The notes below the pieces were generated by a model that ran no database searches, was not told the DNA's origin, and worked only from the letters and a program-made list of their open reading frames with translations. From assembly GCA_016779995.1 (NCBI GenBank), contig JADHMO010000005.1, positions 64,099-128,098 of the forward strand: 64,000 nt of DNA, read 5' to 3'. Made by a program: the position numbers and the translations under genes. This document shows positions 1 to 64,000 of this stretch, piece by piece. Position 1 is the stretch's first letter, and each line of letters opens with the position of its first letter. Origin of the DNA: Flavobacteriales bacterium (GTDB lineage: Bacteria > Bacteroidota > Bacteroidia > Flavobacteriales > UBA7312).

Positions 1-1
1 T

Positions 2-1447
2 GTCCGTAAAAACTTAGGCGAAGATACTGGAGTTATTAAAGTAAGTAAACCTGCCATCACCCCTGTTGAAGTTAATAGAGATTCTCAATCGGAGTTCTTG
101 TCTAAAATCTTTGAAGAAGAAGTGCCCAATATAGAGCCTGACTTCTTAGATTATGAAAGTGACATAAAACAAGCTGACATCGGCGTACCATTATTGTACA
201 TGCAAAACAAAGAAAATAGCAGATTTAAACTATTCTATATCAGCGATAGAGGCAAAAATCACAGCAAAAAACTAAGCATGGCTATTGACTACCTCAACTT
301 CTTAGGTACTGAAGATATGAGTCCAGCTAAGAAAAAAGAAGAGTTTTATAAATTAGGTTGCGAATTATCGGTAAGTAGCCAAAACGAACAAAGCTACATC
401 TCTTTAACAGGTCTTGATGATAATTTTGAAGAGTCTGTAAAGCTTTTCGAAAAATTACTTGCCAATGTAGTTGCCAATGAAGAAGCATTAGAAAACCTCA
501 AAATGAATACCCTTAAAAAGAGAGCTGATGCTAAACTCAACAAGCAAACTATTCTTTACAGTGGTATGAGCAATTATGCCAAGTATGGTCCAGTCAATCC
601 GTTTACTAATACGCTTTCTGACGAGGAAATAATGGCAATTACTTCAGACGAGTTGATTGATATTATCCGAAACTTGACTTCTTATGAGCACCGTGTTTTA
701 TATTATGGACCAAAATCATTCGAAGAAACAGAAAAAAGTATCGCCGAATTACACCCTATTCCTTCTGAATTGAACCCAATTCAAGAAGTAGAGGATTTTA
801 AAGAATTGGACATCAACAAAACATCGGTTTATGTTATCGACTACGATATGAAACAAGCCGAAATATTAATGGTAGCTAAAGGTCAAGCATTCAATGCTGA
901 AAAAATGCCTCTTATCAAACTTCATAACGAATACTTTGGTGGAAGTATGGGAAGTATTGTTTTCCAAACTTTACGTGAGTCTAAAGCTCTAGCTTATTCG
1001 GTATATAGTGCCTACAGTACACCTAGAGAAAATGACAAATCGCATTATGTAACTGCCTATATAGGAACTCAAGCCGATAAATTGGCAGAAGCTATGGTGG
1101 GCATGAAAGAACTGCTAACAACTATACCTGAAGCAGAAGCTAATTTAGAAAATGCTAAAGAGGCAGTCATTCAAAAGATTCGTACAGAACGTATTACCAA
1201 AGACCGTGTGCTTTTCAACTACGAATCGGCTAAAAGACTGGGCTACGATTACGACTCTAGAAAAGATATTTTTGACAATATCAACAAGTTCGAAATGTCA
1301 GACTTAACTAATTTCCACAACGAGCACATCAGTGGTAACGATTACACCATTTTAGTACTAGGAAATAAAGATGATTTAAACATCGATGCCCTGAAAGAAT
1401 ATGGCGATGTAAAATTCTTGTCTTTAGAAGACGTATTCGGATACTAA
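2..1447 (+). CDS. M16 (insulinase) family metallopeptidase, C-terminal part (5' truncated by window edge)
   Basis: The frame is open from base 2 to the stop at 1447, so the gene begins outside the window. About 480 residues are visible. They look like the C-terminal half of a long, two-repeat M16 peptidase: an M16 beta-alpha domain with no HxxEH zinc motif, then the substrate-positioning motif LRESKALAYSVYSAYS near residue 340. That Arg/Tyr pair is typical of the catalytically silent half, which closes the proteolytic chamber. The active half with the zinc site would lie upstream. A Met-like TTG exists at 98, but the reading continues unbroken before it, so it is not the start. Bacteroidota M16 proteins of this kind are usually periplasmic or outer-membrane peptidases; location cannot be judged here because the N-terminus is missing. 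Confidence 0.85.
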   Translation, partial: VRKNLGEDTGVIKVSKPAITPVEVNRDSQSEFLSKIFEEEVPNIEPDFLDYESDIKQADIGVPLLYMQNKENSRFKLFYISDRGKNHSKKLSMAIDYLNFLGTEDMSPAKKKEEFYKLGCELSVSSQNEQSYISLTGLDDNFEESVKLFEKLLANVVANEEALENLKMNTLKKRADAKLNKQTILYSGMSNYAKYGPVNPFTNTLSDEEIMAITSDELIDIIRNLTSYEHRVLYYGPKSFEETEKSIAELHPIPSELNPIQEVEDFKELDINKTSVYVIDYDMKQAEILMVAKGQAFNAEKMPLIKLHNEYFGGSMGSIVFQTLRESKALAYSVYSAYSTPRENDKSHYVTAYIGTQADKLAEAMVGMKELLTTIPEAEANLENAKEAVIQKIRTERITKDRVLFNYESAKRLGYDYDSRKDIFDNINKFEMSDLTNFHNEHISGNDYTILVLGNKDDLNIDALKEYGDVKFLSLEDVFGY

Positions 1448-1451
1448 ATAG

Positions 1452-1459
1452 TAAATTTG
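1452..1459 (+). promoter_or_regulatory. Bacteroidota -7 box upstream of icd
   Basis: TAAATTTG followed by C matches the Bacteroidota sigma-A -7 consensus TAnnTTTG exactly. It lies 27 bases before the icd ATG at 1487 and just after the M16 stop, so icd probably has its own transcript. No clear -33 TTG element was seen. Confidence 0.6.
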
Positions 1460-1486
1460 CACACTTAAAAATTGAATAAAATTATC

Positions 1487-2713
1487 ATGAGTAAAATAAA
1501 AGTTGACAACCCAGTAGTAGAATTGGATGGCGATGAAATGACGCGCATCATTTGGAAATTTATCAAAGACAAATTAATCCTTCCTTATCTTGATTTAGAT
1601 ATCAAATATTATGATTTAGGAATGGAAAGTCGAGACAATACAGATGACCAAATAACTGTTGATGCTGCTAATGCTATTAAGAAGTATAAAGTAGGTATCA
1701 AATGCGCTACCATTACTCCAGATGAAGCAAGAGTGGAAGAATTCGGACTTAAAAAAATGTGGCGCTCACCAAACGGTACTATAAGAAATATCGTAGGTGG
1801 TACTGTATTTAGAGAACCTATCATCTGCTCAAACGTACCACGATTAGTGCCTAACTGGACCAAACCTATCTGCATTGGACGTCACGCTTTTGGAGACCAA
1901 TACAAAGCTACCGATACTGTAATCCAAGGCAAAGGTAAACTAACAATGACATTCACTCCTGAAAACGGAGAAGAAGTCAGCTGGGAGGTTTATCAATATG
2001 AAGGGCAAGGTGGTGTAGCTATGAGTATGTATAATACCGATGAATCTATCTATGGTTTTGCACGTTCTTGCTTTAATCAAGCACTAGCTAAAGGCTGGCC
2101 ATTATATCTTTCCACAAAAAATACTATCCTAAAAGCTTACGATGGTCGTTTCAAAGATATCTTCGAGGAGGTATATCAAAATGAATTCAAAAGTGCTTTT
2201 GATGAGGCTGGACTAACTTACGAGCATCGTCTTATTGACGACATGGTTGCCGCTGCCTTGAAATGGAATGGCGCTTTTGTATGGGCTTGTAAAAATTATG
2301 ACGGTGATGTTCAATCTGATACAGTAGCGCAAGGCTTTGGCTCACTAGGACTAATGACCTCAACACTAGTAACCCCTGAAGGCGATGTGATGGAAGCTGA
2401 AGCTGCTCACGGAACAGTAACTCGTCACTACAGACAGCACCAGCAAGGTAAAAAGACTTCTACTAACCCTATTGCCTCTATTTTTGCATGGACAAGAGGC
2501 TTAGCTTTTAGAGGTAAACTAGATAATAATCAAGCACTTATTGACTTCTGCCAAACTCTAGAGAATGTTTGTGTAGAAACTGTCGAAAGTGGTGTAATGA
2601 CAAAGGATTTAGCTTTATGTATTCATGGCAAAGACTTGAACGAAAGTCATTATGTTGTTACAGAAGAGTTTTTAGAAGCTTTAGACAAGGGTTTAAAAGC
2701 TAAAATGGCTTAG
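1487..2713 (+). CDS. icd: NADP-dependent isocitrate dehydrogenase (eukaryotic-type, homodimeric)
   Basis: Oxidative decarboxylation of isocitrate to 2-oxoglutarate in the TCA cycle, making NADPH in the cytoplasm. The protein has 408 residues from the ATG at 1487; an in-frame TTG at 1472 would add five residues but sits closer to the promoter box and is less likely. It is the subfamily II (human IDH1-like) form. Visible are the isocitrate-binding segment [10 protein letters not shown], the [12 protein letters not shown] block, the catalytic lysine region STKNTILK, the metal-binding aspartates around [11 protein letters not shown] and NYDGDVQSD, and the NADP-adenine segment [12 protein letters not shown]. 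Length is normal for the family. It is monocistronic, between the M16 gene and a strong hairpin at 2757-2798. Confidence 0.95.
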
Positions 2714-2749
2714 ATATTTTTTTATAATCCTAATACGGATTATTTTTTA

Positions 2750-2757
2750 TAATTTTG
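2750..2757 (+). promoter_or_regulatory. -7 box upstream of the PNGase F-like gene
   Basis: TAATTTTG fits TAnnTTTG and lies 46 bases before the ATG at 2803. Its last base is also the first base of a 16-bp hairpin, so the expected transcription start would fall inside the left arm of that hairpin. Confidence 0.5.
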
Positions 2758-2798
2758 GGTTTATGAAATGTGGCTTATCACATTTTATAAACCCTTTT
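2757..2798 (+). terminator. Long hairpin between icd and the PNGase-like gene (terminator or 5'-UTR structure)
   Basis: Left arm GGGTTTATGAAATGTG (2757-2772) pairs with CACATTTTATAAACCC (2779-2794) over 16 positions with one G-U wobble, and the loop is six bases. Four T residues follow. It could terminate icd, whose stop is 44 bases upstream. The T-tract is short and it ends only eight bases before the next ATG, so a role as a leader hairpin of the next gene is also possible. Confidence 0.6.
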
Positions 2799-2802
2799 AA
2801 AT

Positions 2803-5800
2803 ATGAAAAAAATTATCCTCCTTATCTCTGCATTATCTATAATGCAAATGTGTGTGTATGCTCAAAATGTAGGCGACACAATTGTCATCGAATCTTTTAA
2901 CTATTCTCAAACCTACGGCGTTAACCAATGGTCTCCAGGTATTAGAGATACAATTATTGATTTTTCAATTTTACCAGACCAACCCATCGAAAAAGTGTTG
3001 ATGTTGTACAACATGCGTTGTAAAAACAATTTAGTTTCCAATTCGAGTAATAGAGATCAAGGTTGTGGTGAGTGGGATTCGTCTTGCAATACTTACTTAC
3101 ACGACTCAACACGAACAGACTCAGTTACATATACTCACCCTAATTATGTCATTTCAAACTTTAGTGGGACAAATTTTTCTTACACCTCACAAGAAATTTA
3201 CGACTTATACCAATATGAAGAAAACACTGTAACACTTAACAATATTTTATCAGAAAACAGTTACGACCTCCTCAATGGTAATACTAGTTCAAACTCTACT
3301 TTGAATGGCTCTAATAAATCAGGAAAATCACAATACTTATATACAGCGAATGAGCTTATAGCAGCTGGATTTTCTGCAGGCGAAATAGATGGAATTATAG
3401 TTAATGCCAATAACTCTGGCACTATACATTTTCTAAGGCTAAAATTGAAATCAACAAGCGACAATGAAATTTTAGCTAACAACCCAATAACAGATGGGCT
3501 TAGCCAAGTATTTTTTGATGATGTGTTTAACTTTCAAGTTGGTGAAAATAGACTTCAATTTGAAACCCCATTTGAATGGAATGGCACAGATAATCTTATC
3601 GTTGAATTCTCCTTTACAAACTCAACACCAACAAATGACATACAGCTAACAAGTACGCCTTCTAACAATTTAGGCATATTTACGAATAATGGCTATCATA
3701 TCAATACATCTTTTGGTGGAAATGCAGAAATTCCAATTGACAACCTATCTTCTATTCAAAATGAAATTACCGTTTCTTTTTGGGCAAATGGAATTCCAAA
3801 TTTAATGCCTACAAATACTTCCATTATTGAAGCTATTGATAGTAATGGTCAAAGAACATTAAATTTTCATTTGCCATGGAGCAACAGCAATGTATATTTT
3901 GATTGCGGTAATTCAGGAAATAATTATGATAGAATTTTAAAAGCTGCATCTGAAAATGAGTTTGAAGGACAGTGGAATCATTGGGCGTTTACTAAAAACA
4001 CTAATACTGGATCTATGAAAATATACCTTAACGGTATAGAATGGCATAATGGAAATGATAAAACAAAACCTATAAACATTAACAAAATTATTTTGGGTGC
4101 TGATAAAAATGGCAATTTAAACTACAAAGGACTTATTGATGAACTAAGAATTTGGGATAAAGAACTATCACAAACAGAAATCAATGCTTGGAAAAATATC
4201 AATGTTGACAACACACATCCCTACTACTCAAACCTCAAATCCTACCTAAAAATAGATGAAGGCAATAGCACCCAACTAACAGATGAATCCAATAGCAATA
4301 TCATAGCTGAAGGAAATTCACCACATTTTTGGAACTTTATAAGAGGAAATGAGCTCAATCGCTTTTTTAGTAATGACAACAACAGACCTAACATTACACT
4401 TTTAAGAGGCGATTACGATTTATCTGTTAATCAAACAAGCGTATATGACTCTATAATGAGACAACCTAATTTGGTAAAAAACTATACAATAACACAAAAT
4501 ATTGGCACTCAAATACACGATGAAGTTGAAGTCGTTTCTGAAACTTTCCTTTGGGAAGCAACTGAACAAAATGTGTATGATGCAATAACGGGCAATATAT
4601 TATCAAGCAATACTATTTCTAGCGAGGGAACATACACCATAACCGACCTAGAATACCAAAGACGTTTTCCTTCAAAAATTGAGATTATGTCTTTTGTAAC
4701 CCCCTATGGCTTAGGTCTAGATTTAGGTCCAAAAGGTAAAACATGGACATTTGATATGACCGACTTTTTACCCATTTTTAAAGGGCAAAAAAGAATGACT
4801 ATGGAAAGAGGGGGGCAATGGATGGAGGATATGGATATAAAATTCTTATTTATTCTAGGGACACCTCCTAGAGATGTTATCGGATTTAATCAAATATGGC
4901 GACCTGAATCTAGGTCTTACATACATCTAGAAAGTGACCGATTCTTTGCTCCTAGAGAAACTAAATTAAATCCGTTAGCTAAATATTTTAAAATACGTTC
5001 TTCTATAACAGGACATGGTCAAGAAGGTGAATTTATAGGAAGACAACACTACATAAATATCAATGGTGGCAGTAGTGAATTTAATTGGCAAGTATGGAAA
5101 GAATGTGCTGAAAATCCTATCTATCCTCAAGGTGGAACATGGATTTACGATAGGGCTGGATGGTGCCCTGGCAGCCCAACGGACATTCAACACTACGATA
5201 TTACACCTATGGTTAGCCCAGGTCAAAATGTAACTATAGATTACGGCGTATTAAACGCTAGCGGAACTTCCAATTATATAATAAACAATCAATTAATTAC
5301 CTATGGAGATATCAACTTTGATTTAGACGCAAGTATTGTCGAGGTACAAGAGCCATCAAACCGAGTTGAATTTAGCCGTAATAATTCCATTTGTCACACT
5401 CCAAAAGTTGTAATAAAAAATACAGGAAAAACTATTCTAACCTCACTAAAGATTAAATATTGGGTAAATAACTCTACCAACCCTCTTACCTACAATTGGA
5501 CAGGTAACTTAAAATTTGATGAAAGTGAAGTGGTAAGCTTGCCATCATCATTAGCCTTATGGTCAAGTGTAAATGCAAGTGATAATGTTTTTTATGCTAG
5601 TGTTGAATCGCCTAATGGAGGTCAAGATGAATATGAGTTTAATAATACATATAAATCAAAATTTGATATTCCAGAGGTAATGCCTGAAGAGTTAGTCATA
5701 TTTTTTAGAACGAATAATGCAGCCTATGAAAGTAGTTGGAAAATACTAGATTCAGAAAATAATGTCATTTTATCAAGAGATAATATGAGTAATGGAACAT

Positions 5801-6261
5801 TATATAAAGATACCATAGAATTAGCCTATGGATGCTACACATTTAGAGTCGATGATTCAGGTGATGATGGTATTGACTTTTGGGCTAATAATGACGGAAT
5901 TGGTTTTTGTCGATTGTATAAAAATGGAGGGTCACTGGTCAAAAATTTTGAACCAGACTTTGGAGACAACATCAATTTTAAATTTACGGTTGGCTCACCC
6001 TTAACTTACGAACAGTTAAATATATCGGAAGATATTTCATTGTATCCAAACCCCACTAGAAATAGCTTTACAATTGAAGGAGAGGATATCGAACAAGCCG
6101 ATATCATAATCTTGGACAATCTCAGTCGAAAGGTAAATCTGCCTTTAGACAGAGGTTATAACAAAGTCAAATTTGATTCAAAAAGCTTAGCAAAAGGAAT
6201 GTATCTCATTCAAATTAAATTCAACAATAGTATTCAAACTAAAAAATTAATTATTGAGTAA
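2803..6261 (+). CDS. Secreted PNGase F-like peptide:N-glycosidase with LamG insertion and T9SS sorting domain
   Basis: 1152 residues. A signal peptide ends near Ala20. PNGase F hydrolyses the glycosylamine bond of N-glycans on asparagine. Motifs comparable to the Elizabethkingia enzyme are visible: GCGEWD at 87-92 (its EWD aspartate, D60), FVTPY at 631-635, Glu668 in MTMERGG (candidate for E118), EFIGRQH from Glu743 (E206) and DRAGWCPG at 783-790. Between EWD and FVTPY lie about 540 extra residues. These include a beta-sandwich module seen in many T9SS proteins (about 178-275), with YTANELIAAGF near its start, and a LamG/concanavalin-like domain (about 300-465) with typical GLIDELRIWDKELS. 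The last ~80 residues form a type A T9SS sorting domain starting at ISLYPNPTRNSF. It is probably exported and surface-bound. Substrate and activity are inferred from motifs only. Confidence 0.85.
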   Translation: MKKIILLISALSIMQMCVYAQNVGDTIVIESFNYSQTYGVNQWSPGIRDTIIDFSILPDQPIEKVLMLYNMRCKNNLVSNSSNRDQGCGEWDSSCNTYLHDSTRTDSVTYTHPNYVISNFSGTNFSYTSQEIYDLYQYEENTVTLNNILSENSYDLLNGNTSSNSTLNGSNKSGKSQYLYTANELIAAGFSAGEIDGIIVNANNSGTIHFLRLKLKSTSDNEILANNPITDGLSQVFFDDVFNFQVGENRLQFETPFEWNGTDNLIVEFSFTNSTPTNDIQLTSTPSNNLGIFTNNGYHINTSFGGNAEIPIDNLSSIQNEITVSFWANGIPNLMPTNTSIIEAIDSNGQRTLNFHLPWSNSNVYFDCGNSGNNYDRILKAASENEFEGQWNHWAFTKNTNTGSMKIYLNGIEWHNGNDKTKPININKIILGADKNGNLNYKGLIDELRIWDKELSQTEINAWKNINVDNTHPYYSNLKSYLKIDEGNSTQLTDESNSNIIAEGNSPHFWNFIRGNELNRFFSNDNNRPNITLLRGDYDLSVNQTSVYDSIMRQPNLVKNYTITQNIGTQIHDEVEVVSETFLWEATEQNVYDAITGNILSSNTISSEGTYTITDLEYQRRFPSKIEIMSFVTPYGLGLDLGPKGKTWTFDMTDFLPIFKGQKRMTMERGGQWMEDMDIKFLFILGTPPRDVIGFNQIWRPESRSYIHLESDRFFAPRETKLNPLAKYFKIRSSITGHGQEGEFIGRQHYININGGSSEFNWQVWKECAENPIYPQGGTWIYDRAGWCPGSPTDIQHYDITPMVSPGQNVTIDYGVLNASGTSNYIINNQLITYGDINFDLDASIVEVQEPSNRVEFSRNNSICHTPKVVIKNTGKTILTSLKIKYWVNNSTNPLTYNWTGNLKFDESEVVSLPSSLALWSSVNASDNVFYASVESPNGGQDEYEFNNTYKSKFDIPEVMPEELVIFFRTNNAAYESSWKILDSENNVILSRDNMSNGTLYKDTIELAYGCYTFRVDDSGDDGIDFWANNDGIGFCRLYKNGGSLVKNFEPDFGDNINFKFTVGSPLTYEQLNISEDISLYPNPTRNSFTIEGEDIEQADIIILDNLSRKVNLPLDRGYNKVKFDSKSLAKGMYLIQIKFNNSIQTKKLIIE

Positions 6262-6283
6262 ACTCAAATTTGTTTTTTTCTTT

Positions 6284-6317
6284 AATATCCCATCAGAATT
6301 GATGGGATATTTTTTTT
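6284..6317 (+). terminator. Rho-independent terminator after the PNGase-like gene
   Basis: AATATCCCATCA (6284-6295) pairs perfectly with TGATGGGATATT (6300-6311) around a four-base loop GAAT, followed by a run of T. It lies 22 bases after the stop codon. Confidence 0.85.
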
Positions 6318-6407
6318 GAAGTAGTAAGACCATTGATAAGGTTTTTGATTAAAATCATAAATTTTTTATACCTTGTCAAAGTTTAACTTATTCAAATAAA
6401 TAATATT

Positions 6408-7388
6408 ATGAAGTATTTTTCAATTCCTCTTTTAGTGATATTTTCTGTGTTTTTCTTTTTTTCATGTGAAAAAGAAACTGAAACAATAATAATACCTTCT
6501 AATATAAACACTACTCCAAACTCAAGTCAAATCAACAAATTCTTTGAGGATAATTTAGATGAAGCAACTCAAACCATTAATGTTAATAGCTCTGCATCTA
6601 ACCAAAGTATTACCTCAGACAAAGGTATTGTCTATACCTTTGGCTCAAATACTTTCATCAACACTCTAGGCAATCCAGTAAATGGAAGTTTTAACATTGA
6701 GCTAGTTGAAGCATTAACTAAAAAAGAAATGATGCTGTTAAATCGACCAACATTTACTCATAGCGGGCGACTACTCGTTTCTGGCGGTGTTGTTTATTTA
6801 AACGCCACTCAAAATGGCCAACAACTCAGCATCAACGATAGCAACCCTGTAATGGTAAGTATTCCGACTGACAACTATATTCCTATGGATTTCTTCGATG
6901 GTAGTTTTGACAATCAAGGTGGATTCGGTTGGGACGAAAGTGAAGATGATACCGTTATCACCAATACTAATGGCAATGGACAGGATTCTACATTTTTTGA
7001 AGATTTCTTCAGCTTTGACTTTGAAATAGATTCGATTGGTTGGATAAACTGCGACTACTTCTATAACTCTGCCGACCCTTTAACACAAGTTGAGGTTGTT
7101 TTACCTGATACTTTTAACGGAGACAATTCGGCTGTTTTCATTTATTATAGCGATATTAATTCAGTAGCAAGTCTTAGTGACTACGATGCAGATGGTACAT
7201 TCGATTTGGGAGCATCTTACTCAACACCAGTTGGTATGGAGGTTACCTTTGTAGTCATTTCGGAAAGTGATGGAACATTCTTTTACAACTTTGTAACAAG
7301 CACTATTACACAAGACCATGTGGAAGTTATTAGCGCACTTACATCAGTAACTGAAGCTGAGCTAGAAGTACTTCTCAATAATCTGTAA
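6408..7388 (+). CDS. Uncharacterised lipoprotein
   Basis: 326 residues. The N-terminus is a hydrophobic stretch rich in Phe ending in the lipobox FFFSC with Cys20, so the mature protein should be lipid-anchored. The following EKETETI is acidic, as in surface-exposed lipoproteins of Bacteroidota, but no firm export rule can be applied here. The rest looks beta-rich: a segment near residues 70-150 (GIVYTFGSNTF, SGRLLVSGGVVY) resembles the N-terminal part of many Bacteroidota lipoproteins that carry carboxypeptidase-regulatory-like folds. A second beta-rich part follows an acidic linker (DESEDDTV). I do not recognise a named family. It is separated from the PNGase-like gene by a terminator, so a functional link is not established. 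Confidence 0.7.
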   Translation: MKYFSIPLLVIFSVFFFFSCEKETETIIIPSNINTTPNSSQINKFFEDNLDEATQTINVNSSASNQSITSDKGIVYTFGSNTFINTLGNPVNGSFNIELVEALTKKEMMLLNRPTFTHSGRLLVSGGVVYLNATQNGQQLSINDSNPVMVSIPTDNYIPMDFFDGSFDNQGGFGWDESEDDTVITNTNGNGQDSTFFEDFFSFDFEIDSIGWINCDYFYNSADPLTQVEVVLPDTFNGDNSAVFIYYSDINSVASLSDYDADGTFDLGASYSTPVGMEVTFVVISESDGTFFYNFVTSTITQDHVEVISALTSVTEAELEVLLNNL

Positions 7389-7393
7389 AAGAG

Positions 7394-7945
7394 TTAAAAT
7401 ATTTTAGAATTGTATTTTTCTGAATATTTAGGAGAAATACCTTTATAAAAGTCTTCTATTTTTTGAAGGTCTTTTTGGATTTCTCCACTTGGTTGAAACA
7501 TTTCACCTATACCTGCTTCTTTTTTTGCATAATCAAGATAGGCAAGTGCTATGGGTATATTAGCACCAACTGCAATGTGATAAAATCCAAGTTTCCATTT
7601 TTCTACTTTTGAACGACTACCTTCAGGTGCAAGTCCTAAAACTAATCCATCAGAAGATTTAAACAATTCGATAGCATAAGCGACGAGATTATTATGTTTA
7701 GACCTATCCACAGGAATACCACCCAACAGGCGAAAAATCCAACCATAGGGAAAGCGAAACAATTGACTTTTACCAAGATATTTGGCTTCTATCTCAAGCA
7801 TATATCCAAAACATCTGCCAATAATGAAATCCCAATTGCTAGTATGAGGAGAGACAATGATAACGTACTTTTTCTGAGTGGGAATATCACTCACCACCTT
7901 CCAACCCATAATATATAGTATCAGTTTTGAAACTATTTTTTTCAT
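7394..7945 (-). CDS. PlsC-family 1-acyl-glycerol-3-phosphate acyltransferase-like protein
   Basis: 183 residues. It transfers an acyl chain to a lipid acceptor at the inner face of the membrane. The catalytic HX4D motif is clear (HTSNWD, His34 to Asp39), and the acceptor-binding block is APEGSRSK at 107-113, in place of the usual EGTRS. A GGIPVDRS motif (75-82) sits between them, as in family members. The protein is shorter than classical PlsC (about 240 residues) and has no obvious N-terminal membrane helix. That fits the short Bacteroidota group whose acceptor is not known. It starts five bases after the helicase stop, so the two are likely co-transcribed. It is convergent with the lipoprotein gene, ending six bases from its stop. 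Confidence 0.85.
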   Translation of the reverse strand: MKKIVSKLILYIMGWKVVSDIPTQKKYVIIVSPHTSNWDFIIGRCFGYMLEIEAKYLGKSQLFRFPYGWIFRLLGGIPVDRSKHNNLVAYAIELFKSSDGLVLGLAPEGSRSKVEKWKLGFYHIAVGANIPIALAYLDYAKKEAGIGEMFQPSGEIQKDLQKIEDFYKGISPKYSEKYNSKIF

Positions 7946-7950
7946 ATCAA

Positions 7951-9363
7951 TTATTCAAAAAATTCTTTTTTAAAATTTATCAAATGTAACTTTTTTGTTG
8001 TTCTTGTAAGGGCGGTATACAACCATCTAAAGTATTCTTTGCTTAGCATATCAGAAGTAAAATAGCCCTGTTCAACAAAGACATTTTCCCATTGTCCCCC
8101 TTGAGATTTATGGCACGTAATAGCATATGCAAATTTGACTTGCAAGGCGTTAAAATATGGGTTTTGCTTAATCTCTTTATTACGCTGAGCTCGTTTTGGG
8201 ATATCTGCATAATCTTTAGCCACCTCATCGTACAATTTTTTATATTCTTCGTAAGTCATAGCGGGAGTCTCTGATGTTAAGGTATCTAATAAGACTATAC
8301 ATTCTAAATTTTCTTCATCTGGATAATCTACTAAGCGAACAGATATTCTTGCAAATCTGAAATCATACAACTCATTGATTTCATAAATTCTCATAACCTC
8401 AACCATATCACCATTGGCAATAAAGCCAGCCTTACTTCCCTCAGGTAACCAAAAATAATTATTCCTTACCACCATCAAAAAATCGCCGGTAGATATATCA
8501 TCTTCTAATCCTCTAATGCGGGCTCTTATTTGTTGATTGTATAAATTAGCTCTTTTGTTGGAACGGCAAATTACAACTGTCCCTTCTACACCACTAATAG
8601 AATAGGCGTCTTCCAAAGCTTCTTGGATATCCATTCCAACATCTAATCTCACCACCTCGCTATTGCACTTGACATGTGGTAAGTCAAAATCATTAGCACT
8701 AATTTTATCTCGTAAATGAGTAGCGTTTTCTAAAACCATAGAAGATGATTGTTGCCGAACAACTTGAGTCAATTCTGCAGAATAAACATCTTTTCTGTAG
8801 GTAATGCCTAATAAATTTTCATCGAGAGCAGGACTAATATCAAGGTTTACAGGAGGTAATTGAGCTGTATCACCAATTAAAATTAACTTGCACATTACGC
8901 CAGAATAAACGTACTCAATTAAATCGTCAAGTAGCACCCTCCCACCAAAACCTTTATCCGAGGCATCAGGAATCATTGAAGCCTCGTCTACTACAAAAAT
9001 AGTATTGGTATGCTTATTTTCTTGTAAAGTAACATAGGTATTACCTTGAGAATTGGTACGCATCCAATAAATTTTTTTGTGAATCGTAAAAGCACTTTTC
9101 TTTGAGTACACAGACAATACTTTAGCTGCTCGACCTGTTGGCGCTAGTAAAACTACTTTTTTACCTACAGACCATAAACTATTTATTAGTGAACTTACAA
9201 GGGTTGTTTTGCCTGTCCCAGCATAACCTTTCAGTAAAAACAAACTGTTGGAAGATGAATTTTCTACAAATTCGGATAACTGATTTATAAGCTCGGATTG
9301 TTGAGAGGTCGGCTCAAAAGGGAATTTATTATTTAAAAGTTGGATTAATTTTGTGCTATTCAT
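7951..9363 (-). CDS. RecD-like superfamily 1 DNA helicase
   Basis: 470 residues. An ATP-dependent helicase of the RecD/UvrD C-terminal type, presumably acting on DNA during repair or recombination. Visible are the Walker A motif GYAGTGKTT at 46-54, motif Ia (VVLLAPTGRAA), the Walker B-like FVVDEASMI, LILIGDTAQLPPV (motif III), and near the end AITCHKSQGGQW (motif V) and LYTALTRTTKKL (motif VI). This is far shorter than RecD2 (about 720 residues) and lacks its long N-terminal HhH region. No recB or recC partner is nearby. In Bacteroidota this short form is usually annotated only as an AAA or RecD-like helicase. It is transcribed away from the 9447 gene from a shared 83-base region. Confidence 0.9.
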   Translation of the reverse strand: MNSTKLIQLLNNKFPFEPTSQQSELINQLSEFVENSSSNSLFLLKGYAGTGKTTLVSSLINSLWSVGKKVVLLAPTGRAAKVLSVYSKKSAFTIHKKIYWMRTNSQGNTYVTLQENKHTNTIFVVDEASMIPDASDKGFGGRVLLDDLIEYVYSGVMCKLILIGDTAQLPPVNLDISPALDENLLGITYRKDVYSAELTQVVRQQSSSMVLENATHLRDKISANDFDLPHVKCNSEVVRLDVGMDIQEALEDAYSISGVEGTVVICRSNKRANLYNQQIRARIRGLEDDISTGDFLMVVRNNYFWLPEGSKAGFIANGDMVEVMRIYEINELYDFRFARISVRLVDYPDEENLECIVLLDTLTSETPAMTYEEYKKLYDEVAKDYADIPKRAQRNKEIKQNPYFNALQVKFAYAITCHKSQGGQWENVFVEQGYFTSDMLSKEYFRWLYTALTRTTKKLHLINFKKEFFE

Positions 9364-9382
9364 TGGTATTATGAAGTAGATA

Positions 9383-9390
9383 CAAAACTA
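9383..9390 (-). promoter_or_regulatory. -7 box for the helicase-acyltransferase operon
   Basis: On the minus strand the bases read TAGTTTTG, an exact TAnnTTTG match, 19 bases before the helicase ATG. Confidence 0.55.
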
Positions 9391-9413
9391 CCAAAATATC
9401 CTTAAAAAAATTG

Positions 9414-9421
9414 TAGCTTTG
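9414..9421 (+). promoter_or_regulatory. -7 box for the pseudopilin-like/DUF3822/rsmD/coaD operon
   Basis: TAGCTTTG followed by CC matches TAnnTTTG and lies 25 bases before the ATG at 9447. It is the only candidate promoter before the chain of overlapping genes reaching 11866. Confidence 0.6.
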
Positions 9422-9446
9422 CCAGTGCTAACTTATTTGAAGAATC

Positions 9447-10064
9447 ATGAATAGAAAAACAACACAATTAATACTTTGGCCCGTTATTATAATATTAGCT
9501 TGGCTAGTATACAGAAGTCCAATCAGTTTGAAAGAATTTCAGGAAGAAACTAACTTCCGTAAATCCGCAGTTATTCAGGATTTAAAAGATATTCGAACTG
9601 CACAAATAGCCTTTAAAGACAAATACAGAGTTTATGCTGGTGATTTTAACAGCTTATTGTCTTTTGTAAAAAATGATTCTTTAGCAGTTGTAAAGGCTAT
9701 CGGCGAAACTCCTGACTCTCTAACTGAAGACCAAGCACTTATGGCTGGAATAATAAGTAGAGATACTGTATTTGTGCCAGTTTATCAAACTATTTATAAT
9801 CAAGATTATTTAGATACTAGAGATAATAGATTTCCTTTTGATTTAGAAAAGTTATCAATGGTGCCTTTTTCTGATGAAACGTTTAGTATAGAATCAGGAA
9901 CTATCGAAAAAGGTAAAGTTGTCGTTCAAGTATTTGAGGTATCTACAACTTTTGGTACTTTCCTTAACGGATTAGACGCTACAAACAAAGGAATTGACTT
10001 AGACAATACCTTAAGAGTAGGCTCTATGTCAGACGCATCAATCAATGGAAACTGGGGCGAATAA
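9447..10064 (+). CDS. Membrane-anchored pseudopilin-like protein of unknown function
   Basis: 205 residues. One N-terminal membrane helix (about 7-22), then a helical stretch leading to IRTAQIAFKDKYRVYAGD (49-66). This resembles the pilin pattern in which the N-terminal helix is followed by AQxAYxxxxGxY and the start of a small globular head. There is no prepilin-peptidase cleavage site at the N-terminus and no downstream disulphide loop, so it is not a classical type IV pilin. The remaining residues are acidic and beta-rich. The stop overlaps the next gene (DUF3822) by 20 bases, which suggests translational coupling. Similar unnamed proteins sit next to DUF3822 in other Flavobacteriales as far as I recall; I do not know a described function. 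Confidence 0.7.
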   Translation: MNRKTTQLILWPVIIILAWLVYRSPISLKEFQEETNFRKSAVIQDLKDIRTAQIAFKDKYRVYAGDFNSLLSFVKNDSLAVVKAIGETPDSLTEDQALMAGIISRDTVFVPVYQTIYNQDYLDTRDNRFPFDLEKLSMVPFSDETFSIESGTIEKGKVVVQVFEVSTTFGTFLNGLDATNKGIDLDNTLRVGSMSDASINGNWGE

Positions 10065-10881
10065 ACCAAATCATTCTCTAATTGATACAAAATCCTTAGA
10101 ATTGCAATCTATTAAAGATTGTCATTTATCCATTCAAATTGGCTTGAATGGATTTTCTTTTTGCATAAGAAATAGCGCAGAAATTTTAGCTTTAGAATCG
10201 TATAAAGATTCATTGTCTCAACTTGAAAAAAGTATAGAAAAAAACAAGTGGTTATCTCAAGAGTATGCTTCAACAAACATCACTATTAGCACTAAAAAGT
10301 ACACCTTAGTACCTGCCTCGCTTTACAAAAATGAGGATAGAAAGAAGTACTTAGAATTGAATCATATTAGAACAGAACAACTAGATAGTTTAGCAGATGA
10401 AGTTAAACCCATAGGAAGTTATGCCGTTTACGGAATATCCAAAGCTGAACAAGACATCATTACAACTTTCTTTCCTAAAAGTAATTTAAAACACTTCAGT
10501 TCAATACATCTTCCTAATATGTTAGCCCAACATAAAAATAGTGAAGGTAAAACTATGATTGTCAATGTTGATTACAAGCAAATGCACATTACAGTCATTG
10601 ACCATTCGAAACTCTTATATTTCAATGTATTTAACTATAAGACAGCTCACGATTGCATCTACTATATACTATTTGTTTGCGAACAATTGGAATTAAACCC
10701 TGAACATATTTTACTGGAATTGATGGGCGATGTTAAAAAAGACTCCGAATTTTATGAGTTAGCCTATACTTACGTACGCCATGTCAAGTTTGCAAAACGA
10801 AGTGTTAATTTAAGTCCAAATATAGATTCTATTTTAGAACACGAGTATTACACACTTTTACACCAACACCTGTGCGAATAA
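10045..10881 (+). CDS. DUF3822 family protein (actin-like ATPase fold, PilM-like)
   Basis: 278 residues. The start of the mature fold, LSIQIGLNGFSFCI, and the later strands KTMIVNVDYKQMHITVID are characteristic of DUF3822. From memory, a structure of a Bacteroides member showed an actin/Hsp70-like ATPase fold, the same fold as the type IV pilus protein PilM. Canonical phosphate-binding glycine loops are not obvious here, so nucleotide binding is uncertain. The protein appears cytoplasmic, without signal peptide or membrane helix. The ATG lies inside the preceding pseudopilin-like gene; no other Met occurs before residue 170, so this start is well supported. It overlaps rsmD by ten bases. Confidence 0.8.
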   Translation: METGANKPNHSLIDTKSLELQSIKDCHLSIQIGLNGFSFCIRNSAEILALESYKDSLSQLEKSIEKNKWLSQEYASTNITISTKKYTLVPASLYKNEDRKKYLELNHIRTEQLDSLADEVKPIGSYAVYGISKAEQDIITTFFPKSNLKHFSSIHLPNMLAQHKNSEGKTMIVNVDYKQMHITVIDHSKLLYFNVFNYKTAHDCIYYILFVCEQLELNPEHILLELMGDVKKDSEFYELAYTYVRHVKFAKRSVNLSPNIDSILEHEYYTLLHQHLCE

Positions 10882-11408
10882 TTGGCGGAAAATATAAAGG
10901 TAAATCCATAGTTGCTCCAAGAAGTTTACCCGTCAGACCAACAACAGATTTTGCTAAAGAGAGTCTATTTAATATACTCAACAACTCCATAGACTTTGAA
11001 GAAATTAAACTTTTAGAACTTTTTGCTGGAACAGGAAATATTGGCTATGAATTTGCCTCCAGAGGTTGTCCACAAATTACTTCTGTTGACCTCGACTTTA
11101 ATTGTATTCAATTTATAAAAAGAACCAATAAAGAATTGGGCTTACACCATAAAGTCATTCGATCCGATGTCTTTAGGTTTATTAAGTCCAATAAGGAAAA
11201 ATACAATTTCATATTCGCTGACCCTCCATATAACCTCGAAAGGATAAAAGATATTCCTAAACTTATTTTTTCTAAAGACGTTTTAGAGAACGAAGGAACA
11301 TTAGTGATTGAGCATGATAAATACACAGACTTTAGTGATAATGATTATTTTAAAAATGTACGTCAATATGGTCGAGTAATGTTTAGTTTTTTTAACTTTA
11401 ACGCATGA
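10872..11408 (+). CDS. rsmD: 16S rRNA (guanine(966)-N2)-methyltransferase RsmD
   Basis: 178 residues. It methylates G966 of 16S rRNA in the assembled 30S subunit using S-adenosylmethionine. The N-terminal signature MRIIGGKYKGKSI, then RPTTDFAKESLFNIL, the SAM-binding LELFAGTGNIGYEFASRG (about 48-65) and the catalytic motif FADPPYNL (the DPPY of N-methyltransferases) are all present, and the length is normal. The start is GTG at 10872, the only start that keeps the conserved RIIGG beginning. It overlaps the DUF3822 stop by ten bases and shares ATGA with coaD. Confidence 0.95.
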   Translation: MRIIGGKYKGKSIVAPRSLPVRPTTDFAKESLFNILNNSIDFEEIKLLELFAGTGNIGYEFASRGCPQITSVDLDFNCIQFIKRTNKELGLHHKVIRSDVFRFIKSNKEKYNFIFADPPYNLERIKDIPKLIFSKDVLENEGTLVIEHDKYTDFSDNDYFKNVRQYGRVMFSFFNFNA

Positions 11409-11866
11409 CAAAAAAAATAGCAGTTTTTCCTGGTTCCTTTTCTCCTTTCACAAAAGGACATCAGTCCATTGTGAATAGAGCCCTACCTCTTTTCGATGAA
11501 ATTATAATTAGTATAGGTATTAATTCATCTAAAAATGATTACTTCTCCATTCAAGAAAAAGTGCAATGGATTGAAAATGTATTCGCTAAAGAAGACAAAG
11601 TAAAAGTAATGAGATACGAAGGGCTGACTATTGACCATTGTATCGCCGTAAAGGCTAATTATATCCTTAGAGGTTTGAGAGATTCTCACGATTTTAAATA
11701 TGAAAAAGGAATAGCTCAAATGAATCATTCTATGCAAAATAACATAGAAACTATCTTTATTATAACAGAAGCCAAATACTCACACATCAGCTCAACATTA
11801 GTAAGAGATATTATCAAAAATGGTGGTGATGTAAGTCAATTTGTTCCTGAAGAAATCAATCTTTAA
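11405..11866 (+). CDS. coaD: Phosphopantetheine adenylyltransferase
   Basis: 153 residues, normal for the family. It makes dephospho-CoA from 4'-phosphopantetheine and ATP, the fourth step from pantothenate to CoA. Visible are the nucleotidyltransferase TxGH motif in FPGSFSPFTKGH at the N-terminus, LRGLRDSHDFKYE in the middle and the ISSTxxR motif in SHISSTLVRD near the C-terminus. It begins within the rsmD stop (ATGA overlap) and its last four bases overlap the convergent NUDIX gene. Confidence 0.96.
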   Translation: MTKKIAVFPGSFSPFTKGHQSIVNRALPLFDEIIISIGINSSKNDYFSIQEKVQWIENVFAKEDKVKVMRYEGLTIDHCIAVKANYILRGLRDSHDFKYEKGIAQMNHSMQNNIETIFIITEAKYSHISSTLVRDIIKNGGDVSQFVPEEINL

Positions 11867-12456
11867 TTTCTTTCCGAATCAATTACTTTTTTAACGCTAG
11901 AATAAGAATTTTTCATCAATTCAGGAATATCGTTTTTACTTCTCCACTCTACTCTTTCTATACCCTCCTCAGTTTGCGGAACAAATACACCAGAATAAGT
12001 AGAATTCATGAGATACCAGTGTGTTTCTTTTAGCACCATTTTACCATTCATAGAATATGTGTGATAGGTTTGAATCAGCTTGTGTTCAAGGACCAAGTCT
12101 TTAATGCCACACTCCTCCTCAACTTCTCTTAAAGCACATTCGGCAACATCTTCATTATTTTCTAACTTTCCTTTAGGCAAATCCCATTTACCATTTCTGT
12201 ATATAAATAGATAATCTTGGTGTTTTTTTACTAAACCACCAGCTGCTACAATAAGTTCAAACTCTGCTTTGAAGCTACGCCAAGATGACTCAATATCATC
12301 AGATTTTACCCATAATTTTAAAGTGCCTTTTTGTGGTATAGTTTTTATAAAATCAGCCCAATTAAACGATTCATTATAATCGTATTGAGTGTAGGTGGGT
12401 TTTGCCACAGAATTAGATAAAATTAAGGAATGATGATTTATAAAAACTTCATACAT
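11863..12456 (-). CDS. NUDIX hydrolase
   Basis: 197 residues from the chosen ATG at 12456 (MYEVFINHHSLIL). Upstream in-frame ATGs, up to 12519, would run into the pyrE coding region and give an unnatural N-terminus. The complete Nudix box GX5EX7REUXEEXGU is present as GKLENNEDVAECALREVEEE followed by CGI. An N-terminal part of about 75 residues before the Nudix fold is shared with Bacteroidota homologues next to pyrE. It hydrolyses a nucleoside diphosphate linked to some moiety; the substrate is unknown. Conserved neighbourhood with pyrE and coaD suggests a housekeeping nucleotide role. Confidence 0.88.
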   Translation of the reverse strand: MYEVFINHHSLILSNSVAKPTYTQYDYNESFNWADFIKTIPQKGTLKLWVKSDDIESSWRSFKAEFELIVAAGGLVKKHQDYLFIYRNGKWDLPKGKLENNEDVAECALREVEEECGIKDLVLEHKLIQTYHTYSMNGKMVLKETHWYLMNSTYSGVFVPQTEEGIERVEWRSKNDIPELMKNSYSSVKKVIDSERN

Positions 12457-12459
12457 TAG
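12452..12459 (+). promoter_or_regulatory. -7-like box directly before pyrE
   Basis: TACATTAG followed by CACC matches TAnnTTTGCACC at all but one base and ends only five bases before the pyrE ATG. It overlaps the start codon of the divergent NUDIX gene. If used, the pyrE mRNA would be leaderless or nearly so. Confidence 0.45.
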
Positions 12460-12463
12460 CACC

Positions 12464-13105
12464 ATGATTTTAGACATTGAAACTGCCAAGCAAGTTGCAA
12501 AATCATTATTGCAAATCAAAGCTATTATTCTTAATCCTGATGAACCATTTGTCTGGGCCTCTGGCTGGCACTCTCCTATCTACTGTGACAATAGAATTAG
12601 TCTTTCTCATTCTGAGGTAAGAACCTTTATACGTCAACATTTGGTGGAAGGTGTTATTACAAGATATGGTAAGCCTGATGTAATTGCTGGCGTAGCTACA
12701 GGTGCTATTGCACATGGTGTTTTAGTTGCTCAAGAACTAGGCGTTCCTTTTGTTTACGTAAGAGCATCAGCTAAAGAACATGGTCGAAAAAATCTTATTG
12801 AAGGCAAGGTAGAAAGTGGGCAGACAGTTGTAGTCATTGAAGATTTAATAAGCAGTGGTAAAAGTAGTTTGGCAGCTGTTCAAGCACTAAGAGATGGCGG
12901 CTTAAAAGTAAATGGCATGGGAGCTATCTTTAGCTATGGCTTTGAACACGCTAAAAAAAGCTTTGAAGAAGCATATTGCGAGTTATTCACACTTGGTGAT
13001 TATGACACGTTAATAGATCAAGCATTAGAAACAAAATATATCACCAAGGACGATGTTGAAATGCTAAAAGTATGGCGAGAAGACCCTTCAAATTGGAATA
13101 AATGA
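12464..13105 (+). CDS. pyrE: Orotate phosphoribosyltransferase
   Basis: 213 residues. Fifth step of UMP synthesis: orotate plus PRPP gives orotidine 5'-phosphate. The type I phosphoribosyltransferase PRPP loop is clear (VVVIEDLISSGKSS), along with FVWASGWHSPIYCDNR near the N-terminus and GVATGAIAHG, which contacts pyrophosphate. Its start is only seven bases from the start of the divergent NUDIX gene. It shares ATGA with the SRPBCC gene downstream, so the two are one transcription unit. No attenuator or PyrR-like leader is visible in the available space. Confidence 0.95.
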   Translation: MILDIETAKQVAKSLLQIKAIILNPDEPFVWASGWHSPIYCDNRISLSHSEVRTFIRQHLVEGVITRYGKPDVIAGVATGAIAHGVLVAQELGVPFVYVRASAKEHGRKNLIEGKVESGQTVVVIEDLISSGKSSLAAVQALRDGGLKVNGMGAIFSYGFEHAKKSFEEAYCELFTLGDYDTLIDQALETKYITKDDVEMLKVWREDPSNWNK

Positions 13106-13500
13106 GTTTAATAGAAAGTCAAGCTGTTACTATCAATAAATCCGATGAAGAAATTTTTAACTTCATTAGTGATTTTACCAATTTTGCGACCCTAATGCCA
13201 CCACAGGTACAAGACGTAAAAATTACCCAAGACAGTTGTTCTTTTAGCATACAAGGTATGCCAACCATTAACCTTAAAATTTACGAAAGAACACCTTTTT
13301 CTAGTGTTAAAATGAAAGCTGAAGATGGAAAGTTACCCTTTACCCTATCATGTTCTTTAGAAAAGGTAAATGAAACTCAATGTATTGCTCAATTTCATTT
13401 TGAAGCAGAACTAAATCCAATGATGAAAATGATGGTAGCCAAACCATTAGGTAATTTTTTAAACCTGCTGACTGAAAAACTAAAAGAAATTAAATCATAA
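13102..13500 (+). CDS. SRPBCC/START-like domain protein
   Basis: 132 residues, a single small domain. The pattern (strand with ESQAVTINKSDEEIFNFISD, helix, then beta strands with hydrophobic alternation and a long C-terminal helix NPMMKMMVAKPLGNFLN) fits the SRPBCC (polyketide cyclase/START-like) fold, which binds a hydrophobic ligand in a central cavity. Ligand and role are unknown. Start and pyrE stop overlap (ATGA). Its end overlaps the end of birA on the opposite strand by 11 bases. In Flavobacteriales this gene is commonly found next to pyrE. Confidence 0.82.
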   Translation: MSLIESQAVTINKSDEEIFNFISDFTNFATLMPPQVQDVKITQDSCSFSIQGMPTINLKIYERTPFSSVKMKAEDGKLPFTLSCSLEKVNETQCIAQFHFEAELNPMMKMMVAKPLGNFLNLLTEKLKEIKS

Positions 13501-14224
13501 ATTTTATTTCACCCATATTGTAGAAATCTAAACGACCATTGACTTCTACAAGCAGTTGACCATTCTCATTGACAGAATTTATAATACCATCAAAAGTCTC
13601 GCCATTCTTAGAAAATTTTTGAACCTCACCCTTTTGATATAAATTTTGGTGATAAAGCTCATTAATCATTAAGGGCTTTTGTTTAAGTAAAAAATAATTT
13701 TTCTCAATATTCTTACAGATTAACTCTAATAATTCTGAAATAGTCGGGATTGTTTTTAGACACTCAGCCATAGACGTAGCTGCTGGTAATTGACTGATAT
13801 TATTATTGATATTTATTCCTATGCCAACTACACTTTTTTCAATATTACTAGCTCGAATTGAATTTTCAACAAGAATTCCTGCCACTTTTTTACTATCTAT
13901 AAGTATGTCGTTAGGCCATTTTATTTTAGTAGTAAGAGAATAATTGTTAAGAGCTTGGCACAAGGATAAAGCGATAAACTTATTGAACAAAAACTGTTGA
14001 CTAATATCTAATTTAGGCTTTAGTAAAACACTCATACACAGCGACTTGCCAACTTCAGAAGACCAGCGATTATTTCTTTGACCTTTACCTGCTGTTTGTT
14101 CTTTGGCTATAACGACTGTTCCTTCAACCAAGGATATATTTTGGGACAAATCAATCAAATAGTTATTGGTGGAATCAACAGAAGAAAGTTCAATAATATG
14201 TTGTCCAACAAACAAGCAATCCAT
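13490..14224 (-). CDS. birA: Biotin--[acetyl-CoA-carboxylase] ligase
   Basis: 244 residues. It activates biotin as biotinyl-AMP and transfers it to the carrier lysine of biotin-dependent carboxylases. The ligase core is recognised by SSVDSTNNYL, the biotinyl-AMP loop GKGQRNNRWSS (the GRGRRG motif with changes), KWPNDIL and KVAGILVE. The N-terminal helix-turn-helix domain of Escherichia coli BirA is absent, so this is a class I (non-repressor) ligase. It is divergent from rsfS with a 69-base gap and convergent with the SRPBCC gene. Confidence 0.93.
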   Translation of the reverse strand: MDCLFVGQHIIELSSVDSTNNYLIDLSQNISLVEGTVVIAKEQTAGKGQRNNRWSSEVGKSLCMSVLLKPKLDISQQFLFNKFIALSLCQALNNYSLTTKIKWPNDILIDSKKVAGILVENSIRASNIEKSVVGIGININNNISQLPAATSMAECLKTIPTISELLELICKNIEKNYFLLKQKPLMINELYHQNLYQKGEVQKFSKNGETFDGIINSVNENGQLLVEVNGRLDFYNMGEIKFMI

Positions 14225-14250
14225 AAGACAAATTAACGGATAAATTTCTG

Positions 14251-14258
14251 TATTTTTG
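14251..14258 (+). promoter_or_regulatory. -7 box for the rsfS-ftsH-cdsA-psd operon
   Basis: TATTTTTG followed by CC matches TAnnTTTG, 35 bases before the rsfS ATG. The following six genes are spaced by a few bases or overlap, so this may drive the whole run to 18296. Confidence 0.6.
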
Positions 14259-14293
14259 CCCCTTAATAAGAATCATAATTTCTAAACGTTTTA

Positions 14294-14671
14294 ATGAGCA
14301 TAAAAAAAGAGCTAAAAACATCAGATATTCTTGCCAACATCATTATTGAAGGGATGCAAGAAATAAAAGCTAAAGAAATTGTGAGTCTTGATTTAAGAAA
14401 TATTGAAACATCCGTTTGTGATTTTTTCATCATTTGCCACGGTACTTCTAGCACTCATGCCTCAGCCATAGCTGATTCTGTAATAGAAGAAACACTAAAA
14501 TCAATTAAAGAAAAACCATGGCATAAAGAAGGATTAACTAACGGTGACTGGATACTATTAGACTATGGGAATGTAGTAGCTCATATTTTCCAAAAAGAAA
14601 CCCGAGATTATTACAATATTGAAAAATTATGGGGCGATGCTGATATTCAGCTTATAAAAGAAACTGCATAG
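14294..14671 (+). CDS. rsfS: Ribosome silencing factor
   Basis: 125 residues. RsfS (DUF143/Iojap) binds ribosomal protein L14 and blocks subunit joining in slow growth. The core reads DLRNIETSVCDFFIICHGTS followed by alternating helices and strands and ending in LDYGNVVAHIFQKETRDYYN, which is the family hallmark. The last tyrosines and the W in LEKLWGDA-type C-terminal sequence (here IEKLWGDAD) are present. It is first in an operon with ftsH three bases downstream. A minus-strand frame over this gene has no family features. Confidence 0.94.
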   Translation: MSIKKELKTSDILANIIIEGMQEIKAKEIVSLDLRNIETSVCDFFIICHGTSSTHASAIADSVIEETLKSIKEKPWHKEGLTNGDWILLDYGNVVAHIFQKETRDYYNIEKLWGDADIQLIKETA

Positions 14672-14674
14672 ACA

Positions 14675-16672
14675 ATGAAAAATAAAAAAGAAGAGCCTAA
14701 AGGAATCAAATTCAATTTTTATTGGATTTATGCTATCATAGCTGTATTATTTTTTGGCATTCAAATTTTGAATGTGAATACAACATCTGAGACTTCTTGG
14801 CAAGAATTCAATAGAAAAATGCTTCAGAGCAAAGAAGTAGAAAAAATTGTTGTTGTAAACAGAGATATTGCTCAAATCTATATCAAAAAAGAATTCCTCA
14901 AGCGTGATAAATACGAAGATATAAGTAAGAAATCATTTGGAAATGCAGTCAATGAAGAAGGTCCACATTACTTTTTTCAAATTTCATCTCCTGACAACCT
15001 TGAAGAAAAGCTAAAAGAAGCACAAAAGGACTTTCAAGAAGAAGATAGGGTTGAGATAAAATATACCACCCAAAAAGATGTTATTGGCGATGCGTTTAGT
15101 TGGATTTTCCCAATTCTTATAATGGTTGCCATTTGGATATTTTTCATGAGAAGAATGAGTGGAGGTGCAGGTGGAGCTGGTGGTCAGATATTCAATATTG
15201 GCAAATCAAAAGCTACTCTATTTGACAAAACTAAAGTTAATGTTTCCTTTAAAGATGTAGCCGGATTAGAAGGTGCTAAAGAAGAAGTTGAGGAAATTGT
15301 AGATTTTCTTAAAAACCCGAAAAAATATACTGCTTTAGGAGGAAAAATACCAAGAGGAGCACTTCTTGTAGGCCCTCCAGGAACAGGAAAAACTTTGTTA
15401 GCAAAAGCTGTTGCTGGCGAAGCACAAGTGCCTTTCTTCTCTCTATCTGGCTCAGACTTTGTAGAAATGTTTGTTGGTGTAGGGGCTTCACGAGTTAGGG
15501 ATTTATTTAAACAAGCCAAAGAAAAGTCACCCTCAATCATTTTTATTGATGAGATTGATGCTATTGGTAGAGCTAGAGGCAAGAGTAATATTACTGGTGG
15601 TAATGATGAAAGAGAAAACACATTAAATCAGCTACTTACTGAGATGGATGGTTTTGGAACTAACTCAGGAGTAATTGTAATAGGTGCTACCAACAGAGCT
15701 GACATTTTAGATAGGGCACTATTAAGAGCAGGTCGTTTCGACAGACAAATTTTTGTGGATTTGCCAGACCTTAATGAAAGAAAAGCAATTTTTGAAGTTC
15801 ACGTAAAACCATTAACATTAGCTAAAGATGTGGATGTAGACTTTTTGTCTAAACAAACTCCGGGTTTTTCTGGTGCAGACATTGCTAATGTATGTAATGA
15901 ATCCGCTTTAATAGCAGCTAGAAAAAATAAAAAAATCGTTGAAAAACAAGACTTTCTAGATGCCGTAGACAGAATCATTGGCGGTTTGGAAAAGAAGAAT
16001 AAAATCATCTCAAAAGATGAAAAAAGAACAGTAGCATTTCACGAAGCTGGACACGCTACAGTTAGTTGGTTTATGCAATTTGCATCTCCACTAGTAAAAG
16101 TAACCATTGTTCCTAGAGGTCGTTCACTAGGTGCTGCCTGGTATTTGCCAGAAGAAAGACAACTGACAACGACAGAACAGCTAAGACATGAAATGTGTGC
16201 TGCATTAGGAGGTAGAGCAGCAGAAAAAATCATTTTCAATAAGATATCAACTGGAGCCCTTAGCGATTTAGAAAAGGTTACTAAACAAGCCTATTCAATG
16301 GTTTCTGTATATGGGCTTAGTGACAAGGTCGGAAATATTAGTTTTTATGATTCAAGCGGTAGAGAAAGCTTCAATAAACCTTACAGTGAATCTACAGCAA
16401 AACTGATAGACGATGAAGTTAGTAAACTTGTTGAAGATTGTTATCAAGAAACTATCAAGTTGCTAAAAAAACACAAAAGCAAACTCACTAAACTCGCTGA
16501 ATTACTTTTAGAGAAAGAGGTTATCTTTAAAGAAGATTTATTGGCTATATTTGGACCACGACCATGGGACAAAGAAGAAATCAAGGAAGAAAAACCTAAA
16601 CCAAAAAAAAGAAAAGCTAAATCTAAAAAAGATGAGCCAAAACAAGTGGACAACGCTAGTGAAGACAAGTAA
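14675..16672 (+). CDS. ftsH: ATP-dependent zinc metalloprotease FtsH
   Basis: 665 residues. A membrane-bound hexameric AAA+ protease that degrades misfolded and regulatory membrane and cytosolic proteins. Two membrane helices (about 14-33 and 141-158) enclose a periplasmic domain. A Gly-rich linker (GGAGGAGG) follows, then Walker A GPPGTGKT at 233-240, Walker [16 protein letters not shown], the second region of homology ([10 protein letters not shown]), and the zinc motif HEAGH with His456, Glu457 and His460. The C-terminus is highly charged ([16 protein letters not shown]). The DUF2007 gene starts inside this coding region (41-base overlap). Confidence 0.97.
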
Positions 16673-16841
16673 ACCTTATCAACTCAATCTCATAAAAGGT
16701 AAATTGTTGGAAAACGATATTCAGTCTGTAATCATCAACAAAATAGATTCATCTTACTTAAACTTTGGCGAAGCGGAACTAAAAGTTCTAGAATCTGATT
16801 TTGAAAGAGCTCAAGAAATATTAAACGATGTCGAAAAGTAA
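16632..16841 (+). CDS. DUF2007 family small protein
   Basis: 69 residues from ATG 16632. A longer frame from 16551 exists, but that part lies inside ftsH in another frame and gives a low-complexity Lys-rich extension ([11 protein letters not shown]), so I reject it. The chosen protein, beginning [20 protein letters not shown], has the ferredoxin-like pattern of DUF2007 putative signal-transducing proteins, with LKVLESDFERAQEIL at its C-terminal end. Function is unknown. It overlaps ftsH by 41 bases and cdsA by 14, so it is translationally linked to both. Confidence 0.82.
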   Translation: MSQNKWTTLVKTSKPYQLNLIKGKLLENDIQSVIINKIDSSYLNFGEAELKVLESDFERAQEILNDVEK

Positions 16842-17649
16842 CCTAATAACTAGAACCATTACGGGTTTACTTTATGGACTTACACTAATAGCAAGTCTTG
16901 TAATTAACTATAATACTTTCTATATCTTTTTCTTTATTGTGTTAGTACTAGGTCTTAAAGAATTTTATCAATTAGTAGAAAAAAAAGACATAATCCCTCA
17001 TAAAAATCTAGGATTTATTATGTCTTTAGGTCTATATTTTTCGTCTTATTTACTACATGTAAATGAAAAAATGAGCTTTTTCACTCTCAATTTAGTTTTA
17101 GCTCTTGCCTTTCTGTTATTTGCTGTAGAACTTTTTAGAAATAAAGAAATTAGCTTCGTGAATATTGGCTCTACGATTTTAGGGGTAATTTATGTAGCAT
17201 TACCACTATCATTACTTACATTTTTAGCTTTCGACACAAACAATCAATACAGCTATCACTTAATTCTAAGCCTATTTATCTTAGTATGGCTGAGCGATGT
17301 TGGCGGTTATTTTGCTGGCATAAACTTTGGAAAACATAAATTACTAGAACGCATCTCGCCAAAGAAAACATGGGAAGGTGTTGCTGGTGGCTTAGTGCTA
17401 TGCATTATAGGTTCATCTATCTTAAGTCAATTTTTTCCCATAATGAACATCTACATGTGGCTAGTCCTTGGAGTATTAGTATGTATAAGCTCAGTAATTG
17501 GGGACCTAATAGAATCCATGTTAAAACGCTCAGCAAACATCAAAGATAGCGGCAATATATTACCAGGTCATGGCGGTATTTTAGACCGATTTGATAGCGT
17601 CTTATTCGTGATACCAATAGTTTATATTTTCAAATTTTTCATTTTATGA
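16828..17649 (+). CDS. cdsA: Phosphatidate cytidylyltransferase
   Basis: 273 residues, multi-pass inner-membrane enzyme. It makes CDP-diacylglycerol from phosphatidic acid and CTP, the branch point of phospholipid synthesis. The C-terminal CdsA signature is nearly complete: MLKRSANIKDSGNILPGHGG followed by ILDRFD. Upstream is the conserved SDVGGYFAG and SPKKTWEGVAGG. At least six hydrophobic segments are visible. It precedes psd with an ATGA overlap, so the two successive steps toward phosphatidylethanolamine are encoded together; phosphatidylserine synthase is not in the window. Confidence 0.96.
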   Translation: MSKSNLITRTITGLLYGLTLIASLVINYNTFYIFFFIVLVLGLKEFYQLVEKKDIIPHKNLGFIMSLGLYFSSYLLHVNEKMSFFTLNLVLALAFLLFAVELFRNKEISFVNIGSTILGVIYVALPLSLLTFLAFDTNNQYSYHLILSLFILVWLSDVGGYFAGINFGKHKLLERISPKKTWEGVAGGLVLCIIGSSILSQFFPIMNIYMWLVLGVLVCISSVIGDLIESMLKRSANIKDSGNILPGHGGILDRFDSVLFVIPIVYIFKFFIL

Positions 17650-18296
17650 AACTCATTCACAAAGAAGGATACAGAATAATTCTCACAACAATAGTAATAC
17701 TCTTAGGGTTAAACTATGCTATTGCCTATTTTGGCATAGAATGGCTCAATACAATTACGCTTATAGCTTCTATAATTTTCTTTTTCCTAATCCTACAATT
17801 TTTTAGAAATCCAATAAGAAAAGTTACTGCATCGGAAAATGAAGTCGTAGCACCAGCAGACGGAAAAGTTGTTGTTATTGAAGAAGTTGAAGAAACAGAA
17901 TACTTCAAAGACAAGCGTCTTCAAGTATCCATTTTTATGTCACCAATTAATGTCCATGTCAACAGATATCCGATAAATGGCAAAGTAAAATATGCAAAAT
18001 ACCATCCCGGCAAATATTTAGTAGCATGGCACCCCAAGTCATCAACTGAAAATGAACGCACAACAGTAGTAGTTGAAAACGATAAAATAGCCGTGCTATT
18101 TAGACAAATAGCAGGAGCTCTAGCTCGTAGAATCGTTATGTATTCTAAGGAAAATGATATCGCTAACAAAGGTGAAGATTTTGGATTTATTAAATTTGGC
18201 TCAAGAGTAGATTTATTTTTTCCTATTGGCACTAAAATTGAAGTAGAACTAAATCAAATAGTTAAAGGAAATAAGACAATTATTGCTAGTTATTAA
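17646..18296 (+). CDS. psd: Phosphatidylserine decarboxylase (short, Bacteroidota type)
   Basis: 216 residues. It converts phosphatidylserine to phosphatidylethanolamine using a pyruvoyl group made by self-cleavage. The cleavage site is the Gly-Ser in IKFGSRVDLFFP near the C-terminus, in place of the LGST of Escherichia coli. Two N-terminal membrane segments (about 10-50) anchor it. VVAPADGKVVVIEEV and FMSPINVHVNRYPINGKV are conserved strands of the family. Length matches the short Psd of Bacteroidota and archaea. It is the last gene of the ftsH operon. Confidence 0.94.
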   Translation: MKLIHKEGYRIILTTIVILLGLNYAIAYFGIEWLNTITLIASIIFFFLILQFFRNPIRKVTASENEVVAPADGKVVVIEEVEETEYFKDKRLQVSIFMSPINVHVNRYPINGKVKYAKYHPGKYLVAWHPKSSTENERTTVVVENDKIAVLFRQIAGALARRIVMYSKENDIANKGEDFGFIKFGSRVDLFFPIGTKIEVELNQIVKGNKTIIASY

Positions 18297-18307
18297 TTAA
18301 TAATTCG

Positions 18308-18315
18308 TACCTTCG
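18308..18315 (+). promoter_or_regulatory. -7-like box upstream of the cysteine-rich protein gene
   Basis: TACCTTCG differs from TAnnTTTG at one base and lies 21 bases before the ATG at 18337. The gene is also bounded by a terminator, suggesting a single-gene transcript. Confidence 0.4.
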
Positions 18316-18336
18316 AATAAACAAAACAATCACAAA

Positions 18337-18681
18337 ATGAAAAAGTTATTATTAGTATTACTCGTAGGTTTTTTATGTAATACCGTAGTTGCACAGACTA
18401 CAACTGAAAAAACCGAAAATGTAAAGGTTGAGCAAACAGTAAAAAAGTGTTCTGACGACAAAGCAAAAAAATGTTGCAGTAAAGACGCTAAAGCTGACAA
18501 TAAATCAGAAGCTAAGTCTTGTTGTTCAGGAAAAAAATCAAGTTGCTCTAAAGACAAAGAATCTACATCAAAAAAATGTTCTAAGGGCGATGCATGTTGC
18601 TCAAAGACAGGTAAAAAAGTTGCAGATTGCGATAAGAAAAAGCAAGGATGTTGCAAGGCAGACGCCAAGCCATCTAAATAA
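18337..18681 (+). CDS. Small exported lysine/cysteine-rich protein, possible metal binder
   Basis: 114 residues. A standard signal peptide (MKKLLLVLLVGFLCNTVVA, cleavage near Ala19-Gln20) is followed by a short TTTEKTE segment. The rest is almost entirely Lys, Ser, Asp and Cys. The mature part holds 12 cysteines (38, 46, 47, 62, 63, 70, 81, 87, 88, 98, 105, 106), including four CC pairs, often as CCSK or CSK. No hydrophobic core is evident. The composition suggests a metallothionein-like or thiol-buffering protein in the periplasm or outside the cell; disulphide-linked structure is the alternative. I know no named family. Lysine codons are mostly AAA/AAG as in neighbours, so nothing suggests recent transfer. 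Confidence 0.7.
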   Translation: MKKLLLVLLVGFLCNTVVAQTTTEKTENVKVEQTVKKCSDDKAKKCCSKDAKADNKSEAKSCCSGKKSSCSKDKESTSKKCSKGDACCSKTGKKVADCDKKKQGCCKADAKPSK

Positions 18682-18700
18682 AATTTATCTTATTTTATTA

Positions 18701-18733
18701 AAACTCGAATGGTTTAACTGTTCGAGTTTTTTT
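18701..18733 (+). terminator. Rho-independent terminator after the cysteine-rich gene
   Basis: AAACTCGAA (18701-18709) pairs with TTCGAGTTT (18721-18729), with an 11-base loop, followed by T residues to 18733. Confidence 0.8.
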
Positions 18734-18753
18734 ATTGAAACTAACCAAATAGA

Positions 18754-19977
18754 ATGAGTTTTTATCATCATCAATTAAAAAATGGCATTAGAATTGTCCA
18801 CAAAAAGACCACTGGCGCAGTTGCTCACTGTGGTCTTATTATCAAAGGAGGTTCTCGCAACGAATCTGATGAAGAACAAGGACTAGCTCACTTTATAGAA
18901 CACGTTATTTTTAAAGGAACATCTAAAAGAAAAGCCTACCATATATTGAGTAGAATGGAAGATGTTGGCGGAGAACTTAACGCCTTTACTACCAAAGAAG
19001 AGACATGTATATACTCATCATTTATGCCTGAGTATTACAATAGAGCATTAGAGTTATTAAGTGATATTACCTTTAACTCAATTTTTCCAAAAAAAGAATT
19101 AGAAAAAGAAAAAATAGTAGTTCTAGATGAAATAAATTATTACAAGGATAACCCCTCAGAACTCATATTTGATGAATTTGAAGAACAAGTATTTAGCAAC
19201 CACGCTCTTGGCAAAAATATTTTGGGCACGCCTCAACACATTCAATCGTTTAACAAAACTATGATTGAAAAATTTATTCAGAAAAATTACCTAAGCAATG
19301 AAATCATAATAAGTTCTGTAGGTAATATAAGTATGAATAAACTAATAAAGACTATTGAAAATCATTTCGCTCATTTACCTAAAAGTAATTTAAAAAGAGA
19401 AGAAGAACCATTTTCTAATTACCTCAAAAAAGAAGTCGAAGTAAAAAGAAATGGGTTTCAGGCTCATTGTATGCTAGGCGTTGAGGCTTATGGCATCAAC
19501 CACCCTAAAAAAACAGCCATGATTTTACTCAATAATATTTTAGGGGGACCAGGATTGAATTCAAGGCTAAATCTAGCTATTCGTGAAAAATATGGCTTTA
19601 CCTATTCCATAGAATCTAATTATACTCCCTACAGTGATACAGGCATATTTTCCATCTATTTAGCATCCGACAATGATAAAATAAACAAGAGTGTTAAGCT
19701 AACAAAAAAAGAACTTGTTAAATTTTGTCAAATACCTTTGGGCACACTTCAACTCAAAAAAGCCAAACAACAGCTTATCGGGCAAATTGCCATTGGGCAA
19801 GAAAGTGAAGTAAATTTGATGTTAGCAATGGGAAAAAGTATGCTACTTTATAATAAAGTTGATACCTTTGAATCTGTGAAAAACAAAATTGAAGCCATCA
19901 GCTCTAATCAACTTTTAGAGGTAGCGAATGAAGTGTTTAACTTAGATAATTTATCTTGTCTGATATATAAAGTATAA
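18754..19977 (+). CDS. M16 family zinc metallopeptidase (catalytically complete)
   Basis: 407 residues, the size of single-unit M16B peptidases that work as dimers. The zinc/catalytic motif HFIEH is at 46-50 (His46, Glu49, His50), with the third zinc ligand expected in the helix EKIVVLDEINYYKDNP about 76 residues later. The C-terminal half has LNSRLNLAIREKYGFTYSIE, with the Arg/Tyr pair that contacts substrate backbone. No signal peptide is visible, so it is probably cytoplasmic, like processing-peptidase-like enzymes. It is followed without gap by an O-methyltransferase (TAATG overlap). It differs from the truncated two-repeat M16 at the left edge. Confidence 0.93.
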   Translation: MSFYHHQLKNGIRIVHKKTTGAVAHCGLIIKGGSRNESDEEQGLAHFIEHVIFKGTSKRKAYHILSRMEDVGGELNAFTTKEETCIYSSFMPEYYNRALELLSDITFNSIFPKKELEKEKIVVLDEINYYKDNPSELIFDEFEEQVFSNHALGKNILGTPQHIQSFNKTMIEKFIQKNYLSNEIIISSVGNISMNKLIKTIENHFAHLPKSNLKREEEPFSNYLKKEVEVKRNGFQAHCMLGVEAYGINHPKKTAMILLNNILGGPGLNSRLNLAIREKYGFTYSIESNYTPYSDTGIFSIYLASDNDKINKSVKLTKKELVKFCQIPLGTLQLKKAKQQLIGQIAIGQESEVNLMLAMGKSMLLYNKVDTFESVKNKIEAISSNQLLEVANEVFNLDNLSCLIYKV

Positions 19978-20621
19978 TGGAGTTTTTACCTGAAAAAATA
20001 GAGCAATATGCTTGTAATCATACTCAAGAAGAAAATATTGTATTAGCTGAGCTAAACAGAGAAACTTGGGCAAAAGTTCTCATTCCTAGAATGCTTTCTG
20101 GGCACCTTCAAGGTCGTGCATTGAGTATGTTTAGCAAAATGATTAGGCCACAATGTATATTAGAAATAGGCACTTATACAGGATACTCGGCGATATGCCT
20201 TTCTGAAGGGCTAAAAGAAGGTGGTAAATTGTATACTATTGACATCAACGAAGAATTGAAATCAATGTCGTCAAACTATTTCGAAAAGGCTGGAATCTCA
20301 AAAAATGTAGTTCAATATGTTGGTAATGCTTTAGAAATTATTCCAAAAATAAAGGATGAATTTGATTTAGTATTTATTGATGCTGATAAAGAAAATTATA
20401 GCAACTATTTTGAAATAGTCATAGAAAAAATGCCAATAGGCGGCTTTATCATTGCTGATAACGTACTTTGGAGTGGAAAGGTTGTGGAGCAAGTGAACGA
20501 TAAAGATCAAGAAACAAAGGCACTTAAAGAATTTAATACCCTTGTTCACAATTCAGAAAGAGTGGAAAATATTTTAATGCCAATTAGAGATGGACTAATG
20601 ATTTGTCAAAAAATTAAATGA
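19977..20621 (+). CDS. Class I SAM-dependent O-methyltransferase (caffeoyl-CoA OMT family)
   Basis: 214 residues. The family methylates hydroxyl groups of small phenolic acceptors with a metal ion. The SAM-binding motif I is LEIGTYTGYSAICLSEGL; the metal-binding aspartates lie in LVFIDADKENYSNYFE and IADNVLWSGKV, both typical of the caffeoyl-CoA/catechol group. The substrate in this organism is unknown. The start ATG shares its A with the upstream stop codon and its end shares ATGA with the next gene, so it is part of a three-gene unit with M16 peptidase and proline dehydrogenase. Confidence 0.9.
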   Translation: MEFLPEKIEQYACNHTQEENIVLAELNRETWAKVLIPRMLSGHLQGRALSMFSKMIRPQCILEIGTYTGYSAICLSEGLKEGGKLYTIDINEELKSMSSNYFEKAGISKNVVQYVGNALEIIPKIKDEFDLVFIDADKENYSNYFEIVIEKMPIGGFIIADNVLWSGKVVEQVNDKDQETKALKEFNTLVHNSERVENILMPIRDGLMICQKIK

Positions 20622-21787
20622 AACCACTGTCATTCGAAAATACAGAGATTGCTTTCCAAAGTAAATCAACTAAACAGTTAAATAAATCCTATTGGCTATT
20701 TAAATTAGTTGGCAATAATACTCTAGTAAAAATCTCTCCTTTTCTTCTAAAAATTTCCTTTGCTCTAAGACTTCCAATTAAAGGTTTGATAAAACACACC
20801 ATTTTTGAACAATTTTGCGGTGGTGAATCTATTGACAATTGTGATAAAAGAATACAATCATTAGCTAATTATAACATCGGCACTATTTTAGATTATTCTG
20901 TTGAAGGAAAAAGTAGTGAAGATGATTTTAATAGAGTTACACAAGAAACTATACGAACAATTTTAAAAGCCAAAGAAGATGACAACATCCCTTTCGCTGT
21001 ATTCAAAACATCGGGACTAGCACGTCTAGAATTGCTTGAGAAAGTTAGTAATTCGAAAATGGAGCTTAATGAAGAAGAAAAGGAAGAATTTAAAAGAGTA
21101 AAAGAACGTATCAATTCAATTTGTACAACTGCACATAAAAATAATGTTCGTCTTTTTATTGATGCTGAAGAAAGCTGGATACAAGATGCTATTGATGACA
21201 TCGCTATTTCTATGATGAGAAAATACAATAGTGAACAAGCTATTGTATTCAACACCCTACAAATGTATCGTTGGGACAGATTCGCCTTCCTTAAGCAATC
21301 TTATGCTGATGCTGAAAATGGCAATTACTTTTTAGGGTTAAAAATAGTGAGAGGTGCCTATATGGAAAAAGAAAGAGAAAGAGCCGAAAAAATGGGCTAC
21401 CCCTCTCCAATTCAAAAGGATAAAGCCAGTTGCGACAACGATTATAATTTGGCCTTAAGATTTTGTATTAACCATATTGATAAAATTGCACTGTGTGCTG
21501 GAACACATAATGAACAAAGCTCTATGCTTTTAACCCAGCTTATGGCAGAGAGTAATATCCTTAAAAACGACCAAAGAGTATATTTCTCTCAACTCTTAGG
21601 AATGAGCGAACATATAAGTTTCAATCTCTCTAAACACGAATACAATGTAGCCAAGTATATGCCCTACGGCCCTGTAAAAGATGTACTCCCCTACCTCATT
21701 AGAAGAGCTGAAGAAAACACTTCCATAGCAGGACAAACAGGCAGAGAGTTGGGATTAATAATTAAGGAAAAAAAGCGAAGAGCTTAA
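20618..21787 (+). CDS. Proline dehydrogenase
   Basis: 389 residues, the stand-alone FAD-dependent PRODH of Bacteroidota. It oxidises proline to pyrroline-5-carboxylate at the membrane, feeding electrons to quinone. The FAD/substrate motif LKIVRGAYMEKERERAEKMG and the C-terminal KYMPYGPVKDVLPYLIRRAEEN (the YxxRRxxE motif that binds substrate) are intact. No P5C dehydrogenase is fused or adjacent. The last four bases overlap the convergent DUF4258-like gene. Confidence 0.94.
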   Translation: MKPLSFENTEIAFQSKSTKQLNKSYWLFKLVGNNTLVKISPFLLKISFALRLPIKGLIKHTIFEQFCGGESIDNCDKRIQSLANYNIGTILDYSVEGKSSEDDFNRVTQETIRTILKAKEDDNIPFAVFKTSGLARLELLEKVSNSKMELNEEEKEEFKRVKERINSICTTAHKNNVRLFIDAEESWIQDAIDDIAISMMRKYNSEQAIVFNTLQMYRWDRFAFLKQSYADAENGNYFLGLKIVRGAYMEKERERAEKMGYPSPIQKDKASCDNDYNLALRFCINHIDKIALCAGTHNEQSSMLLTQLMAESNILKNDQRVYFSQLLGMSEHISFNLSKHEYNVAKYMPYGPVKDVLPYLIRRAEENTSIAGQTGRELGLIIKEKKRRA

Positions 21788-22164
21788 TAACAAGAACAAC
21801 TGTCTTGCTCAATAGAGAAGTTTTTTAAGGTGACTTTTTCATCACATAGGTCAAAACCAACACTTAGACGTTCTTTCTCAACAACATAATACTTACAAGG
21901 TTCGGCCCGTTGGTCACTTTTCTCAAAGTTTATACTTCCCCCCTCTAAAACATTCAGTACATCTTTTTGGTCTAAGCTGAGACAATCAAGATGACATTGA
22001 GCGTCAGGGCTAATATAAATGGTATCACTTTTAAGATGATATAAAACTCTGTAGTCCATATCAAAATACTGAGCGTATTCAACAAACCTACCTGGAAATG
22101 CAAAGCGTATAACCATAACACCCAGCAAGACACCAAAGAGAAAAATAAAAAAACGTCTGGCCAT
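21784..22164 (-). CDS. DUF4258-like membrane-anchored protein
   Basis: 126 residues. One N-terminal membrane helix (FFIFLFGVLLGVMVIRF) with the rest outside the cytoplasm. The soluble part has a conserved layout with cysteines: RVLYHLKSDTIYISPDAQC, CLSLDQKDVLNVLEGGSINF, PCKYYVVEKE, and a C-terminal CSCY. From memory this matches the small DUF4258-containing proteins that follow alanine dehydrogenase in Flavobacteriales; the assignment is by pattern only. Six cysteines in the exported part may form disulphides. It starts at the ald stop (one base overlap), so it is the last gene of the porX-tsaE-ald unit. Confidence 0.72.
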   Translation of the reverse strand: MARRFFIFLFGVLLGVMVIRFAFPGRFVEYAQYFDMDYRVLYHLKSDTIYISPDAQCHLDCLSLDQKDVLNVLEGGSINFEKSDQRAEPCKYYVVEKERLSVGFDLCDEKVTLKNFSIEQDSCSCY

Positions 22165-23369
22165 TATATACTTGCAATAATTAAATCAATTTCTTTGTAA
22201 TCTAGGTTAAACCACTCTGCGACCATTTTATTGGTAAGCATACCATGACAAATATATACTCCTTGACGAAGTCCAACATCGCTTACAATAAGATTATCCA
22301 AACCACCAAAATCGCCAGTCTTTAAAATTATTGGCGTTAGTAGGTTGCTTAATGAATAAGAAGCTGTTCTAGCAACTCTTGATGGTATATTAGGAACACA
22401 GTAATGAACTACTCCATATTTATTGAATGTAGGCGTAGAATGATTGGTCAATTGTGATGTTTCAAAGCAGCCCCCCTGATCAATACTTACATCAATTATT
22501 ACCGAACCATCTTTCATTTGGGATACCATTTGCTCTGAAACTACACATGGTGTTCTTTTATCATTGGAGCGCAATGCACCAATAACAACATCAGCTCGTC
22601 TAAGTGCTTTCTTCAAAACTTTGGGTTGGATAATAGAAGTAAAAACACGTGTATTTAAATCATTTTGAAGGCGTCTAAGTTTAGATAAAGAGTTATCAAA
22701 TACTTTAACAGAAGCACCTAATCCCATGGCTGATCGTGCAGCAAACTCACCTACAGTACCAGCACCAATAATGACTACTTCAGTAGGAGTAACACCTGCT
22801 ATACCACCTAACATTAAGCCTTTACCAAGATTGGCATTACTCAAACATTCAGAGGCAATAAGAATAGAAGTATTACCGGCTATCTCACTCATAGAACGAA
22901 TTAAAGGCATCATTCCAGAATCGTCTTGAATAAATTCGTAAGCCAAGCAATTAATCTTTTTTTGAGCTAACTTTTCAATGAATTTTTTTGAGCGAGTTGT
23001 TATTTGTAAAGCCGAGATTAAGGTTTGTCGACCTTTCATCATTTCAATCTCTTCAATAGTAGGAGGCTCTACTTTTAAGATAATATCTGCTTGATAGATT
23101 TCTTTAGTATCATAAACAATTTTAGCTCCTGCCTCACTAAACTCAGAGTCAGGAAAGTTAGCACCTTCGCCAGCTTTAGATTCAATTAAAACTTCATGAC
23201 CATGACTGACCAACAATTGAACGGCGTCAGGAACTATTGCTATTCTACTTTCTTGAAATGTAATTTCTTTAGGAACACCAATAAACAAGGATTTTGCTTG
23301 TTTTTTGAGCTCTAACTTTTCTTCTTGAGGAATTAAATCCCCGCTACCAAAAGATGAAATATTAGTCAT
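22164..23369 (-). CDS. ald: Alanine dehydrogenase
   Basis: 401 residues. NAD-dependent reversible deamination of L-alanine to pyruvate and ammonium. The N-terminal IGVPKEITFQESRIAIVPDAV and the substrate-binding segment VLIESKAGEGANF are typical of the alanine dehydrogenase/transhydrogenase alpha family. The NAD-binding Rossmann motif is VVIIGAGTVGEFAARSA, followed by VFDNS. There is a 30-residue N-terminal extension before the usual start, also seen in other Bacteroidota. It overlaps tsaE by eight bases. Transhydrogenase alpha subunit is the other possibility; no beta subunit is nearby. Confidence 0.88.
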   Translation of the reverse strand: MTNISSFGSGDLIPQEEKLELKKQAKSLFIGVPKEITFQESRIAIVPDAVQLLVSHGHEVLIESKAGEGANFPDSEFSEAGAKIVYDTKEIYQADIILKVEPPTIEEIEMMKGRQTLISALQITTRSKKFIEKLAQKKINCLAYEFIQDDSGMMPLIRSMSEIAGNTSILIASECLSNANLGKGLMLGGIAGVTPTEVVIIGAGTVGEFAARSAMGLGASVKVFDNSLSKLRRLQNDLNTRVFTSIIQPKVLKKALRRADVVIGALRSNDKRTPCVVSEQMVSQMKDGSVIIDVSIDQGGCFETSQLTNHSTPTFNKYGVVHYCVPNIPSRVARTASYSLSNLLTPIILKTGDFGGLDNLIVSDVGLRQGVYICHGMLTNKMVAEWFNLDYKEIDLIIASI

Positions 23370-23778
23370 TGAATACTAATTTTATAATTCTTTGTTCGTT
23401 TTCTACATCAATATAAATGTGGTCAAAGTCATCGGGCAATAAATCATCAATCATCGACGGCCATTCTACAAAACAATACGCTGAACTGTCAAAGTAAGAT
23501 TCTATACCGATATCAAAAGCTTCACCTTTATCTTCTAAACGATAAAAGTCAAAATGATACACTTTCCCATTTATTTCACTAATATACTCATTTACAATTG
23601 AAAAAGTAGGGCTTTTAACGACATCTATGACCTTTAACTGCTCACAAATTGATTTTATTAATGTTGTTTTACCAGCCCCCATACTAGCGTGAAATGCAAT
23701 TTTTTTACTCTTTGAATGCTTTAGTATTTCAGAACTAATGCCATCTAATTGACTTAGTTCATTACAAATCCACTTCAT
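23362..23778 (-). CDS. tsaE: tRNA threonylcarbamoyladenosine biosynthesis ATPase TsaE
   Basis: 138 residues. TsaE supports t6A37 modification of ANN-decoding tRNAs as the ATPase of the TsaBDE complex. It has the P-loop HASMGAGKTTLIKSI (about 30-45), the switch-like TFSIVNEY, the DFYRLE motif and FVEWP, all hallmark positions of the family. tsaB and tsaD are not in the window. It lies three bases after porX and overlaps ald. Confidence 0.94.
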   Translation of the reverse strand: MKWICNELSQLDGISSEILKHSKSKKIAFHASMGAGKTTLIKSICEQLKVIDVVKSPTFSIVNEYISEINGKVYHFDFYRLEDKGEAFDIGIESYFDSSAYCFVEWPSMIDDLLPDDFDHIYIDVENEQRIIKLVFND

Positions 23779-23781
23779 ATT

Positions 23782-25344
23782 TTACTTTGGAATAAGCGTT
23801 ACAATAGGAATAATCATTTCTTCAAGTGATATTCCTCCATGCTGAAAAGTTTCTTTGTAATGATTAACATAATAATTGAAGTTATTAGGATAGGCAAAGA
23901 AATAATCTTCTCTAGCAAAAATATATTTACTACTAATATTCACAGAAGGCAAAAATACATCTTTTGGATTATCAATTTCAAAGACTTCTTTATTATTATA
24001 CTTCATATTTCTACCTTGCTTGTAGCGTAAATTGGTCGTTAAGTCTTTATCTCCTAACACCTTAGTAGGTTTTTTTACTAATACTGTTCCGTGGTCGGTT
24101 GTAATGACTAATTTGTGCTTATTTCTAGAAATAAAAGACATCATATCTTTTAAAGGCGAATGTTCAAACCAAGAAGTAGTTAATGAGCGGTAAGCAGCAT
24201 CGTCTTCTGCAAGTTCTTTGATAACTTTCATATCCGTTCTGGCATGGGAAAGCATATCCACAAAATTATAAACTATTACATTCAAATTATTATGGGACAG
24301 GTTCTGCATATTATCGACTAGCTTTCTACCTGCATCTATATTTGTTATTTTATTGTATGACGTCTTAATTTGACTTTTACCGAGTCGATTTAACTGTGCC
24401 AAAAGAAACTGCTCTTCAAACATATTTTTGCCTCCCTCATCGGTATCATTTTTCCACCAATCTTTATGCAGCCGCTCCATTTCTAAAGGAAGGAGTCCAG
24501 AAAAAATAGCATTTCTAGAATATTGAGTCGCAGTTGGAAGTATGCTGTAATATAAAGATTCATCATCAATTCTAAAATCTGCAGTAATTGAAGATTCTAT
24601 CATTTTCCATTGGTCATACCTCAAATTATCTATTACAACAAAAAAGGTACAAGTATCCTCATTTATATTAGGTAGTACCTTTTTACGAAAGACTTGGTGC
24701 GACATCAATGGAGAATCCTCTTGGTCGGTCAACCAAGACTTGTAATTAGATTTTACGTATTTGAAAAATTGAGCGTTAGCTTCTGCTTTTTGCATCTCTA
24801 GAATTTGTTTCATACCAGCATCACCAGAACGCTCGAGTTCTAACTCCCAAAAGGTGATTTTTTTAAATAATTCTTCCCATTCTTCTTTGTTCATAGATGC
24901 TCCAAGTTTCATACCTATGGCTCTAAATTCTTTTTGATAATCAGCATTTGTTTTTTGGCTAACTAATCGCTTTGTATCAATGTGTTTTTTAATGGATAAC
25001 AAAATCTGATTGGGATTGACTGGCTTAATAAGATAGTCTGAAATTTTTGAACCTATAGCCTCTTCCATTATACTTTCTTCCTCGCTTTTTGTTATCATAA
25101 TCACAGACAAATTAGAGCGTTTATCTTTTAACTTTATTAAAGTCTCTAATCCCGATAATCCTGGCATATTTTCATCCAAAAAAACCAAATCAAAATGCTG
25201 CTTCTCTATGAGTTCAATTGCAGTAACACCATTATTAGCCGTTACGATGGCATATCCTTTATCTTCTAAAAACATTATGTGAGGCTTCAAAAGATCAATT
25301 TCATCATCAACCCACAGAATGGTTATCTTTTCATTTAAATTCAT
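23782..25344 (-). CDS. porX: PorX-type T9SS regulator: response-regulator receiver fused to PglZ phosphodiesterase domain
   Basis: 520 residues from ATG 25344 (MNLNEKITIL). An upstream in-frame ATG at 25413 would overlap the divergent HD gene, so it is rejected. The receiver domain (1-125) has acidic pair Asp13-Asp14, phosphoacceptor Asp57 in LVFLDENMPGLSG, and the conserved Lys in SDYLIKPVNP. A helical linker follows. The PglZ (alkaline phosphatase superfamily) domain includes DNLRYDQW, ATQYSRNAIFSGLLP (site of the Thr nucleophile), DMLSHARTD and TTDHGTVLVKKP (metal ligands). In Porphyromonas gingivalis PorX works with histidine kinase PorY and with sigma-P to control T9SS genes. Here it heads porX-tsaE-ald-DUF4258; porY is not in the window. 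Confidence 0.94.
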   Translation of the reverse strand: MNLNEKITILWVDDEIDLLKPHIMFLEDKGYAIVTANNGVTAIELIEKQHFDLVFLDENMPGLSGLETLIKLKDKRSNLSVIMITKSEEESIMEEAIGSKISDYLIKPVNPNQILLSIKKHIDTKRLVSQKTNADYQKEFRAIGMKLGASMNKEEWEELFKKITFWELELERSGDAGMKQILEMQKAEANAQFFKYVKSNYKSWLTDQEDSPLMSHQVFRKKVLPNINEDTCTFFVVIDNLRYDQWKMIESSITADFRIDDESLYYSILPTATQYSRNAIFSGLLPLEMERLHKDWWKNDTDEGGKNMFEEQFLLAQLNRLGKSQIKTSYNKITNIDAGRKLVDNMQNLSHNNLNVIVYNFVDMLSHARTDMKVIKELAEDDAAYRSLTTSWFEHSPLKDMMSFISRNKHKLVITTDHGTVLVKKPTKVLGDKDLTTNLRYKQGRNMKYNNKEVFEIDNPKDVFLPSVNISSKYIFAREDYFFAYPNNFNYYVNHYKETFQHGGISLEEMIIPIVTLIPK

Positions 25345-25368
25345 ATCTTCATCGAGAATTACAGAGAT

Positions 25369-25376
25369 TAAAATTA
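25369..25376 (-). promoter_or_regulatory. -7-like box for porX
   Basis: On the minus strand TAATTTTA (one mismatch to TAnnTTTG) lies 24 bases before the porX ATG, in the 46-base gap shared with the divergent HD gene. Confidence 0.35.
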
Positions 25377-25390
25377 CAGTTATTTTTTGA

Positions 25391-26623
25391 ATGAAAGCAT
25401 CATCAAAAATCATAAACGACCCATTGTACGGTTTTATTAGTCTGCAGGGCGGAATTATTTTAAATTTAATAGAACACCCTTATTTTCAAAGACTTAGAAG
25501 AATTTCACAACTAGGACTAACCAGTCTAGTTTACCCTGGAGCCTTACACACGCGTTTTCATCATGCCATAGGTGCAATGCATTTGATGCAAAAAGCCATT
25601 AACGTTTTGCAATCCAAAGGTCATATAATAAGCAATGAAGAAGCCGAAGGCGCAAAAATTGCTATTCTACTACACGACATTGGACACGGTCCATATTCTC
25701 ACTCCTTAGAGCATAGCATAGTTGAAAATATTTCACATGAAGAGTTATCCCTTTTCTATATGCACAAACTCAATGATGAGTTGGATGGAAAGTTAGACCT
25801 AGCAATTCAAATTTTCAAAGATGAATATTCTAAGTCATATTTACACCAATTGGTTTCCAGTCAGCTTGATATGGATAGGATGGATTACTTAAATAGAGAT
25901 AGTTTTTACTCAGGAGTTCAAGAAGGAGTTGTTGGAGCCGAAAGAATTATTAAAATGCTAGATGTAGTAAATGACAAATTAGTCGTTGAAAGTAAAGGAA
26001 TTTATTCAGTAGAAAAATTTCTCATCGCAAGGCGATTAATGTATTGGCAAGTCTATTTTCACAAGACAGTAGTAAGTGCAGAACAAATGCTTATCAAAGT
26101 CCTACAAAGGGCAAAAGAACTCAGTCAAAATAATATTGAATTATTTGGCACTTCAAGTCTTCAACTTTTTCTAAAAAATAATTTCACTATTGAAGATTTT
26201 AAATCTAATCCGAAAGTTTTTGAAGCATTTACCGAACTTGACGATTATGATATTATGGCGTCAATAAAAGAGTGGCAAAATCATTCGGATAATATTTTGG
26301 CTTCTTTATCCAATAAAATTGTAAAAAGAGAGTTATTTAAAGTGACACTTTTGGACGAACCAATGGATAACCTTAGCATTTCAAGAATCAAAAAAAATAT
26401 TATGAATACCTATAATTTAGATGATACAAATGTTAATTACTTTTTATTGGAAGGTGAAATAACTAATAATGCATATAAATTAAATGATTCTGATATTAAC
26501 ATTTTATTCAAGGATAATCTAATTAAAGACTTGATTAGTGCAGCTGACAAATCAACCATTTCAGCACTATGCAATACGGTTAAAAAATATTTTTACTGCT
26601 ACCCAAAAAACCAACTCATTTGA
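25391..26623 (+). CDS. HD-domain phosphohydrolase (dGTPase/SAMHD1-like superfamily)
   Basis: 410 residues. The start of the fold, KIINDPLYGFISLQ, followed by HPYFQRLRRISQLGL and YPGALHTRFHHAIGAMHLM, then the metal-binding ILLHDIGHGPYSHSLEH, defines the HD hydrolase family that includes SAMHD1-like dNTP triphosphohydrolases. Downstream SSQLDMDRMDYLNRDSFYSG supplies the last catalytic aspartate. Substrate is unknown. It is divergent from porX with 46 bases between. The end is followed directly by lpxD, whose promoter box starts three bases after this stop. Confidence 0.9.
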   Translation: MKASSKIINDPLYGFISLQGGIILNLIEHPYFQRLRRISQLGLTSLVYPGALHTRFHHAIGAMHLMQKAINVLQSKGHIISNEEAEGAKIAILLHDIGHGPYSHSLEHSIVENISHEELSLFYMHKLNDELDGKLDLAIQIFKDEYSKSYLHQLVSSQLDMDRMDYLNRDSFYSGVQEGVVGAERIIKMLDVVNDKLVVESKGIYSVEKFLIARRLMYWQVYFHKTVVSAEQMLIKVLQRAKELSQNNIELFGTSSLQLFLKNNFTIEDFKSNPKVFEAFTELDDYDIMASIKEWQNHSDNILASLSNKIVKRELFKVTLLDEPMDNLSISRIKKNIMNTYNLDDTNVNYFLLEGEITNNAYKLNDSDINILFKDNLIKDLISAADKSTISALCNTVKKYFYCYPKNQLI

Positions 26624-26625
26624 AT

Positions 26626-26633
26626 TACTTTTG
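26626..26633 (+). promoter_or_regulatory. -7 box directly before lpxD
   Basis: TACTTTTG is an exact TAnnTTTG match lying between the HD-gene stop and the lpxD ATG, only six bases before that ATG. The transcript would start at or within two bases of the start codon. Confidence 0.55.
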
Positions 26634-26639
26634 TAAAAC

Positions 26640-27677
26640 ATGGTTTACAGAATTGAAAAAATAGCCAAAATTCTTAAAGGGAAATTAGTAGGTGATGGCA
26701 ATGTGCATATTACCAAGCTTTCAAAAATAGAGGAAGGTAGTAAAGGAAGCCTAAGTTTTTTAGCTAACAACAAATACGAAGAATTTCTGTACACTACAAA
26801 AGCTAGTGCTGTAATTATTGGTTCTGACTTTAAAATCGATTTTTCAAGAATTTCTACCAACCTTATAATTGTAGATGATGCATATCAAGGTTTTGCCACA
26901 ATGTTACAAACATTTAGTGAGTCAAGAAATAATATCGAAGGAGTTCACAAACACTCAAGCATTGAAAAATCCGCCTCTATTGGCAAAAAATGTTATATCG
27001 GCTCGAATGTTTACATCAGTGAAAATGTAGTCATTGGAAATAATGTAAAAATATACCCTAACTGCTTTATTGGAGAAAACACTTCTATTGATGACAACAC
27101 TATATTATATGCTGGGGTTAAAATATATGATCATTGTATAATAGGAAAAAATTGCATGATTCAATCTGGAGCAATCATTGGTGGTGATGGCTTTGGCTTT
27201 GCGCCAAATGCCGAAAATGAATACACCAAAGTTGCACAAATTGGAAATGTAATTGTGGAAGATAATGTTGAAATTGGAGCTAATACGACAATTGACAGAG
27301 CAACCATGGGCTCAACAATAATACGTCAAGGTGTAAAATTGGACAATCTCATTCAAATAGCCCACAACGTAGAGATAGGTAAACATACAGTTATTGCTGC
27401 TCAATCTGGTGTTGCAGGTTCAACAAAAATTGGAGAAAATTGTATGATTGGTGGTCAAGTTGGAATTGTAGGTCACCTTAAAATAGGAAATAATGTAAAA
27501 ATTGCTGCCCAATCTGGTATACAATCCGACATCAACGACAATGAAATAGTTCAAGGCTCTCCTGCTTTCTCTATTTCAGACTATAAAAGAGCTTATGTTT
27601 ATTTTAGGCAACTTCCTAAACTGAATAGTTTGGTAAATAGAATAGAAAAAGAAGTAAATAATATACTGAACAAATAA
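26640..27677 (+). CDS. lpxD: UDP-3-O-(3-hydroxyacyl)glucosamine N-acyltransferase
   Basis: 345 residues. Third step of lipid A synthesis: transfers a hydroxyacyl chain from acyl carrier protein to the 2-amino group. The N-terminal uridine-binding domain (about 1-100) is followed by left-handed beta-helix hexapeptide repeats ([10 protein letters not shown] and many like it) and the catalytic-histidine segment [13 protein letters not shown]. It heads a lipid A gene run, lpxD-lpxC/fabZ-lpxA, followed by efp and rnhB, with spacings of 0-5 bases. This order is common in Bacteroidota. Confidence 0.96.
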
Positions 27678-29057
27678 ATGCCAAATTATCAACAAACTAT
27701 ATCCACGACTCAATCTATAAGTGGGTATGGGCTTCATACAGGAAGAAAATCCACCCTTACTTTTAAAGCTGCACCAATAAATACTGGCATTAAATTTATT
27801 AGAATAGATTTAGAAAATAATCCTGTTATTGAAGCTAGTATAGCTAACCTTGACCAAACAAACAGAAGGACACAACTCAAGAAAGATGATGCTATTGTAC
27901 AAACAACAGAGCATTTACTTGCTGCTTTAAAAGGTTTAGAAATTGATAACTTATTTATTGAAATTGATAGCCCAGAACTACCTATTTTGGATGGAAGTTC
28001 AAAAATGTTCACTCAAGTATTATCAGAATCTGGTATTGAACAACAAAGTGCCCCAAGGAAAGTTTTTAAAGTAACAAAAACTTACCGCTATATAGACGAG
28101 GATACTGGTAGCGAATACATCCTAGAACCTGCTAGTGAATTTAAGATAGATGTGCAAATTGATTATAACTCAAAAGTACTTCAACTATCTTCAGCACAAC
28201 TCAATAGCTTATCAGATTTCAACAATGAAATTTCTGATGCCAGAACATTTGTATTTTTACATGAAATAAAACCCCTATTTGAACAAGGACTAATAAAAGG
28301 AGGCAGCCTTAATAATGCTATTGTTTTTGTTGAAGAAAAAGTGAATTCTAAAGAACTTCTTAAATTAGCAGAAATTTTTAATAAAAAAGATATAGATGTT
28401 AAAGAGCAGGGAATTCTAAACAATATAGATTTAAGGTATGAAAATGAACCTGCTAGACACAAGCTTTTAGATGTTATTGGAGATTTAGCACTGTGTGGTC
28501 ACTATATTCAAGGACATCTAAAAGTTATTAAGCCAGGACATAAATCTAATATTGCATTTGCTAAGAAATTAATTCAAATTATGAAAAAAGAAGCACCTAT
28601 TTACGATCCAAATCAAAATCCTGTTAAGGATATTCATCAGATAATGGATATGTTACCGCATAGACCACCATTTCTATTAATCGATAAAATCATGGAGCTT
28701 AGCGACAACCACGTTGTAGGAATTAAGAATGTGACTATGAACGAAGACTTCTTCAATGGTCACTTTCCAGGAGCACCAGTAATGCCAGGTGTACTTCAAA
28801 TAGAAGCTATGGCACAAGCGGGGGGTATATTGTTACTAAGCACAGTGCCAGACCCTGAAAATTATCTCACCTATTTTATGAAAATTGACAAGGTAAAATT
28901 TAAACAAAAAGTTTTGCCTGGAGATACTATAGTTTTCAAATCCGAGTTAATAAGCCCTATAAGACGAGGCATTTGCCATATGTTTGGACAAGCATTCGTT
29001 GGAGAAAAACTCGTTATGGAGGCCGAATTAATGGCTCAAATGAAAAAAGTAAAATAA
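27678..29057 (+). CDS. lpxC/fabZ: Bifunctional UDP-3-O-acyl-GlcNAc deacetylase / 3-hydroxyacyl-ACP dehydratase
   Basis: 459 residues with two enzymes. LpxC (about 1-305): zinc ligands His79 in TTEHLLAALKG, and His261 and Asp265 in RHKLLDVIGDLAL, together with SGYGLHTGR and the C-terminal helix region GHYIQGHLKVIKPGHKSN. FabZ (about 310-459): DIHQIMDMLPHRPPFLL, then active-site His362 in GHFPGAPVMPG and Glu376 in LQIEAMAQAGG. LpxC commits UDP-acyl-GlcNAc to lipid A, while FabZ dehydrates hydroxyacyl-ACP for fatty-acid elongation, so the two compete for the same hydroxyacyl-ACP pool. The fusion is known in Bacteroidota. It begins directly at the lpxD stop. Confidence 0.97.
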   Translation: MPNYQQTISTTQSISGYGLHTGRKSTLTFKAAPINTGIKFIRIDLENNPVIEASIANLDQTNRRTQLKKDDAIVQTTEHLLAALKGLEIDNLFIEIDSPELPILDGSSKMFTQVLSESGIEQQSAPRKVFKVTKTYRYIDEDTGSEYILEPASEFKIDVQIDYNSKVLQLSSAQLNSLSDFNNEISDARTFVFLHEIKPLFEQGLIKGGSLNNAIVFVEEKVNSKELLKLAEIFNKKDIDVKEQGILNNIDLRYENEPARHKLLDVIGDLALCGHYIQGHLKVIKPGHKSNIAFAKKLIQIMKKEAPIYDPNQNPVKDIHQIMDMLPHRPPFLLIDKIMELSDNHVVGIKNVTMNEDFFNGHFPGAPVMPGVLQIEAMAQAGGILLLSTVPDPENYLTYFMKIDKVKFKQKVLPGDTIVFKSELISPIRRGICHMFGQAFVGEKLVMEAELMAQMKKVK

Positions 29058-29061
29058 TTTG

Positions 29062-29841
29062 ATGTCAAATACATTTTCGAACATATCGCCTAAAGCTAAG
29101 ATTGGTAAAGGTGTGAAAATTGAGTCATTTGTTTCAATAGGTGACGATGTGGAAATCGGCGATAATTGCTGGATTGGCTCAAACGTCACTATAATGGATG
29201 GTGCTAGAATTGGTAACAATTGTAAAATTTTTCCAGGAGCAGTTATCTCAGCTATACCTCAAGATTTAAAATTTGGTGGCGAAAAAAGTATTGTCAAAAT
29301 TGGAGATAATACTACCGTCAGAGAATTTGCAACTATTAATAGAGCAACCAATTATAGCGGAGTCACTTCAGTTGGCGAAAACTGCCTTATAATGGCTTAT
29401 GTACATATTGCACATGACTGCCACATTGCAAACAATGTAATTCTTGTAAATAGTGTACAATTGGGGGGGCATGTAGAAATCGCAGAACATGCTATTGTCG
29501 GCGGAATTAGTGCTGTCCATCAATTTGTAAAAATCGGTTCATACGCTATGATTTCTGGAGGCTCATTAGTCAGAAAAGATGTGCCACCTTACATCAAGGT
29601 AGCCAAAGAGCCTCTGAGTTTTATTGGCATTAATTCTATTGGCCTTTCAAGGAAAGGGTTCAGTGAAGACAAGATTTTAGAAATTCAAAATATTTATAGA
29701 AACATATTTCAATCTAATTTGAATTATACTCAAGCTATTGAAAAGATTAAAAAGGATTTTTCTAATAGCAAGGAAATAGAAAACATTATCAAATTCATTA
29801 GTGAGTCTGAAAGAGGAATAATCAAAGGATACAAACAATAA
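29062..29841 (+). CDS. lpxA: Acyl-ACP--UDP-N-acetylglucosamine O-acyltransferase
   Basis: 259 residues from ATG 29062; a TTG one codon earlier is also in frame but less likely. First step of lipid A synthesis: acylates UDP-GlcNAc at O-3. Nearly the whole N-terminal two thirds is hexapeptide repeat (KIGKGVKIES, VEIGDNCWIG), ending in a helical C-terminal part. The catalytic His is in AYVHIAHDCHI. A run of seven G in the coding strand (29463-29469) is unusual for this AT-rich DNA but the frame stays open. efp follows after five bases. Confidence 0.96.
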   Translation: MSNTFSNISPKAKIGKGVKIESFVSIGDDVEIGDNCWIGSNVTIMDGARIGNNCKIFPGAVISAIPQDLKFGGEKSIVKIGDNTTVREFATINRATNYSGVTSVGENCLIMAYVHIAHDCHIANNVILVNSVQLGGHVEIAEHAIVGGISAVHQFVKIGSYAMISGGSLVRKDVPPYIKVAKEPLSFIGINSIGLSRKGFSEDKILEIQNIYRNIFQSNLNYTQAIEKIKKDFSNSKEIENIIKFISESERGIIKGYKQ

Positions 29842-29846
29842 TCAGT

Positions 29847-30413
29847 ATGGCAACAACAGCAGATTTTAGAAACGGACTTTGCATAAAACACAATAATGAC
29901 TTGTGGCAAATAATAGAATTTCAACACGTAAAGCCAGGAAAAGGCCCCGCATTTGTAAGAACAAAGTTGAAAAATCTTACCAACGGAAGACGTCTAGATA
30001 ATACCTTTACTGCAGGAGTAAAAATCGATGTTGTAAGAATTGAAAATAGAAAGCATCAATTTCTATATGCTGACGGCGACACCTATCACTTTATGAACAC
30101 AGATAACTACGAACAAATTTATATAGATAAAAGTCTTATAAACGCACCGCAATTTTTGAAAGAAGGAGAAAATGCAGATATCCTTTTCCACGCTGAAGAA
30201 GAAAAGATATTAGGTTGTGATTTGCCAGCATCTGTTGTATTAGAAGTCACTTATACTGAGCCTGGAATAAAAGGCGATACAGCGACCAACACTCTCAAAC
30301 CATCTACAGTTGAGACTGGTGCTACAGTTAATGTGCCACTATTCATAAATATTGGCGATAAAATAAAAATTGATACCCGAAAAGGAGCTTATTCCGAACG
30401 AGTAAAATCATAA
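29847..30413 (+). CDS. efp: Elongation factor P
   Basis: 188 residues. EF-P rescues ribosomes stalled at polyproline. Three beta-barrel domains are evident: the KOW-like start, the middle OB domain, and the C-terminal motif NVPLFINIGDKIKIDTRKGAYSERV. The modification loop is HVKPGKGPAFVRTK; the tip residue is Lys32, so a lysine-type modification as in Escherichia coli is possible. No epmA or epmB is in the window, and none of the 5-aminopentanol enzymes either. It is located between lpxA and rnhB and starts five bases after lpxA. Confidence 0.96.
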   Translation: MATTADFRNGLCIKHNNDLWQIIEFQHVKPGKGPAFVRTKLKNLTNGRRLDNTFTAGVKIDVVRIENRKHQFLYADGDTYHFMNTDNYEQIYIDKSLINAPQFLKEGENADILFHAEEEKILGCDLPASVVLEVTYTEPGIKGDTATNTLKPSTVETGATVNVPLFINIGDKIKIDTRKGAYSERVKS

Positions 30414-31013
30414 ATGCTAAAGGCATTTCATAGCAAAGGACTTACCGAAGCTGGTTGTGACGAAGCTGGCAGAGGATGTTTGGCAGGTCCTGTAGTAGCA
30501 TCAGCAGTTATTCTTCCAACAAACTTCAGAAACAAACTACTGAACGACTCAAAACAACTCACTCACAAACAACGCCAAACTCTGGAACCTATCATAAAAG
30601 AAAAAGCTCTCTCATGGGCAATTGGTGTAGTATCTCCACAAGAAATAGACGAAATAAATATTCTTAACGCTTCTTTTCTTGCAATGCACAGAGCAATCGA
30701 TAAACTTGAAAGAAATGTTGATTTATTACTCATCGACGGAAATCGATTTAAAACGTACAAAGACATTAAACATTTATGTATAGTTAAAGGAGATTCAAAA
30801 TTTGCTTCGATAGCAGCAGCATCAGTTCTTGCTAAAAATTTCAGAGATGAATTAATGCTCGATTTGGATTCTAATTTCCCTCAATACGATTGGAAAAACA
30901 ATAAGGGATACCCAACAGCCAAGCACAGAGAAGCTATTCGTCAAATTGGAGCATGTAAGCACCACAGAAAAAGTTATCAATTGCTACCAGCTCAAATTAA
31001 AATTGAATTTTGA
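30414..31013 (+). CDS. rnhB: Ribonuclease HII
   Basis: 199 residues, normal length. It removes RNA from RNA-DNA hybrids and single ribonucleotides from DNA. The catalytic acids are in GCDEAGRGCLAGPV (Asp16, Glu17), LLIDGN and later VKGDSKFASIAAAS. The GRG loop that recognises the RNA-DNA junction is present. The start is the base right after the efp stop. Last gene of the lpx run; the next gene has its own promoter box. Confidence 0.96.
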   Translation: MLKAFHSKGLTEAGCDEAGRGCLAGPVVASAVILPTNFRNKLLNDSKQLTHKQRQTLEPIIKEKALSWAIGVVSPQEIDEINILNASFLAMHRAIDKLERNVDLLLIDGNRFKTYKDIKHLCIVKGDSKFASIAAASVLAKNFRDELMLDLDSNFPQYDWKNNKGYPTAKHREAIRQIGACKHHRKSYQLLPAQIKIEF

Positions 31014-31030
31014 AACAATATATAATTATT

Positions 31031-31038
31031 TAAATTTG
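31031..31038 (+). promoter_or_regulatory. -7 box upstream of the large propeller protein gene
   Basis: TAAATTTG matches TAnnTTTG exactly, 23 bases before the ATG at 31062. Confidence 0.5.
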
Positions 31039-31061
31039 AACTATCAATTTCATCTTACAAT

Positions 31062-33695
31062 ATGAAGCTAAATAAGAGCACAGTCATACTAACTTTAAGT
31101 CTTTTAGTTGGAATCATTTTCTTTTTGTTATATCAGAAATACCAAGAGCTTAACAAACAAACTACAGATGCCATTCAATCTATACCAATTAATGCTGCTT
31201 TGATAGTAGAGAGCGAAAATTGGAGCTCTACATTAAACGAATTAGAGAATACAACGCTTTGGAAAACGATATCAAATTCTGAAGATTGGACAGAAATCAG
31301 AAAAACAATTGAAAGTATATCCCTTAAATTTCAAGCTTACGATGAATTAAAACACTTTATAGACAATCAGAAGTTGTATTTATCTATTCATCACTCTACT
31401 AATGATTTTTACATTTTTCTTTCTACCGCTTGTAATACTGAAGAACTGAAACTGATAGAGATGAACGATACTTTAATTGGCAGTTTTAAAAGCAGAGAAT
31501 ACGACGGAGTTAAAGTATATGAACTAGATAATAATTGGAATTTATGCCATCACAAAGACATCTTGTTTATGAGCTCATCCTCTTTACTCATTGAGGATGG
31601 AATAAGACAATTAAATAATGAGATTAGCCTATTAGACAACACCGAATTCACAAAAGTACAAAGTACAAAAAGTACTTTTGCTGGAGCCCACATTTACACC
31701 AACTATTCTAATTTATCAAAGTTACTTTCTCAAAACACAAAGCTTTCTAAATCAGACGAAAAATGGATTAGCCGATGGGCCAATTGGGCCGAACTTGACT
31801 TAGAATTGTCAGACAATAATTTGACTCTTTCAGGATTTACACTAGTAGAAGATTCTTCCTCAAATTATTTAACCTCGCTATTTGGTCAGCTAGAACAGAA
31901 AATAGAAATAAGCAAAGTTGCTCCAAGAAACACCTATAAAATAACGGCTTTAGGTATAGAAAACTTCAATTTATTCTACGCCAATTACAAAGATTTTTTG
32001 GCGAAACATAACAATCTTTACGAACACAACAAAGCCCTATCTGATATCAAATCTAAATATAATTTAGACCTTGAGAATTACTTCAACGGCATAGTCTTGA
32101 ATGAAATGGGTACAATAAGTACATTCTCCACTTCAGGAAAATCAGATGACTTTATATTTATCAAATCCAAAAAAGAATCTGAAGAATTACTTAACCACAT
32201 CAACCCTAAAACTGATAACAAACCATTTTCAGAAAATTATCGAGGATTTAAACTATCCAAGTTTGAAATAAATGATGTATTTGCAAAACTTTATGGACAA
32301 ATGTTTAGTTCTGTCAAAGAAAATTACTTTTCTTATGTGGACGGCTACCTTATTTTTGCCAATTCTACATCGTCATTAAAAGCTTTCATTAATAATTTTA
32401 TTTCAAAAAAGGTGCTGGACAACAATGCCAGTTTTATCAATTTTAAAGATCAGATAGGTTCTCGCTGCAACTTCCTTTATTATACTAATCCATCAATAGG
32501 CAATTGGGATGAATCACTAATGAATAAATGGAAACCATTTATTATAAAAGAAAATTGGTCAAATGTAAGTGGCTTTGTTTATCAATTAAGTTCAAAAAAT
32601 GAATTATTCTACAACAATGTGGTATTACAATACGAGTCTAATGTGGACGAAGAAACACAACTAGATTGGATAGTAAATTTAGAAAGAAATATTTCTACAT
32701 CACCACAAATAGTATATAATCATAGTACTAAAAAGAATAATGTAATTATTCAAGATGATGATAAAATAGTTTATTTGATTAGCTCAAAAGGAAAGATTTT
32801 ATGGAAAAAACAACTAGGAGGAATTATCTTAGACAAGGTTAATCAGATGGATTTCTTTAAAAATGGAAAGCTACAATACATTTTTAACACAGAGGACAGC
32901 TTATACATTCTAGACAGACTTGGAAGAAATGTTGAAAATTTTCCAATTAAACTTCGAGCAAAAGCTAAAAGGGGGCATTCACTACTAGATTACGACAAAA
33001 ATAGAAACTACCGTATTTTAGTCCCTTCTGAAAATGGTATGGTTTACAATTATTCAAAAGAAGGAAAAGCAGTTAAAGGCTGGAAATTTGAAAAAATGAA
33101 TATGCCTATCAGCCACCAAATTCAATACGTGAATATTAAAGGTAAAGATTACATTTATGTAATAGATAGTGATGGTAATACCAGTATCGTTGGGCGTAAT
33201 GGAAAAAAACGTACTGATATTGGAAAAATTCCTATTAAATCATCATTCTATTTAGATAAAAAAGACGGCAGCATTTACACTGCTGATAAAAGTGGTAATA
33301 TTTGGCTTACCACATTAAAAGGTAGTCAAACAAAAATTAAAACATCTGAACTAGAAAGTTTTAGCTTTTTTGCATCAAACTTCAATAATGATGATTTAAT
33401 GGACTTATTTATCTCTGACGATTCTGGAGTAAAATGCTATAACCTAGAATCAGAAATTTTGGATTTTAATGTCCAAAATGAGTCTAATCCTAAAGTTTTT
33501 AAATTTAACAACCAATCTATTATTGGCTTTTCAAGTGAAGGAAGTTGTTATTTATTTGACTCTCGAGGCAAAGCATTTTCTGGAAGCCCACTCTTTGGAG
33601 GTGGTGATTTCGAATGTGTAGATCTAGATAAGGACAATAAGCTAAACCTAATTGTTGTTAATGAAAATATTCTTAATAACTACAGTCTTGAATAA
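31062..33695 (+). CDS. Large membrane-anchored protein with DUF3352-like region and C-terminal beta-propeller-like repeats
   Basis: 877 residues. A single N-terminal membrane helix (about 7-24), with the rest outside the cytoplasm. Residues about 40-530 are rich in strand-helix pairs with ASN-rich loops and start AIQSIPINAALIVESENWS, which resembles DUF3352 proteins. From about 560 on there are repeats of the kind KIVYLISSKGKILWKKQL, SLYILDRLGRNVENFPIKL, GMVYNYSKEGKAVKGW and YLFDSRGKAFSGSPLFG, spaced about 40-45 residues. These look like blades of a PQQ-type beta-propeller. I know no assigned function. BamB-like scaffolding is a possibility from fold only. It is convergent with the GH73 gene, ending two bases from its stop. 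Confidence 0.7.
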   Translation: MKLNKSTVILTLSLLVGIIFFLLYQKYQELNKQTTDAIQSIPINAALIVESENWSSTLNELENTTLWKTISNSEDWTEIRKTIESISLKFQAYDELKHFIDNQKLYLSIHHSTNDFYIFLSTACNTEELKLIEMNDTLIGSFKSREYDGVKVYELDNNWNLCHHKDILFMSSSSLLIEDGIRQLNNEISLLDNTEFTKVQSTKSTFAGAHIYTNYSNLSKLLSQNTKLSKSDEKWISRWANWAELDLELSDNNLTLSGFTLVEDSSSNYLTSLFGQLEQKIEISKVAPRNTYKITALGIENFNLFYANYKDFLAKHNNLYEHNKALSDIKSKYNLDLENYFNGIVLNEMGTISTFSTSGKSDDFIFIKSKKESEELLNHINPKTDNKPFSENYRGFKLSKFEINDVFAKLYGQMFSSVKENYFSYVDGYLIFANSTSSLKAFINNFISKKVLDNNASFINFKDQIGSRCNFLYYTNPSIGNWDESLMNKWKPFIIKENWSNVSGFVYQLSSKNELFYNNVVLQYESNVDEETQLDWIVNLERNISTSPQIVYNHSTKKNNVIIQDDDKIVYLISSKGKILWKKQLGGIILDKVNQMDFFKNGKLQYIFNTEDSLYILDRLGRNVENFPIKLRAKAKRGHSLLDYDKNRNYRILVPSENGMVYNYSKEGKAVKGWKFEKMNMPISHQIQYVNIKGKDYIYVIDSDGNTSIVGRNGKKRTDIGKIPIKSSFYLDKKDGSIYTADKSGNIWLTTLKGSQTKIKTSELESFSFFASNFNNDDLMDLFISDDSGVKCYNLESEILDFNVQNESNPKVFKFNNQSIIGFSSEGSCYLFDSRGKAFSGSPLFGGGDFECVDLDKDNKLNLIVVNENILNNYSLE

Positions 33696-33697
33696 GA

Positions 33698-34567
33698 CTA
33701 CCTCAACAAGCCAATACTTATACTAGGATGAAACTGCTTGGCATCTGTTGAAGATAAAGAAAATCTAAAATTGATTTGCTTTTGTTTTACTGGAATAAAA
33801 AAATGAGCTGACAAAGAATAGTTAGGCTTTAAGTCTATGTTATTAATATCACCTGTCGGAGTTATAAGTCCAAAATCAGCCCCTAATCCAATAGAGGAGG
33901 TCAGTAGCTTTCCGCCTCCTAACATTAAAGCTAAATTATCAATAGCTGCTGTTGCTCTAAGATTTAAATAATATTCTTTCTCATCATTTTTATAGAGTAC
34001 TGACTGACCAATTAAGTCAGTCCAACCCACTGAAAAACCACTAAATAAAAGTTTATCACTTTCAACTTCTACTTCATCATCTAATTTATGCAATTCATTT
34101 TCTTCAATAATTTTAATCAAGTGTTTAGCATAATTAGGATTTGTGGCGTAACCCGCCTTTTTTAAACCTTTAGCCCAAGATTTATAATCAGTTATTTCAT
34201 ATTCAAACAATGCAGCATATCTTGGCCTTAGTAAAAACTCTGAATGATCATCATAAGAATCTCTTACTTTATTATATTTTCTAAAACATTCATTTTTTTT
34301 ATCATCATCGTGGTAAACCCTCTCCCCTTGCCAATCGGAATGACATTTAATACCAAAATGATTATTTGATTTTTTAGCTAATTCACTATTTCCATCACCA
34401 CTTTCTAAAATCCCTTGAGCAAGTGTTATACTAGCAGGAATTTTATATTTTTTCATCTGATAAATGGCTTCATCTTTATATTTATCGATATACTCTGTAC
34501 GAGTCATATCTTGAGCTGAAAGCTGAAACGAAAATAGGAGTAAAAATAGGACTAGTCGATTTTCCAT
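33698..34567 (-). CDS. GH73-type glucosaminidase with extra beta-rich C-terminal domain
   Basis: 289 residues. A signal peptide (MENRLVLFLLLFSFQLSAQ) precedes a complete N-acetylglucosaminidase/muramidase domain (about 20-165): ITLAQGILESGDGNSELA contains the catalytic Glu55, followed by SNNHFGIKCH, ECFRKYN and AGYATNPNYAKHLIKII, all family hallmarks. The usual LysM repeats of Bacteroidota homologues are missing. Instead, residues about 174-289 look like alternating beta strands (SIGLGADFGLITPTG, SLSAHFFIPVKQ, FHPSISIGLLR), as in small outer-membrane barrels. It starts inside the preceding gene's 3' end (16-base overlap), so the pair is co-transcribed. It acts on peptidoglycan in the periplasm. 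Confidence 0.88.
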   Translation of the reverse strand: MENRLVLFLLLFSFQLSAQDMTRTEYIDKYKDEAIYQMKKYKIPASITLAQGILESGDGNSELAKKSNNHFGIKCHSDWQGERVYHDDDKKNECFRKYNKVRDSYDDHSEFLLRPRYAALFEYEITDYKSWAKGLKKAGYATNPNYAKHLIKIIEENELHKLDDEVEVESDKLLFSGFSVGWTDLIGQSVLYKNDEKEYYLNLRATAAIDNLALMLGGGKLLTSSIGLGADFGLITPTGDINNIDLKPNYSLSAHFFIPVKQKQINFRFSLSSTDAKQFHPSISIGLLR

Positions 34568-35442
34568 TCTTTAGATTGTAAGCGTTGATTCATACCTTCA
34601 ATTCCTTGCAAACCTCCAGTATGGACAGCTAAAATAGTACTATTTGGAGGAAAATTATTATTCTTTATCATATCAAAAATACCATAAAACATTTTGGCAG
34701 TATAAACAGGATCTAACTGAATTGAAAAATCACTTTTGAACTCATTCATGAAGGTCACCAATTCCTGACTAACTTTTGCATAACCACCAAAATGATAATC
34801 GGATTGAATAGACCAATTTGAAGTGTTCACATACTTTTTCACTTCAGCAGTCAAAAAATCACCCCCTTTTAAAGCAGAAAATCCTAAAGCAAATTGAGTC
34901 GGTTTTATACCTCTAACAACTCCTGATAATGTACCCCCAGTACCAACGGGAACACAAACCATGTCAAAATCTTTGAAAGAAACCATCTCCTCACAAGATT
35001 TAACAGCAAGTTCATTTGTTCCTCCTTCAGGAATAAGGTAACAATCTCCATACATGGATTTCCAATCAACATTAGATTTTTTACGATAGGTTTCTCTATC
35101 TACAAATTGCAATTGCATACCCTCATTTTTTGCTCTTAGTAGAGTTGGATTCAAATTATCAGTAAAGTCGCCCCGAATAATGCCAATGGATTTTAAACCT
35201 AGTCTATTACAAGCCGAAGCCGTGGCTGCAATATGATTGGAAAATGCTCCGCCAAATGTTAAAATTGTACTTTGATTTTGCCTAACAGCCTCCGTCAAGT
35301 TATACCTCAATTTCCACCACTTATTACCCATACAATGAGGGTTATTTAAGTCCTCTCTTTGAATTAATAGTCTAACTTTCTTAGACTTCAACATAGGATT
35401 AGTAATTTCTTGAATTTCTTGTTTGACGACTGGTGAAAACAT
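34552..35442 (-). CDS. PLP-dependent D-cysteine desulfhydrase / ACC deaminase family protein
   Basis: 296 residues. Fold type II PLP enzyme. The PLP lysine is in CMGNKWWKLRYNL, followed by FGGAFSNHIAATASA (cofactor-ring contacts), PEGGTNELAVKSCEEM and VPVGTGGTLSGVVRG (phosphate-binding loop). The family includes ACC deaminase and D-cysteine desulfhydrase, which cannot be told apart with confidence from the sequence; the ring-opening residues of true ACC deaminase are not obvious. Product would be pyruvate or 2-oxobutyrate with ammonia. It is divergent from the DUF5522 gene. Confidence 0.85.
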   Translation of the reverse strand: MFSPVVKQEIQEITNPMLKSKKVRLLIQREDLNNPHCMGNKWWKLRYNLTEAVRQNQSTILTFGGAFSNHIAATASACNRLGLKSIGIIRGDFTDNLNPTLLRAKNEGMQLQFVDRETYRKKSNVDWKSMYGDCYLIPEGGTNELAVKSCEEMVSFKDFDMVCVPVGTGGTLSGVVRGIKPTQFALGFSALKGGDFLTAEVKKYVNTSNWSIQSDYHFGGYAKVSQELVTFMNEFKSDFSIQLDPVYTAKMFYGIFDMIKNNNFPPNSTILAVHTGGLQGIEGMNQRLQSKEWKID

Positions 35443-35445
35443 ACA

Positions 35446-35453
35446 CTAATATA
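35446..35453 (-). promoter_or_regulatory. -7-like box close to the desulfhydrase-like gene start
   Basis: On the minus strand TATATTAG (one mismatch to TAnnTTTG) ends three bases before the ATG. If used, the transcript is leaderless or starts inside the coding region, so a weaker call. Confidence 0.3.
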
Positions 35454-35467
35454 AGCAATGAATATCG

Positions 35468-35475
35468 TAAATTTG
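35468..35475 (+). promoter_or_regulatory. -7 box for DUF5522-hutU
   Basis: TAAATTTG followed by TACC is an exact TAnnTTTG match, 16 bases before the ATG at 35492. Confidence 0.55.
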
Positions 35476-35491
35476 TACCTTTCAAAATTCT

Positions 35492-35674
35492 ATGGTAAAC
35501 TTTTCAAACCAAAGTAAATTAGCAAAGGAAGATTTTTACAAAAGTAAAGATGGCTACATTATTTTCACAGAGAAATACCATTTAAAAAGAGGCTATTGTT
35601 GTAAAAGTGGTTGTAAACATTGCCCATACGGATTTAATAAAAAAACGGATTCTTTAAAAAAGAAATTAAAATGA
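35492..35674 (+). CDS. DUF5522 small cysteine protein
   Basis: 60 residues. The core DGYIIFTEKYHLKRGYCC with KSGCKHCPYGF gives four cysteines in CC-x(3)-C-x(2)-C spacing, as in DUF5522 proteins; the spacing could hold a zinc ion or iron-sulphur cluster. The gene is short but convincing: it has a promoter box, a normal start and its stop overlaps the hutU start by four bases (ATGA). Function is unknown. Co-transcription with hutU may be positional only. Confidence 0.85.
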   Translation: MVNFSNQSKLAKEDFYKSKDGYIIFTEKYHLKRGYCCKSGCKHCPYGFNKKTDSLKKKLK

Positions 35675-37674
35675 CAGCATTTAAAGATAGTATATCAGCA
35701 GGTATTCCCAATGAAATTCCTCAAAAAAAAGAATACGACCTTAGCATCAATCATGCGCCCAAAAGAAAAGATATTCTAAATGCTGATGAAAAAAAATTAG
35801 CCCTAAAAAATGCTTTACGATATTTTCCTAAAGAACAACATACGTTTTTAGCTGAGGAGTTTTCTCATGAATTAAACGAATATGGCAGGATATATATGTA
35901 TAGATACCGACCAGATTATGAAATGAAAGCTAGAAGCATTGAGGATTATCCTGGAAAATCCTTACAAGCAAAAGCCATTATGCTAATGATTCAGAATAAC
36001 CTAGACTATGCTGTAGCCCAACATCCTCACGAATTAATAACATACGGAGGTAATGGAGGTGTATTCCAAAATTGGGCTCAGTATTTATTGTGTATGCAAT
36101 ACCTGTCTGAAATGACTGACGATCAAACATTAGTTATGTATTCAGGTCATCCTATGGGACTATTTCCATCTCATAAAAATGCACCTAGAGTTGTTGTCAC
36201 CAACGGAATGATGATTCCTAACTACTCCAAACCAGATGATTGGGAAAAATTTAACGCACTAGGTGTTACTCAATATGGACAAATGACTGCGGGTTCTTAT
36301 ATGTATATTGGACCACAAGGCATCGTTCATGGAACAACTATTACTATTCTAAACGCTGGTAGAAAAATAAGTAATGACGGATTAGCAGGAAAATTATTTT
36401 TAACTGCAGGTTTAGGGGGTATGAGTGGCGCTCAGCCAAAAGCTGGAAATATTGCTGGTTGCATAACCGTAGTAGCAGAAGTAAACCCTAAAGCAACGAT
36501 AACAAGACACTCACAAGGGTGGGTAGATGAAGTCATTGAAGATTTGGACACTCTTGCTACTAGAGTTAAAAAAGCAAAAGAAAATAAAGAAGTTGTTTCC
36601 ATTGCATTTCAAGGTAACATCGTTGAAGTATGGGAAAAATTTCTTGAGGAAGACATTTATGTGGATTTAGGTTCTGACCAAACTTCACTTCACAACCCTT
36701 GGGCAGGTGGTTACTACCCTATTGGTTTATCTTTTGAAGAATCCAATGAATTGATGGCTAATAACCCTAAAGAATTTAAAGTCAAAATTAAAGAAACCCT
36801 ACACCGACATGCCAATGCAGTAAATAAACATACCTCAAAAGGCACTTACTTCTTTGATTATGGAAATGCATTTTTGTTAGAAGCATCTCGTTCAGGTGCA
36901 GACGTTATGGCTCAAGACGGCATACACTTTAAGTACCCATCTTATGTCCAAGATATTATGGGTCCAATGTGCTTTGATTATGGTTTTGGACCATTCCGTT
37001 GGGTTTGTGCAAGTGGCAAAAAAGAAGATTTAGACAAAACCGATAAAATAGCTTGTGAAGTATTAGAAAAGTTAAAATTAGACGCTCCAAAAGAGATACA
37101 ACAGCAAATGGCTGATAATATTCGTTGGATTAAAAGTGCTAATGACAACCAATTAGTTGTAGGCTCTCAAGCAAGAATATTATATGCCGACTCTATTGGC
37201 AGAATAGAAATCGCCAAAGCTTTCAACGAAGCAATAAAAGAAGGAATTATTGGTCCAATAATATTAGGTAGAGACCACCATGATGTTTCTGGAACAGATT
37301 CTCCTTACAGAGAAACTTCTAATATATATGACGGCTCTAGCTTTACCGCCGATATGGCTATACACAATGTGATTGGAGATAGCTTCAGAGGTGCTACATG
37401 GGTATCTATACACAATGGCGGCGGTGTAGGTTGGGGAGAAGTTATTAATGGAGGATTTGGAATGCTTATTGACGGTTCAGAAGAAAGTGCTACAAAAATT
37501 CAGTCTATGCTACATTGGGATGTAAATAACGGAATAGCTAGAAGAAGCTGGGCTAGAAATGAAGAAGCCATTTTTGCTATTAAAAAGGAAATGGAAAGAA
37601 CTCCAAAGTTAAAAGTAACACTGCCTAATTTTGTTGATGAATCCATACTTAATTCATTGGACTTCAAAAATTAG
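35671..37674 (+). CDS. hutU: Urocanate hydratase (long Bacteroidota form)
   Basis: 667 residues. Second step of histidine degradation: urocanate to imidazolone propionate, using NAD+ as an electrophilic cofactor. Family motifs include HPMGLFPSHKNAPRVVVTNG, the NAD-binding GGMSGAQPKAGNIAG, YYPIGLSFEESNELM, and the C-terminal SIHNGGGVGWGEVINGGFGM. The protein is about 110 residues longer than the Bacillus/Pseudomonas form, which is usual in Bacteroidota. hutH, hutI and hutG are not in the window, so the rest of the pathway must be elsewhere. Confidence 0.93.
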   Translation: MTAFKDSISAGIPNEIPQKKEYDLSINHAPKRKDILNADEKKLALKNALRYFPKEQHTFLAEEFSHELNEYGRIYMYRYRPDYEMKARSIEDYPGKSLQAKAIMLMIQNNLDYAVAQHPHELITYGGNGGVFQNWAQYLLCMQYLSEMTDDQTLVMYSGHPMGLFPSHKNAPRVVVTNGMMIPNYSKPDDWEKFNALGVTQYGQMTAGSYMYIGPQGIVHGTTITILNAGRKISNDGLAGKLFLTAGLGGMSGAQPKAGNIAGCITVVAEVNPKATITRHSQGWVDEVIEDLDTLATRVKKAKENKEVVSIAFQGNIVEVWEKFLEEDIYVDLGSDQTSLHNPWAGGYYPIGLSFEESNELMANNPKEFKVKIKETLHRHANAVNKHTSKGTYFFDYGNAFLLEASRSGADVMAQDGIHFKYPSYVQDIMGPMCFDYGFGPFRWVCASGKKEDLDKTDKIACEVLEKLKLDAPKEIQQQMADNIRWIKSANDNQLVVGSQARILYADSIGRIEIAKAFNEAIKEGIIGPIILGRDHHDVSGTDSPYRETSNIYDGSSFTADMAIHNVIGDSFRGATWVSIHNGGGVGWGEVINGGFGMLIDGSEESATKIQSMLHWDVNNGIARRSWARNEEAIFAIKKEMERTPKLKVTLPNFVDESILNSLDFKN

Positions 37675-37730
37675 ACTTTTTTAAGATTTTTTACTACTTT
37701 TAAAAACTCATTATAAGGTAATAGAGTTGT

Positions 37731-37738
37731 TATTTTTC
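37731..37738 (+). promoter_or_regulatory. -7-like box upstream of the 37774 gene
   Basis: TATTTTTC is one mismatch from TAnnTTTG and lies 35 bases before the ATG. The 99-base gap (37675-37773) holds no other structure that I can see. Confidence 0.3.
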
Positions 37739-37773
37739 AACCCTAAAACCGTAATTAAAGCAAACCATAAAGC

Positions 37774-38385
37774 ATGAAGAAAGTTTACTTCTTTTACGGC
37801 TATTTTTTTCGAATTATAGCATTCATTTCAACAATTTTAAGCTCAACTCATACCCAAGCCTCTCAACCTCTACGCTCCTATAATGGTGAACTTAGCTTTT
37901 ATTTAGAAACAAATCATCTTTTATTTATGCCTGCTATTACCATAGACTATATGAAAAGACTAAACACTAATTATGCTTTTAACATATCAGGTGGCGTGAG
38001 TACTATCAATAAGAAAAAAGGTTATGTTGTACCTCCAAATGTTGGGTTTCCTATAAATGGAAGTTTTTTATATGGTAAAAATGAAGGTATGTTAGAAGTT
38101 GGTGTAACCATGAGGCCTCAGTTTTTTCTAACTAAGGATTATGTCCATCATAATCATTTTAATTTTGAAGAAAAATTTGAAGAAAATTCGAATATAGTGT
38201 ACTTCACCCCACGAATAGGGTACCGATACCAAGATAATAAACTATTAAACATAAAGGTCAGTGTTGGACCACAATTTGCTATTGCCAAATCCGATTATGC
38301 AAAATATACTGGAAGAATATTTAAAAACTATGAGTATTTAGAGAAAATATATTTACAAGTAGGCGTTGGTTTCAGGATAAAATAG
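37774..38385 (+). CDS. Putative outer-membrane beta-barrel protein
   Basis: 203 residues. The N-terminus has a hydrophobic stretch (FFRIIAFISTILSSTH) that can act as a signal peptide, with processing near the ASQ at about 30. The rest alternates hydrophobic and polar residues with frequent aromatic ends: YNGELSFYLETNHLLFMPAI, MLEVGVTMRPQFFL, NIVYFTPRIGYRYQ and a C-terminal IYLQVGVGFRIK. This is the pattern of an eight-stranded barrel. No specific family is recognised and the gene looks lineage-specific. It is convergent with the 38390 barrel gene; the ends are four bases apart. Confidence 0.65.
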   Translation: MKKVYFFYGYFFRIIAFISTILSSTHTQASQPLRSYNGELSFYLETNHLLFMPAITIDYMKRLNTNYAFNISGGVSTINKKKGYVVPPNVGFPINGSFLYGKNEGMLEVGVTMRPQFFLTKDYVHHNHFNFEEKFEENSNIVYFTPRIGYRYQDNKLLNIKVSVGPQFAIAKSDYAKYTGRIFKNYEYLEKIYLQVGVGFRIK

Positions 38386-38389
38386 AAGA

Positions 38390-39025
38390 TTAAAAATTTA
38401 TTCCGAAATGTAAATTAAGGTATAATTTTTCATCTGTTTCTTTAGGATTTTCTAAAAATTCATCGCTTCCAAAACGTTTTGTTTCTGATGACACATTTTG
38501 TAGATGATACCCCCCTACTATGTCAAGACAGAAATCATTAAAAATCTTAAATTGAAAGCCAGCTCCTATTCCTCTACCAATCTTGGAAAAGTTTTTTTCA
38601 TAAGTAGCAACATCGCCAATTCTTACATCAGAATATGTTTTAGTATAATCGGAATAGCTACCATACACATTGATATAAATACCCATTGGGGCGTCCCAAG
38701 TAAAGTAATATTTGAATTCTGGTAGAATAAGATAACCCGAATATTGATAGGCGTCACTATCATAAAACACTTGAGTGCTATCTTGACCTACCCTACCTCT
38801 GTCACTACTTGAAATAAGTGTGAAATTCATCTTGTATGAAAATTGTGCAGCATTATAACTATATCCCGGATCAAGCATTCTCTCGTAAGAAATTGTGTAA
38901 CCACCTTCAGGGGCAAATGGCTGGTATAAACTCGTACTTATCACATTCTTCGGAACCCTAAAACTTTGTGAAAAAAGAGAAGTCGAAAAAAGAAGGAAGA
39001 ATATTAAAATTGATGTTTTTTTCAT
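38390..39025 (-). CDS. Putative outer-membrane beta-barrel protein (DUF3575-like)
   Basis: 211 residues. A clear signal peptide (MKKTSILIFFLLFSTSLFSQ) precedes alternating beta strands: TISTSLYQPF-like, GGYTISYERML, PEFKYYFTWDAPMGIYIN, GRGIGAGFQFKIF, DIVGGYHLQNV, and a C-terminal LYLNLHFGINF ending in Phe as in many barrels. YISYER-type start and the GYHLQ segment resemble DUF3575 proteins, but I cannot confirm this. It is transcribed divergently from pdhA across the longest gap in the window. Confidence 0.7.
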   Translation of the reverse strand: MKKTSILIFFLLFSTSLFSQSFRVPKNVISTSLYQPFAPEGGYTISYERMLDPGYSYNAAQFSYKMNFTLISSSDRGRVGQDSTQVFYDSDAYQYSGYLILPEFKYYFTWDAPMGIYINVYGSYSDYTKTYSDVRIGDVATYEKNFSKIGRGIGAGFQFKIFNDFCLDIVGGYHLQNVSSETKRFGSDEFLENPKETDEKLYLNLHFGINF

Positions 39026-39203
39026 TTATTGTTTAAAGTACAAATATCGACATTATTTTTAATAGATATTTATCTTATAAGTATTTTATATTACGCCTTC
39101 AAAGTGTTATTTTTAAACTTTTTTTATTAAAAACTAAATGATTTAACTTATTTTTTTTCTAAAATGGCTGATTAAAGGTTAAATTATCACAATACACCCC
39201 CAA

Positions 39204-39227
39204 CTAATAATTATTAATTATTATTAG
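39204..39227. promoter_or_regulatory. Inverted repeat upstream of pdhA, possible operator
   Basis: CTAATAAT (39204-39211) and ATTATTAG (39220-39227) form 8-base arms around an eight-base spacer that is itself nearly symmetrical. It ends 12 bases before the -7 box, in the position expected for a regulator. AT-rich DNA gives such repeats by chance, so support is weak. Confidence 0.25.
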
Positions 39228-39239
39228 GCTATTTTGTGT

Positions 39240-39247
39240 TAAATTTG
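39240..39247 (+). promoter_or_regulatory. -7 box of pdhA-pdhC
   Basis: TAAATTTG followed by CACC is a full TAnnTTTG match, 16 bases before the ATG. Confidence 0.65.
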
Positions 39248-39263
39248 CACCAATTTTAACGAT

Positions 39264-40259
39264 ATGGCTACAAAAATTACAAAAAATACTTATCTCAATT
39301 GGTATAGAGATATGCTCTTGTGGAGAAAACTAGAAGATAAGGCTTCTGCACTATACATACAACAAAAGATTAGAGGGTTTTTGCACCTCTACAATGGACA
39401 AGAAGCTATACTAGCAGGATGTAGAGAAGCTATTGATCCGTCTAAAGATAAAATGATAACGGCTTACCGAAATCATGTGCAACCAATTGCAATGGGTGTT
39501 GAACCAAAATATATAATGGCCGAGTTAATGGGTAAAATCACAGGTTGCTCAAAGGGAAATGGTGGCTCTATGCATATGTTTAGTAAAGAACACAATTTTT
39601 TTGGTGGACACGGAATCGTTGGTGGACAAATACCCCTTGGAGCCGGATTAGCTTTCGCAGACAAATACAACGGTAGTGATGCGGTAACTCTTTGCTTTAT
39701 GGGTGACGGAGCCGTAAGACAAGGCTCATTACATGAAACCCTTAATCTAGCTATGTTATGGAAGTTACCTGTTATATTTATTGTTGAAAACAATGGATAC
39801 GCTATGGGAACTTCGGTTGAAAGAACAGCCAATCACACTGAAATTTGGAAGTTAGGATTAGGCTATGAGATGCCTAGTGAGCCAGTTGACGGTATGGATC
39901 CAGTAGCAATGACCAAAGCTGTTGAGAAAGCTGTGAAAAGAGCTAGAAAAGGTGATGGCCCAACATTTTTAGAAGCAAAAACATACCGCTATAAAGGACA
40001 CTCCATGTCTGATGCTCAGCATTATAGAACAAAAGATGAGGTTAGCGAATATCAAAAAATAGACCCTATTAATACAACTCTTGAGTATATCAAAAAAAAT
40101 AAATATGCTTCAGACAAAGAGATAGAGGCAATTAATCAAGAGGTAAAAGAAACTATTGCTGATGCGATAAAATTTGCTGAAGAATCTCCATTCCCAGTAA
40201 AACAAGATTTATACGATAGCGTTTACGAACAAGAAGATTATCCATTTATAAAAGACTAA
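39264..40259 (+). CDS. pdhA: Pyruvate dehydrogenase E1 component, alpha subunit
   Basis: 331 residues. With E1 beta it decarboxylates pyruvate using thiamine diphosphate and passes the acetyl group to E2. The ThDP/Mg motif begins GDGAVRQGSLHETLNLA (Gly147 onward) and ends IFIVENNGYAMGTS. The substrate-phase loop RYKGHSMSDAQHYRTKDE, with the conserved regulatory serine region, is also present. The partner beta subunit is not next to it; the next gene is E2, a layout common in Flavobacteria. Spacing to pdhC is four bases. Confidence 0.95.
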   Translation: MATKITKNTYLNWYRDMLLWRKLEDKASALYIQQKIRGFLHLYNGQEAILAGCREAIDPSKDKMITAYRNHVQPIAMGVEPKYIMAELMGKITGCSKGNGGSMHMFSKEHNFFGGHGIVGGQIPLGAGLAFADKYNGSDAVTLCFMGDGAVRQGSLHETLNLAMLWKLPVIFIVENNGYAMGTSVERTANHTEIWKLGLGYEMPSEPVDGMDPVAMTKAVEKAVKRARKGDGPTFLEAKTYRYKGHSMSDAQHYRTKDEVSEYQKIDPINTTLEYIKKNKYASDKEIEAINQEVKETIADAIKFAEESPFPVKQDLYDSVYEQEDYPFIKD

Positions 40260-40263
40260 GAAG

Positions 40264-41511
40264 ATGGCAGAAGTAGTAAATATGCCCCGATTGAGCGACA
40301 CCATGACAGAGGGTGTTGTTGCAAAATGGCACAAAAATGTTGGCGACCAAGTATCTGAAGGTGATTTGTTAGCTGAAATAGAAACAGACAAAGCCACTAT
40401 GGAATTTGAGAGCTTTCAAGAAGGCTTTTTACTACATATTGGTGTAGCAGAAGGTGCTAAAGCCCCAGTAGATAGTATATTAGCTATTCTTGGCGAAAAA
40501 GGTGAAGACATTAGTTCTTTACTTGAACAAGACAAAGCAAATCAAGAAGAGAAAGTAGAAGTTAAAAAAGCTGAAGCTCCAGTAAAAGAAGTAAAAACTG
40601 AGGTGGTAAAAGAAGCACCAAAAGTAGAAGTTAAATCTACTCCAAAACAAGAAAAATCTACCCCTAATAATGGCAAAAACGTCGCTTCTCCTCTAGCAAA
40701 AAAATTGGCTGACGAAAGAAATATTAATCTTGCTTTAGTCAAAGGAACAGGTGATTTTGGCAGAATAATCAAGAGAGATATTGACAATTATTCTGGAGGT
40801 TCATCAGTATCTACTGTCGAAAGTTATACAGAGATCGAAGTTTCTCAGATGAGAAAAGTAATTGCTCAACGACTAGGTGAAAGTAAATTTTCAGCTCCAC
40901 ACTTCTATCTAACTTGTGAAATTAGTATGGATAAGACCATAGAAGCAAGACAAGCAATAAATACTGTTTCCCCTATTAAGATATCATTTAATGATATGAT
41001 TGTAAAGGCCTGTTCTATGGCCTTAGAGCAACACCCACAAATCAACTCTAGCTGGTTAGGCGACAGAATTAGATTCAACGACCACATACATATAGGTGTG
41101 GCAATGGCTGTGGAAGATGGTCTATTAGTTCCTGTCGTTAGATTTGCCAATAGTAAAAGACTTTCTGAAATTTCTAGTGAAGTAAAAGAGTATAGTGTAA
41201 AAGCTAAAGCAAAAAAATTACAACCTGAAGATTGGCAAGGCAATACATTTACCATTTCTAATTTAGGAATGTTTGATATTGAAGAATTCACAGCAATCAT
41301 AAACCCTCCAGATGCTTGTATTTTAGCTGTTGGCGGAATAATTCAAAAGCCAGTTGTAAAAAATGGTGAAATTGTTGTTGGCAACACACTCAAAGTAACA
41401 CTTTCTTGCGACCATAGAGTTGTTGATGGTGTTGTAGGTTCAAAATTCTTAGGAACATTAAAGAGTTATTTAGAAAATCCTGTTCTATTTATGGGAGCTA
41501 ATAATATTTAA
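40264..41511 (+). CDS. pdhC: Dihydrolipoamide acetyltransferase (E2) of pyruvate dehydrogenase
   Basis: 415 residues. One lipoyl domain (1-80) with lipoylated Lys43 in EIETDKATMEFES. A Lys/Glu/Pro-rich linker (about 95-140) follows, then the E1/E3-binding domain (VASPLAKKLADERNINLALV) and the catalytic acyltransferase domain, which ends near LSCDHRVVDGVVGSKFL with the catalytic His. The start is four bases after pdhA. E3 (lipoamide dehydrogenase) is not nearby. A strong terminator follows. Confidence 0.95.
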   Translation: MAEVVNMPRLSDTMTEGVVAKWHKNVGDQVSEGDLLAEIETDKATMEFESFQEGFLLHIGVAEGAKAPVDSILAILGEKGEDISSLLEQDKANQEEKVEVKKAEAPVKEVKTEVVKEAPKVEVKSTPKQEKSTPNNGKNVASPLAKKLADERNINLALVKGTGDFGRIIKRDIDNYSGGSSVSTVESYTEIEVSQMRKVIAQRLGESKFSAPHFYLTCEISMDKTIEARQAINTVSPIKISFNDMIVKACSMALEQHPQINSSWLGDRIRFNDHIHIGVAMAVEDGLLVPVVRFANSKRLSEISSEVKEYSVKAKAKKLQPEDWQGNTFTISNLGMFDIEEFTAIINPPDACILAVGGIIQKPVVKNGEIVVGNTLKVTLSCDHRVVDGVVGSKFLGTLKSYLENPVLFMGANNI

Positions 41512-41530
41512 CTTTTTTCACAAACTATTT

Positions 41531-41564
41531 AAAAGCCCTATCAAATCTGATAGGGCTTTTTTTT
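41531..41564 (+). terminator. Rho-independent terminator after pdhC
   Basis: AAAGCCCTATCA (41532-41543) pairs perfectly with TGATAGGGCTTT (41548-41559), loop AATC, followed by T residues. It ends directly beside the recG promoter box. Confidence 0.9.
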
Positions 41565-41571
41565 ATCTTTA
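41564..41571 (+). promoter_or_regulatory. -7-like box directly before recG
   Basis: TATCTTTA (one mismatch to TAnnTTTG) ends four bases before the ATG at 41576 and begins at the last base of the terminator. A very short or absent leader is implied. Confidence 0.35.
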
Positions 41572-41575
41572 TGCC

Positions 41576-43669
41576 ATGCAAGAGTTGTTCAATTCAATAG
41601 AATATTTGAAAGGTGTTGGACCCAAAAGAGCGGAGCTCTTAAGGAAAGAACTTGGGCTTTATACTTTTGGTGATTTATTGCACTATTTTCCGTTTAGATA
41701 TATTGACAAAACTAAATTCTACAAAACAAGTGAGATAAACAGCGATTTACCTTATGTACAACTTGTTGGTCACATCAACAATCTACAAGAAGTAGGCGCA
41801 AAACATAGCAAACGATTAACGGCAAAGTTTCAAGATGAAAATGGTGCTATCGAATTGGTGTGGTTTAAAGGCACTAAATGGATAAAAGATAGTATTAAGG
41901 TCAATAATAAGTATGTTGTATTTGGCAAACCTAACCTATATAATGGAAAGATAAATATCGTACATCCAGAATTAGAAACCATTGATGAAAAGCATCAAAC
42001 AAAACTCAATGCACTTCAACCTATATATTCTACTACCGAATCGCTATCAAACAAAGGGTTAACCAATAAAGCAATTGGCAAACTTACTTCGGTATTATTA
42101 CCACAGGTAATCAATAATATAAAAGAAAACCTCTCGAGTGAACTGATACAAAAACTCAATTTAATTCCTCGTCGTGAAGCTTATACGAATATTCATTTCC
42201 CAACTAATACCAAAACTTTACAACAAGCACAATACAGACTTAAATTTGAGGAATTGTTTTTCATACAATTACAACTAATAAGAATGAAAATCGTTCGCCA
42301 ACAAAAGCTTAAAGGCTTTGCGCTTTCTCAAATCGGTGAACACTTCAACAATTTTTTTCACAATCACCTACCTTTTGAACTAACAAATGCTCAAAAGCGT
42401 GTTTTAAAAGAAATACGTCACGATTGCGCCAAAGAGTCTCAAATGAATCGTTTACTTCAAGGAGATGTTGGCAGTGGTAAAACACTTGTTGCCTTAATGA
42501 GTATTTTAATGGCAATAGATAATGGATTTCAAACCTGTCTAATGGCTCCTACTGAAATTTTAGCTCAACAACATTTTGAAACTATCTCTAATTTACTAGC
42601 TGAAATGCCCATAAAGATTTCACTTCTTACTGGCTCAGTAAAAAAATCACATCGCACCGTAATACACGAAGGCTTAGAAAAAGGAGAAACACACATTCTT
42701 ATTGGCACACACGCTTTACTAGAAGATAAAGTAAAATTTAAAAATTTAGGCTTTGTTGTAATTGATGAACAACACCGTTTTGGTGTAGCTCAACGTGCTA
42801 AAATGTGGCTAAAAAATAATAAGCCCCCACACGTGTTAGTGATGACAGCTACTCCGATTCCTAGAACATTAGCTATGACTTTATATGGAGACTTAGACGT
42901 TTCTGTAATTGATGAATTACCCCCAGGCAGAAAAGCTATAAAAACCATTTGGAAATCTGAAAGTGGCAGACTAGCTATGTTAGGTTTTGTCCAAAAAGAA
43001 ATAGAAAAAGGAAGACAAGCCTATATAGTTTACCCACTAATCAATGAAAGTGAAACACTAGATTATAAAGATTTGATGGACGGCTACGAAAGTATTTGCA
43101 GAACTTTTAAAGGAAAACAAATCAGCATTGTACATGGGCAAATGAAATCTGAAGACAAAGATTTCGAAATGAATCGATTTACTAAAGGAGAAACACAAAT
43201 TATGGTTGCAACAACCGTTATTGAAGTTGGTGTAAACGTTCCTAATGCCTCAATTATGGTTATCGAAAGTGCTGAACGTTTTGGCTTATCTCAGCTTCAC
43301 CAATTGAGAGGTAGAGTTGGTAGAGGAGCTGAACAATCGTATTGTATCTTGATGAGTGGCAATAAAATAAGTACGGAAGGACAAGAAAGACTAAAAACTA
43401 TGGTTAGAACAACCGATGGCTTTGAAATTGCAGAGGTAGACCTGAAACTTCGAGGACCTGGCGACTTAATGGGTACGCAACAAAGTGGAATGCTAGAGTT
43501 AAAAATTGCCGATATAATGAAAGATAATGCGATTTTACAATATGCTAGACAACTTGCCCTTACTTTATTGGAAGAAGATCCAGAACTAAAACTCCCTAAA
43601 AACAAAGCTATTCTCAATCATTATAAAGAGATTAGCAACAAACAACTTGAATGGAGTAGAATATCTTAA
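41576..43669 (+). CDS. recG: ATP-dependent DNA helicase RecG
   Basis: 697 residues, normal length. It remodels stalled replication forks and branched recombination intermediates. An N-terminal wedge/OB domain (about 1-270), starting YLKGVGPKRAELLRKELGL, is followed by two helicase lobes: Walker A QGDVGSGKTLVAL near residue 297, the DEQH box DEQHRFGV near 397, TATPIPRTLAMT, and ATTVIEVGVNVP with RGRVGRG. The C-terminal region FEIAEVDLKLRGPGDLMGTQ is the TRG-like motif used to couple ATP hydrolysis to branch migration. Confidence 0.97.
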   Translation: MQELFNSIEYLKGVGPKRAELLRKELGLYTFGDLLHYFPFRYIDKTKFYKTSEINSDLPYVQLVGHINNLQEVGAKHSKRLTAKFQDENGAIELVWFKGTKWIKDSIKVNNKYVVFGKPNLYNGKINIVHPELETIDEKHQTKLNALQPIYSTTESLSNKGLTNKAIGKLTSVLLPQVINNIKENLSSELIQKLNLIPRREAYTNIHFPTNTKTLQQAQYRLKFEELFFIQLQLIRMKIVRQQKLKGFALSQIGEHFNNFFHNHLPFELTNAQKRVLKEIRHDCAKESQMNRLLQGDVGSGKTLVALMSILMAIDNGFQTCLMAPTEILAQQHFETISNLLAEMPIKISLLTGSVKKSHRTVIHEGLEKGETHILIGTHALLEDKVKFKNLGFVVIDEQHRFGVAQRAKMWLKNNKPPHVLVMTATPIPRTLAMTLYGDLDVSVIDELPPGRKAIKTIWKSESGRLAMLGFVQKEIEKGRQAYIVYPLINESETLDYKDLMDGYESICRTFKGKQISIVHGQMKSEDKDFEMNRFTKGETQIMVATTVIEVGVNVPNASIMVIESAERFGLSQLHQLRGRVGRGAEQSYCILMSGNKISTEGQERLKTMVRTTDGFEIAEVDLKLRGPGDLMGTQQSGMLELKIADIMKDNAILQYARQLALTLLEEDPELKLPKNKAILNHYKEISNKQLEWSRIS

Positions 43670-43672
43670 TAT

Positions 43673-43703
43673 AATGAGCTATATAACACCTCATTCTTTT
43701 TCT
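43673..43703 (+). terminator. Weak terminator candidate between recG and pheT
   Basis: AATGAG (43673-43678) and CTCATT (43690-43695) can form a six-base stem with an 11-base loop, followed by C and five T. Stem is short; a low-confidence call. Confidence 0.3.
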
Positions 43704-43711
43704 TACTTTTG
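43704..43711 (+). promoter_or_regulatory. -7 box of pheT
   Basis: TACTTTTG followed by CC matches TAnnTTTG exactly, 20 bases before the pheT ATG. Confidence 0.6.
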
Positions 43712-43731
43712 CCTTAATAATTTTACTCTAG

Positions 43732-46155
43732 ATGAAGATTTCATACAATTGGTTAAAAGAATACATAGATGTTGATTTAGATGCAACAACTGTTGCTCGA
43801 TACTTGACCGACACAGGACTTGAAGTTGAAGGAATAGAACACGTAGAAAGTGTTAAAGGTGGACTGAAAGGTATTGTTATTGGTGAGGTATTAACAAAAG
43901 AACAACATCCCAATGCCGACAGACTCAGCATTACAACAGTAAATATAGGTCAAGAAGAAGCTCTTAAAATTGTTTGTGGCGCACCAAATGTTGAAGCAGG
44001 ACAAAAAGTTCCTGTTGCTACTATTGGAACTGTCTTGTATTCTGACAACGAATCGTTTAAAATCAAAAAAGGAAAAATTAGAGGTGAAGTATCAGAGGGT
44101 ATGATTTGTGCTGAAGATGAAATTGGTCTTGGCGATAGTCATGAGGGCATTATGGTTCTCGATTCAAATGCAAAAGTAGGCCAATTAGCTAGTGAATACT
44201 TCAATATAGAAACGGACATTGTTTTTGAAATTGGATTAACTCCGAATCGTTCAGACGCCATGTCACACATAGGAGTAGCCAGAGATTTAGCGGCAGTACT
44301 TAACCACAACAACATAAAATGTCAGTTAAATTTTGCTGATATAAGTGCATTCAAAGAAGGGTCAGAAAAACCTCTATCTATAGAAGTTAAAGATGAAAAA
44401 TCATGCCCTAGATACGCAGGTATAAGTATTAAAAATGTAAAAGTAAAAGCCTCACCAGATTGGCTACAAAAAAGACTTCAATCTATTGGTTTAACTCCAA
44501 TCAATAATGTTGTAGACATCACAAATTATGTTCTACACGAAACTGGTCAGCCATTACACGCTTTTGACGCTAAAAAAATTGAGAAGGATACAGTTATTGT
44601 TCAACAGTTAGAAGATAAAACAAAATTCACTACTCTCGATGATGTAGAAAGAGAACTATCATCTGAAGACTTGATGATATGTGATGGTAAAAATCAGCCC
44701 ATGTGTATTGCTGGTGTTTTTGGAGGTAAAAATTCTGGAGTTGAGAAAACCACAACAGAAATATTTCTAGAAAGTGCCTATTTTAACCCTGTATCTGTTA
44801 GAAAAACAGCTAAAAGACATGCCCTCAGCACAGATGCTTCCTTTCGATTTGAAAGAAGTGTTGACCCTAATCTAGTAATTTATGCTTTAAAAAGAGCTGC
44901 TTTGCTAATAGAAGACATTTGTGAAGGTTATGTATCTAGCTATGTAAGTGATTTATATCCAAACGAAATAAAAGACACAAAAATAGAACTCAACTTCAAT
45001 AAAATAGACAAGTTAATTGGTGAAAAAATAGATAAAGACACCATTACATCTATTTTAAAAAATCTAGACATTAAAATAACAAAAGAAGACAAGGAAAAAT
45101 TACTCCTTTCAGTTCCACCTTATAGAGTTGACGTCACTAGAGAAGAAGATGTTGTAGAAGAAATTTTAAGAATATATGGCTATAACAACATTCATATTCC
45201 AACTCAGCTTAAATCATCAATTGTATATTCTGACAAATTAGATGAAGACTATTTACAAAATGTCATTTCAGACCTACTCTCGAATAATGGTTTTAATGAA
45301 TGTATGAATAACTCTTTATCCAAGTCTGGCTACTCGGAACTAATTACTGAAATTAAATTAGATGAGCAGGTGAAACTACTCAATCCATTAAGTCAAGATT
45401 TAGATGGAATGAGACAAAGCCTATTATTTTCTGGATTAGAAAGCATCGCTTATAATTTAAATAGAAAGAACCATAATTTAAGCTTTTACGAATTCGGAAA
45501 AACCTACCACATTATCAATAGTAAATATATTGAGAAAAAGAAACTTATTTTGCTAGCTTGTGGAAATGAAAAATCTGAAAGTTGGAACGAACAGAACAAG
45601 AAAAAAGATTTTTTCTGGATTAAACAAAAGGTTGAACACATTTTAAAGCGCCTAGGGTTTCATAATTTGAAAGGAAATAGTAACGATTTATCATACCTAG
45701 TCGATGCATATTCATTTAATTTTAAGAAAAATAAAATTGCTGATTTTGGTTTCGTTAATAAAGCCACTTTGAAAGCCTTTGGTATCAAAACAGAAGTTTT
45801 ATATGCAGAGTTAGACTGGGATTTAATAGTTAAAAATATTCACTCTAAAACTAAATATTCTGAAGTCAATAAATTCCCTAGTGTAAGAAGAGATTTGGCA
45901 CTTTTACTAGATAAAGATGTTGAATTTTCAAAACTATACTCATTAGCAAAACAAACGGAAACAAATTTGCTGAAATCAGTCAATTTATTTGATGTTTATG
46001 AAGGCGATAAATTACCAGAAAATAAGAAATCATACGCTTTAAGTTTTATTCTTGAAGACAAAGAAAATACCCTAACCGATTCACAAATTGATGGGGTTAT
46101 GGATAAATTAATTAATACATTTGAACAGAAAGTAGGAGCTGAAGTAAGAAAGTAA
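43732..46155 (+). CDS. pheT: Phenylalanine--tRNA ligase, beta subunit
   Basis: 807 residues. With PheS it charges tRNA-Phe. The N-terminal tRNA-binding OB domain (about 40-150) has LTKEQHPNADRLSITTVNIG and IVCGAPNV. The editing B3/B4 domain contains PRYAGISIKNVKV and the segment LHETGQPLHAFDA. The B5 domain follows (IELNFNKIDKLIGEKI), then the catalytic-like core. The C-terminal anticodon-binding FDX-ACB domain (SEVNKFPSVRRDLALLL to GAEVRK) completes the protein. pheS is not adjacent, as often in Bacteroidota. Confidence 0.97.
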   Translation: MKISYNWLKEYIDVDLDATTVARYLTDTGLEVEGIEHVESVKGGLKGIVIGEVLTKEQHPNADRLSITTVNIGQEEALKIVCGAPNVEAGQKVPVATIGTVLYSDNESFKIKKGKIRGEVSEGMICAEDEIGLGDSHEGIMVLDSNAKVGQLASEYFNIETDIVFEIGLTPNRSDAMSHIGVARDLAAVLNHNNIKCQLNFADISAFKEGSEKPLSIEVKDEKSCPRYAGISIKNVKVKASPDWLQKRLQSIGLTPINNVVDITNYVLHETGQPLHAFDAKKIEKDTVIVQQLEDKTKFTTLDDVERELSSEDLMICDGKNQPMCIAGVFGGKNSGVEKTTTEIFLESAYFNPVSVRKTAKRHALSTDASFRFERSVDPNLVIYALKRAALLIEDICEGYVSSYVSDLYPNEIKDTKIELNFNKIDKLIGEKIDKDTITSILKNLDIKITKEDKEKLLLSVPPYRVDVTREEDVVEEILRIYGYNNIHIPTQLKSSIVYSDKLDEDYLQNVISDLLSNNGFNECMNNSLSKSGYSELITEIKLDEQVKLLNPLSQDLDGMRQSLLFSGLESIAYNLNRKNHNLSFYEFGKTYHIINSKYIEKKKLILLACGNEKSESWNEQNKKKDFFWIKQKVEHILKRLGFHNLKGNSNDLSYLVDAYSFNFKKNKIADFGFVNKATLKAFGIKTEVLYAELDWDLIVKNIHSKTKYSEVNKFPSVRRDLALLLDKDVEFSKLYSLAKQTETNLLKSVNLFDVYEGDKLPENKKSYALSFILEDKENTLTDSQIDGVMDKLINTFEQKVGAEVRK

Positions 46156-46166
46156 ATTCAATTTCT

Positions 46167-46174
46167 TATATTTG
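46167..46174 (+). promoter_or_regulatory. -7 box for the 46210 barrel gene and downstream lipoprotein
   Basis: TATATTTG matches TAnnTTTG and lies 35 bases before the ATG at 46210. Confidence 0.5.
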
Positions 46175-46209
46175 ACATCACTAATTTAATAGAAAAACAC
46201 CTAGTTATA

Positions 46210-47412
46210 ATGAAAAAAGTTGCCATAGTACTAGCCATGATGTTTGGCGGAATAATTTCTCAAGCACAAGAAAGCGTAGTAAAAATTAGCGGTTTAGATG
46301 CTGCTTTTGGTATGTATGAAGTATCATACGAGCGTACATTCAATGAAGGAATTAATATTATTAAGCCAAGAGGAAGATCTAGAAAACAAGGAAAGTGGCC
46401 CAATATTTTAACTAAAGGTTCGATGCAATATTCACTTTCATTCTTTTCTTCTAAGCATGACCAAACTTTTGGTGCTGGGATGACTGCAGTAATAGATACT
46501 AACAGTAACCATGACCCTGGTAATTTAGTTTCTGGAACACAAGTTGTTGCCGATCCATTAGAGCATTCTGTATCTAGATTAGCAACTACCACAATTAGTG
46601 GTTTTGGCTTAGGAGTTGAATATAGAAGCTACATTAAAACGTATGAACAAAAAATTGGCGACCCTCCAAGAGGCTGGTATATTGCTCCTTTTGTTAACAT
46701 ACAATCTAAAAGTATTGATTTCGATGACAATACACCTCTTGAAACTAATCAAGCTATGAATTATCTAATGTACCCTAACAATCCTACCTATGTTGATGCT
46801 GTTTTTGGCAACTACTCGGGTCCTTGGTTAGGTACTGAAAATACTGACCCTGCATCACCTGACTTTGGTTCTCTTAGTACAAATGGAGCAAATACAAGCA
46901 ATCCTAATGGCTCAAATGCTACAGTAAGTAATAATGACCTAAGCTGGCACGATGTGTCCTATAAGCATAATGAATTTGGTTTAATTGCAGGTATCGCTAT
47001 TGGTCGTCAATGGTTGTTTTATGATAAGATATCTTTAGATGTACAAATCGGACCTCAATACAGCATCGTAAATAGAAGCGAAAGGGTATTTAATGGAAAC
47101 GATGATTGGAATTTAAACCAAACTGCTGATAATGTAAATACTGTTGCTTCTGCTGCAGGCAATACTGCTGATTTTTATTTACAAACAAAATATGGAGATG
47201 TATATGCTTTTGATGGTAATGCTCCTGATTCAGATGTTGCAAATGGATATTATGGCATCGTCGATGAAAGTGGTACAAATGTTGTTATCAAAGCCAAAGG
47301 GAATGAATCATTAAAGTTCTCCTCTGGTTTTTATAGAGACTTACCTGGATTAACTGATTTTGCTAAAATAGAAACATATAGAATTAAAATTAGAGTAGGA
47401 TACGCATTCTAG
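46210..47412 (+). CDS. Putative outer-membrane beta-barrel protein
   Basis: 400 residues. A signal peptide (MKKVAIVLAMMFGGIISQAQ) is followed by GLDAAFGMYEVSYERTF, which resembles the first strand of DUF3575-like or porin-type barrels, then FGLGVEYRSYI, RGWYIAPFVNIQSKSI, GLIAGIAIGRQWLF and SLDVQIGPQYSIVNRSER, all amphipathic strands. The last residues YRIKIRVGYAF end in Phe, as barrel proteins do. Between them is a long Asn/Gly/Thr-rich insert (about 185-245) probably forming external loops. I know no named family. The lipoprotein gene follows after 35 bases with no terminator between. Confidence 0.72.
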   Translation: MKKVAIVLAMMFGGIISQAQESVVKISGLDAAFGMYEVSYERTFNEGINIIKPRGRSRKQGKWPNILTKGSMQYSLSFFSSKHDQTFGAGMTAVIDTNSNHDPGNLVSGTQVVADPLEHSVSRLATTTISGFGLGVEYRSYIKTYEQKIGDPPRGWYIAPFVNIQSKSIDFDDNTPLETNQAMNYLMYPNNPTYVDAVFGNYSGPWLGTENTDPASPDFGSLSTNGANTSNPNGSNATVSNNDLSWHDVSYKHNEFGLIAGIAIGRQWLFYDKISLDVQIGPQYSIVNRSERVFNGNDDWNLNQTADNVNTVASAAGNTADFYLQTKYGDVYAFDGNAPDSDVANGYYGIVDESGTNVVIKAKGNESLKFSSGFYRDLPGLTDFAKIETYRIKIRVGYAF

Positions 47413-47447
47413 TCTTTAACACAATCACAACCTTAACATTTTATAGT

Positions 47448-47825
47448 ATGAATTTTAAAATTTTATTTACTGGACTATTGTCTACAATCTTATTGACTTC
47501 TTGTTTAGATTGTATGGATTGTCAAAGTACTACAGATATTAGTTTATCAGTGGAGTATTATTCATCCAATAACGGCTCAATGAGTTTAGACTCAACAACT
47601 AATTTTAGTTATAGTGGCCCAGGATATGTCAACACAGCCCTACCTACTAATATTACTTCTTCAACTGACATCAGCCCTTACCTAAGTCCTATCACAATAA
47701 GAGAAGCGTGTGGTGAAGATTTAAAAGATATAAATAACTCTACCGTTAGTTTTGAGACAACAATCGGTGACTCCATTTCAGGAATTTATAAATACAATTG
47801 GTCTGAAAGTTGGGACTGTAAATAA
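47448..47825 (+). CDS. Small lipoprotein with CxxCxxC next to the lipid anchor
   Basis: 125 residues. Lipobox LLTSC with lipidated Cys19, followed by LDCMDC, so Cys22 and Cys25 lie immediately next to the anchor. The mature part is acidic and Ser/Thr-rich, ends in WDCK and carries one more Cys in REACGEDL. The spacing could hold a metal or form disulphides. No family recognised. It is probably co-transcribed with the barrel gene upstream. A terminator follows. Confidence 0.62.
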   Translation: MNFKILFTGLLSTILLTSCLDCMDCQSTTDISLSVEYYSSNNGSMSLDSTTNFSYSGPGYVNTALPTNITSSTDISPYLSPITIREACGEDLKDINNSTVSFETTIGDSISGIYKYNWSESWDCK

Positions 47826-47840
47826 TCAAAATCCAGTTAT

Positions 47841-47874
47841 AAAAAAAGCACATCTATACGATGTGCTTTTTTTT
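47841..47874. terminator. Bidirectional terminator between the lipoprotein and TPR-SPOR genes
   Basis: GCACATC (47848-47854), loop TATAC, GATGTGC (47860-47866), flanked by seven A on the left and eight T on the right, so it can act on both converging transcripts. Confidence 0.85.
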
Positions 47875-47895
47875 ATTGTAATAATAGTCTTTCCT

Positions 47896-49503
47896 TTAAA
47901 ACTCTGATGCAAAGTCAGTCCTGACACCATCCTTAAACGCTATAATAAATGCATTCTCATATCCATTAGAGCTAACTTTCAATAAATAAGACTCTGCTTT
48001 TTTGTAGCTATCGTAATTTCCACATATGAAGGTGAAAAAGTCATTACCTAATGGTACGGTAATTAAATCGTCATGCAAATAGATATCTATAGGCATATTA
48101 AATTCGCTGAAGTCACCTAATGCAACTCTGAAAATAGCTCCATCTAAAAAGGATAAATCTACATCACTATTTTTAATACCTGTTCTTACGTATTCTTTAT
48201 AAATTTCTGTAAGCTCATTCTTGTATTTTTCATGATTTTTAAAAGCTTTCTTAGCACTTTTCAAATCATCTAATTCATTGTGAATAGCTACTTGATTTTG
48301 ATAGGACAATAAGAAGTATTTATCCAATGAATTACATTGTTCTAATAATTCTATCGCTTTATCTTTCTTTCCTAGACCATATTGCATTACAGCTATATTG
48401 TATGTCAAATCTCTATCATCATACACTTGTTTGGAAAGCATTTCGATAATAGGCCCAACTTTCTTTTTATCTCTTTCTTCAGAGCTTCTGAAATAAGACA
48501 TTGCTAAATTAGTGTTAACATAGCTTAATGTTAATTGTGAAACCTTAGCTTGATTGAATTTCTTCAAAGATGACTTAAATGCTTTGATAGCAAGAGGAAA
48601 TTCTCCTGCATTAAATAGCACAACACCTTGATCATATAATTCTTGACCTTCTCTAAGCTTTTTTCTTAGGCGATCATCAAAAGCTGTAATTGTCTCATTT
48701 TTTAATACAGATTTTCCATCTCCTTTAGCTGATAAAGTGATAGGGTCGATATTAATACCTTTGGGGGGTTCTGATTTTATTTCAATTTTTTCTACTTTGT
48801 TTGAGTTTTTAGCTTTTTCTTTTTTCTTAGCTAAAGCTAATTGCTCTTTTCTTTGCTCCTCTGCTAAATCATCTTGGGCATATTTTAAGCGAGTAAGTAC
48901 TTTTTCTGCTTTCTTAGTGTCATTTATGGCTTGATATACAGCCGCCAAGTTTCCGTAGGCTTTAAAAAAGTTTTTATCCATTTTAATTACTGACTCTAAT
49001 TGCTCAGCTGCTAATACCTCGTTTCCATTTAAATAATTTAAAATGGCAAGATTATATAACCATTCCTTTTCTTTTTCTACAGAACTAGTAACCAGTTCAA
49101 GGTATCTTAATACTTTCTTCTGATTTCGATCATCATTACTAAGCTGATGAGCTAATGCAAGTTGTAAATTTGGAAAATTTAGGGCATCGTCATTTAGCTT
49201 AGCTCTTTTATAATTTTTAAATGCTGTCTTAAAAGAAAGAATAGCCTCTTCGTTATCAGACTGTTGCATTAATTGCACTCCTTTAGTGTAAGCCTCGTCA
49301 GCAAGTTTAACTTGCTCAGCAGTTCTATCGCTAAGTCCTTTAACCTTAGCGTACTCCATAACCTTAGCAACGTCAGAAATGATAATTAAATCATTTTGAC
49401 TAATAGAAACAGCGACATTATCCTCAATAATAAGAGAATCAGCTGCCATTGAATTGAACGTTGCAAAAGCAAAAATCGCTATTAAATAAATAAATTTTTT
49501 CAT
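47896..49503 (-). CDS. Exported TPR protein with duplicated TPR block and C-terminal SPOR-like domain
   Basis: 535 residues. Signal peptide (MKKFIYLIAIFAFATFNSMA). Two copies of a TPR block lie at about 66-212 and 284-430: AYTKGVQLMQQSDNEEAILS matches LYDQGVVLFNAGEFPLAIKA at corresponding positions. A charged Lys/Glu linker (about 213-245) separates them. The C-terminal 78 residues (from FRVALGDFSEF, through TFICGNYDSYKKAESYLLKV, to YENAFIIAFKDG) have the shape of a SPOR domain, which binds denuded peptidoglycan glycan chains. A periplasmic scaffold role is plausible. It lies 57 bases after the giant T9SS protein on the same strand and is followed by a bidirectional terminator. Function is inferred. 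Confidence 0.72.
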   Translation of the reverse strand: MKKFIYLIAIFAFATFNSMAADSLIIEDNVAVSISQNDLIIISDVAKVMEYAKVKGLSDRTAEQVKLADEAYTKGVQLMQQSDNEEAILSFKTAFKNYKRAKLNDDALNFPNLQLALAHQLSNDDRNQKKVLRYLELVTSSVEKEKEWLYNLAILNYLNGNEVLAAEQLESVIKMDKNFFKAYGNLAAVYQAINDTKKAEKVLTRLKYAQDDLAEEQRKEQLALAKKKEKAKNSNKVEKIEIKSEPPKGINIDPITLSAKGDGKSVLKNETITAFDDRLRKKLREGQELYDQGVVLFNAGEFPLAIKAFKSSLKKFNQAKVSQLTLSYVNTNLAMSYFRSSEERDKKKVGPIIEMLSKQVYDDRDLTYNIAVMQYGLGKKDKAIELLEQCNSLDKYFLLSYQNQVAIHNELDDLKSAKKAFKNHEKYKNELTEIYKEYVRTGIKNSDVDLSFLDGAIFRVALGDFSEFNMPIDIYLHDDLITVPLGNDFFTFICGNYDSYKKAESYLLKVSSNGYENAFIIAFKDGVRTDFASEF

Positions 49504-49529
49504 CTAATTTGAATCGTTTTAGTATTGTA

Positions 49530-49537
49530 CGAAAGTA
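49530..49537 (-). promoter_or_regulatory. -7-like box for the TPR-SPOR gene
   Basis: On the minus strand TACTTTCG (one mismatch to TAnnTTTG) lies 26 bases before the ATG at 49503. The gene could also be read through from the giant gene, as no terminator separates them. Confidence 0.35.
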
Positions 49538-49559
49538 ATGAAAATTTAAAAACTAATAA

Positions 49560-52500
49560 TTATTGTTTAATAATCTTATAAATAAGCTCATTTTCATTCT
49601 TTTTAAGTCTTAAAAAATAAATGCCGTTGAATAATTGTGAAGTGTTTATTTCCCAAACATTTGAATCTAAACCACTCTTTACAACTCTACCTCTAACATC
49701 ACTAATCTCCCAAAGTATTTTGTCTTTAGAATCTAATGATACATTTAAGAAATTATTAAACGGATTAGGATATATATTAACCTCCTCGCTAGCCCAATTT
49801 GTCATTTCTAAAACTTCTATTTTATATATGCTTGATTCACCAATACAATCCGAATCATCAGTAACAACAACGGAATATTCTCCAGGTAAGCTTGGTTCGA
49901 ATAAGCTGTCATTTGCGCCTACAATTTGTCCATTAGAGTCATACCACTGATAAGAATATGGTGGAATTCCAGAAAGAGGATTGCTTATTGTAGGCTCAAG
50001 AATAACTAATTGACCATTTTCAAAATCAATTATTGGATAAATAGCATTTGGCTCAAACATTACAATATCTTCTATAATAAAACACCCATTAGAATCGACC
50101 ATCTTAATTGCATACTCATCTGCACATAAATTATTAAAGATTGTACTGCTATCAGCTGTATTAAGGCATATTAAATTGTACGGAGTAGTACCACCGCTCA
50201 ATTGACTTATGCTAATTGAACCGTCACAAGTTCCATAACATGTAGGGTTGGATAGGTCATATGTAAATTCTAAAGGCTCTTTATCAACCAATTCTACAAT
50301 ATGACTATAAGTACATACATCGGGAGAGTTTGGTATAAAATAATTTGCAGAAAGTGTATAAGTGCCTTCTGAAAGCTGGTAAAAAGTATTATTAGCAGAC
50401 GTATTTCCATTTAAGGTAACCCATGAATTGAAGTCGCTAATGACTGCATCTACTTGAATAATTCCATCACTGAAATCTGGACAAGAAATATTACTGGTGC
50501 TATATTCTATATCTGCTGAATAATAGGGTATATAAAAATCAAACTCTTGAACACAATCGTTTAAATCAACAATATTCATAGAATAATAGCCCGAATCTAA
50601 ATTTTCAAACAAACCTGAAGTTTGATAAAGCGAACTATCTGTCTGGTCTAAAGAATAAAAATATACACCACTTGAGCCTCCGCCAGCAATAGCATTAATA
50701 GCACCGATATCTGATTGATTTGTGCTGCTATTAATAGTTGGAGCACCACAAAATATAGTGTCAATTGTCAATTCGGAAATGACAATAGGGTCTGGTTCAT
50801 CAACAACAAATGATAAAGTGTCTAAACAATTCAATTCATCTTTTACAACTATATGATGAATTCCTTGATATAAACTATCAAACATTATTTCATCTTGCTG
50901 AATAAAAGGACTATTGTCTATCGAAAATGAATAATTACCCACTCCCTCAAGTGCCGAGGTGTAAATTTTTGCAGTACCATCTTCCTGGCAAATATCATAA
51001 TGAATAAGGGCTGGAAGATTAGCATTTATATAATTTATAGTATCGACAGCTAAACAAGGCCTGTTAGGGACAATAAGTGAACTATCTTGTTTTTCACAGC
51101 CATGATTGTCCAAAATCTTAAAAGTATATGAAGAGTCACCACACAATTGATCAAATAAACTATCCGCTTGGAAAATTCCATCTTCAAACCCATAACTGTA
51201 TGGTAATATTCCGCCTTCGGCTGACAATATCACCTCCGAATCACAACTATAACAACACGAAGGTAATGTTGCCGTTTCAATTTCTAAAACTAATTCTTCT
51301 GGCGAAGTACATTCAACAGTTATAGTATCTGAAAAACAACCTTGAGCATCAATAACGAAGAATTGATATTCCTCACTACCAACCAATTTATCAATATGGG
51401 ACGTTTTAAATGTGTCAGGCTCATTCACTATAAAGTATGAATAATCAGCTGTTCCTCCAGTTATTGTAATATCTATAAAACCGGTTGAATCACCATAACA
51501 CAAAGCACAATAACCCATGCTATCTGATAACTCATAACTATCGATAAACAAACTCAAATCAGGTTGTGTAAGTATCACCGTCATTGTATCTTGACAACCC
51601 ACACTGTCCGTTACTGCAACTATAAAGGTATCAGCTAAAAGCTCAATGATAACATTAGTATCTTGAGGAGATTGACCTAAAATACTGAATTGGTATGGAG
51701 GCACGCCACCACTAGCATCTATACCTATTTGCCCATCATTGTTACCAAAACAAGAAATATCAAAAGTCAAACTATCTATGATTGAAATAGCTAACTCGAT
51801 AGGTTCATTCACTACAAAGTTAGTATCAATAATACAGCCATTAGAATCTACAATTTCTAAATAAAAAGAACCCGCATATAATTGATTAGATAATATACTA
51901 GAATCATTATTGAATATATAGGTGTAATCAGGTGTTCCACCTGTAAAATAAGCATTCAAAATGCCTGTGCTATCACCATGACATACAACATCAGTAACTT
52001 TGATGGAGTCAAGAATAAAGGGTTCTGGCTCTATAATTTCTACCTCAAAAAAGTAAGGACAATCGTCATTAATAGACGTAACTACTTCAACCGTATAAAT
52101 TCCTCCAGAAAGGTTGTTAAATAAATGAGGGTGGTTGTTCCAAGGGTAAATGGTATTTAAGGTATCTGTAAGCCTAACAAGGTGTGAAGGATAAATACTT
52201 TCTATATGTAACATAAACTCTCCATCATTTGCACCATAGCAACTGACATCTTTATGCATATCTAAACTATCAGAAATAATGACTTCATCAGCAACAATAG
52301 TAAAAGAGAGCTGTTGATGACAATCTTCAGCGTCAGTTAGATGGACTATGTAGTCTCCTATTGTTAAATTATTGAACACATTATTGCTTTGAGTAGCAAG
52401 TGTATCTCCATCTTTAACCAAATCAAATACATATGGTCCAGTACCATTTTGGACTCCAAGCTCAACATAACCAGTCGAATCCATATAACAAGCTAGTGTG

Positions 52501-55500
52501 TCATTGATATCTACAACCTCAAAAATAATTTCGGTATTATTGAAAATTTCAAAATCAACGGTGTCTGCACATAAGAAATTATCTTTAACTGTTAACGCGT
52601 AAGGACTTGCTTCTAAATCACTAATTGTAAATTGATTTTGAGCATCTAAAACAACAGGAATAATAGAACCATTGAGCCTAAATACAAAAGGTTCATTTCC
52701 TTCCATTAGTTCAAATGTAGCACTTCCTAATTCTTGACACCCAACATGAATAGTTGAAATAATAGCTAATTCGGGTGATACAGGATTAGTATTTATTTCA
52801 GAAGTTAGTGTATCTGAATAACAACCTTCACTATCAATAGCTATAAATGAATATTCTCCAACATATAAACCATTAAACTGATGGGGGAAACTATATAGTT
52901 GATCGCCAACAATACCAACACTATACGGAGCTACCCCACCTTCAATGATTGTAGTAATAGAACCTAATGCTGAACCATCACATAATACATCTTGATGTAA
53001 ATCTAAGTCTTCAGTAAGTACTAACTGAGAGTTTTCAATAATAGAAAAAGTTAAACTATCTACACAACCTTGGTCATCTTCAGCTATAACGACATAATTT
53101 CCTGCAGGCAAATTACCGAAGTATGGAGATTGCTGATTAAAAATTAAAACCATATCATTCTTAGCCAAAGAATAGGTGTATGAACCAACTAAACCAGCAT
53201 CTACTTCTATATATCCAGTACTATCGCCATAACAAGATAAAGTATCTGAAATATCTGTAATACTTAAATTAAATGTGCTTTCATCTTCTATAATAAAGTT
53301 TATAGAGTCGACACAAGAATTAGCGTCAAATAAAGAAAAAGTAAAATTATCTTCAATTAAATTATTAAGTGTTACAACTTGATTTGGAAGTGTAATCTGA
53401 TTAGTGTCTAAACCATTCAAGGAGTAAGTATAAGGCAATACACCACCTTGTACTTCAATCTCAACATTGCCTGTAGAATTAAAACAATCTATATTTTGTA
53501 AAGAATTTATAGATATTAGTATATCAGAAGGCTCTGTAATTTGTATACTATCTATTGATGCCGTACAAGCAGCGCTATCTGTAAATGTATAGGAGTAATA
53601 ACCTGCAATTAAATTGTCATAACTTTGAGTGAATGATGCATTTTGAGTATTAAAATCACCTCCTTCAATAGTCAATGAAATAAAACCTGTACTATCTCCA
53701 TGACACAAAACATCTTGATGTAAATTAAGATTTTCTGTAATTTGAAGTAATGGATTTTGATTTATTATAACTTCTAGTGAATCTTGACAGCCGTAACTAT
53801 CGCTAACAAAAATTTCATAACTATTAGCTGGTAAATTATTAAATAAATTGAATGTTTGTTGAGAATACAAACTATCCGAATTGTATAAATCATAAAGATA
53901 AGGTGGTGTGCCCCCCACAGCATTTAGACTGATAAAGGCAGAAGAATCGCCATAACAACTAATTGTGTCTGTAAAGCCATTAATAGTGAACTGTAATTCT
54001 GTAGACTCCGTAATCTCGAAGTCTAAAAAGTGAGAACACCCATTTAAATCTGTCACTTCTACAGTGTAACTATTGGGAGTCAAATTTTCGATAAAGAAAT
54101 AACCATCTTGGTTTTGAGTAAGAACCATTGTATCTCCATTTAAAATAAAAATATCGGGATCAACTCCTCCAAATACTTTAAATGCCATAGAACCCAAACC
54201 CTGTCCATAACAATTAATATTTTGTATTTGTAAAGAATCAAAATATAAAGAGTCAGGCTGTAAAATCTCTATTTCTTCCCTAACTACACATAAAAACTCA
54301 TCCTTTAATTCAACAGTATAAATACCTGCAGAAACATTTTCAATAGTATCCATTGGGATATTGGTAGTATTGAAATAAACAATATTGTTCATTGAATCTA
54401 ATAAGGTATAATTTATGGTAGTTGATGAATCTGTAGAAATGTAAATTGAAGCGTTTGTATCTCCATAACATAGTAAGTTAGTATGATTTACATCTAAAGC
54501 CGGTGAGGGATAGAAATTGATAAAAAAATCAAATGAACAACTGGAAACATTAAATGTATATGCTGTGTTTTGAGTGGGAAAAATATCTATCGAAGGATTT
54601 TCACTTAAAAGTATAGAATTTGCACCTATAACCCTCCTCCACTCAATAGAATAATTACCTGTCATAAATGGGCTGACATCAATACTGATAGAACTATCTG
54701 CGCTACATAATACATATACATCGTCTATATAATCCTCGTTTGTATTCGCATTTATTAAATTAACAAAATCTGAAACAATCGAAATATGAATAGAATCGGA
54801 AGTAAGAGCACAATTATTACTATCTAAAGCCTCTACTTGTACAAATACATTTGATGTGTCAATTAAAATCTGTTGGCTTTGAACATAGTTCATAGAATCA
54901 CCATAGTGCCAAGAATAATTGGTGTAGCCACTATCAGCAATAATATAACTAGTCAGGTCGCAAGCTTGTGCATAATAAACGCCATCTGATTCAGAATATG
55001 AAACTAAAGATGGATCTCCATTCAAAGAAATACCTATATCAGAATCACTTACTGCCACTACAAATGTAGAATCAAAAATTATGTCCTGTCCATTAGATAT
55101 CTGAAGGTTATAATTACCTTCAGCTAAATTATAAATTGAAGTATCTGTAGAACTAAATCCATTAGGCCCTTGCCAATTAAACGTATAGCTATTATCTGAA
55201 ATCACCTCAAACTCAATTTTTCCTGAGTTTACACCTATACAAGTGTTATCAACATTATAAACGTACACTTCCATAGGTGTGGTGAAAGTATATGTTTCTG
55301 TTGACCATCCTTCTTCACAGCCAGTTAACGAATTTGCTTTTACTTGGACTTCATAAGTTGTTATTGGGTTAAGATTGTTTAGTGTTTTGAAGGGTAACAT
55401 TTCTGCAATACCATTTGAATAATCACCCGATGCTACTGGACCTTGCCAAGCTTGACCAAGCTCTCGATATCTAAACTTATAACCATCTGCCATCGAATCT

Positions 55501-56618
55501 GCTTCCCAATAAATATTAGCGTTAAATGGATAAATTCCAGCAAACCATAAGGTGTCTGGCAATACTGGTTGTGGACCTAGGTGAATGGTATCAGAATTTT
55601 GACACCCATTTGCATCTTTAATAGCTGCAAAATAAGTGCCATATGTTAAAGAACTAAAAATACTATCACTGGCGTATGGACTATTAGACAAAGTAAATAA
55701 GTACGGAGCTTCTCCACCACTACCACTAAGAACTATTTGACCATCGTTAGTATCAGAACAACTTGCATCAGTCAGTTGGCTATTTACAGATAAATCTTCA
55801 CAAATGGTATCTATCAACGTCAAGGATACATAAGCATCTTCAGAAACTATTGAAAGTAAGTTTCCATTTTCATCTACACTCCATAGTCTTAAGGTTGCTG
55901 TATACTCACCTGTTGGAGCTGTGGGATTAAACTGATTAAATTTAACTCTTACTGGTCTAACTTGTGTATAATTACAATTAGCCGTTTCTCCCGTCTGACT
56001 ACCCCAATAGCCTATAGCATCACCATTGGCATCGATGGTATAAGCAATTGATTCCCAGTTAGATTGAGCGTTATAAAATTCGATTATAAAATCTCCTTGC
56101 TCAAGATTATCGGTCTCATGAGAAATGATAAATTCTGGCTTAAAATCTAATTGACAGCCAAGATTAACAAGTTGTACATCGCATTGCGAATATTGACTAT
56201 ACCCAACTGGATTTAAATCAAATGGATTTTGAACTTCTAAAGATGCCGTATCTTCTTGACACGAATAATCCATAAAAATGTAAGAAATAGAATCATAACA
56301 ATTTGTCACATTATCAGTCACATATGCCCAATAAGTTTCGTTGACGGTCAAAAAACTTAGGGTTGTAGCATTCGTCTGAGGTCCACCAGGAAGAAAGCCT
56401 CCATTATCATTCAACCATTCGTAGGAATAGTCTCCAGAACCCGAACCCGAGCTTACATTTACTTTTAATTGACCTCCATTGACACTCCCTTGACAAAAAG
56501 GTTCTTGTAGAACTTCAATCTGTAAATCTAAGCAGTTATTGGAAGCTTGGCTCGATTGAATAATCTGAGCAGAAGAATTAATGCTAAAAAATAAGAATAG
56601 AATAAAAAATAATCTCAT
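49560..56618 (-). CDS. Giant T9SS-exported adhesin-like protein with about 20 SprB-type repeats
   Basis: 2352 residues from ATG 56618 (MRLFFILFLFFSINSSAQ signal peptide); a longer start at 56681 would overlap the upstream gene and lacks a signal peptide. A FN3-like domain lies at about 350-447. The rest is mainly SprB-type units of 60-80 residues, each opening with a CYGDSTGxI-like strand and closing near VxDxxGCxD. I count about 20. Three successive three-unit blocks repeat (see findings). The last 80 residues form a T9SS type A sorting domain (VNIYPNPFNNFLNVSL). SprB of Flavobacterium johnsoniae is the motile adhesin for gliding; here an adhesin or surface-layer role is inferred. It probably attaches to the surface by a glycan anchor, which fits the adjacent glycan genes. 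Confidence 0.88.
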   Translation of the reverse strand: MRLFFILFLFFSINSSAQIIQSSQASNNCLDLQIEVLQEPFCQGSVNGGQLKVNVSSGSGSGDYSYEWLNDNGGFLPGGPQTNATTLSFLTVNETYWAYVTDNVTNCYDSISYIFMDYSCQEDTASLEVQNPFDLNPVGYSQYSQCDVQLVNLGCQLDFKPEFIISHETDNLEQGDFIIEFYNAQSNWESIAYTIDANGDAIGYWGSQTGETANCNYTQVRPVRVKFNQFNPTAPTGEYTATLRLWSVDENGNLLSIVSEDAYVSLTLIDTICEDLSVNSQLTDASCSDTNDGQIVLSGSGGEAPYLFTLSNSPYASDSIFSSLTYGTYFAAIKDANGCQNSDTIHLGPQPVLPDTLWFAGIYPFNANIYWEADSMADGYKFRYRELGQAWQGPVASGDYSNGIAEMLPFKTLNNLNPITTYEVQVKANSLTGCEEGWSTETYTFTTPMEVYVYNVDNTCIGVNSGKIEFEVISDNSYTFNWQGPNGFSSTDTSIYNLAEGNYNLQISNGQDIIFDSTFVVAVSDSDIGISLNGDPSLVSYSESDGVYYAQACDLTSYIIADSGYTNYSWHYGDSMNYVQSQQILIDTSNVFVQVEALDSNNCALTSDSIHISIVSDFVNLINANTNEDYIDDVYVLCSADSSISIDVSPFMTGNYSIEWRRVIGANSILLSENPSIDIFPTQNTAYTFNVSSCSFDFFINFYPSPALDVNHTNLLCYGDTNASIYISTDSSTTINYTLLDSMNNIVYFNTTNIPMDTIENVSAGIYTVELKDEFLCVVREEIEILQPDSLYFDSLQIQNINCYGQGLGSMAFKVFGGVDPDIFILNGDTMVLTQNQDGYFFIENLTPNSYTVEVTDLNGCSHFLDFEITESTELQFTINGFTDTISCYGDSSAFISLNAVGGTPPYLYDLYNSDSLYSQQTFNLFNNLPANSYEIFVSDSYGCQDSLEVIINQNPLLQITENLNLHQDVLCHGDSTGFISLTIEGGDFNTQNASFTQSYDNLIAGYYSYTFTDSAACTASIDSIQITEPSDILISINSLQNIDCFNSTGNVEIEVQGGVLPYTYSLNGLDTNQITLPNQVVTLNNLIEDNFTFSLFDANSCVDSINFIIEDESTFNLSITDISDTLSCYGDSTGYIEVDAGLVGSYTYSLAKNDMVLIFNQQSPYFGNLPAGNYVVIAEDDQGCVDSLTFSIIENSQLVLTEDLDLHQDVLCDGSALGSITTIIEGGVAPYSVGIVGDQLYSFPHQFNGLYVGEYSFIAIDSEGCYSDTLTSEINTNPVSPELAIISTIHVGCQELGSATFELMEGNEPFVFRLNGSIIPVVLDAQNQFTISDLEASPYALTVKDNFLCADTVDFEIFNNTEIIFEVVDINDTLACYMDSTGYVELGVQNGTGPYVFDLVKDGDTLATQSNNVFNNLTIGDYIVHLTDAEDCHQQLSFTIVADEVIISDSLDMHKDVSCYGANDGEFMLHIESIYPSHLVRLTDTLNTIYPWNNHPHLFNNLSGGIYTVEVVTSINDDCPYFFEVEIIEPEPFILDSIKVTDVVCHGDSTGILNAYFTGGTPDYTYIFNNDSSILSNQLYAGSFYLEIVDSNGCIIDTNFVVNEPIELAISIIDSLTFDISCFGNNDGQIGIDASGGVPPYQFSILGQSPQDTNVIIELLADTFIVAVTDSVGCQDTMTVILTQPDLSLFIDSYELSDSMGYCALCYGDSTGFIDITITGGTADYSYFIVNEPDTFKTSHIDKLVGSEEYQFFVIDAQGCFSDTITVECTSPEELVLEIETATLPSCCYSCDSEVILSAEGGILPYSYGFEDGIFQADSLFDQLCGDSSYTFKILDNHGCEKQDSSLIVPNRPCLAVDTINYINANLPALIHYDICQEDGTAKIYTSALEGVGNYSFSIDNSPFIQQDEIMFDSLYQGIHHIVVKDELNCLDTLSFVVDEPDPIVISELTIDTIFCGAPTINSSTNQSDIGAINAIAGGGSSGVYFYSLDQTDSSLYQTSGLFENLDSGYYSMNIVDLNDCVQEFDFYIPYYSADIEYSTSNISCPDFSDGIIQVDAVISDFNSWVTLNGNTSANNTFYQLSEGTYTLSANYFIPNSPDVCTYSHIVELVDKEPLEFTYDLSNPTCYGTCDGSISISQLSGGTTPYNLICLNTADSSTIFNNLCADEYAIKMVDSNGCFIIEDIVMFEPNAIYPIIDFENGQLVILEPTISNPLSGIPPYSYQWYDSNGQIVGANDSLFEPSLPGEYSVVVTDDSDCIGESSIYKIEVLEMTNWASEEVNIYPNPFNNFLNVSLDSKDKILWEISDVRGRVVKSGLDSNVWEINTSQLFNGIYFLRLKKNENELIYKIIKQ
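51800..54000 (-). repeat. Higher-order tandem repeat (three blocks of three SprB units) in the giant protein gene
   Basis: Three blocks of about 240 codons each (about 54000-53278, 53277-52540, 52536-51800). First units share DTISCYGDSS / DTLSCYGDST / DTLACYMDST; second units share LNLHQDVLC / LDLHQDVLC / LDMHKDVSC. At DNA level 16 bases (ACATCTTGATGTAAAT on the plus strand) recur at about 52987 and 53709, 722 bases apart. Confidence 0.7.
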
Positions 56619-56641
56619 GGCATATGTTTTAAAGTACGATT

Positions 56642-56649
56642 CAAAGATA
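56642..56649 (-). promoter_or_regulatory. -7 box of the giant protein gene
   Basis: On the minus strand TATCTTTG is an exact TAnnTTTG match, 23 bases before the chosen ATG at 56618 and downstream of the 56665 stop. It supports the shorter start. Confidence 0.6.
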
Positions 56650-56664
56650 CGAAAACACAAGAAA

Positions 56665-58044
56665 CTATACCGCATTATCACTTCCTTTTATAAGATTAAT
56701 TATTGTTAAAAAAATTAGTTTAATATCTAATAATAAGGTCCAGTTTTCTATATACCAAACATCGTATTTGACCCTATTCTCCATATCTTCTACAGACTTT
56801 GTTTCTCCTCTAAAACCATTGACTTGAGCTGACCCCGTTATTCCTGGAAACACCAATTGACGAACCATATAGCCATCAATAATATCAGCGTAGTCTTTGG
56901 TGTGCTTTATCATATGTGGTCTTGGCCCTACAACAGACATATCACCCATCAAGACGTTGAAAAATTGGGGCATTTCGTCAAGACTTGTCTTACGTAAAAA
57001 CCTGCCAATTTCAGTTGTTCTTGGATCATTTTTAGTCGCTTGTTTCAAATCAGACATATCGTTTAATGTCATACTTCTGAACTTTAAGCATGTAAATTCT
57101 TTGTTATCTAAACCTGAACGAGTTTGCTTAAAAAAGATAGGTCCTTTGGAAGATAGTTTTATAAGAAGTCCAATTATTGGCACTAACCATGTCATTATTA
57201 ACAGTATAACTATTAATGAAAAGATTATATCAAAAAGTCGTTTAATAATTCTGTTTAATTCATACTGCAGAGGCTCTTCTCTAAGTGTTATTACTGGAGA
57301 ACCTCCTAAAAAATCTATCTTTATTTTTCTTTGCTTAAATGAATTAAAGTCAGGAACAATTCTTAACCTAATCATCTTATCATCACAAAATAGCATCATC
57401 TTACTCAGGGAGGTTTCATCTTCAATAGACTCCGAATAATAAATCTCTTCCACAGAATTATTTTCACAAAAACTTTCTAATTCATCAACGCTATAACATG
57501 GGCAATTAAAATTTTTATTATTTATTTTTCCATTGAAAATTGCTAAAAGTTTATACCCATGTTCTTTTTTTGAAAAGAACTGATGAAGCCTAAAAGATAT
57601 ATTGCCTGAGCCAATGATTACAACATTTTTATAGTTGTAACCTAATTTTCTATAGTTTTTAATAAGCAAAACCGAGAAAGCTCGCCATATTATTAAGAAT
57701 ACAAAAGCAAAAAATAATGTTAGATAAAGATAATCTCTTGAAAATGTATTGGCTTTAAGAGTGAATAAAAAGGTTGTAATCATCAAGCCATTAACAACAA
57801 AGGCTTTCAATAAATTTGATAGCATTATTTCAGTTCTGGCAGCCCTATCATAATCAAAAAGACGAAAAAATGAACCAACAAGTAACCAACTTAAGCACAA
57901 TATGATCATTAAAAAAAGATATTTCTCGGAAATATCAATCGTATAAAAAACCAATTTGTAGGATAAAAGAAACGAAAAGCAAAGATGAAAAACATCACCT
58001 AAAGCAAAGAAAAGACGTAATTTTAGTGCTTTTGCATTCATCAA
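56665..58044 (-). CDS. Polyprenyl glycosylphosphotransferase (WbaP/WcaJ-like, large type)
   Basis: 459 residues. It transfers a sugar-1-phosphate to undecaprenyl phosphate, starting a polysaccharide or glycan repeat unit. Four to five N-terminal membrane helices (about 8-125), a Rossmann-like cytosolic domain (VVIIGSGNISFRLHQF) and the C-terminal bacterial sugar transferase domain with KLSSKGPIFFKQTRSGLDNK, FRSM, GRFLRKTSLDEMPQFFNVL and MSVVGPRPHM. Sugar specificity (glucose or galactose type) cannot be decided. It lies between the GT4 gene and the giant protein gene, with own promoter candidate upstream. Confidence 0.93.
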   Translation of the reverse strand: MMNAKALKLRLFFALGDVFHLCFSFLLSYKLVFYTIDISEKYLFLMIILCLSWLLVGSFFRLFDYDRAARTEIMLSNLLKAFVVNGLMITTFLFTLKANTFSRDYLYLTLFFAFVFLIIWRAFSVLLIKNYRKLGYNYKNVVIIGSGNISFRLHQFFSKKEHGYKLLAIFNGKINNKNFNCPCYSVDELESFCENNSVEEIYYSESIEDETSLSKMMLFCDDKMIRLRIVPDFNSFKQRKIKIDFLGGSPVITLREEPLQYELNRIIKRLFDIIFSLIVILLIMTWLVPIIGLLIKLSSKGPIFFKQTRSGLDNKEFTCLKFRSMTLNDMSDLKQATKNDPRTTEIGRFLRKTSLDEMPQFFNVLMGDMSVVGPRPHMIKHTKDYADIIDGYMVRQLVFPGITGSAQVNGFRGETKSVEDMENRVKYDVWYIENWTLLLDIKLIFLTIINLIKGSDNAV

Positions 58045-58068
58045 AAAACGAGTTAAGGTATAGAGTTA

Positions 58069-58076
58069 TAAAGATA
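58069..58076 (-). promoter_or_regulatory. -7-like box of the glycosylphosphotransferase gene
   Basis: On the minus strand TATCTTTA (one mismatch to TAnnTTTG), 24 bases before the ATG at 58044, within a 50-base gap. Confidence 0.35.
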
Positions 58077-58094
58077 CTAAGAAAAGGAAGTATT

Positions 58095-59174
58095 TCAAAA
58101 TCCTGTTAAAAGTTGCTCATAATCTGAAATTATTTTTTCCCAATAAAATGTTTTTTCAATTTTATCGATATTATTTGAACATAGATTTTGGTAATCTGAC
58201 TTAAGGCAAACTTCAATAATTTTAATCAATTGTTCTTGATTGGTAAAATATATAGCGTCCTCGTTTAAAATTGATGAATTGAAAATATTTTTATGCGAAC
58301 AAATTAAAGCGTTTGAAGCCATAGCCTCAAGCAAAGAAGGGTTTGTTCCACCCACTGTGTGTCCATGAAAATATATATTTGAATAGTACCTTAAATTATT
58401 GAGCTTAGCCATATCTGCTACATAACCTAAAAAAACTACTCTAGAATCATCAACATTAGATAGAATTTTTTTTCCAAGTTTAGTATTCATATTTCCAATT
58501 ACCACGAGTTTTCTTTTGACATTGGATTTTACGAAAGCATCAATTATTGTTTTAACATTATTTTCAGGCTCAATACGTGCTATTAATAGGTCATATTTGA
58601 ATGGACTAAGGTTAAACTCATTAAGAATAACTTCATTTGGTGATTTGAAAACAGTTGCACCATAGGGGATATAAGTAGACTTCATGTCATATTTTTTTTG
58701 CAAATAAGCTTGAATGCCAAGTGAGTCAGAAATCAAAACATCACTATGTTTTACTGCTAATTTTTCAGCATACTTTAAAAACAAAGATACTGGTTTAGAA
58801 AATTTGTTTCGTTTCCATTCTAGCCCGTCCATATTGGTAAACAACTTTGAGGTGCGCTTAAATAGCCAATTCCATACCGAACTACTGGTATAACCTAACT
58901 GTAAAATGACATCAAAATTTCTTTTACGTGAATCTAAAGTGCAATTTAAATCATATATAAATTGACCTATTGTACCTAACTTAAACTCTGGGTCGTAGCA
59001 GTGAATTATATTCACTTCATTCCACTTGTTCTTTTGATAGGGGTGATTATGGGAATTATAAACAAAAACTTCATGTCCCATTTGGCACAAACCTTCTGAT
59101 AAATATTGCGCAAATTGCTCAAACCCTCCATAATGATTTGGAATTCCCCTAGTTCCAAAAATGGCAATTTTCAT
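58095..59174 (-). CDS. Glycosyltransferase family 4 (DUF1972-type)
   Basis: 359 residues, GT-B fold. The N-terminal DUF1972 hallmark KIAIFGTRGIPNHYGGFEQF and the C-terminal GT4 motif GGTNPSLLEAMASNALI (the EX7E region) are present. The middle has FTNMDGLEWKRNKFS and IPYGATVF. Family members are rhamnosyl- or fucosyl-type transferases acting in surface polysaccharide assembly; donor and acceptor unknown. It starts four bases after the PglF-like gene. Confidence 0.92.
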   Translation of the reverse strand: MKIAIFGTRGIPNHYGGFEQFAQYLSEGLCQMGHEVFVYNSHNHPYQKNKWNEVNIIHCYDPEFKLGTIGQFIYDLNCTLDSRKRNFDVILQLGYTSSSVWNWLFKRTSKLFTNMDGLEWKRNKFSKPVSLFLKYAEKLAVKHSDVLISDSLGIQAYLQKKYDMKSTYIPYGATVFKSPNEVILNEFNLSPFKYDLLIARIEPENNVKTIIDAFVKSNVKRKLVVIGNMNTKLGKKILSNVDDSRVVFLGYVADMAKLNNLRYYSNIYFHGHTVGGTNPSLLEAMASNALICSHKNIFNSSILNEDAIYFTNQEQLIKIIEVCLKSDYQNLCSNNIDKIEKTFYWEKIISDYEQLLTGF

Positions 59175-59178
59175 CGAG

Positions 59179-61059
59179 CTAATTGGTTACTGGTTTAAAC
59201 CCTTCAACTTTTTCAAGGAGAAGTTTTCTTATATTTTCAACATTGAGGTTTTGATGTGATTCCATTATGATACTAATAGATGTTTTCACATCTTCCCAAG
59301 AAAGTTTGGCCTCGTTAGCTTGCATAATTTGAGGGTGTTCAGATTGAATTACATCATGACCAATAAGTAACTCTTCATATAATTTCTCTCCTGGTCTAAG
59401 CCCTGTAAAAACCACTTTAATATCTCCTTCCGGATTTTCGTTAGTTATTGGACGGAGTCCACTAAGATTAATCATTCTATATGCTAAGTCTAAAATTCTA
59501 ACTGGCTCACCCATATCAAGAACAAATACATCTCCACCTTTTGCCATAGCACCTGCTTGTAATACTAACTGCACCGCCTCAGGAATAGACATAAAATAAC
59601 GGGTAACTTTAGAGTGTGTAACCGTAACTGGCCCACCTTCTTTTATCTGTTTCCTAAATAAGGGAACAACTGAACCCGCTGAATCTAAGACATTGCCAAA
59701 ACGCACCATACTAAAACAAGTTTTGGTTTTTTCAGAATCTAGACCTTGTAGAATTAACTCTGAAAAACGTTTTGAAGCTCCCATAACATTGGTCGGTCGT
59801 ACAGCCTTATCAGTGCTTATCAATACCATATTTTCAACTTCACATTCATGTGCACACATAGCCACATTGTAAGTCCCAATTGCGTTATTGTATACACCTT
59901 CAACAATATTTTTTTCAACCATAGGAACGTGCTTATATGCTGCTGCATGATATATGGTATCAATTTTATTTTCTGAAATAATAGATTTTACCATATTCAT
60001 ATTAGTCACATCAGATAAAATAGGTATGACTTCACAATCATTAATTTGTAGTGAGTTTAGCTCAAAGTCAATGCTATATAAATTAAACTCAGAATGGTCG
60101 AAAAGAACTAATTTACTTGGTTTTAAATGTATAATTTGTCTGCATAACTCTGAGCCTATACTTCCTCCTGCTCCAGTAATTAAAATATTTTTTCCTTGAA
60201 TATTCTTTTTTAAGAGTGATAATTTTGGAGAGACAGGCACTCTCCCTAAAATATCCTCAACTTCAACATGTCTAATATTTTCAATAGATACCTTTCCTTC
60301 CACTAAAGAAGATATTGACGGTAAGAGTTTTACCTCAACAGGATATTTTGATAATTTTTTAAGTAAATCTCTTTTACCATTAGCGTTTAAGGAGGGAATG
60401 GCTAATAAAATAATTTTAGCATTCCTTTTATTAATTATACTTTTCAAATCACTAAAGGCATAGACTTTTGTAAAATTAATAAATGTTCCGTGCTTAGATT
60501 CATCATCATCTATAAATGCAATAGGTGCGTACTCATGATTTTTTCTTAAACTTTCTACTAATTGAGCTCCAGCACTTCCAGCACCATAAATAATAGTAGG
60601 CGTTCTGTTATTCACAAAATTATCCCATGAATACAAATATCCCTTAAAAACAAATCGACTTAAAACAACTATCATAGTTGAAACAAACCAAAATATTAAA
60701 ACAACTGATCTCGGCATTGCTGAGTCAACAAGTAGTTGGGTGTCTCTAAAGATAAGCATTAAAAAGCCTATGGCCATTGTGGTAAGAGTAATAGCCTGAA
60801 ATGATGCTACAACCACCTTTGAACCAACGTATTTTATTACTGAACGATATAAACCAAACTTGAGTAAAAGTGGAATAGCAATTATTGGTGTTATGATGAA
60901 TATCCACCAATTGGGGTAAATATATTCTTTAGGCCAAAACAAACCCAACCTTAATGCAAATGAAAGCCATAACGCAAACTCAATGAAAAACAGGTCTACA
61001 AACAACATTATAAATTGCTTTTGTAACCTAGTAAGGTTTATTAGCTTACTTTTAAACAT
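59179..61059 (-). CDS. Membrane-bound nucleotide-sugar 4,6-dehydratase (PglF/WbpM/CapD-like)
   Basis: 626 residues. Membrane segments in about 13-137, a first Rossmann domain (IIYGAGSAGAQLVESL, 157-172) and a catalytic SDR domain with NILITGAGGSIGSEL (291-305). The catalytic STDKAVRPTNVMGASK (415-430) has Asp417-Lys418 and Met426...Lys430, with Met replacing the SDR Tyr, as in PglF and WbpM. It converts UDP-GlcNAc to the 4-keto-6-deoxy sugar, the first step of bacillosamine-type sugars. It overlaps the aminotransferase gene by eight bases. Name is by family; the product sugar is not certain. Confidence 0.92.
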   Translation of the reverse strand: MFKSKLINLTRLQKQFIMLFVDLFFIEFALWLSFALRLGLFWPKEYIYPNWWIFIITPIIAIPLLLKFGLYRSVIKYVGSKVVVASFQAITLTTMAIGFLMLIFRDTQLLVDSAMPRSVVLIFWFVSTMIVVLSRFVFKGYLYSWDNFVNNRTPTIIYGAGSAGAQLVESLRKNHEYAPIAFIDDDESKHGTFINFTKVYAFSDLKSIINKRNAKIILLAIPSLNANGKRDLLKKLSKYPVEVKLLPSISSLVEGKVSIENIRHVEVEDILGRVPVSPKLSLLKKNIQGKNILITGAGGSIGSELCRQIIHLKPSKLVLFDHSEFNLYSIDFELNSLQINDCEVIPILSDVTNMNMVKSIISENKIDTIYHAAAYKHVPMVEKNIVEGVYNNAIGTYNVAMCAHECEVENMVLISTDKAVRPTNVMGASKRFSELILQGLDSEKTKTCFSMVRFGNVLDSAGSVVPLFRKQIKEGGPVTVTHSKVTRYFMSIPEAVQLVLQAGAMAKGGDVFVLDMGEPVRILDLAYRMINLSGLRPITNENPEGDIKVVFTGLRPGEKLYEELLIGHDVIQSEHPQIMQANEAKLSWEDVKTSISIIMESHQNLNVENIRKLLLEKVEGFKPVTN

Positions 61060-62170
61060 TATCTAAAATTTCTTTAGTAATTCTAATTAAGTCAGATTCA
61101 TCGAGGTTTGAACCCGAAGGTAAACATAATCCTCTTGCAAATAAGTCTTCACATGCACTGCCACCAAAAAATAAACAATCTTTAAATATTGGCTGCAAAT
61201 GCATGGGCTTCCATAAAGGTCGTGACTCTATATTTTCTTCGGCTAATGCAAGCCTTATTTTTTCTCTAGATTCAAAATCGGGAAGTAAAATTGTTGTAAG
61301 CCATCTATTAGAATAACAACCATCTGGTTCTTTTAAAAACTGAATCTTATCAGATTGTGACAATGCTTTTTCGTAAAAACTATGGTTGTTTCTTCTTTGT
61401 TCAACTCTTTTTTCTAAAACCTCTAATTGCCCTAACCCTATCGCGGCACAAACATTACTGAGACGATAGTTAAAGCCAATATTTGAATGCTCATAATGCG
61501 GCGCATCATCTCGGGCTTGAGTGGACAAAAATTTAGCCTTCTGAACATACTCATCATTCGAGGATACTAAAGCTCCTCCACTTGAAGTTGTAATAATCTT
61601 GTTTCCGTTAAATGAAAATATTCCTATTTCTGAAAGTGTTCCTAAAGGTTCATTAAAATAAGTAGAACCTAATCCTTCGGCAGCATCTTCAATAAGAGGA
61701 ATTTCAAATTTACTTGCAACAGCTTTTATTTCTTTCATCTTAGCAGGCATTCCATAAAGGTGAACGACAATAATTGCTTTAGGCTTTACACCCGCTTTCA
61801 ATCGATTTTGGATAGCTTCTTCTAGTTTGATAGGACACATATTCCAAGTGTCGTATTCTGAATCTATAAAAATTGGCTTTGCTCTCTGATAAACTATAGG
61901 ATTAGCACTAGCCGAAAACGTAAAGCTTGAACATAATACTTCGTCACCATCGGAAACACCTAGCAATACTAAAGCCAAATGAATGGCAGCTGTTCCAGAG
62001 CTTAATGCAGCAACTGAGTGTCCATTGGAAAAATCTGAAAGCTTCTCCTCAAAACGGTTTAAATGAGGTCCTACAGGAGCTATCCAATTAGCATCGAAAG
62101 CTTCATTAACATACGCAATTTCACTATCGCCCATATGAGGAGATGACAACCAAATTTTTGAATTAGCCAT
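61052..62170 (-). CDS. PglE-like DegT/DnrJ/EryC1/StrS aminotransferase
   Basis: 372 residues. It adds an amino group to the 4-keto sugar made by the PglF-like enzyme, using PLP. The PLP lysine is Lys191 in FNGNKIITTSSGGALVS. Also visible are SSGTAAIHLAL, LIEDAAEGLGSTY and NYRLSNVCAAIGLGQLE. The N-terminus reads KIWLSSPHMGDSEIAYVNEA, as in UDP-4-amino-sugar enzymes. It overlaps the PglF-like gene by eight bases and starts two bases after the PglC-like gene. Confidence 0.92.
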   Translation of the reverse strand: MANSKIWLSSPHMGDSEIAYVNEAFDANWIAPVGPHLNRFEEKLSDFSNGHSVAALSSGTAAIHLALVLLGVSDGDEVLCSSFTFSASANPIVYQRAKPIFIDSEYDTWNMCPIKLEEAIQNRLKAGVKPKAIIVVHLYGMPAKMKEIKAVASKFEIPLIEDAAEGLGSTYFNEPLGTLSEIGIFSFNGNKIITTSSGGALVSSNDEYVQKAKFLSTQARDDAPHYEHSNIGFNYRLSNVCAAIGLGQLEVLEKRVEQRRNNHSFYEKALSQSDKIQFLKEPDGCYSNRWLTTILLPDFESREKIRLALAEENIESRPLWKPMHLQPIFKDCLFFGGSACEDLFARGLCLPSGSNLDESDLIRITKEILDNV

Positions 62171-62172
62171 TG

Positions 62173-62760
62173 TTAAAAGTTTGTTCTAAAGATTGTAGCA
62201 AAGATAATTTTTAAATCTAAAATTAAATTTTGATTGTAGTAATAGTCTAAATTTATGCGCACTTTATCTGGGAAAATTACTTCATTATTGTACTTCTCTG
62301 GATTTTCTTGATGGCTTAGCAACTCTTCTTCATTGGCATACTTTAAACTTGCAGGTCCTGTAATACCTGGTCGTAATTCCAAAATTAGTCTGTCTTCGCC
62401 TTGAAGCTCATCAGCAAAACCTTTTACATCGGGTCTAGGCCCTACAATACTCATTTGACCAATTAATACATTCCATAATTCTGGTAACTCGTCAAGTTTA
62501 TACTTTCGAATAAATGCTCCAACCTTAGTAATTCTAACATCACCTTTTACAGATACTGTAGATTTACTTTTTTGAAGAACAGACATCGATCTAAACTTAA
62601 TCATAGCAAATAATTTTCCGCCTTTACCTATCCTATTTTGTATAAAAAAAACAGGCCCTTTAGAGTCTAACTTGATAAGTATAGAAATTATAAGCATCAA
62701 AGGAAGCAAAACTAATATTCCGATAAATGAAGAAGTAAGATCAAAAAAACGCTTAATCAT
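62173..62760 (-). CDS. PglC-like small phosphoglycosyltransferase (monotopic)
   Basis: 195 residues. Single N-terminal re-entrant hydrophobic segment (IKRFFDLTSSFIGILVLLPLMLI, shown by the conserved Lys-Arg-x-Phe-Asp), then LDSKGPVFFIQNRIGKGGKL, KFRSMSV, IRKYKLDELPELWNVLIG and MSIVGPRPDV. It transfers a modified sugar-1-phosphate onto undecaprenyl phosphate. Size and layout match PglC rather than the larger enzyme downstream. Starts inside the preceding GT2 gene's end (four-base overlap). Confidence 0.92.
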   Translation of the reverse strand: MIKRFFDLTSSFIGILVLLPLMLIISILIKLDSKGPVFFIQNRIGKGGKLFAMIKFRSMSVLQKSKSTVSVKGDVRITKVGAFIRKYKLDELPELWNVLIGQMSIVGPRPDVKGFADELQGEDRLILELRPGITGPASLKYANEEELLSHQENPEKYNNEVIFPDKVRINLDYYYNQNLILDLKIIFATIFRTNF

Positions 62761-63512
62761 AAAATTCTTTTCTTTATAGCGTTATACGAATATCCAATAA
62801 AACATAACAAACTATATCCAATACTTAGCTTTTCTACAGTTCTGTAAACCTCCCAAACTTCGGTTGCAGCTTTCCATTTTTTTGAGGTATTGGAGTTAGA
62901 AACCAATCGATAATAGGCTAAGTTTTCATTTAGCCCATAAGCTGAAAATCCTCGTTTCATAATATCGAGCCATAGAGCCATATCATGACTTGAACGAATA
63001 TTGGGCATCCTAAAATCGCCAGTTTGTTCTTTATCTATAATGACTGTTAAACAGCCAATAATTGTATTTTTTAGATAAGAATGATACTCTATTTTAGAAG
63101 GAACATGTATTACTGAAAATTTTTGAGAACCATTCTCAGACATCGGCTGATAGGCAGTGAAAGAAAAAGCACATTTTGACGATTGCATAAACTTTATTTG
63201 TTTTTCTAATTTAGTTGGCAGCCATAAATCGTCACTATCCAAAAAGGCGATGTATTTTCCTTTAGAATGAGCTAAAGCCTCGTTTCTAGCTTCTGCAGCA
63301 CCAACATTTTTGGTTAAAGCTATCAATTTAATGCGACTGTCATTATTGCTAATTGATTGAATAAGCTCAACGGAATTATCCTTTGAAGCGTCGTCTACAA
63401 TAAGCATTTCCCAATTAGTATAACTTTGACTTTGAACACTTGCTATACATTCCTTAATAAATAAAGAAGAATTAAAAGAGGGTGTTATGATACTAACGAG
63501 TTGACTTAACAT
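62757..63512 (-). CDS. Glycosyltransferase family 2
   Basis: 251 residues, GT-A fold. The N-terminal SIITPSFNSSLFIKECIASV, EMLIVDDASKDNSVELI, AAEARNEAL and the DxD metal site FLDSDDLW are present. The C-terminal part (about 180-251) includes a basic and partly hydrophobic stretch. Sugar and acceptor unknown. It is co-transcribed with the PglC-like gene and six bases from the GNAT gene. Confidence 0.92.
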   Translation of the reverse strand: MLSQLVSIITPSFNSSLFIKECIASVQSQSYTNWEMLIVDDASKDNSVELIQSISNNDSRIKLIALTKNVGAAEARNEALAHSKGKYIAFLDSDDLWLPTKLEKQIKFMQSSKCAFSFTAYQPMSENGSQKFSVIHVPSKIEYHSYLKNTIIGCLTVIIDKEQTGDFRMPNIRSSHDMALWLDIMKRGFSAYGLNENLAYYRLVSNSNTSKKWKAATEVWEVYRTVEKLSIGYSLLCFIGYSYNAIKKRIL

Positions 63513-63518
63513 TTCTTT

Positions 63519-63995
63519 TTAATCGATTATATATTGTTTGGTTATTGTTTTTTTTCCTCGACCAACCATCTTAAAACCTGTTTTAAGAATTCCGTGTTGA
63601 CTTGATAAATTATCTTCAGCTGAAATAATCCAACATTTATTAGAATATTTTTTTGAAACTTGGTTGATTACAAAAGGAAAAAAACCTTTACCCCTAAATT
63701 TAGAATTAGTATGGCAGTTAATAATATGTTTTTCATCTTTCGACATAAAAGGATATTGAAGAGTTTTTGGAAAAATATGAGAATAATGACAAATGATGTT
63801 GGTTTTTAACTCTTTAACATATATAATTTCGAATTGACCTAAAGTTATTAGATACCAAAAAAAATATCTTAACTTAGAAGCAGAGTGTAGCATAAGTTTT
63901 TTGAGTGTAGGTTTATACCACACTATATAAAACTCATCGGATAATTCTAATTTCCGTTCCTCTAACCCAATATTTTTATAGAAAAAATAGTTCAT
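63519..63995 (-). CDS. Probable GNAT-family N-acyltransferase of the glycan cluster
   Basis: 158 residues. The ATG at 63995 is directly preceded by an in-frame TAA (63996-63998), so the gene is complete. The GNAT motif A appears as NSKFRGKGFFPFVINQVSKK (acetyl-CoA pyrophosphate loop RGKGFF), followed by the typical C-terminal strand WIISAEDNLSSQHGILKTGF, where a residue pair Asn...Ser and a final GF are family features. The N-terminal part contains unusual hydrophobic residues (RYFFWYLITLGQFEIIYV). It could acylate an amino sugar made by the neighbouring PglF/PglE-like enzymes. Acceptor is not known. Confidence 0.72.
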   Translation of the reverse strand: MNYFFYKNIGLEERKLELSDEFYIVWYKPTLKKLMLHSASKLRYFFWYLITLGQFEIIYVKELKTNIICHYSHIFPKTLQYPFMSKDEKHIINCHTNSKFRGKGFFPFVINQVSKKYSNKCWIISAEDNLSSQHGILKTGFKMVGRGKKTITKQYIID

Positions 63996-64000
63996 TTAGT

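Follow-up and report, generated by a model that had tools for sequence, protein, structure and literature searches.

In the genome of a marine Flavobacteriales bacterium, two overlapping genes encode a pair that very probably consists of a pilin-fold membrane protein, P1, and a PilM-derived protein, DUF3822 (P2). With a probability of roughly 60%, P1 and DUF3822 are an ancient subassembly of type IV filament or competence machines that has been kept after the loss of the motor. The fold and homology of the pair are well supported, and they give an evolutionary identity to DUF3822, a Pfam domain found in a large part of the class Bacteroidia, as well as to its unnamed partner. The pair has not been previously described in the literature searched, in which no mention of DUF3822 was found.

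Organization of the locus

The window is the whole stretch of 64,000 nucleotides that was analysed; its coordinates are used throughout, P1 being the product of the ORF 9447-10064 and P2 being DUF3822. The features of the locus are the following.

9447..10064, + strand: P1, pilin-like single-pass membrane protein of 205 aa, no Pfam family (ORF, AF2 model, VIA-align, phylum-wide homologues)
9468..9512, + strand: hydrophobic transmembrane core of the long N-terminal helix of P1, residues ~8-22 (sequence; alignment and VIA-align register)
9600..9644, + strand: AQIAFKDKYRVYAGD of P1, residues 52-66, end of the pilin alpha-1 helix (MYKLDN..YP in GspG) (family alignment; hhalign)
10020..10055, + strand: GSMxxxxxxGNW, conserved C-terminal motif of P1, residues 192-203, partly within the DUF3822 overlap (alignment; GspG register)
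10045..10064, no strand assigned: P1/DUF3822 overlap, 20 nt, +1 frame (ORF coordinates; similar overlaps across families)
10045..10881, + strand: P2, DUF3822 (PF12864), 278 aa, actin-like fold of the PilM/FtsA type, nucleotide motifs degenerate (Pfam, AF2 model, VIA-align, hhalign)
10872..11408, + strand: rsmD-like 16S rRNA methyltransferase, conserved neighbour (PF03602, E 1e-37; synteny)
11405..11866, + strand: coaD-like adenylyltransferase, conserved neighbour (PF01467, E 1.7e-15; synteny)

The ORF coordinates confirm what a preliminary description of this DNA had reported, namely a 205-residue protein with an N-terminal membrane helix whose last 20 bases are also the start of DUF3822: the latter begins at the ATG at 10045, and 20 bases serve both reading frames. 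The start codon of DUF3822 falls on the bases that encode the GNW end of P1, so that part of the overlap is inherent in the P1 C-terminus; +1-frame overlaps of -14 to -23 nt recur across several families of the order, which suggests translational coupling. The dN/dS values versus near relatives, 0.05-0.12 for P1 and 0.11-0.15 for DUF3822, indicate purifying selection on both, which are therefore real and constrained genes.

The order P1-P2-rsmD-coaD runs through the GTDB phylum, and this synteny supports the earlier proposal of an ancient, conserved housekeeping block; the rsmD-like and coaD-like neighbours are probably not a functional part of the pair. On the other side, a RecD-like helicase gene (7951-9363) is divergent from P1 and separated from it by 83 nt. 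Further upstream, the region 2803-6261 encodes a secreted-looking protein of 1152 aa whose C-terminal region resembles a type IX secretion sorting domain (YPNPTRNSFTIEG...KKLIIE), and this sorting-like C-terminus suggests a putative type IX secretion system (T9SS) in the window species.

P1 and the pilin fold

In the AF2 model of P1 (pLDDT 88.7, pTM 0.77) a helix spanning residues 3-60 is followed by a second helix (67-76) and by a beta head. In the VIA-align comparison of this model, the first twelve ranks are taken exclusively by type IV pilins and pseudopilins with Z from 7.2 to 4.1, among them PilA4 (Z 7.2), Vibrio GspG (3gn9; Z 6.9, 2.9 A, 91 residues), CofA, TcpA, and PilA1, and the next row falls to Z 3.1. 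The structural register, in which model residue 32 corresponds to GspG residue 26, equals the register read from the sequence. In particular, the family alignment of 49 homologues has pilin spacing: residue 28, a proline in about half of the alignment, lies 28 residues ahead of the Tyr/Phe of the YK motif, like P22 of GspG, and is followed by Y-K-x-x-N-G-x-Y and, at the C-terminal end, by GSM......GNW. In the family alignment A1, G192, G201, and N202 are invariant and W203 is nearly so; the C-terminal motif resembles the GspG C-terminus and matches it in the VIA-align register.

A Z of ~7 would not convince alone, and the best Foldseek match, a type IVb pilus, is weak (E 0.07); the case was carried by VIA-align, and the pilin fold is assigned because the top rows are unanimous, a gap lies below them, and the sequence register agrees. 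The (pseudo)pilin-like nature first read from the membrane helix is thus borne out, and the fold search, which had been named as a possible refutation, placed P1 among pilins and pseudopilins and not in an unrelated family. The PilN-like role also envisaged for P1 is not supported, as the protein is better matched by a pilin head than by PilN. In fact, when the profile of P1 from outside Bacteroidia was compared with 12 T2SS/T4P proteins, E. coli GspG was the best match (hhalign probability 72.6%) and the other eleven remained at or below 3.5%; PilN (HofN), PilO (HofO), GspM, and GspC were thereby rejected as relatives.

The prepilin-peptidase motif (G-1, hydrophobic +1, E5) was found by motif scan in none of 111 P1 homologues, and residue 11, the equivalent of E5, is Trp in the window P1 and Trp or Ile among homologues; therefore P1 is pilin-like and not a cleavable pilin. 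Searches of Pfam and NCBIfam with P1 gave no significant match, and the PDB sequence search nothing useful: HTH_11 and DUF4835 (Pfam) and IF-3 (PDB) were weak matches under threshold and were discarded. Pilin-family matches in Pfam/NCBIfam were limited to weak T2SSG/Pilin_GH matches in 3 of 30 distant homologues. The P1 heads are acidic, with a median net charge of ~-2. A distinctive form occurs in one genus (f11 g21; L081:1418-3133, L082:1483-3213, L083:2205-3941), whose P1 proteins of 572-579 aa keep the GNW end and carry an insert of ~350 residues, partly coiled-coil-like, that separates the N-terminal helix region from the C-terminal head.

DUF3822 and the actin-like fold

The window protein belongs to PF12864 (E 1.9e-56, 191.5 bits; curated cut-off 24.9), and it is related by sequence to the solved protein BT_3980 (PDB 3hrg, E 1.3e-15), which is also the best VIA-align match of its AF2 model (pLDDT 94.3; Z 28.2). 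The model matches Thermus PilM from the PilM-PilN complex (2ych) with Z 16.6 and 3.7 A over 249 residues, Myxococcus PilM (3jc8) with Z 16.3, FtsA with Z 16.0, and GspL and MreB with Z of about 11. The predicted structure thus has a PilM/FtsA-type actin-like fold over the whole chain, in support of the actin/PilM-like fold that the preliminary description had named for this family, and PilM and FtsA are tied, the modelled structure alone being insufficient to separate them. No sequence match to PilM or FtsA was found directly with the window DUF3822 itself. A published DALI search lists 3HRG as a distant neighbour (Z 7.4) of the pilus protein PilO2 (PMC3984277).

The PilM-like nucleotide pocket proposed as a check does not appear in the motifs: the N-terminal DxG motif is present in 1 of 66 DUF3822 members and the second in 0 of 66, and the figures for the PilM-like P2 outside Bacteroidia are 2/37 and 1/37. 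Both groups have lost the DxG motifs, and an ATP-driven action as a PilM is therefore improbable for either of them.

Counterparts outside Bacteroidia

When 345 genomes from across the GTDB phylum were searched with the P1 profile, 143 yielded relatives, some of them in classes other than Bacteroidia. P1 from these other classes is 150-195 aa long, ends in SASWE or similar, and is homologous to the Flavobacteriales P1 (hhalign E 7.8e-18). Directly downstream of P1, outside Bacteroidia, lies a protein of ~300 aa, here called P2x, followed by rsmD and coaD. Its profile finds PilM in the PDB (3jc8, E 6.9e-18; 5eox, 3.6e-10; 2ych, 4.5e-8) and reaches FtsA (7q6g) at E 0.26 only. Pfam PilM_2 matches 18 of 37 P2x members and NCBIfam pilM about half of the 37, and P1-adjacent members exceed the Pfam cut-off. 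DUF3822 is in turn linked to P2x by hhalign (96.4%, E 1.1e-9), and the two occupy the same slot ahead of rsmD-coaD. It is therefore well supported that P2x is related to PilM by sequence and that DUF3822, through this homology chain, is a shortened PilM relative. In one non-Bacteroidia genome that also has a PilM-like P2, a strong partial DUF3822 match (8e-46) lies on a separate contig (G381:C31:118126-118539) and is possibly a contamination.

Distribution of the pair

P1 is present in 10/10 genomes of the window's family, in 132 of 246 genomes of the order (single query), and across the phylum; hence the P1/DUF3822 observation is more than chance. The co-occurrence test that had been proposed gave a one-sided answer. 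P1 without DUF3822 is almost never observed: within Bacteroidia, each of the 34 P1-carrying genomes also encodes DUF3822, which in one case was detected through the iterated profile only, and outside Bacteroidia P2x is absent in 9 of 109 P1 genomes. The strict co-occurrence fails in the other direction, as 51 of 85 sampled Bacteroidia genomes have DUF3822 without detectable P1, including the majority of the Flavobacterium and Weeksellaceae-like genomes as well as several other families, and outside Bacteroidia the Flavobacteriales-based P1 profile finds nothing in at least 50 of the genomes with P2x, possibly in part through its sensitivity. P1 depends on P2 more than P2 on P1. In the sample of 345 genomes, 100 from outside Bacteroidia have both P1 and P2x, adjacent and on the same strand in 99. 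A distance-correlation test gave a partial r of 0.31 for P1-P2 versus 0.27 for P1-rsmD, i.e., no coevolution signal beyond rsmD. At one locus (L194; genome G484, family f51) a P1 homologue is followed by an unrelated-looking ORF of 574 aa that replaces P2 and rsmD; P2x is also absent from other f51 genomes.

ComEA and the motor ATPases

In 28 of the retrieved loci comEA, encoding a ComEA-like helix-hairpin-helix protein with TIGR00426 and comE matches, lies directly upstream. The order comEA-P1-P2-rsmD-coaD is that of the families f26, f28, f30, f44, and f48, which we take to be Ignavibacteria-like and related families. Four loci have the order grpE-dnaJ-comEA-pilM-rsmD-coaD without P1 (L229, L231, L232, and L233), with a 4-nt overlap of comEA and the pilM-like gene in L229 and L232. 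The genomes of families with comEA beside the pair or beside P2 have full PilB/PilT-type ATPases, and full motors are found in most genomes that carry P1-P2 outside Bacteroidia. In Bacteroidia, comEA was not found beside the pair. The window genome has a single HHH_3 match, and this lies within a 639-aa frame, which is not enough to establish a ComEA partner for the window species.

The T2SSE profile for the PilB/GspE ATPase detected nothing in the 10 genomes of the window's family and scored in 14 of 14 controls, which agrees with the earlier remark that this lineage lacks obvious type IV pili; strong T2SSE matches in the Bacteroidia sample are confined to three genomes.

Proposed role and alternative explanations

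In the proposed mechanism, P1 and DUF3822 would be two subunits of an inner-membrane subassembly akin to those of type IV filament and competence machines. P1, which lacks a prepilin-peptidase site and therefore keeps its N-terminus, should stay in the membrane as a bitopic protein instead of polymerising as a processed pilin. PilM docks on PilN in type IV pilus machines, and by analogy DUF3822 may dock on the short cytoplasmic N-terminus of P1; a physical pairing of the two is slightly favoured. P1 would supply the connection to the periplasm, and the pair could anchor or align a periplasmic structure. PilM is a competence protein in Thermus (2ych). Since the pair is encoded with ComEA in full-motor genomes, its ancestral role would most likely have been DNA uptake or the anchoring of a competence pilus, uptake being the most economical choice because of comEA and of the competence function of Thermus PilM. 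In Bacteroidia the motor would have been mostly lost and the pair, or DUF3822 alone, retained. As a role of the pair, DNA uptake is doubtful. The acidic P1 heads are unlike what is expected of DNA-binding minor pilins and count against it. Riemerella is a competent member of the Weeksellaceae. The annotations in Table 1 of a Riemerella transposon screen for transformation genes matched neither DUF3822 nor a pilin-like gene, which also counts against uptake, the screen being not saturating (PMC8459023).

The subassembly reading itself has against it the 51 of 85 Bacteroidia genomes with DUF3822 and no detectable P1, the P1-P2 correlation that does not exceed that with rsmD, the structural tie of PilM and FtsA, the weak Foldseek result for P1 (E 0.07), and the Bacteroidia loci without comEA. 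Some of these points favour a pair of the FtsA/FtsN kind, in which DUF3822 would be an actin-like cytoplasmic scaffold that binds the cytoplasmic tail of a bitopic membrane protein and acts in envelope growth, in division, or in another envelope machine, and P1 would look like a pilin only because a small beta head follows a long helix. FtsA and PilM score alike on the DUF3822 model (Z 16.0 versus 16.6), P1 is a bitopic protein whose short N-terminus is cytoplasmic, the pair lies among housekeeping genes, and DUF3822 persists without P1. This explanation is nevertheless quite unlikely given that the P2x profile finds PilM at 6.9e-18 and FtsA at 0.26, that the P1 profile matches GspG with the pilin rows of VIA-align clear of the rest, and that the same genomes hold, besides the P2 gene, PilM_2 matches of 410-490 aa, presumably the size of FtsA.

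The families that have DUF3822 without P1 (Flavobacterium, Weeksellaceae-like, and several others) and the unspecific rate correlation would also suit conserved neighbours that do not interact, DUF3822 having a separate function, e.g., in the T9SS or the gliding envelope of Bacteroidia, and P1 being an independent membrane protein. This is unlikely, considering the rarity of P1 without P2 (0/34 in Bacteroidia, 9/109 outside), the 99/100 adjacency across distant classes, and the recurring overlapping frames, which suggest translational coupling. A cryptic working type IV filament with a motor too divergent for the T2SSE profile would be in line with the full motors of most pair-carrying genomes outside Bacteroidia; it is very improbable, as the profile gives 0/10 in the window's family with all 14 controls scoring and as P1, having the prepilin site in no member, cannot be a processed filament subunit. 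The preferred reading of a retained subassembly keeps from the preliminary description, which had proposed a reduced pilin- or PilM-like module, the folds, the old synteny, and the absence of a motor, and gives up the PilN-likeness, the nucleotide motifs, and the strict co-occurrence.

Such a subassembly indicates that part of a type IV filament machine is older than the split of the phylum and survived motor loss, and it makes testable either DNA uptake by Bacteroidota without type IV pili or a PilM-like function without a pilus. A broader and rather improbable possibility is a phylum-wide motorless device for DNA uptake or the envelope, in which a pilin-like protein kept in the membrane would be combined with a pseudo-ATPase derived from PilM and, in some classes, with ComEA; if true, it may account in part for the transformation of Bacteroidota that have no type IV pili.

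Comparison with known systems

P1 shares with GspG/EpsG, the major pseudopilin of type II secretion, and with the type IV pilin PilA4 of Thermus the long alpha-1 helix, in which a proline occupies the P22 position, the short next helix, the beta head, and a GNW-like C-terminus (Z 6.9-7.2); it differs from GspG and PilA4 in the absence of a cleavable prepilin leader and of E5, in a larger head, and in its gene, a single copy beside rsmD not encoded with gspE/F/O. DUF3822 is like PilM of type IVa pili in the actin-like fold (~250 residues aligned, Z 16.6), whereas it is shorter (278 aa), has lost the DxG motifs, and is encoded with P1 and rsmD-coaD and not with pilNOPQ. Actin-like domains of T2SS/T4P machines also occur in the cytoplasmic domain of GspL (EpsL, Z 11.4) and in PilO2/BfpC; GspL and BfpC bear their own membrane segment, whereas DUF3822 shows none. 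FtsA has the same actin subfamily fold as DUF3822 (Z 16.0), although it is longer and the P2x profile matches it at E 0.26. The closest known structure is that of BT_3980 (3hrg), a protein previously without assigned function that belongs to the same Pfam family as the window DUF3822 and matches it with Z 28.2.
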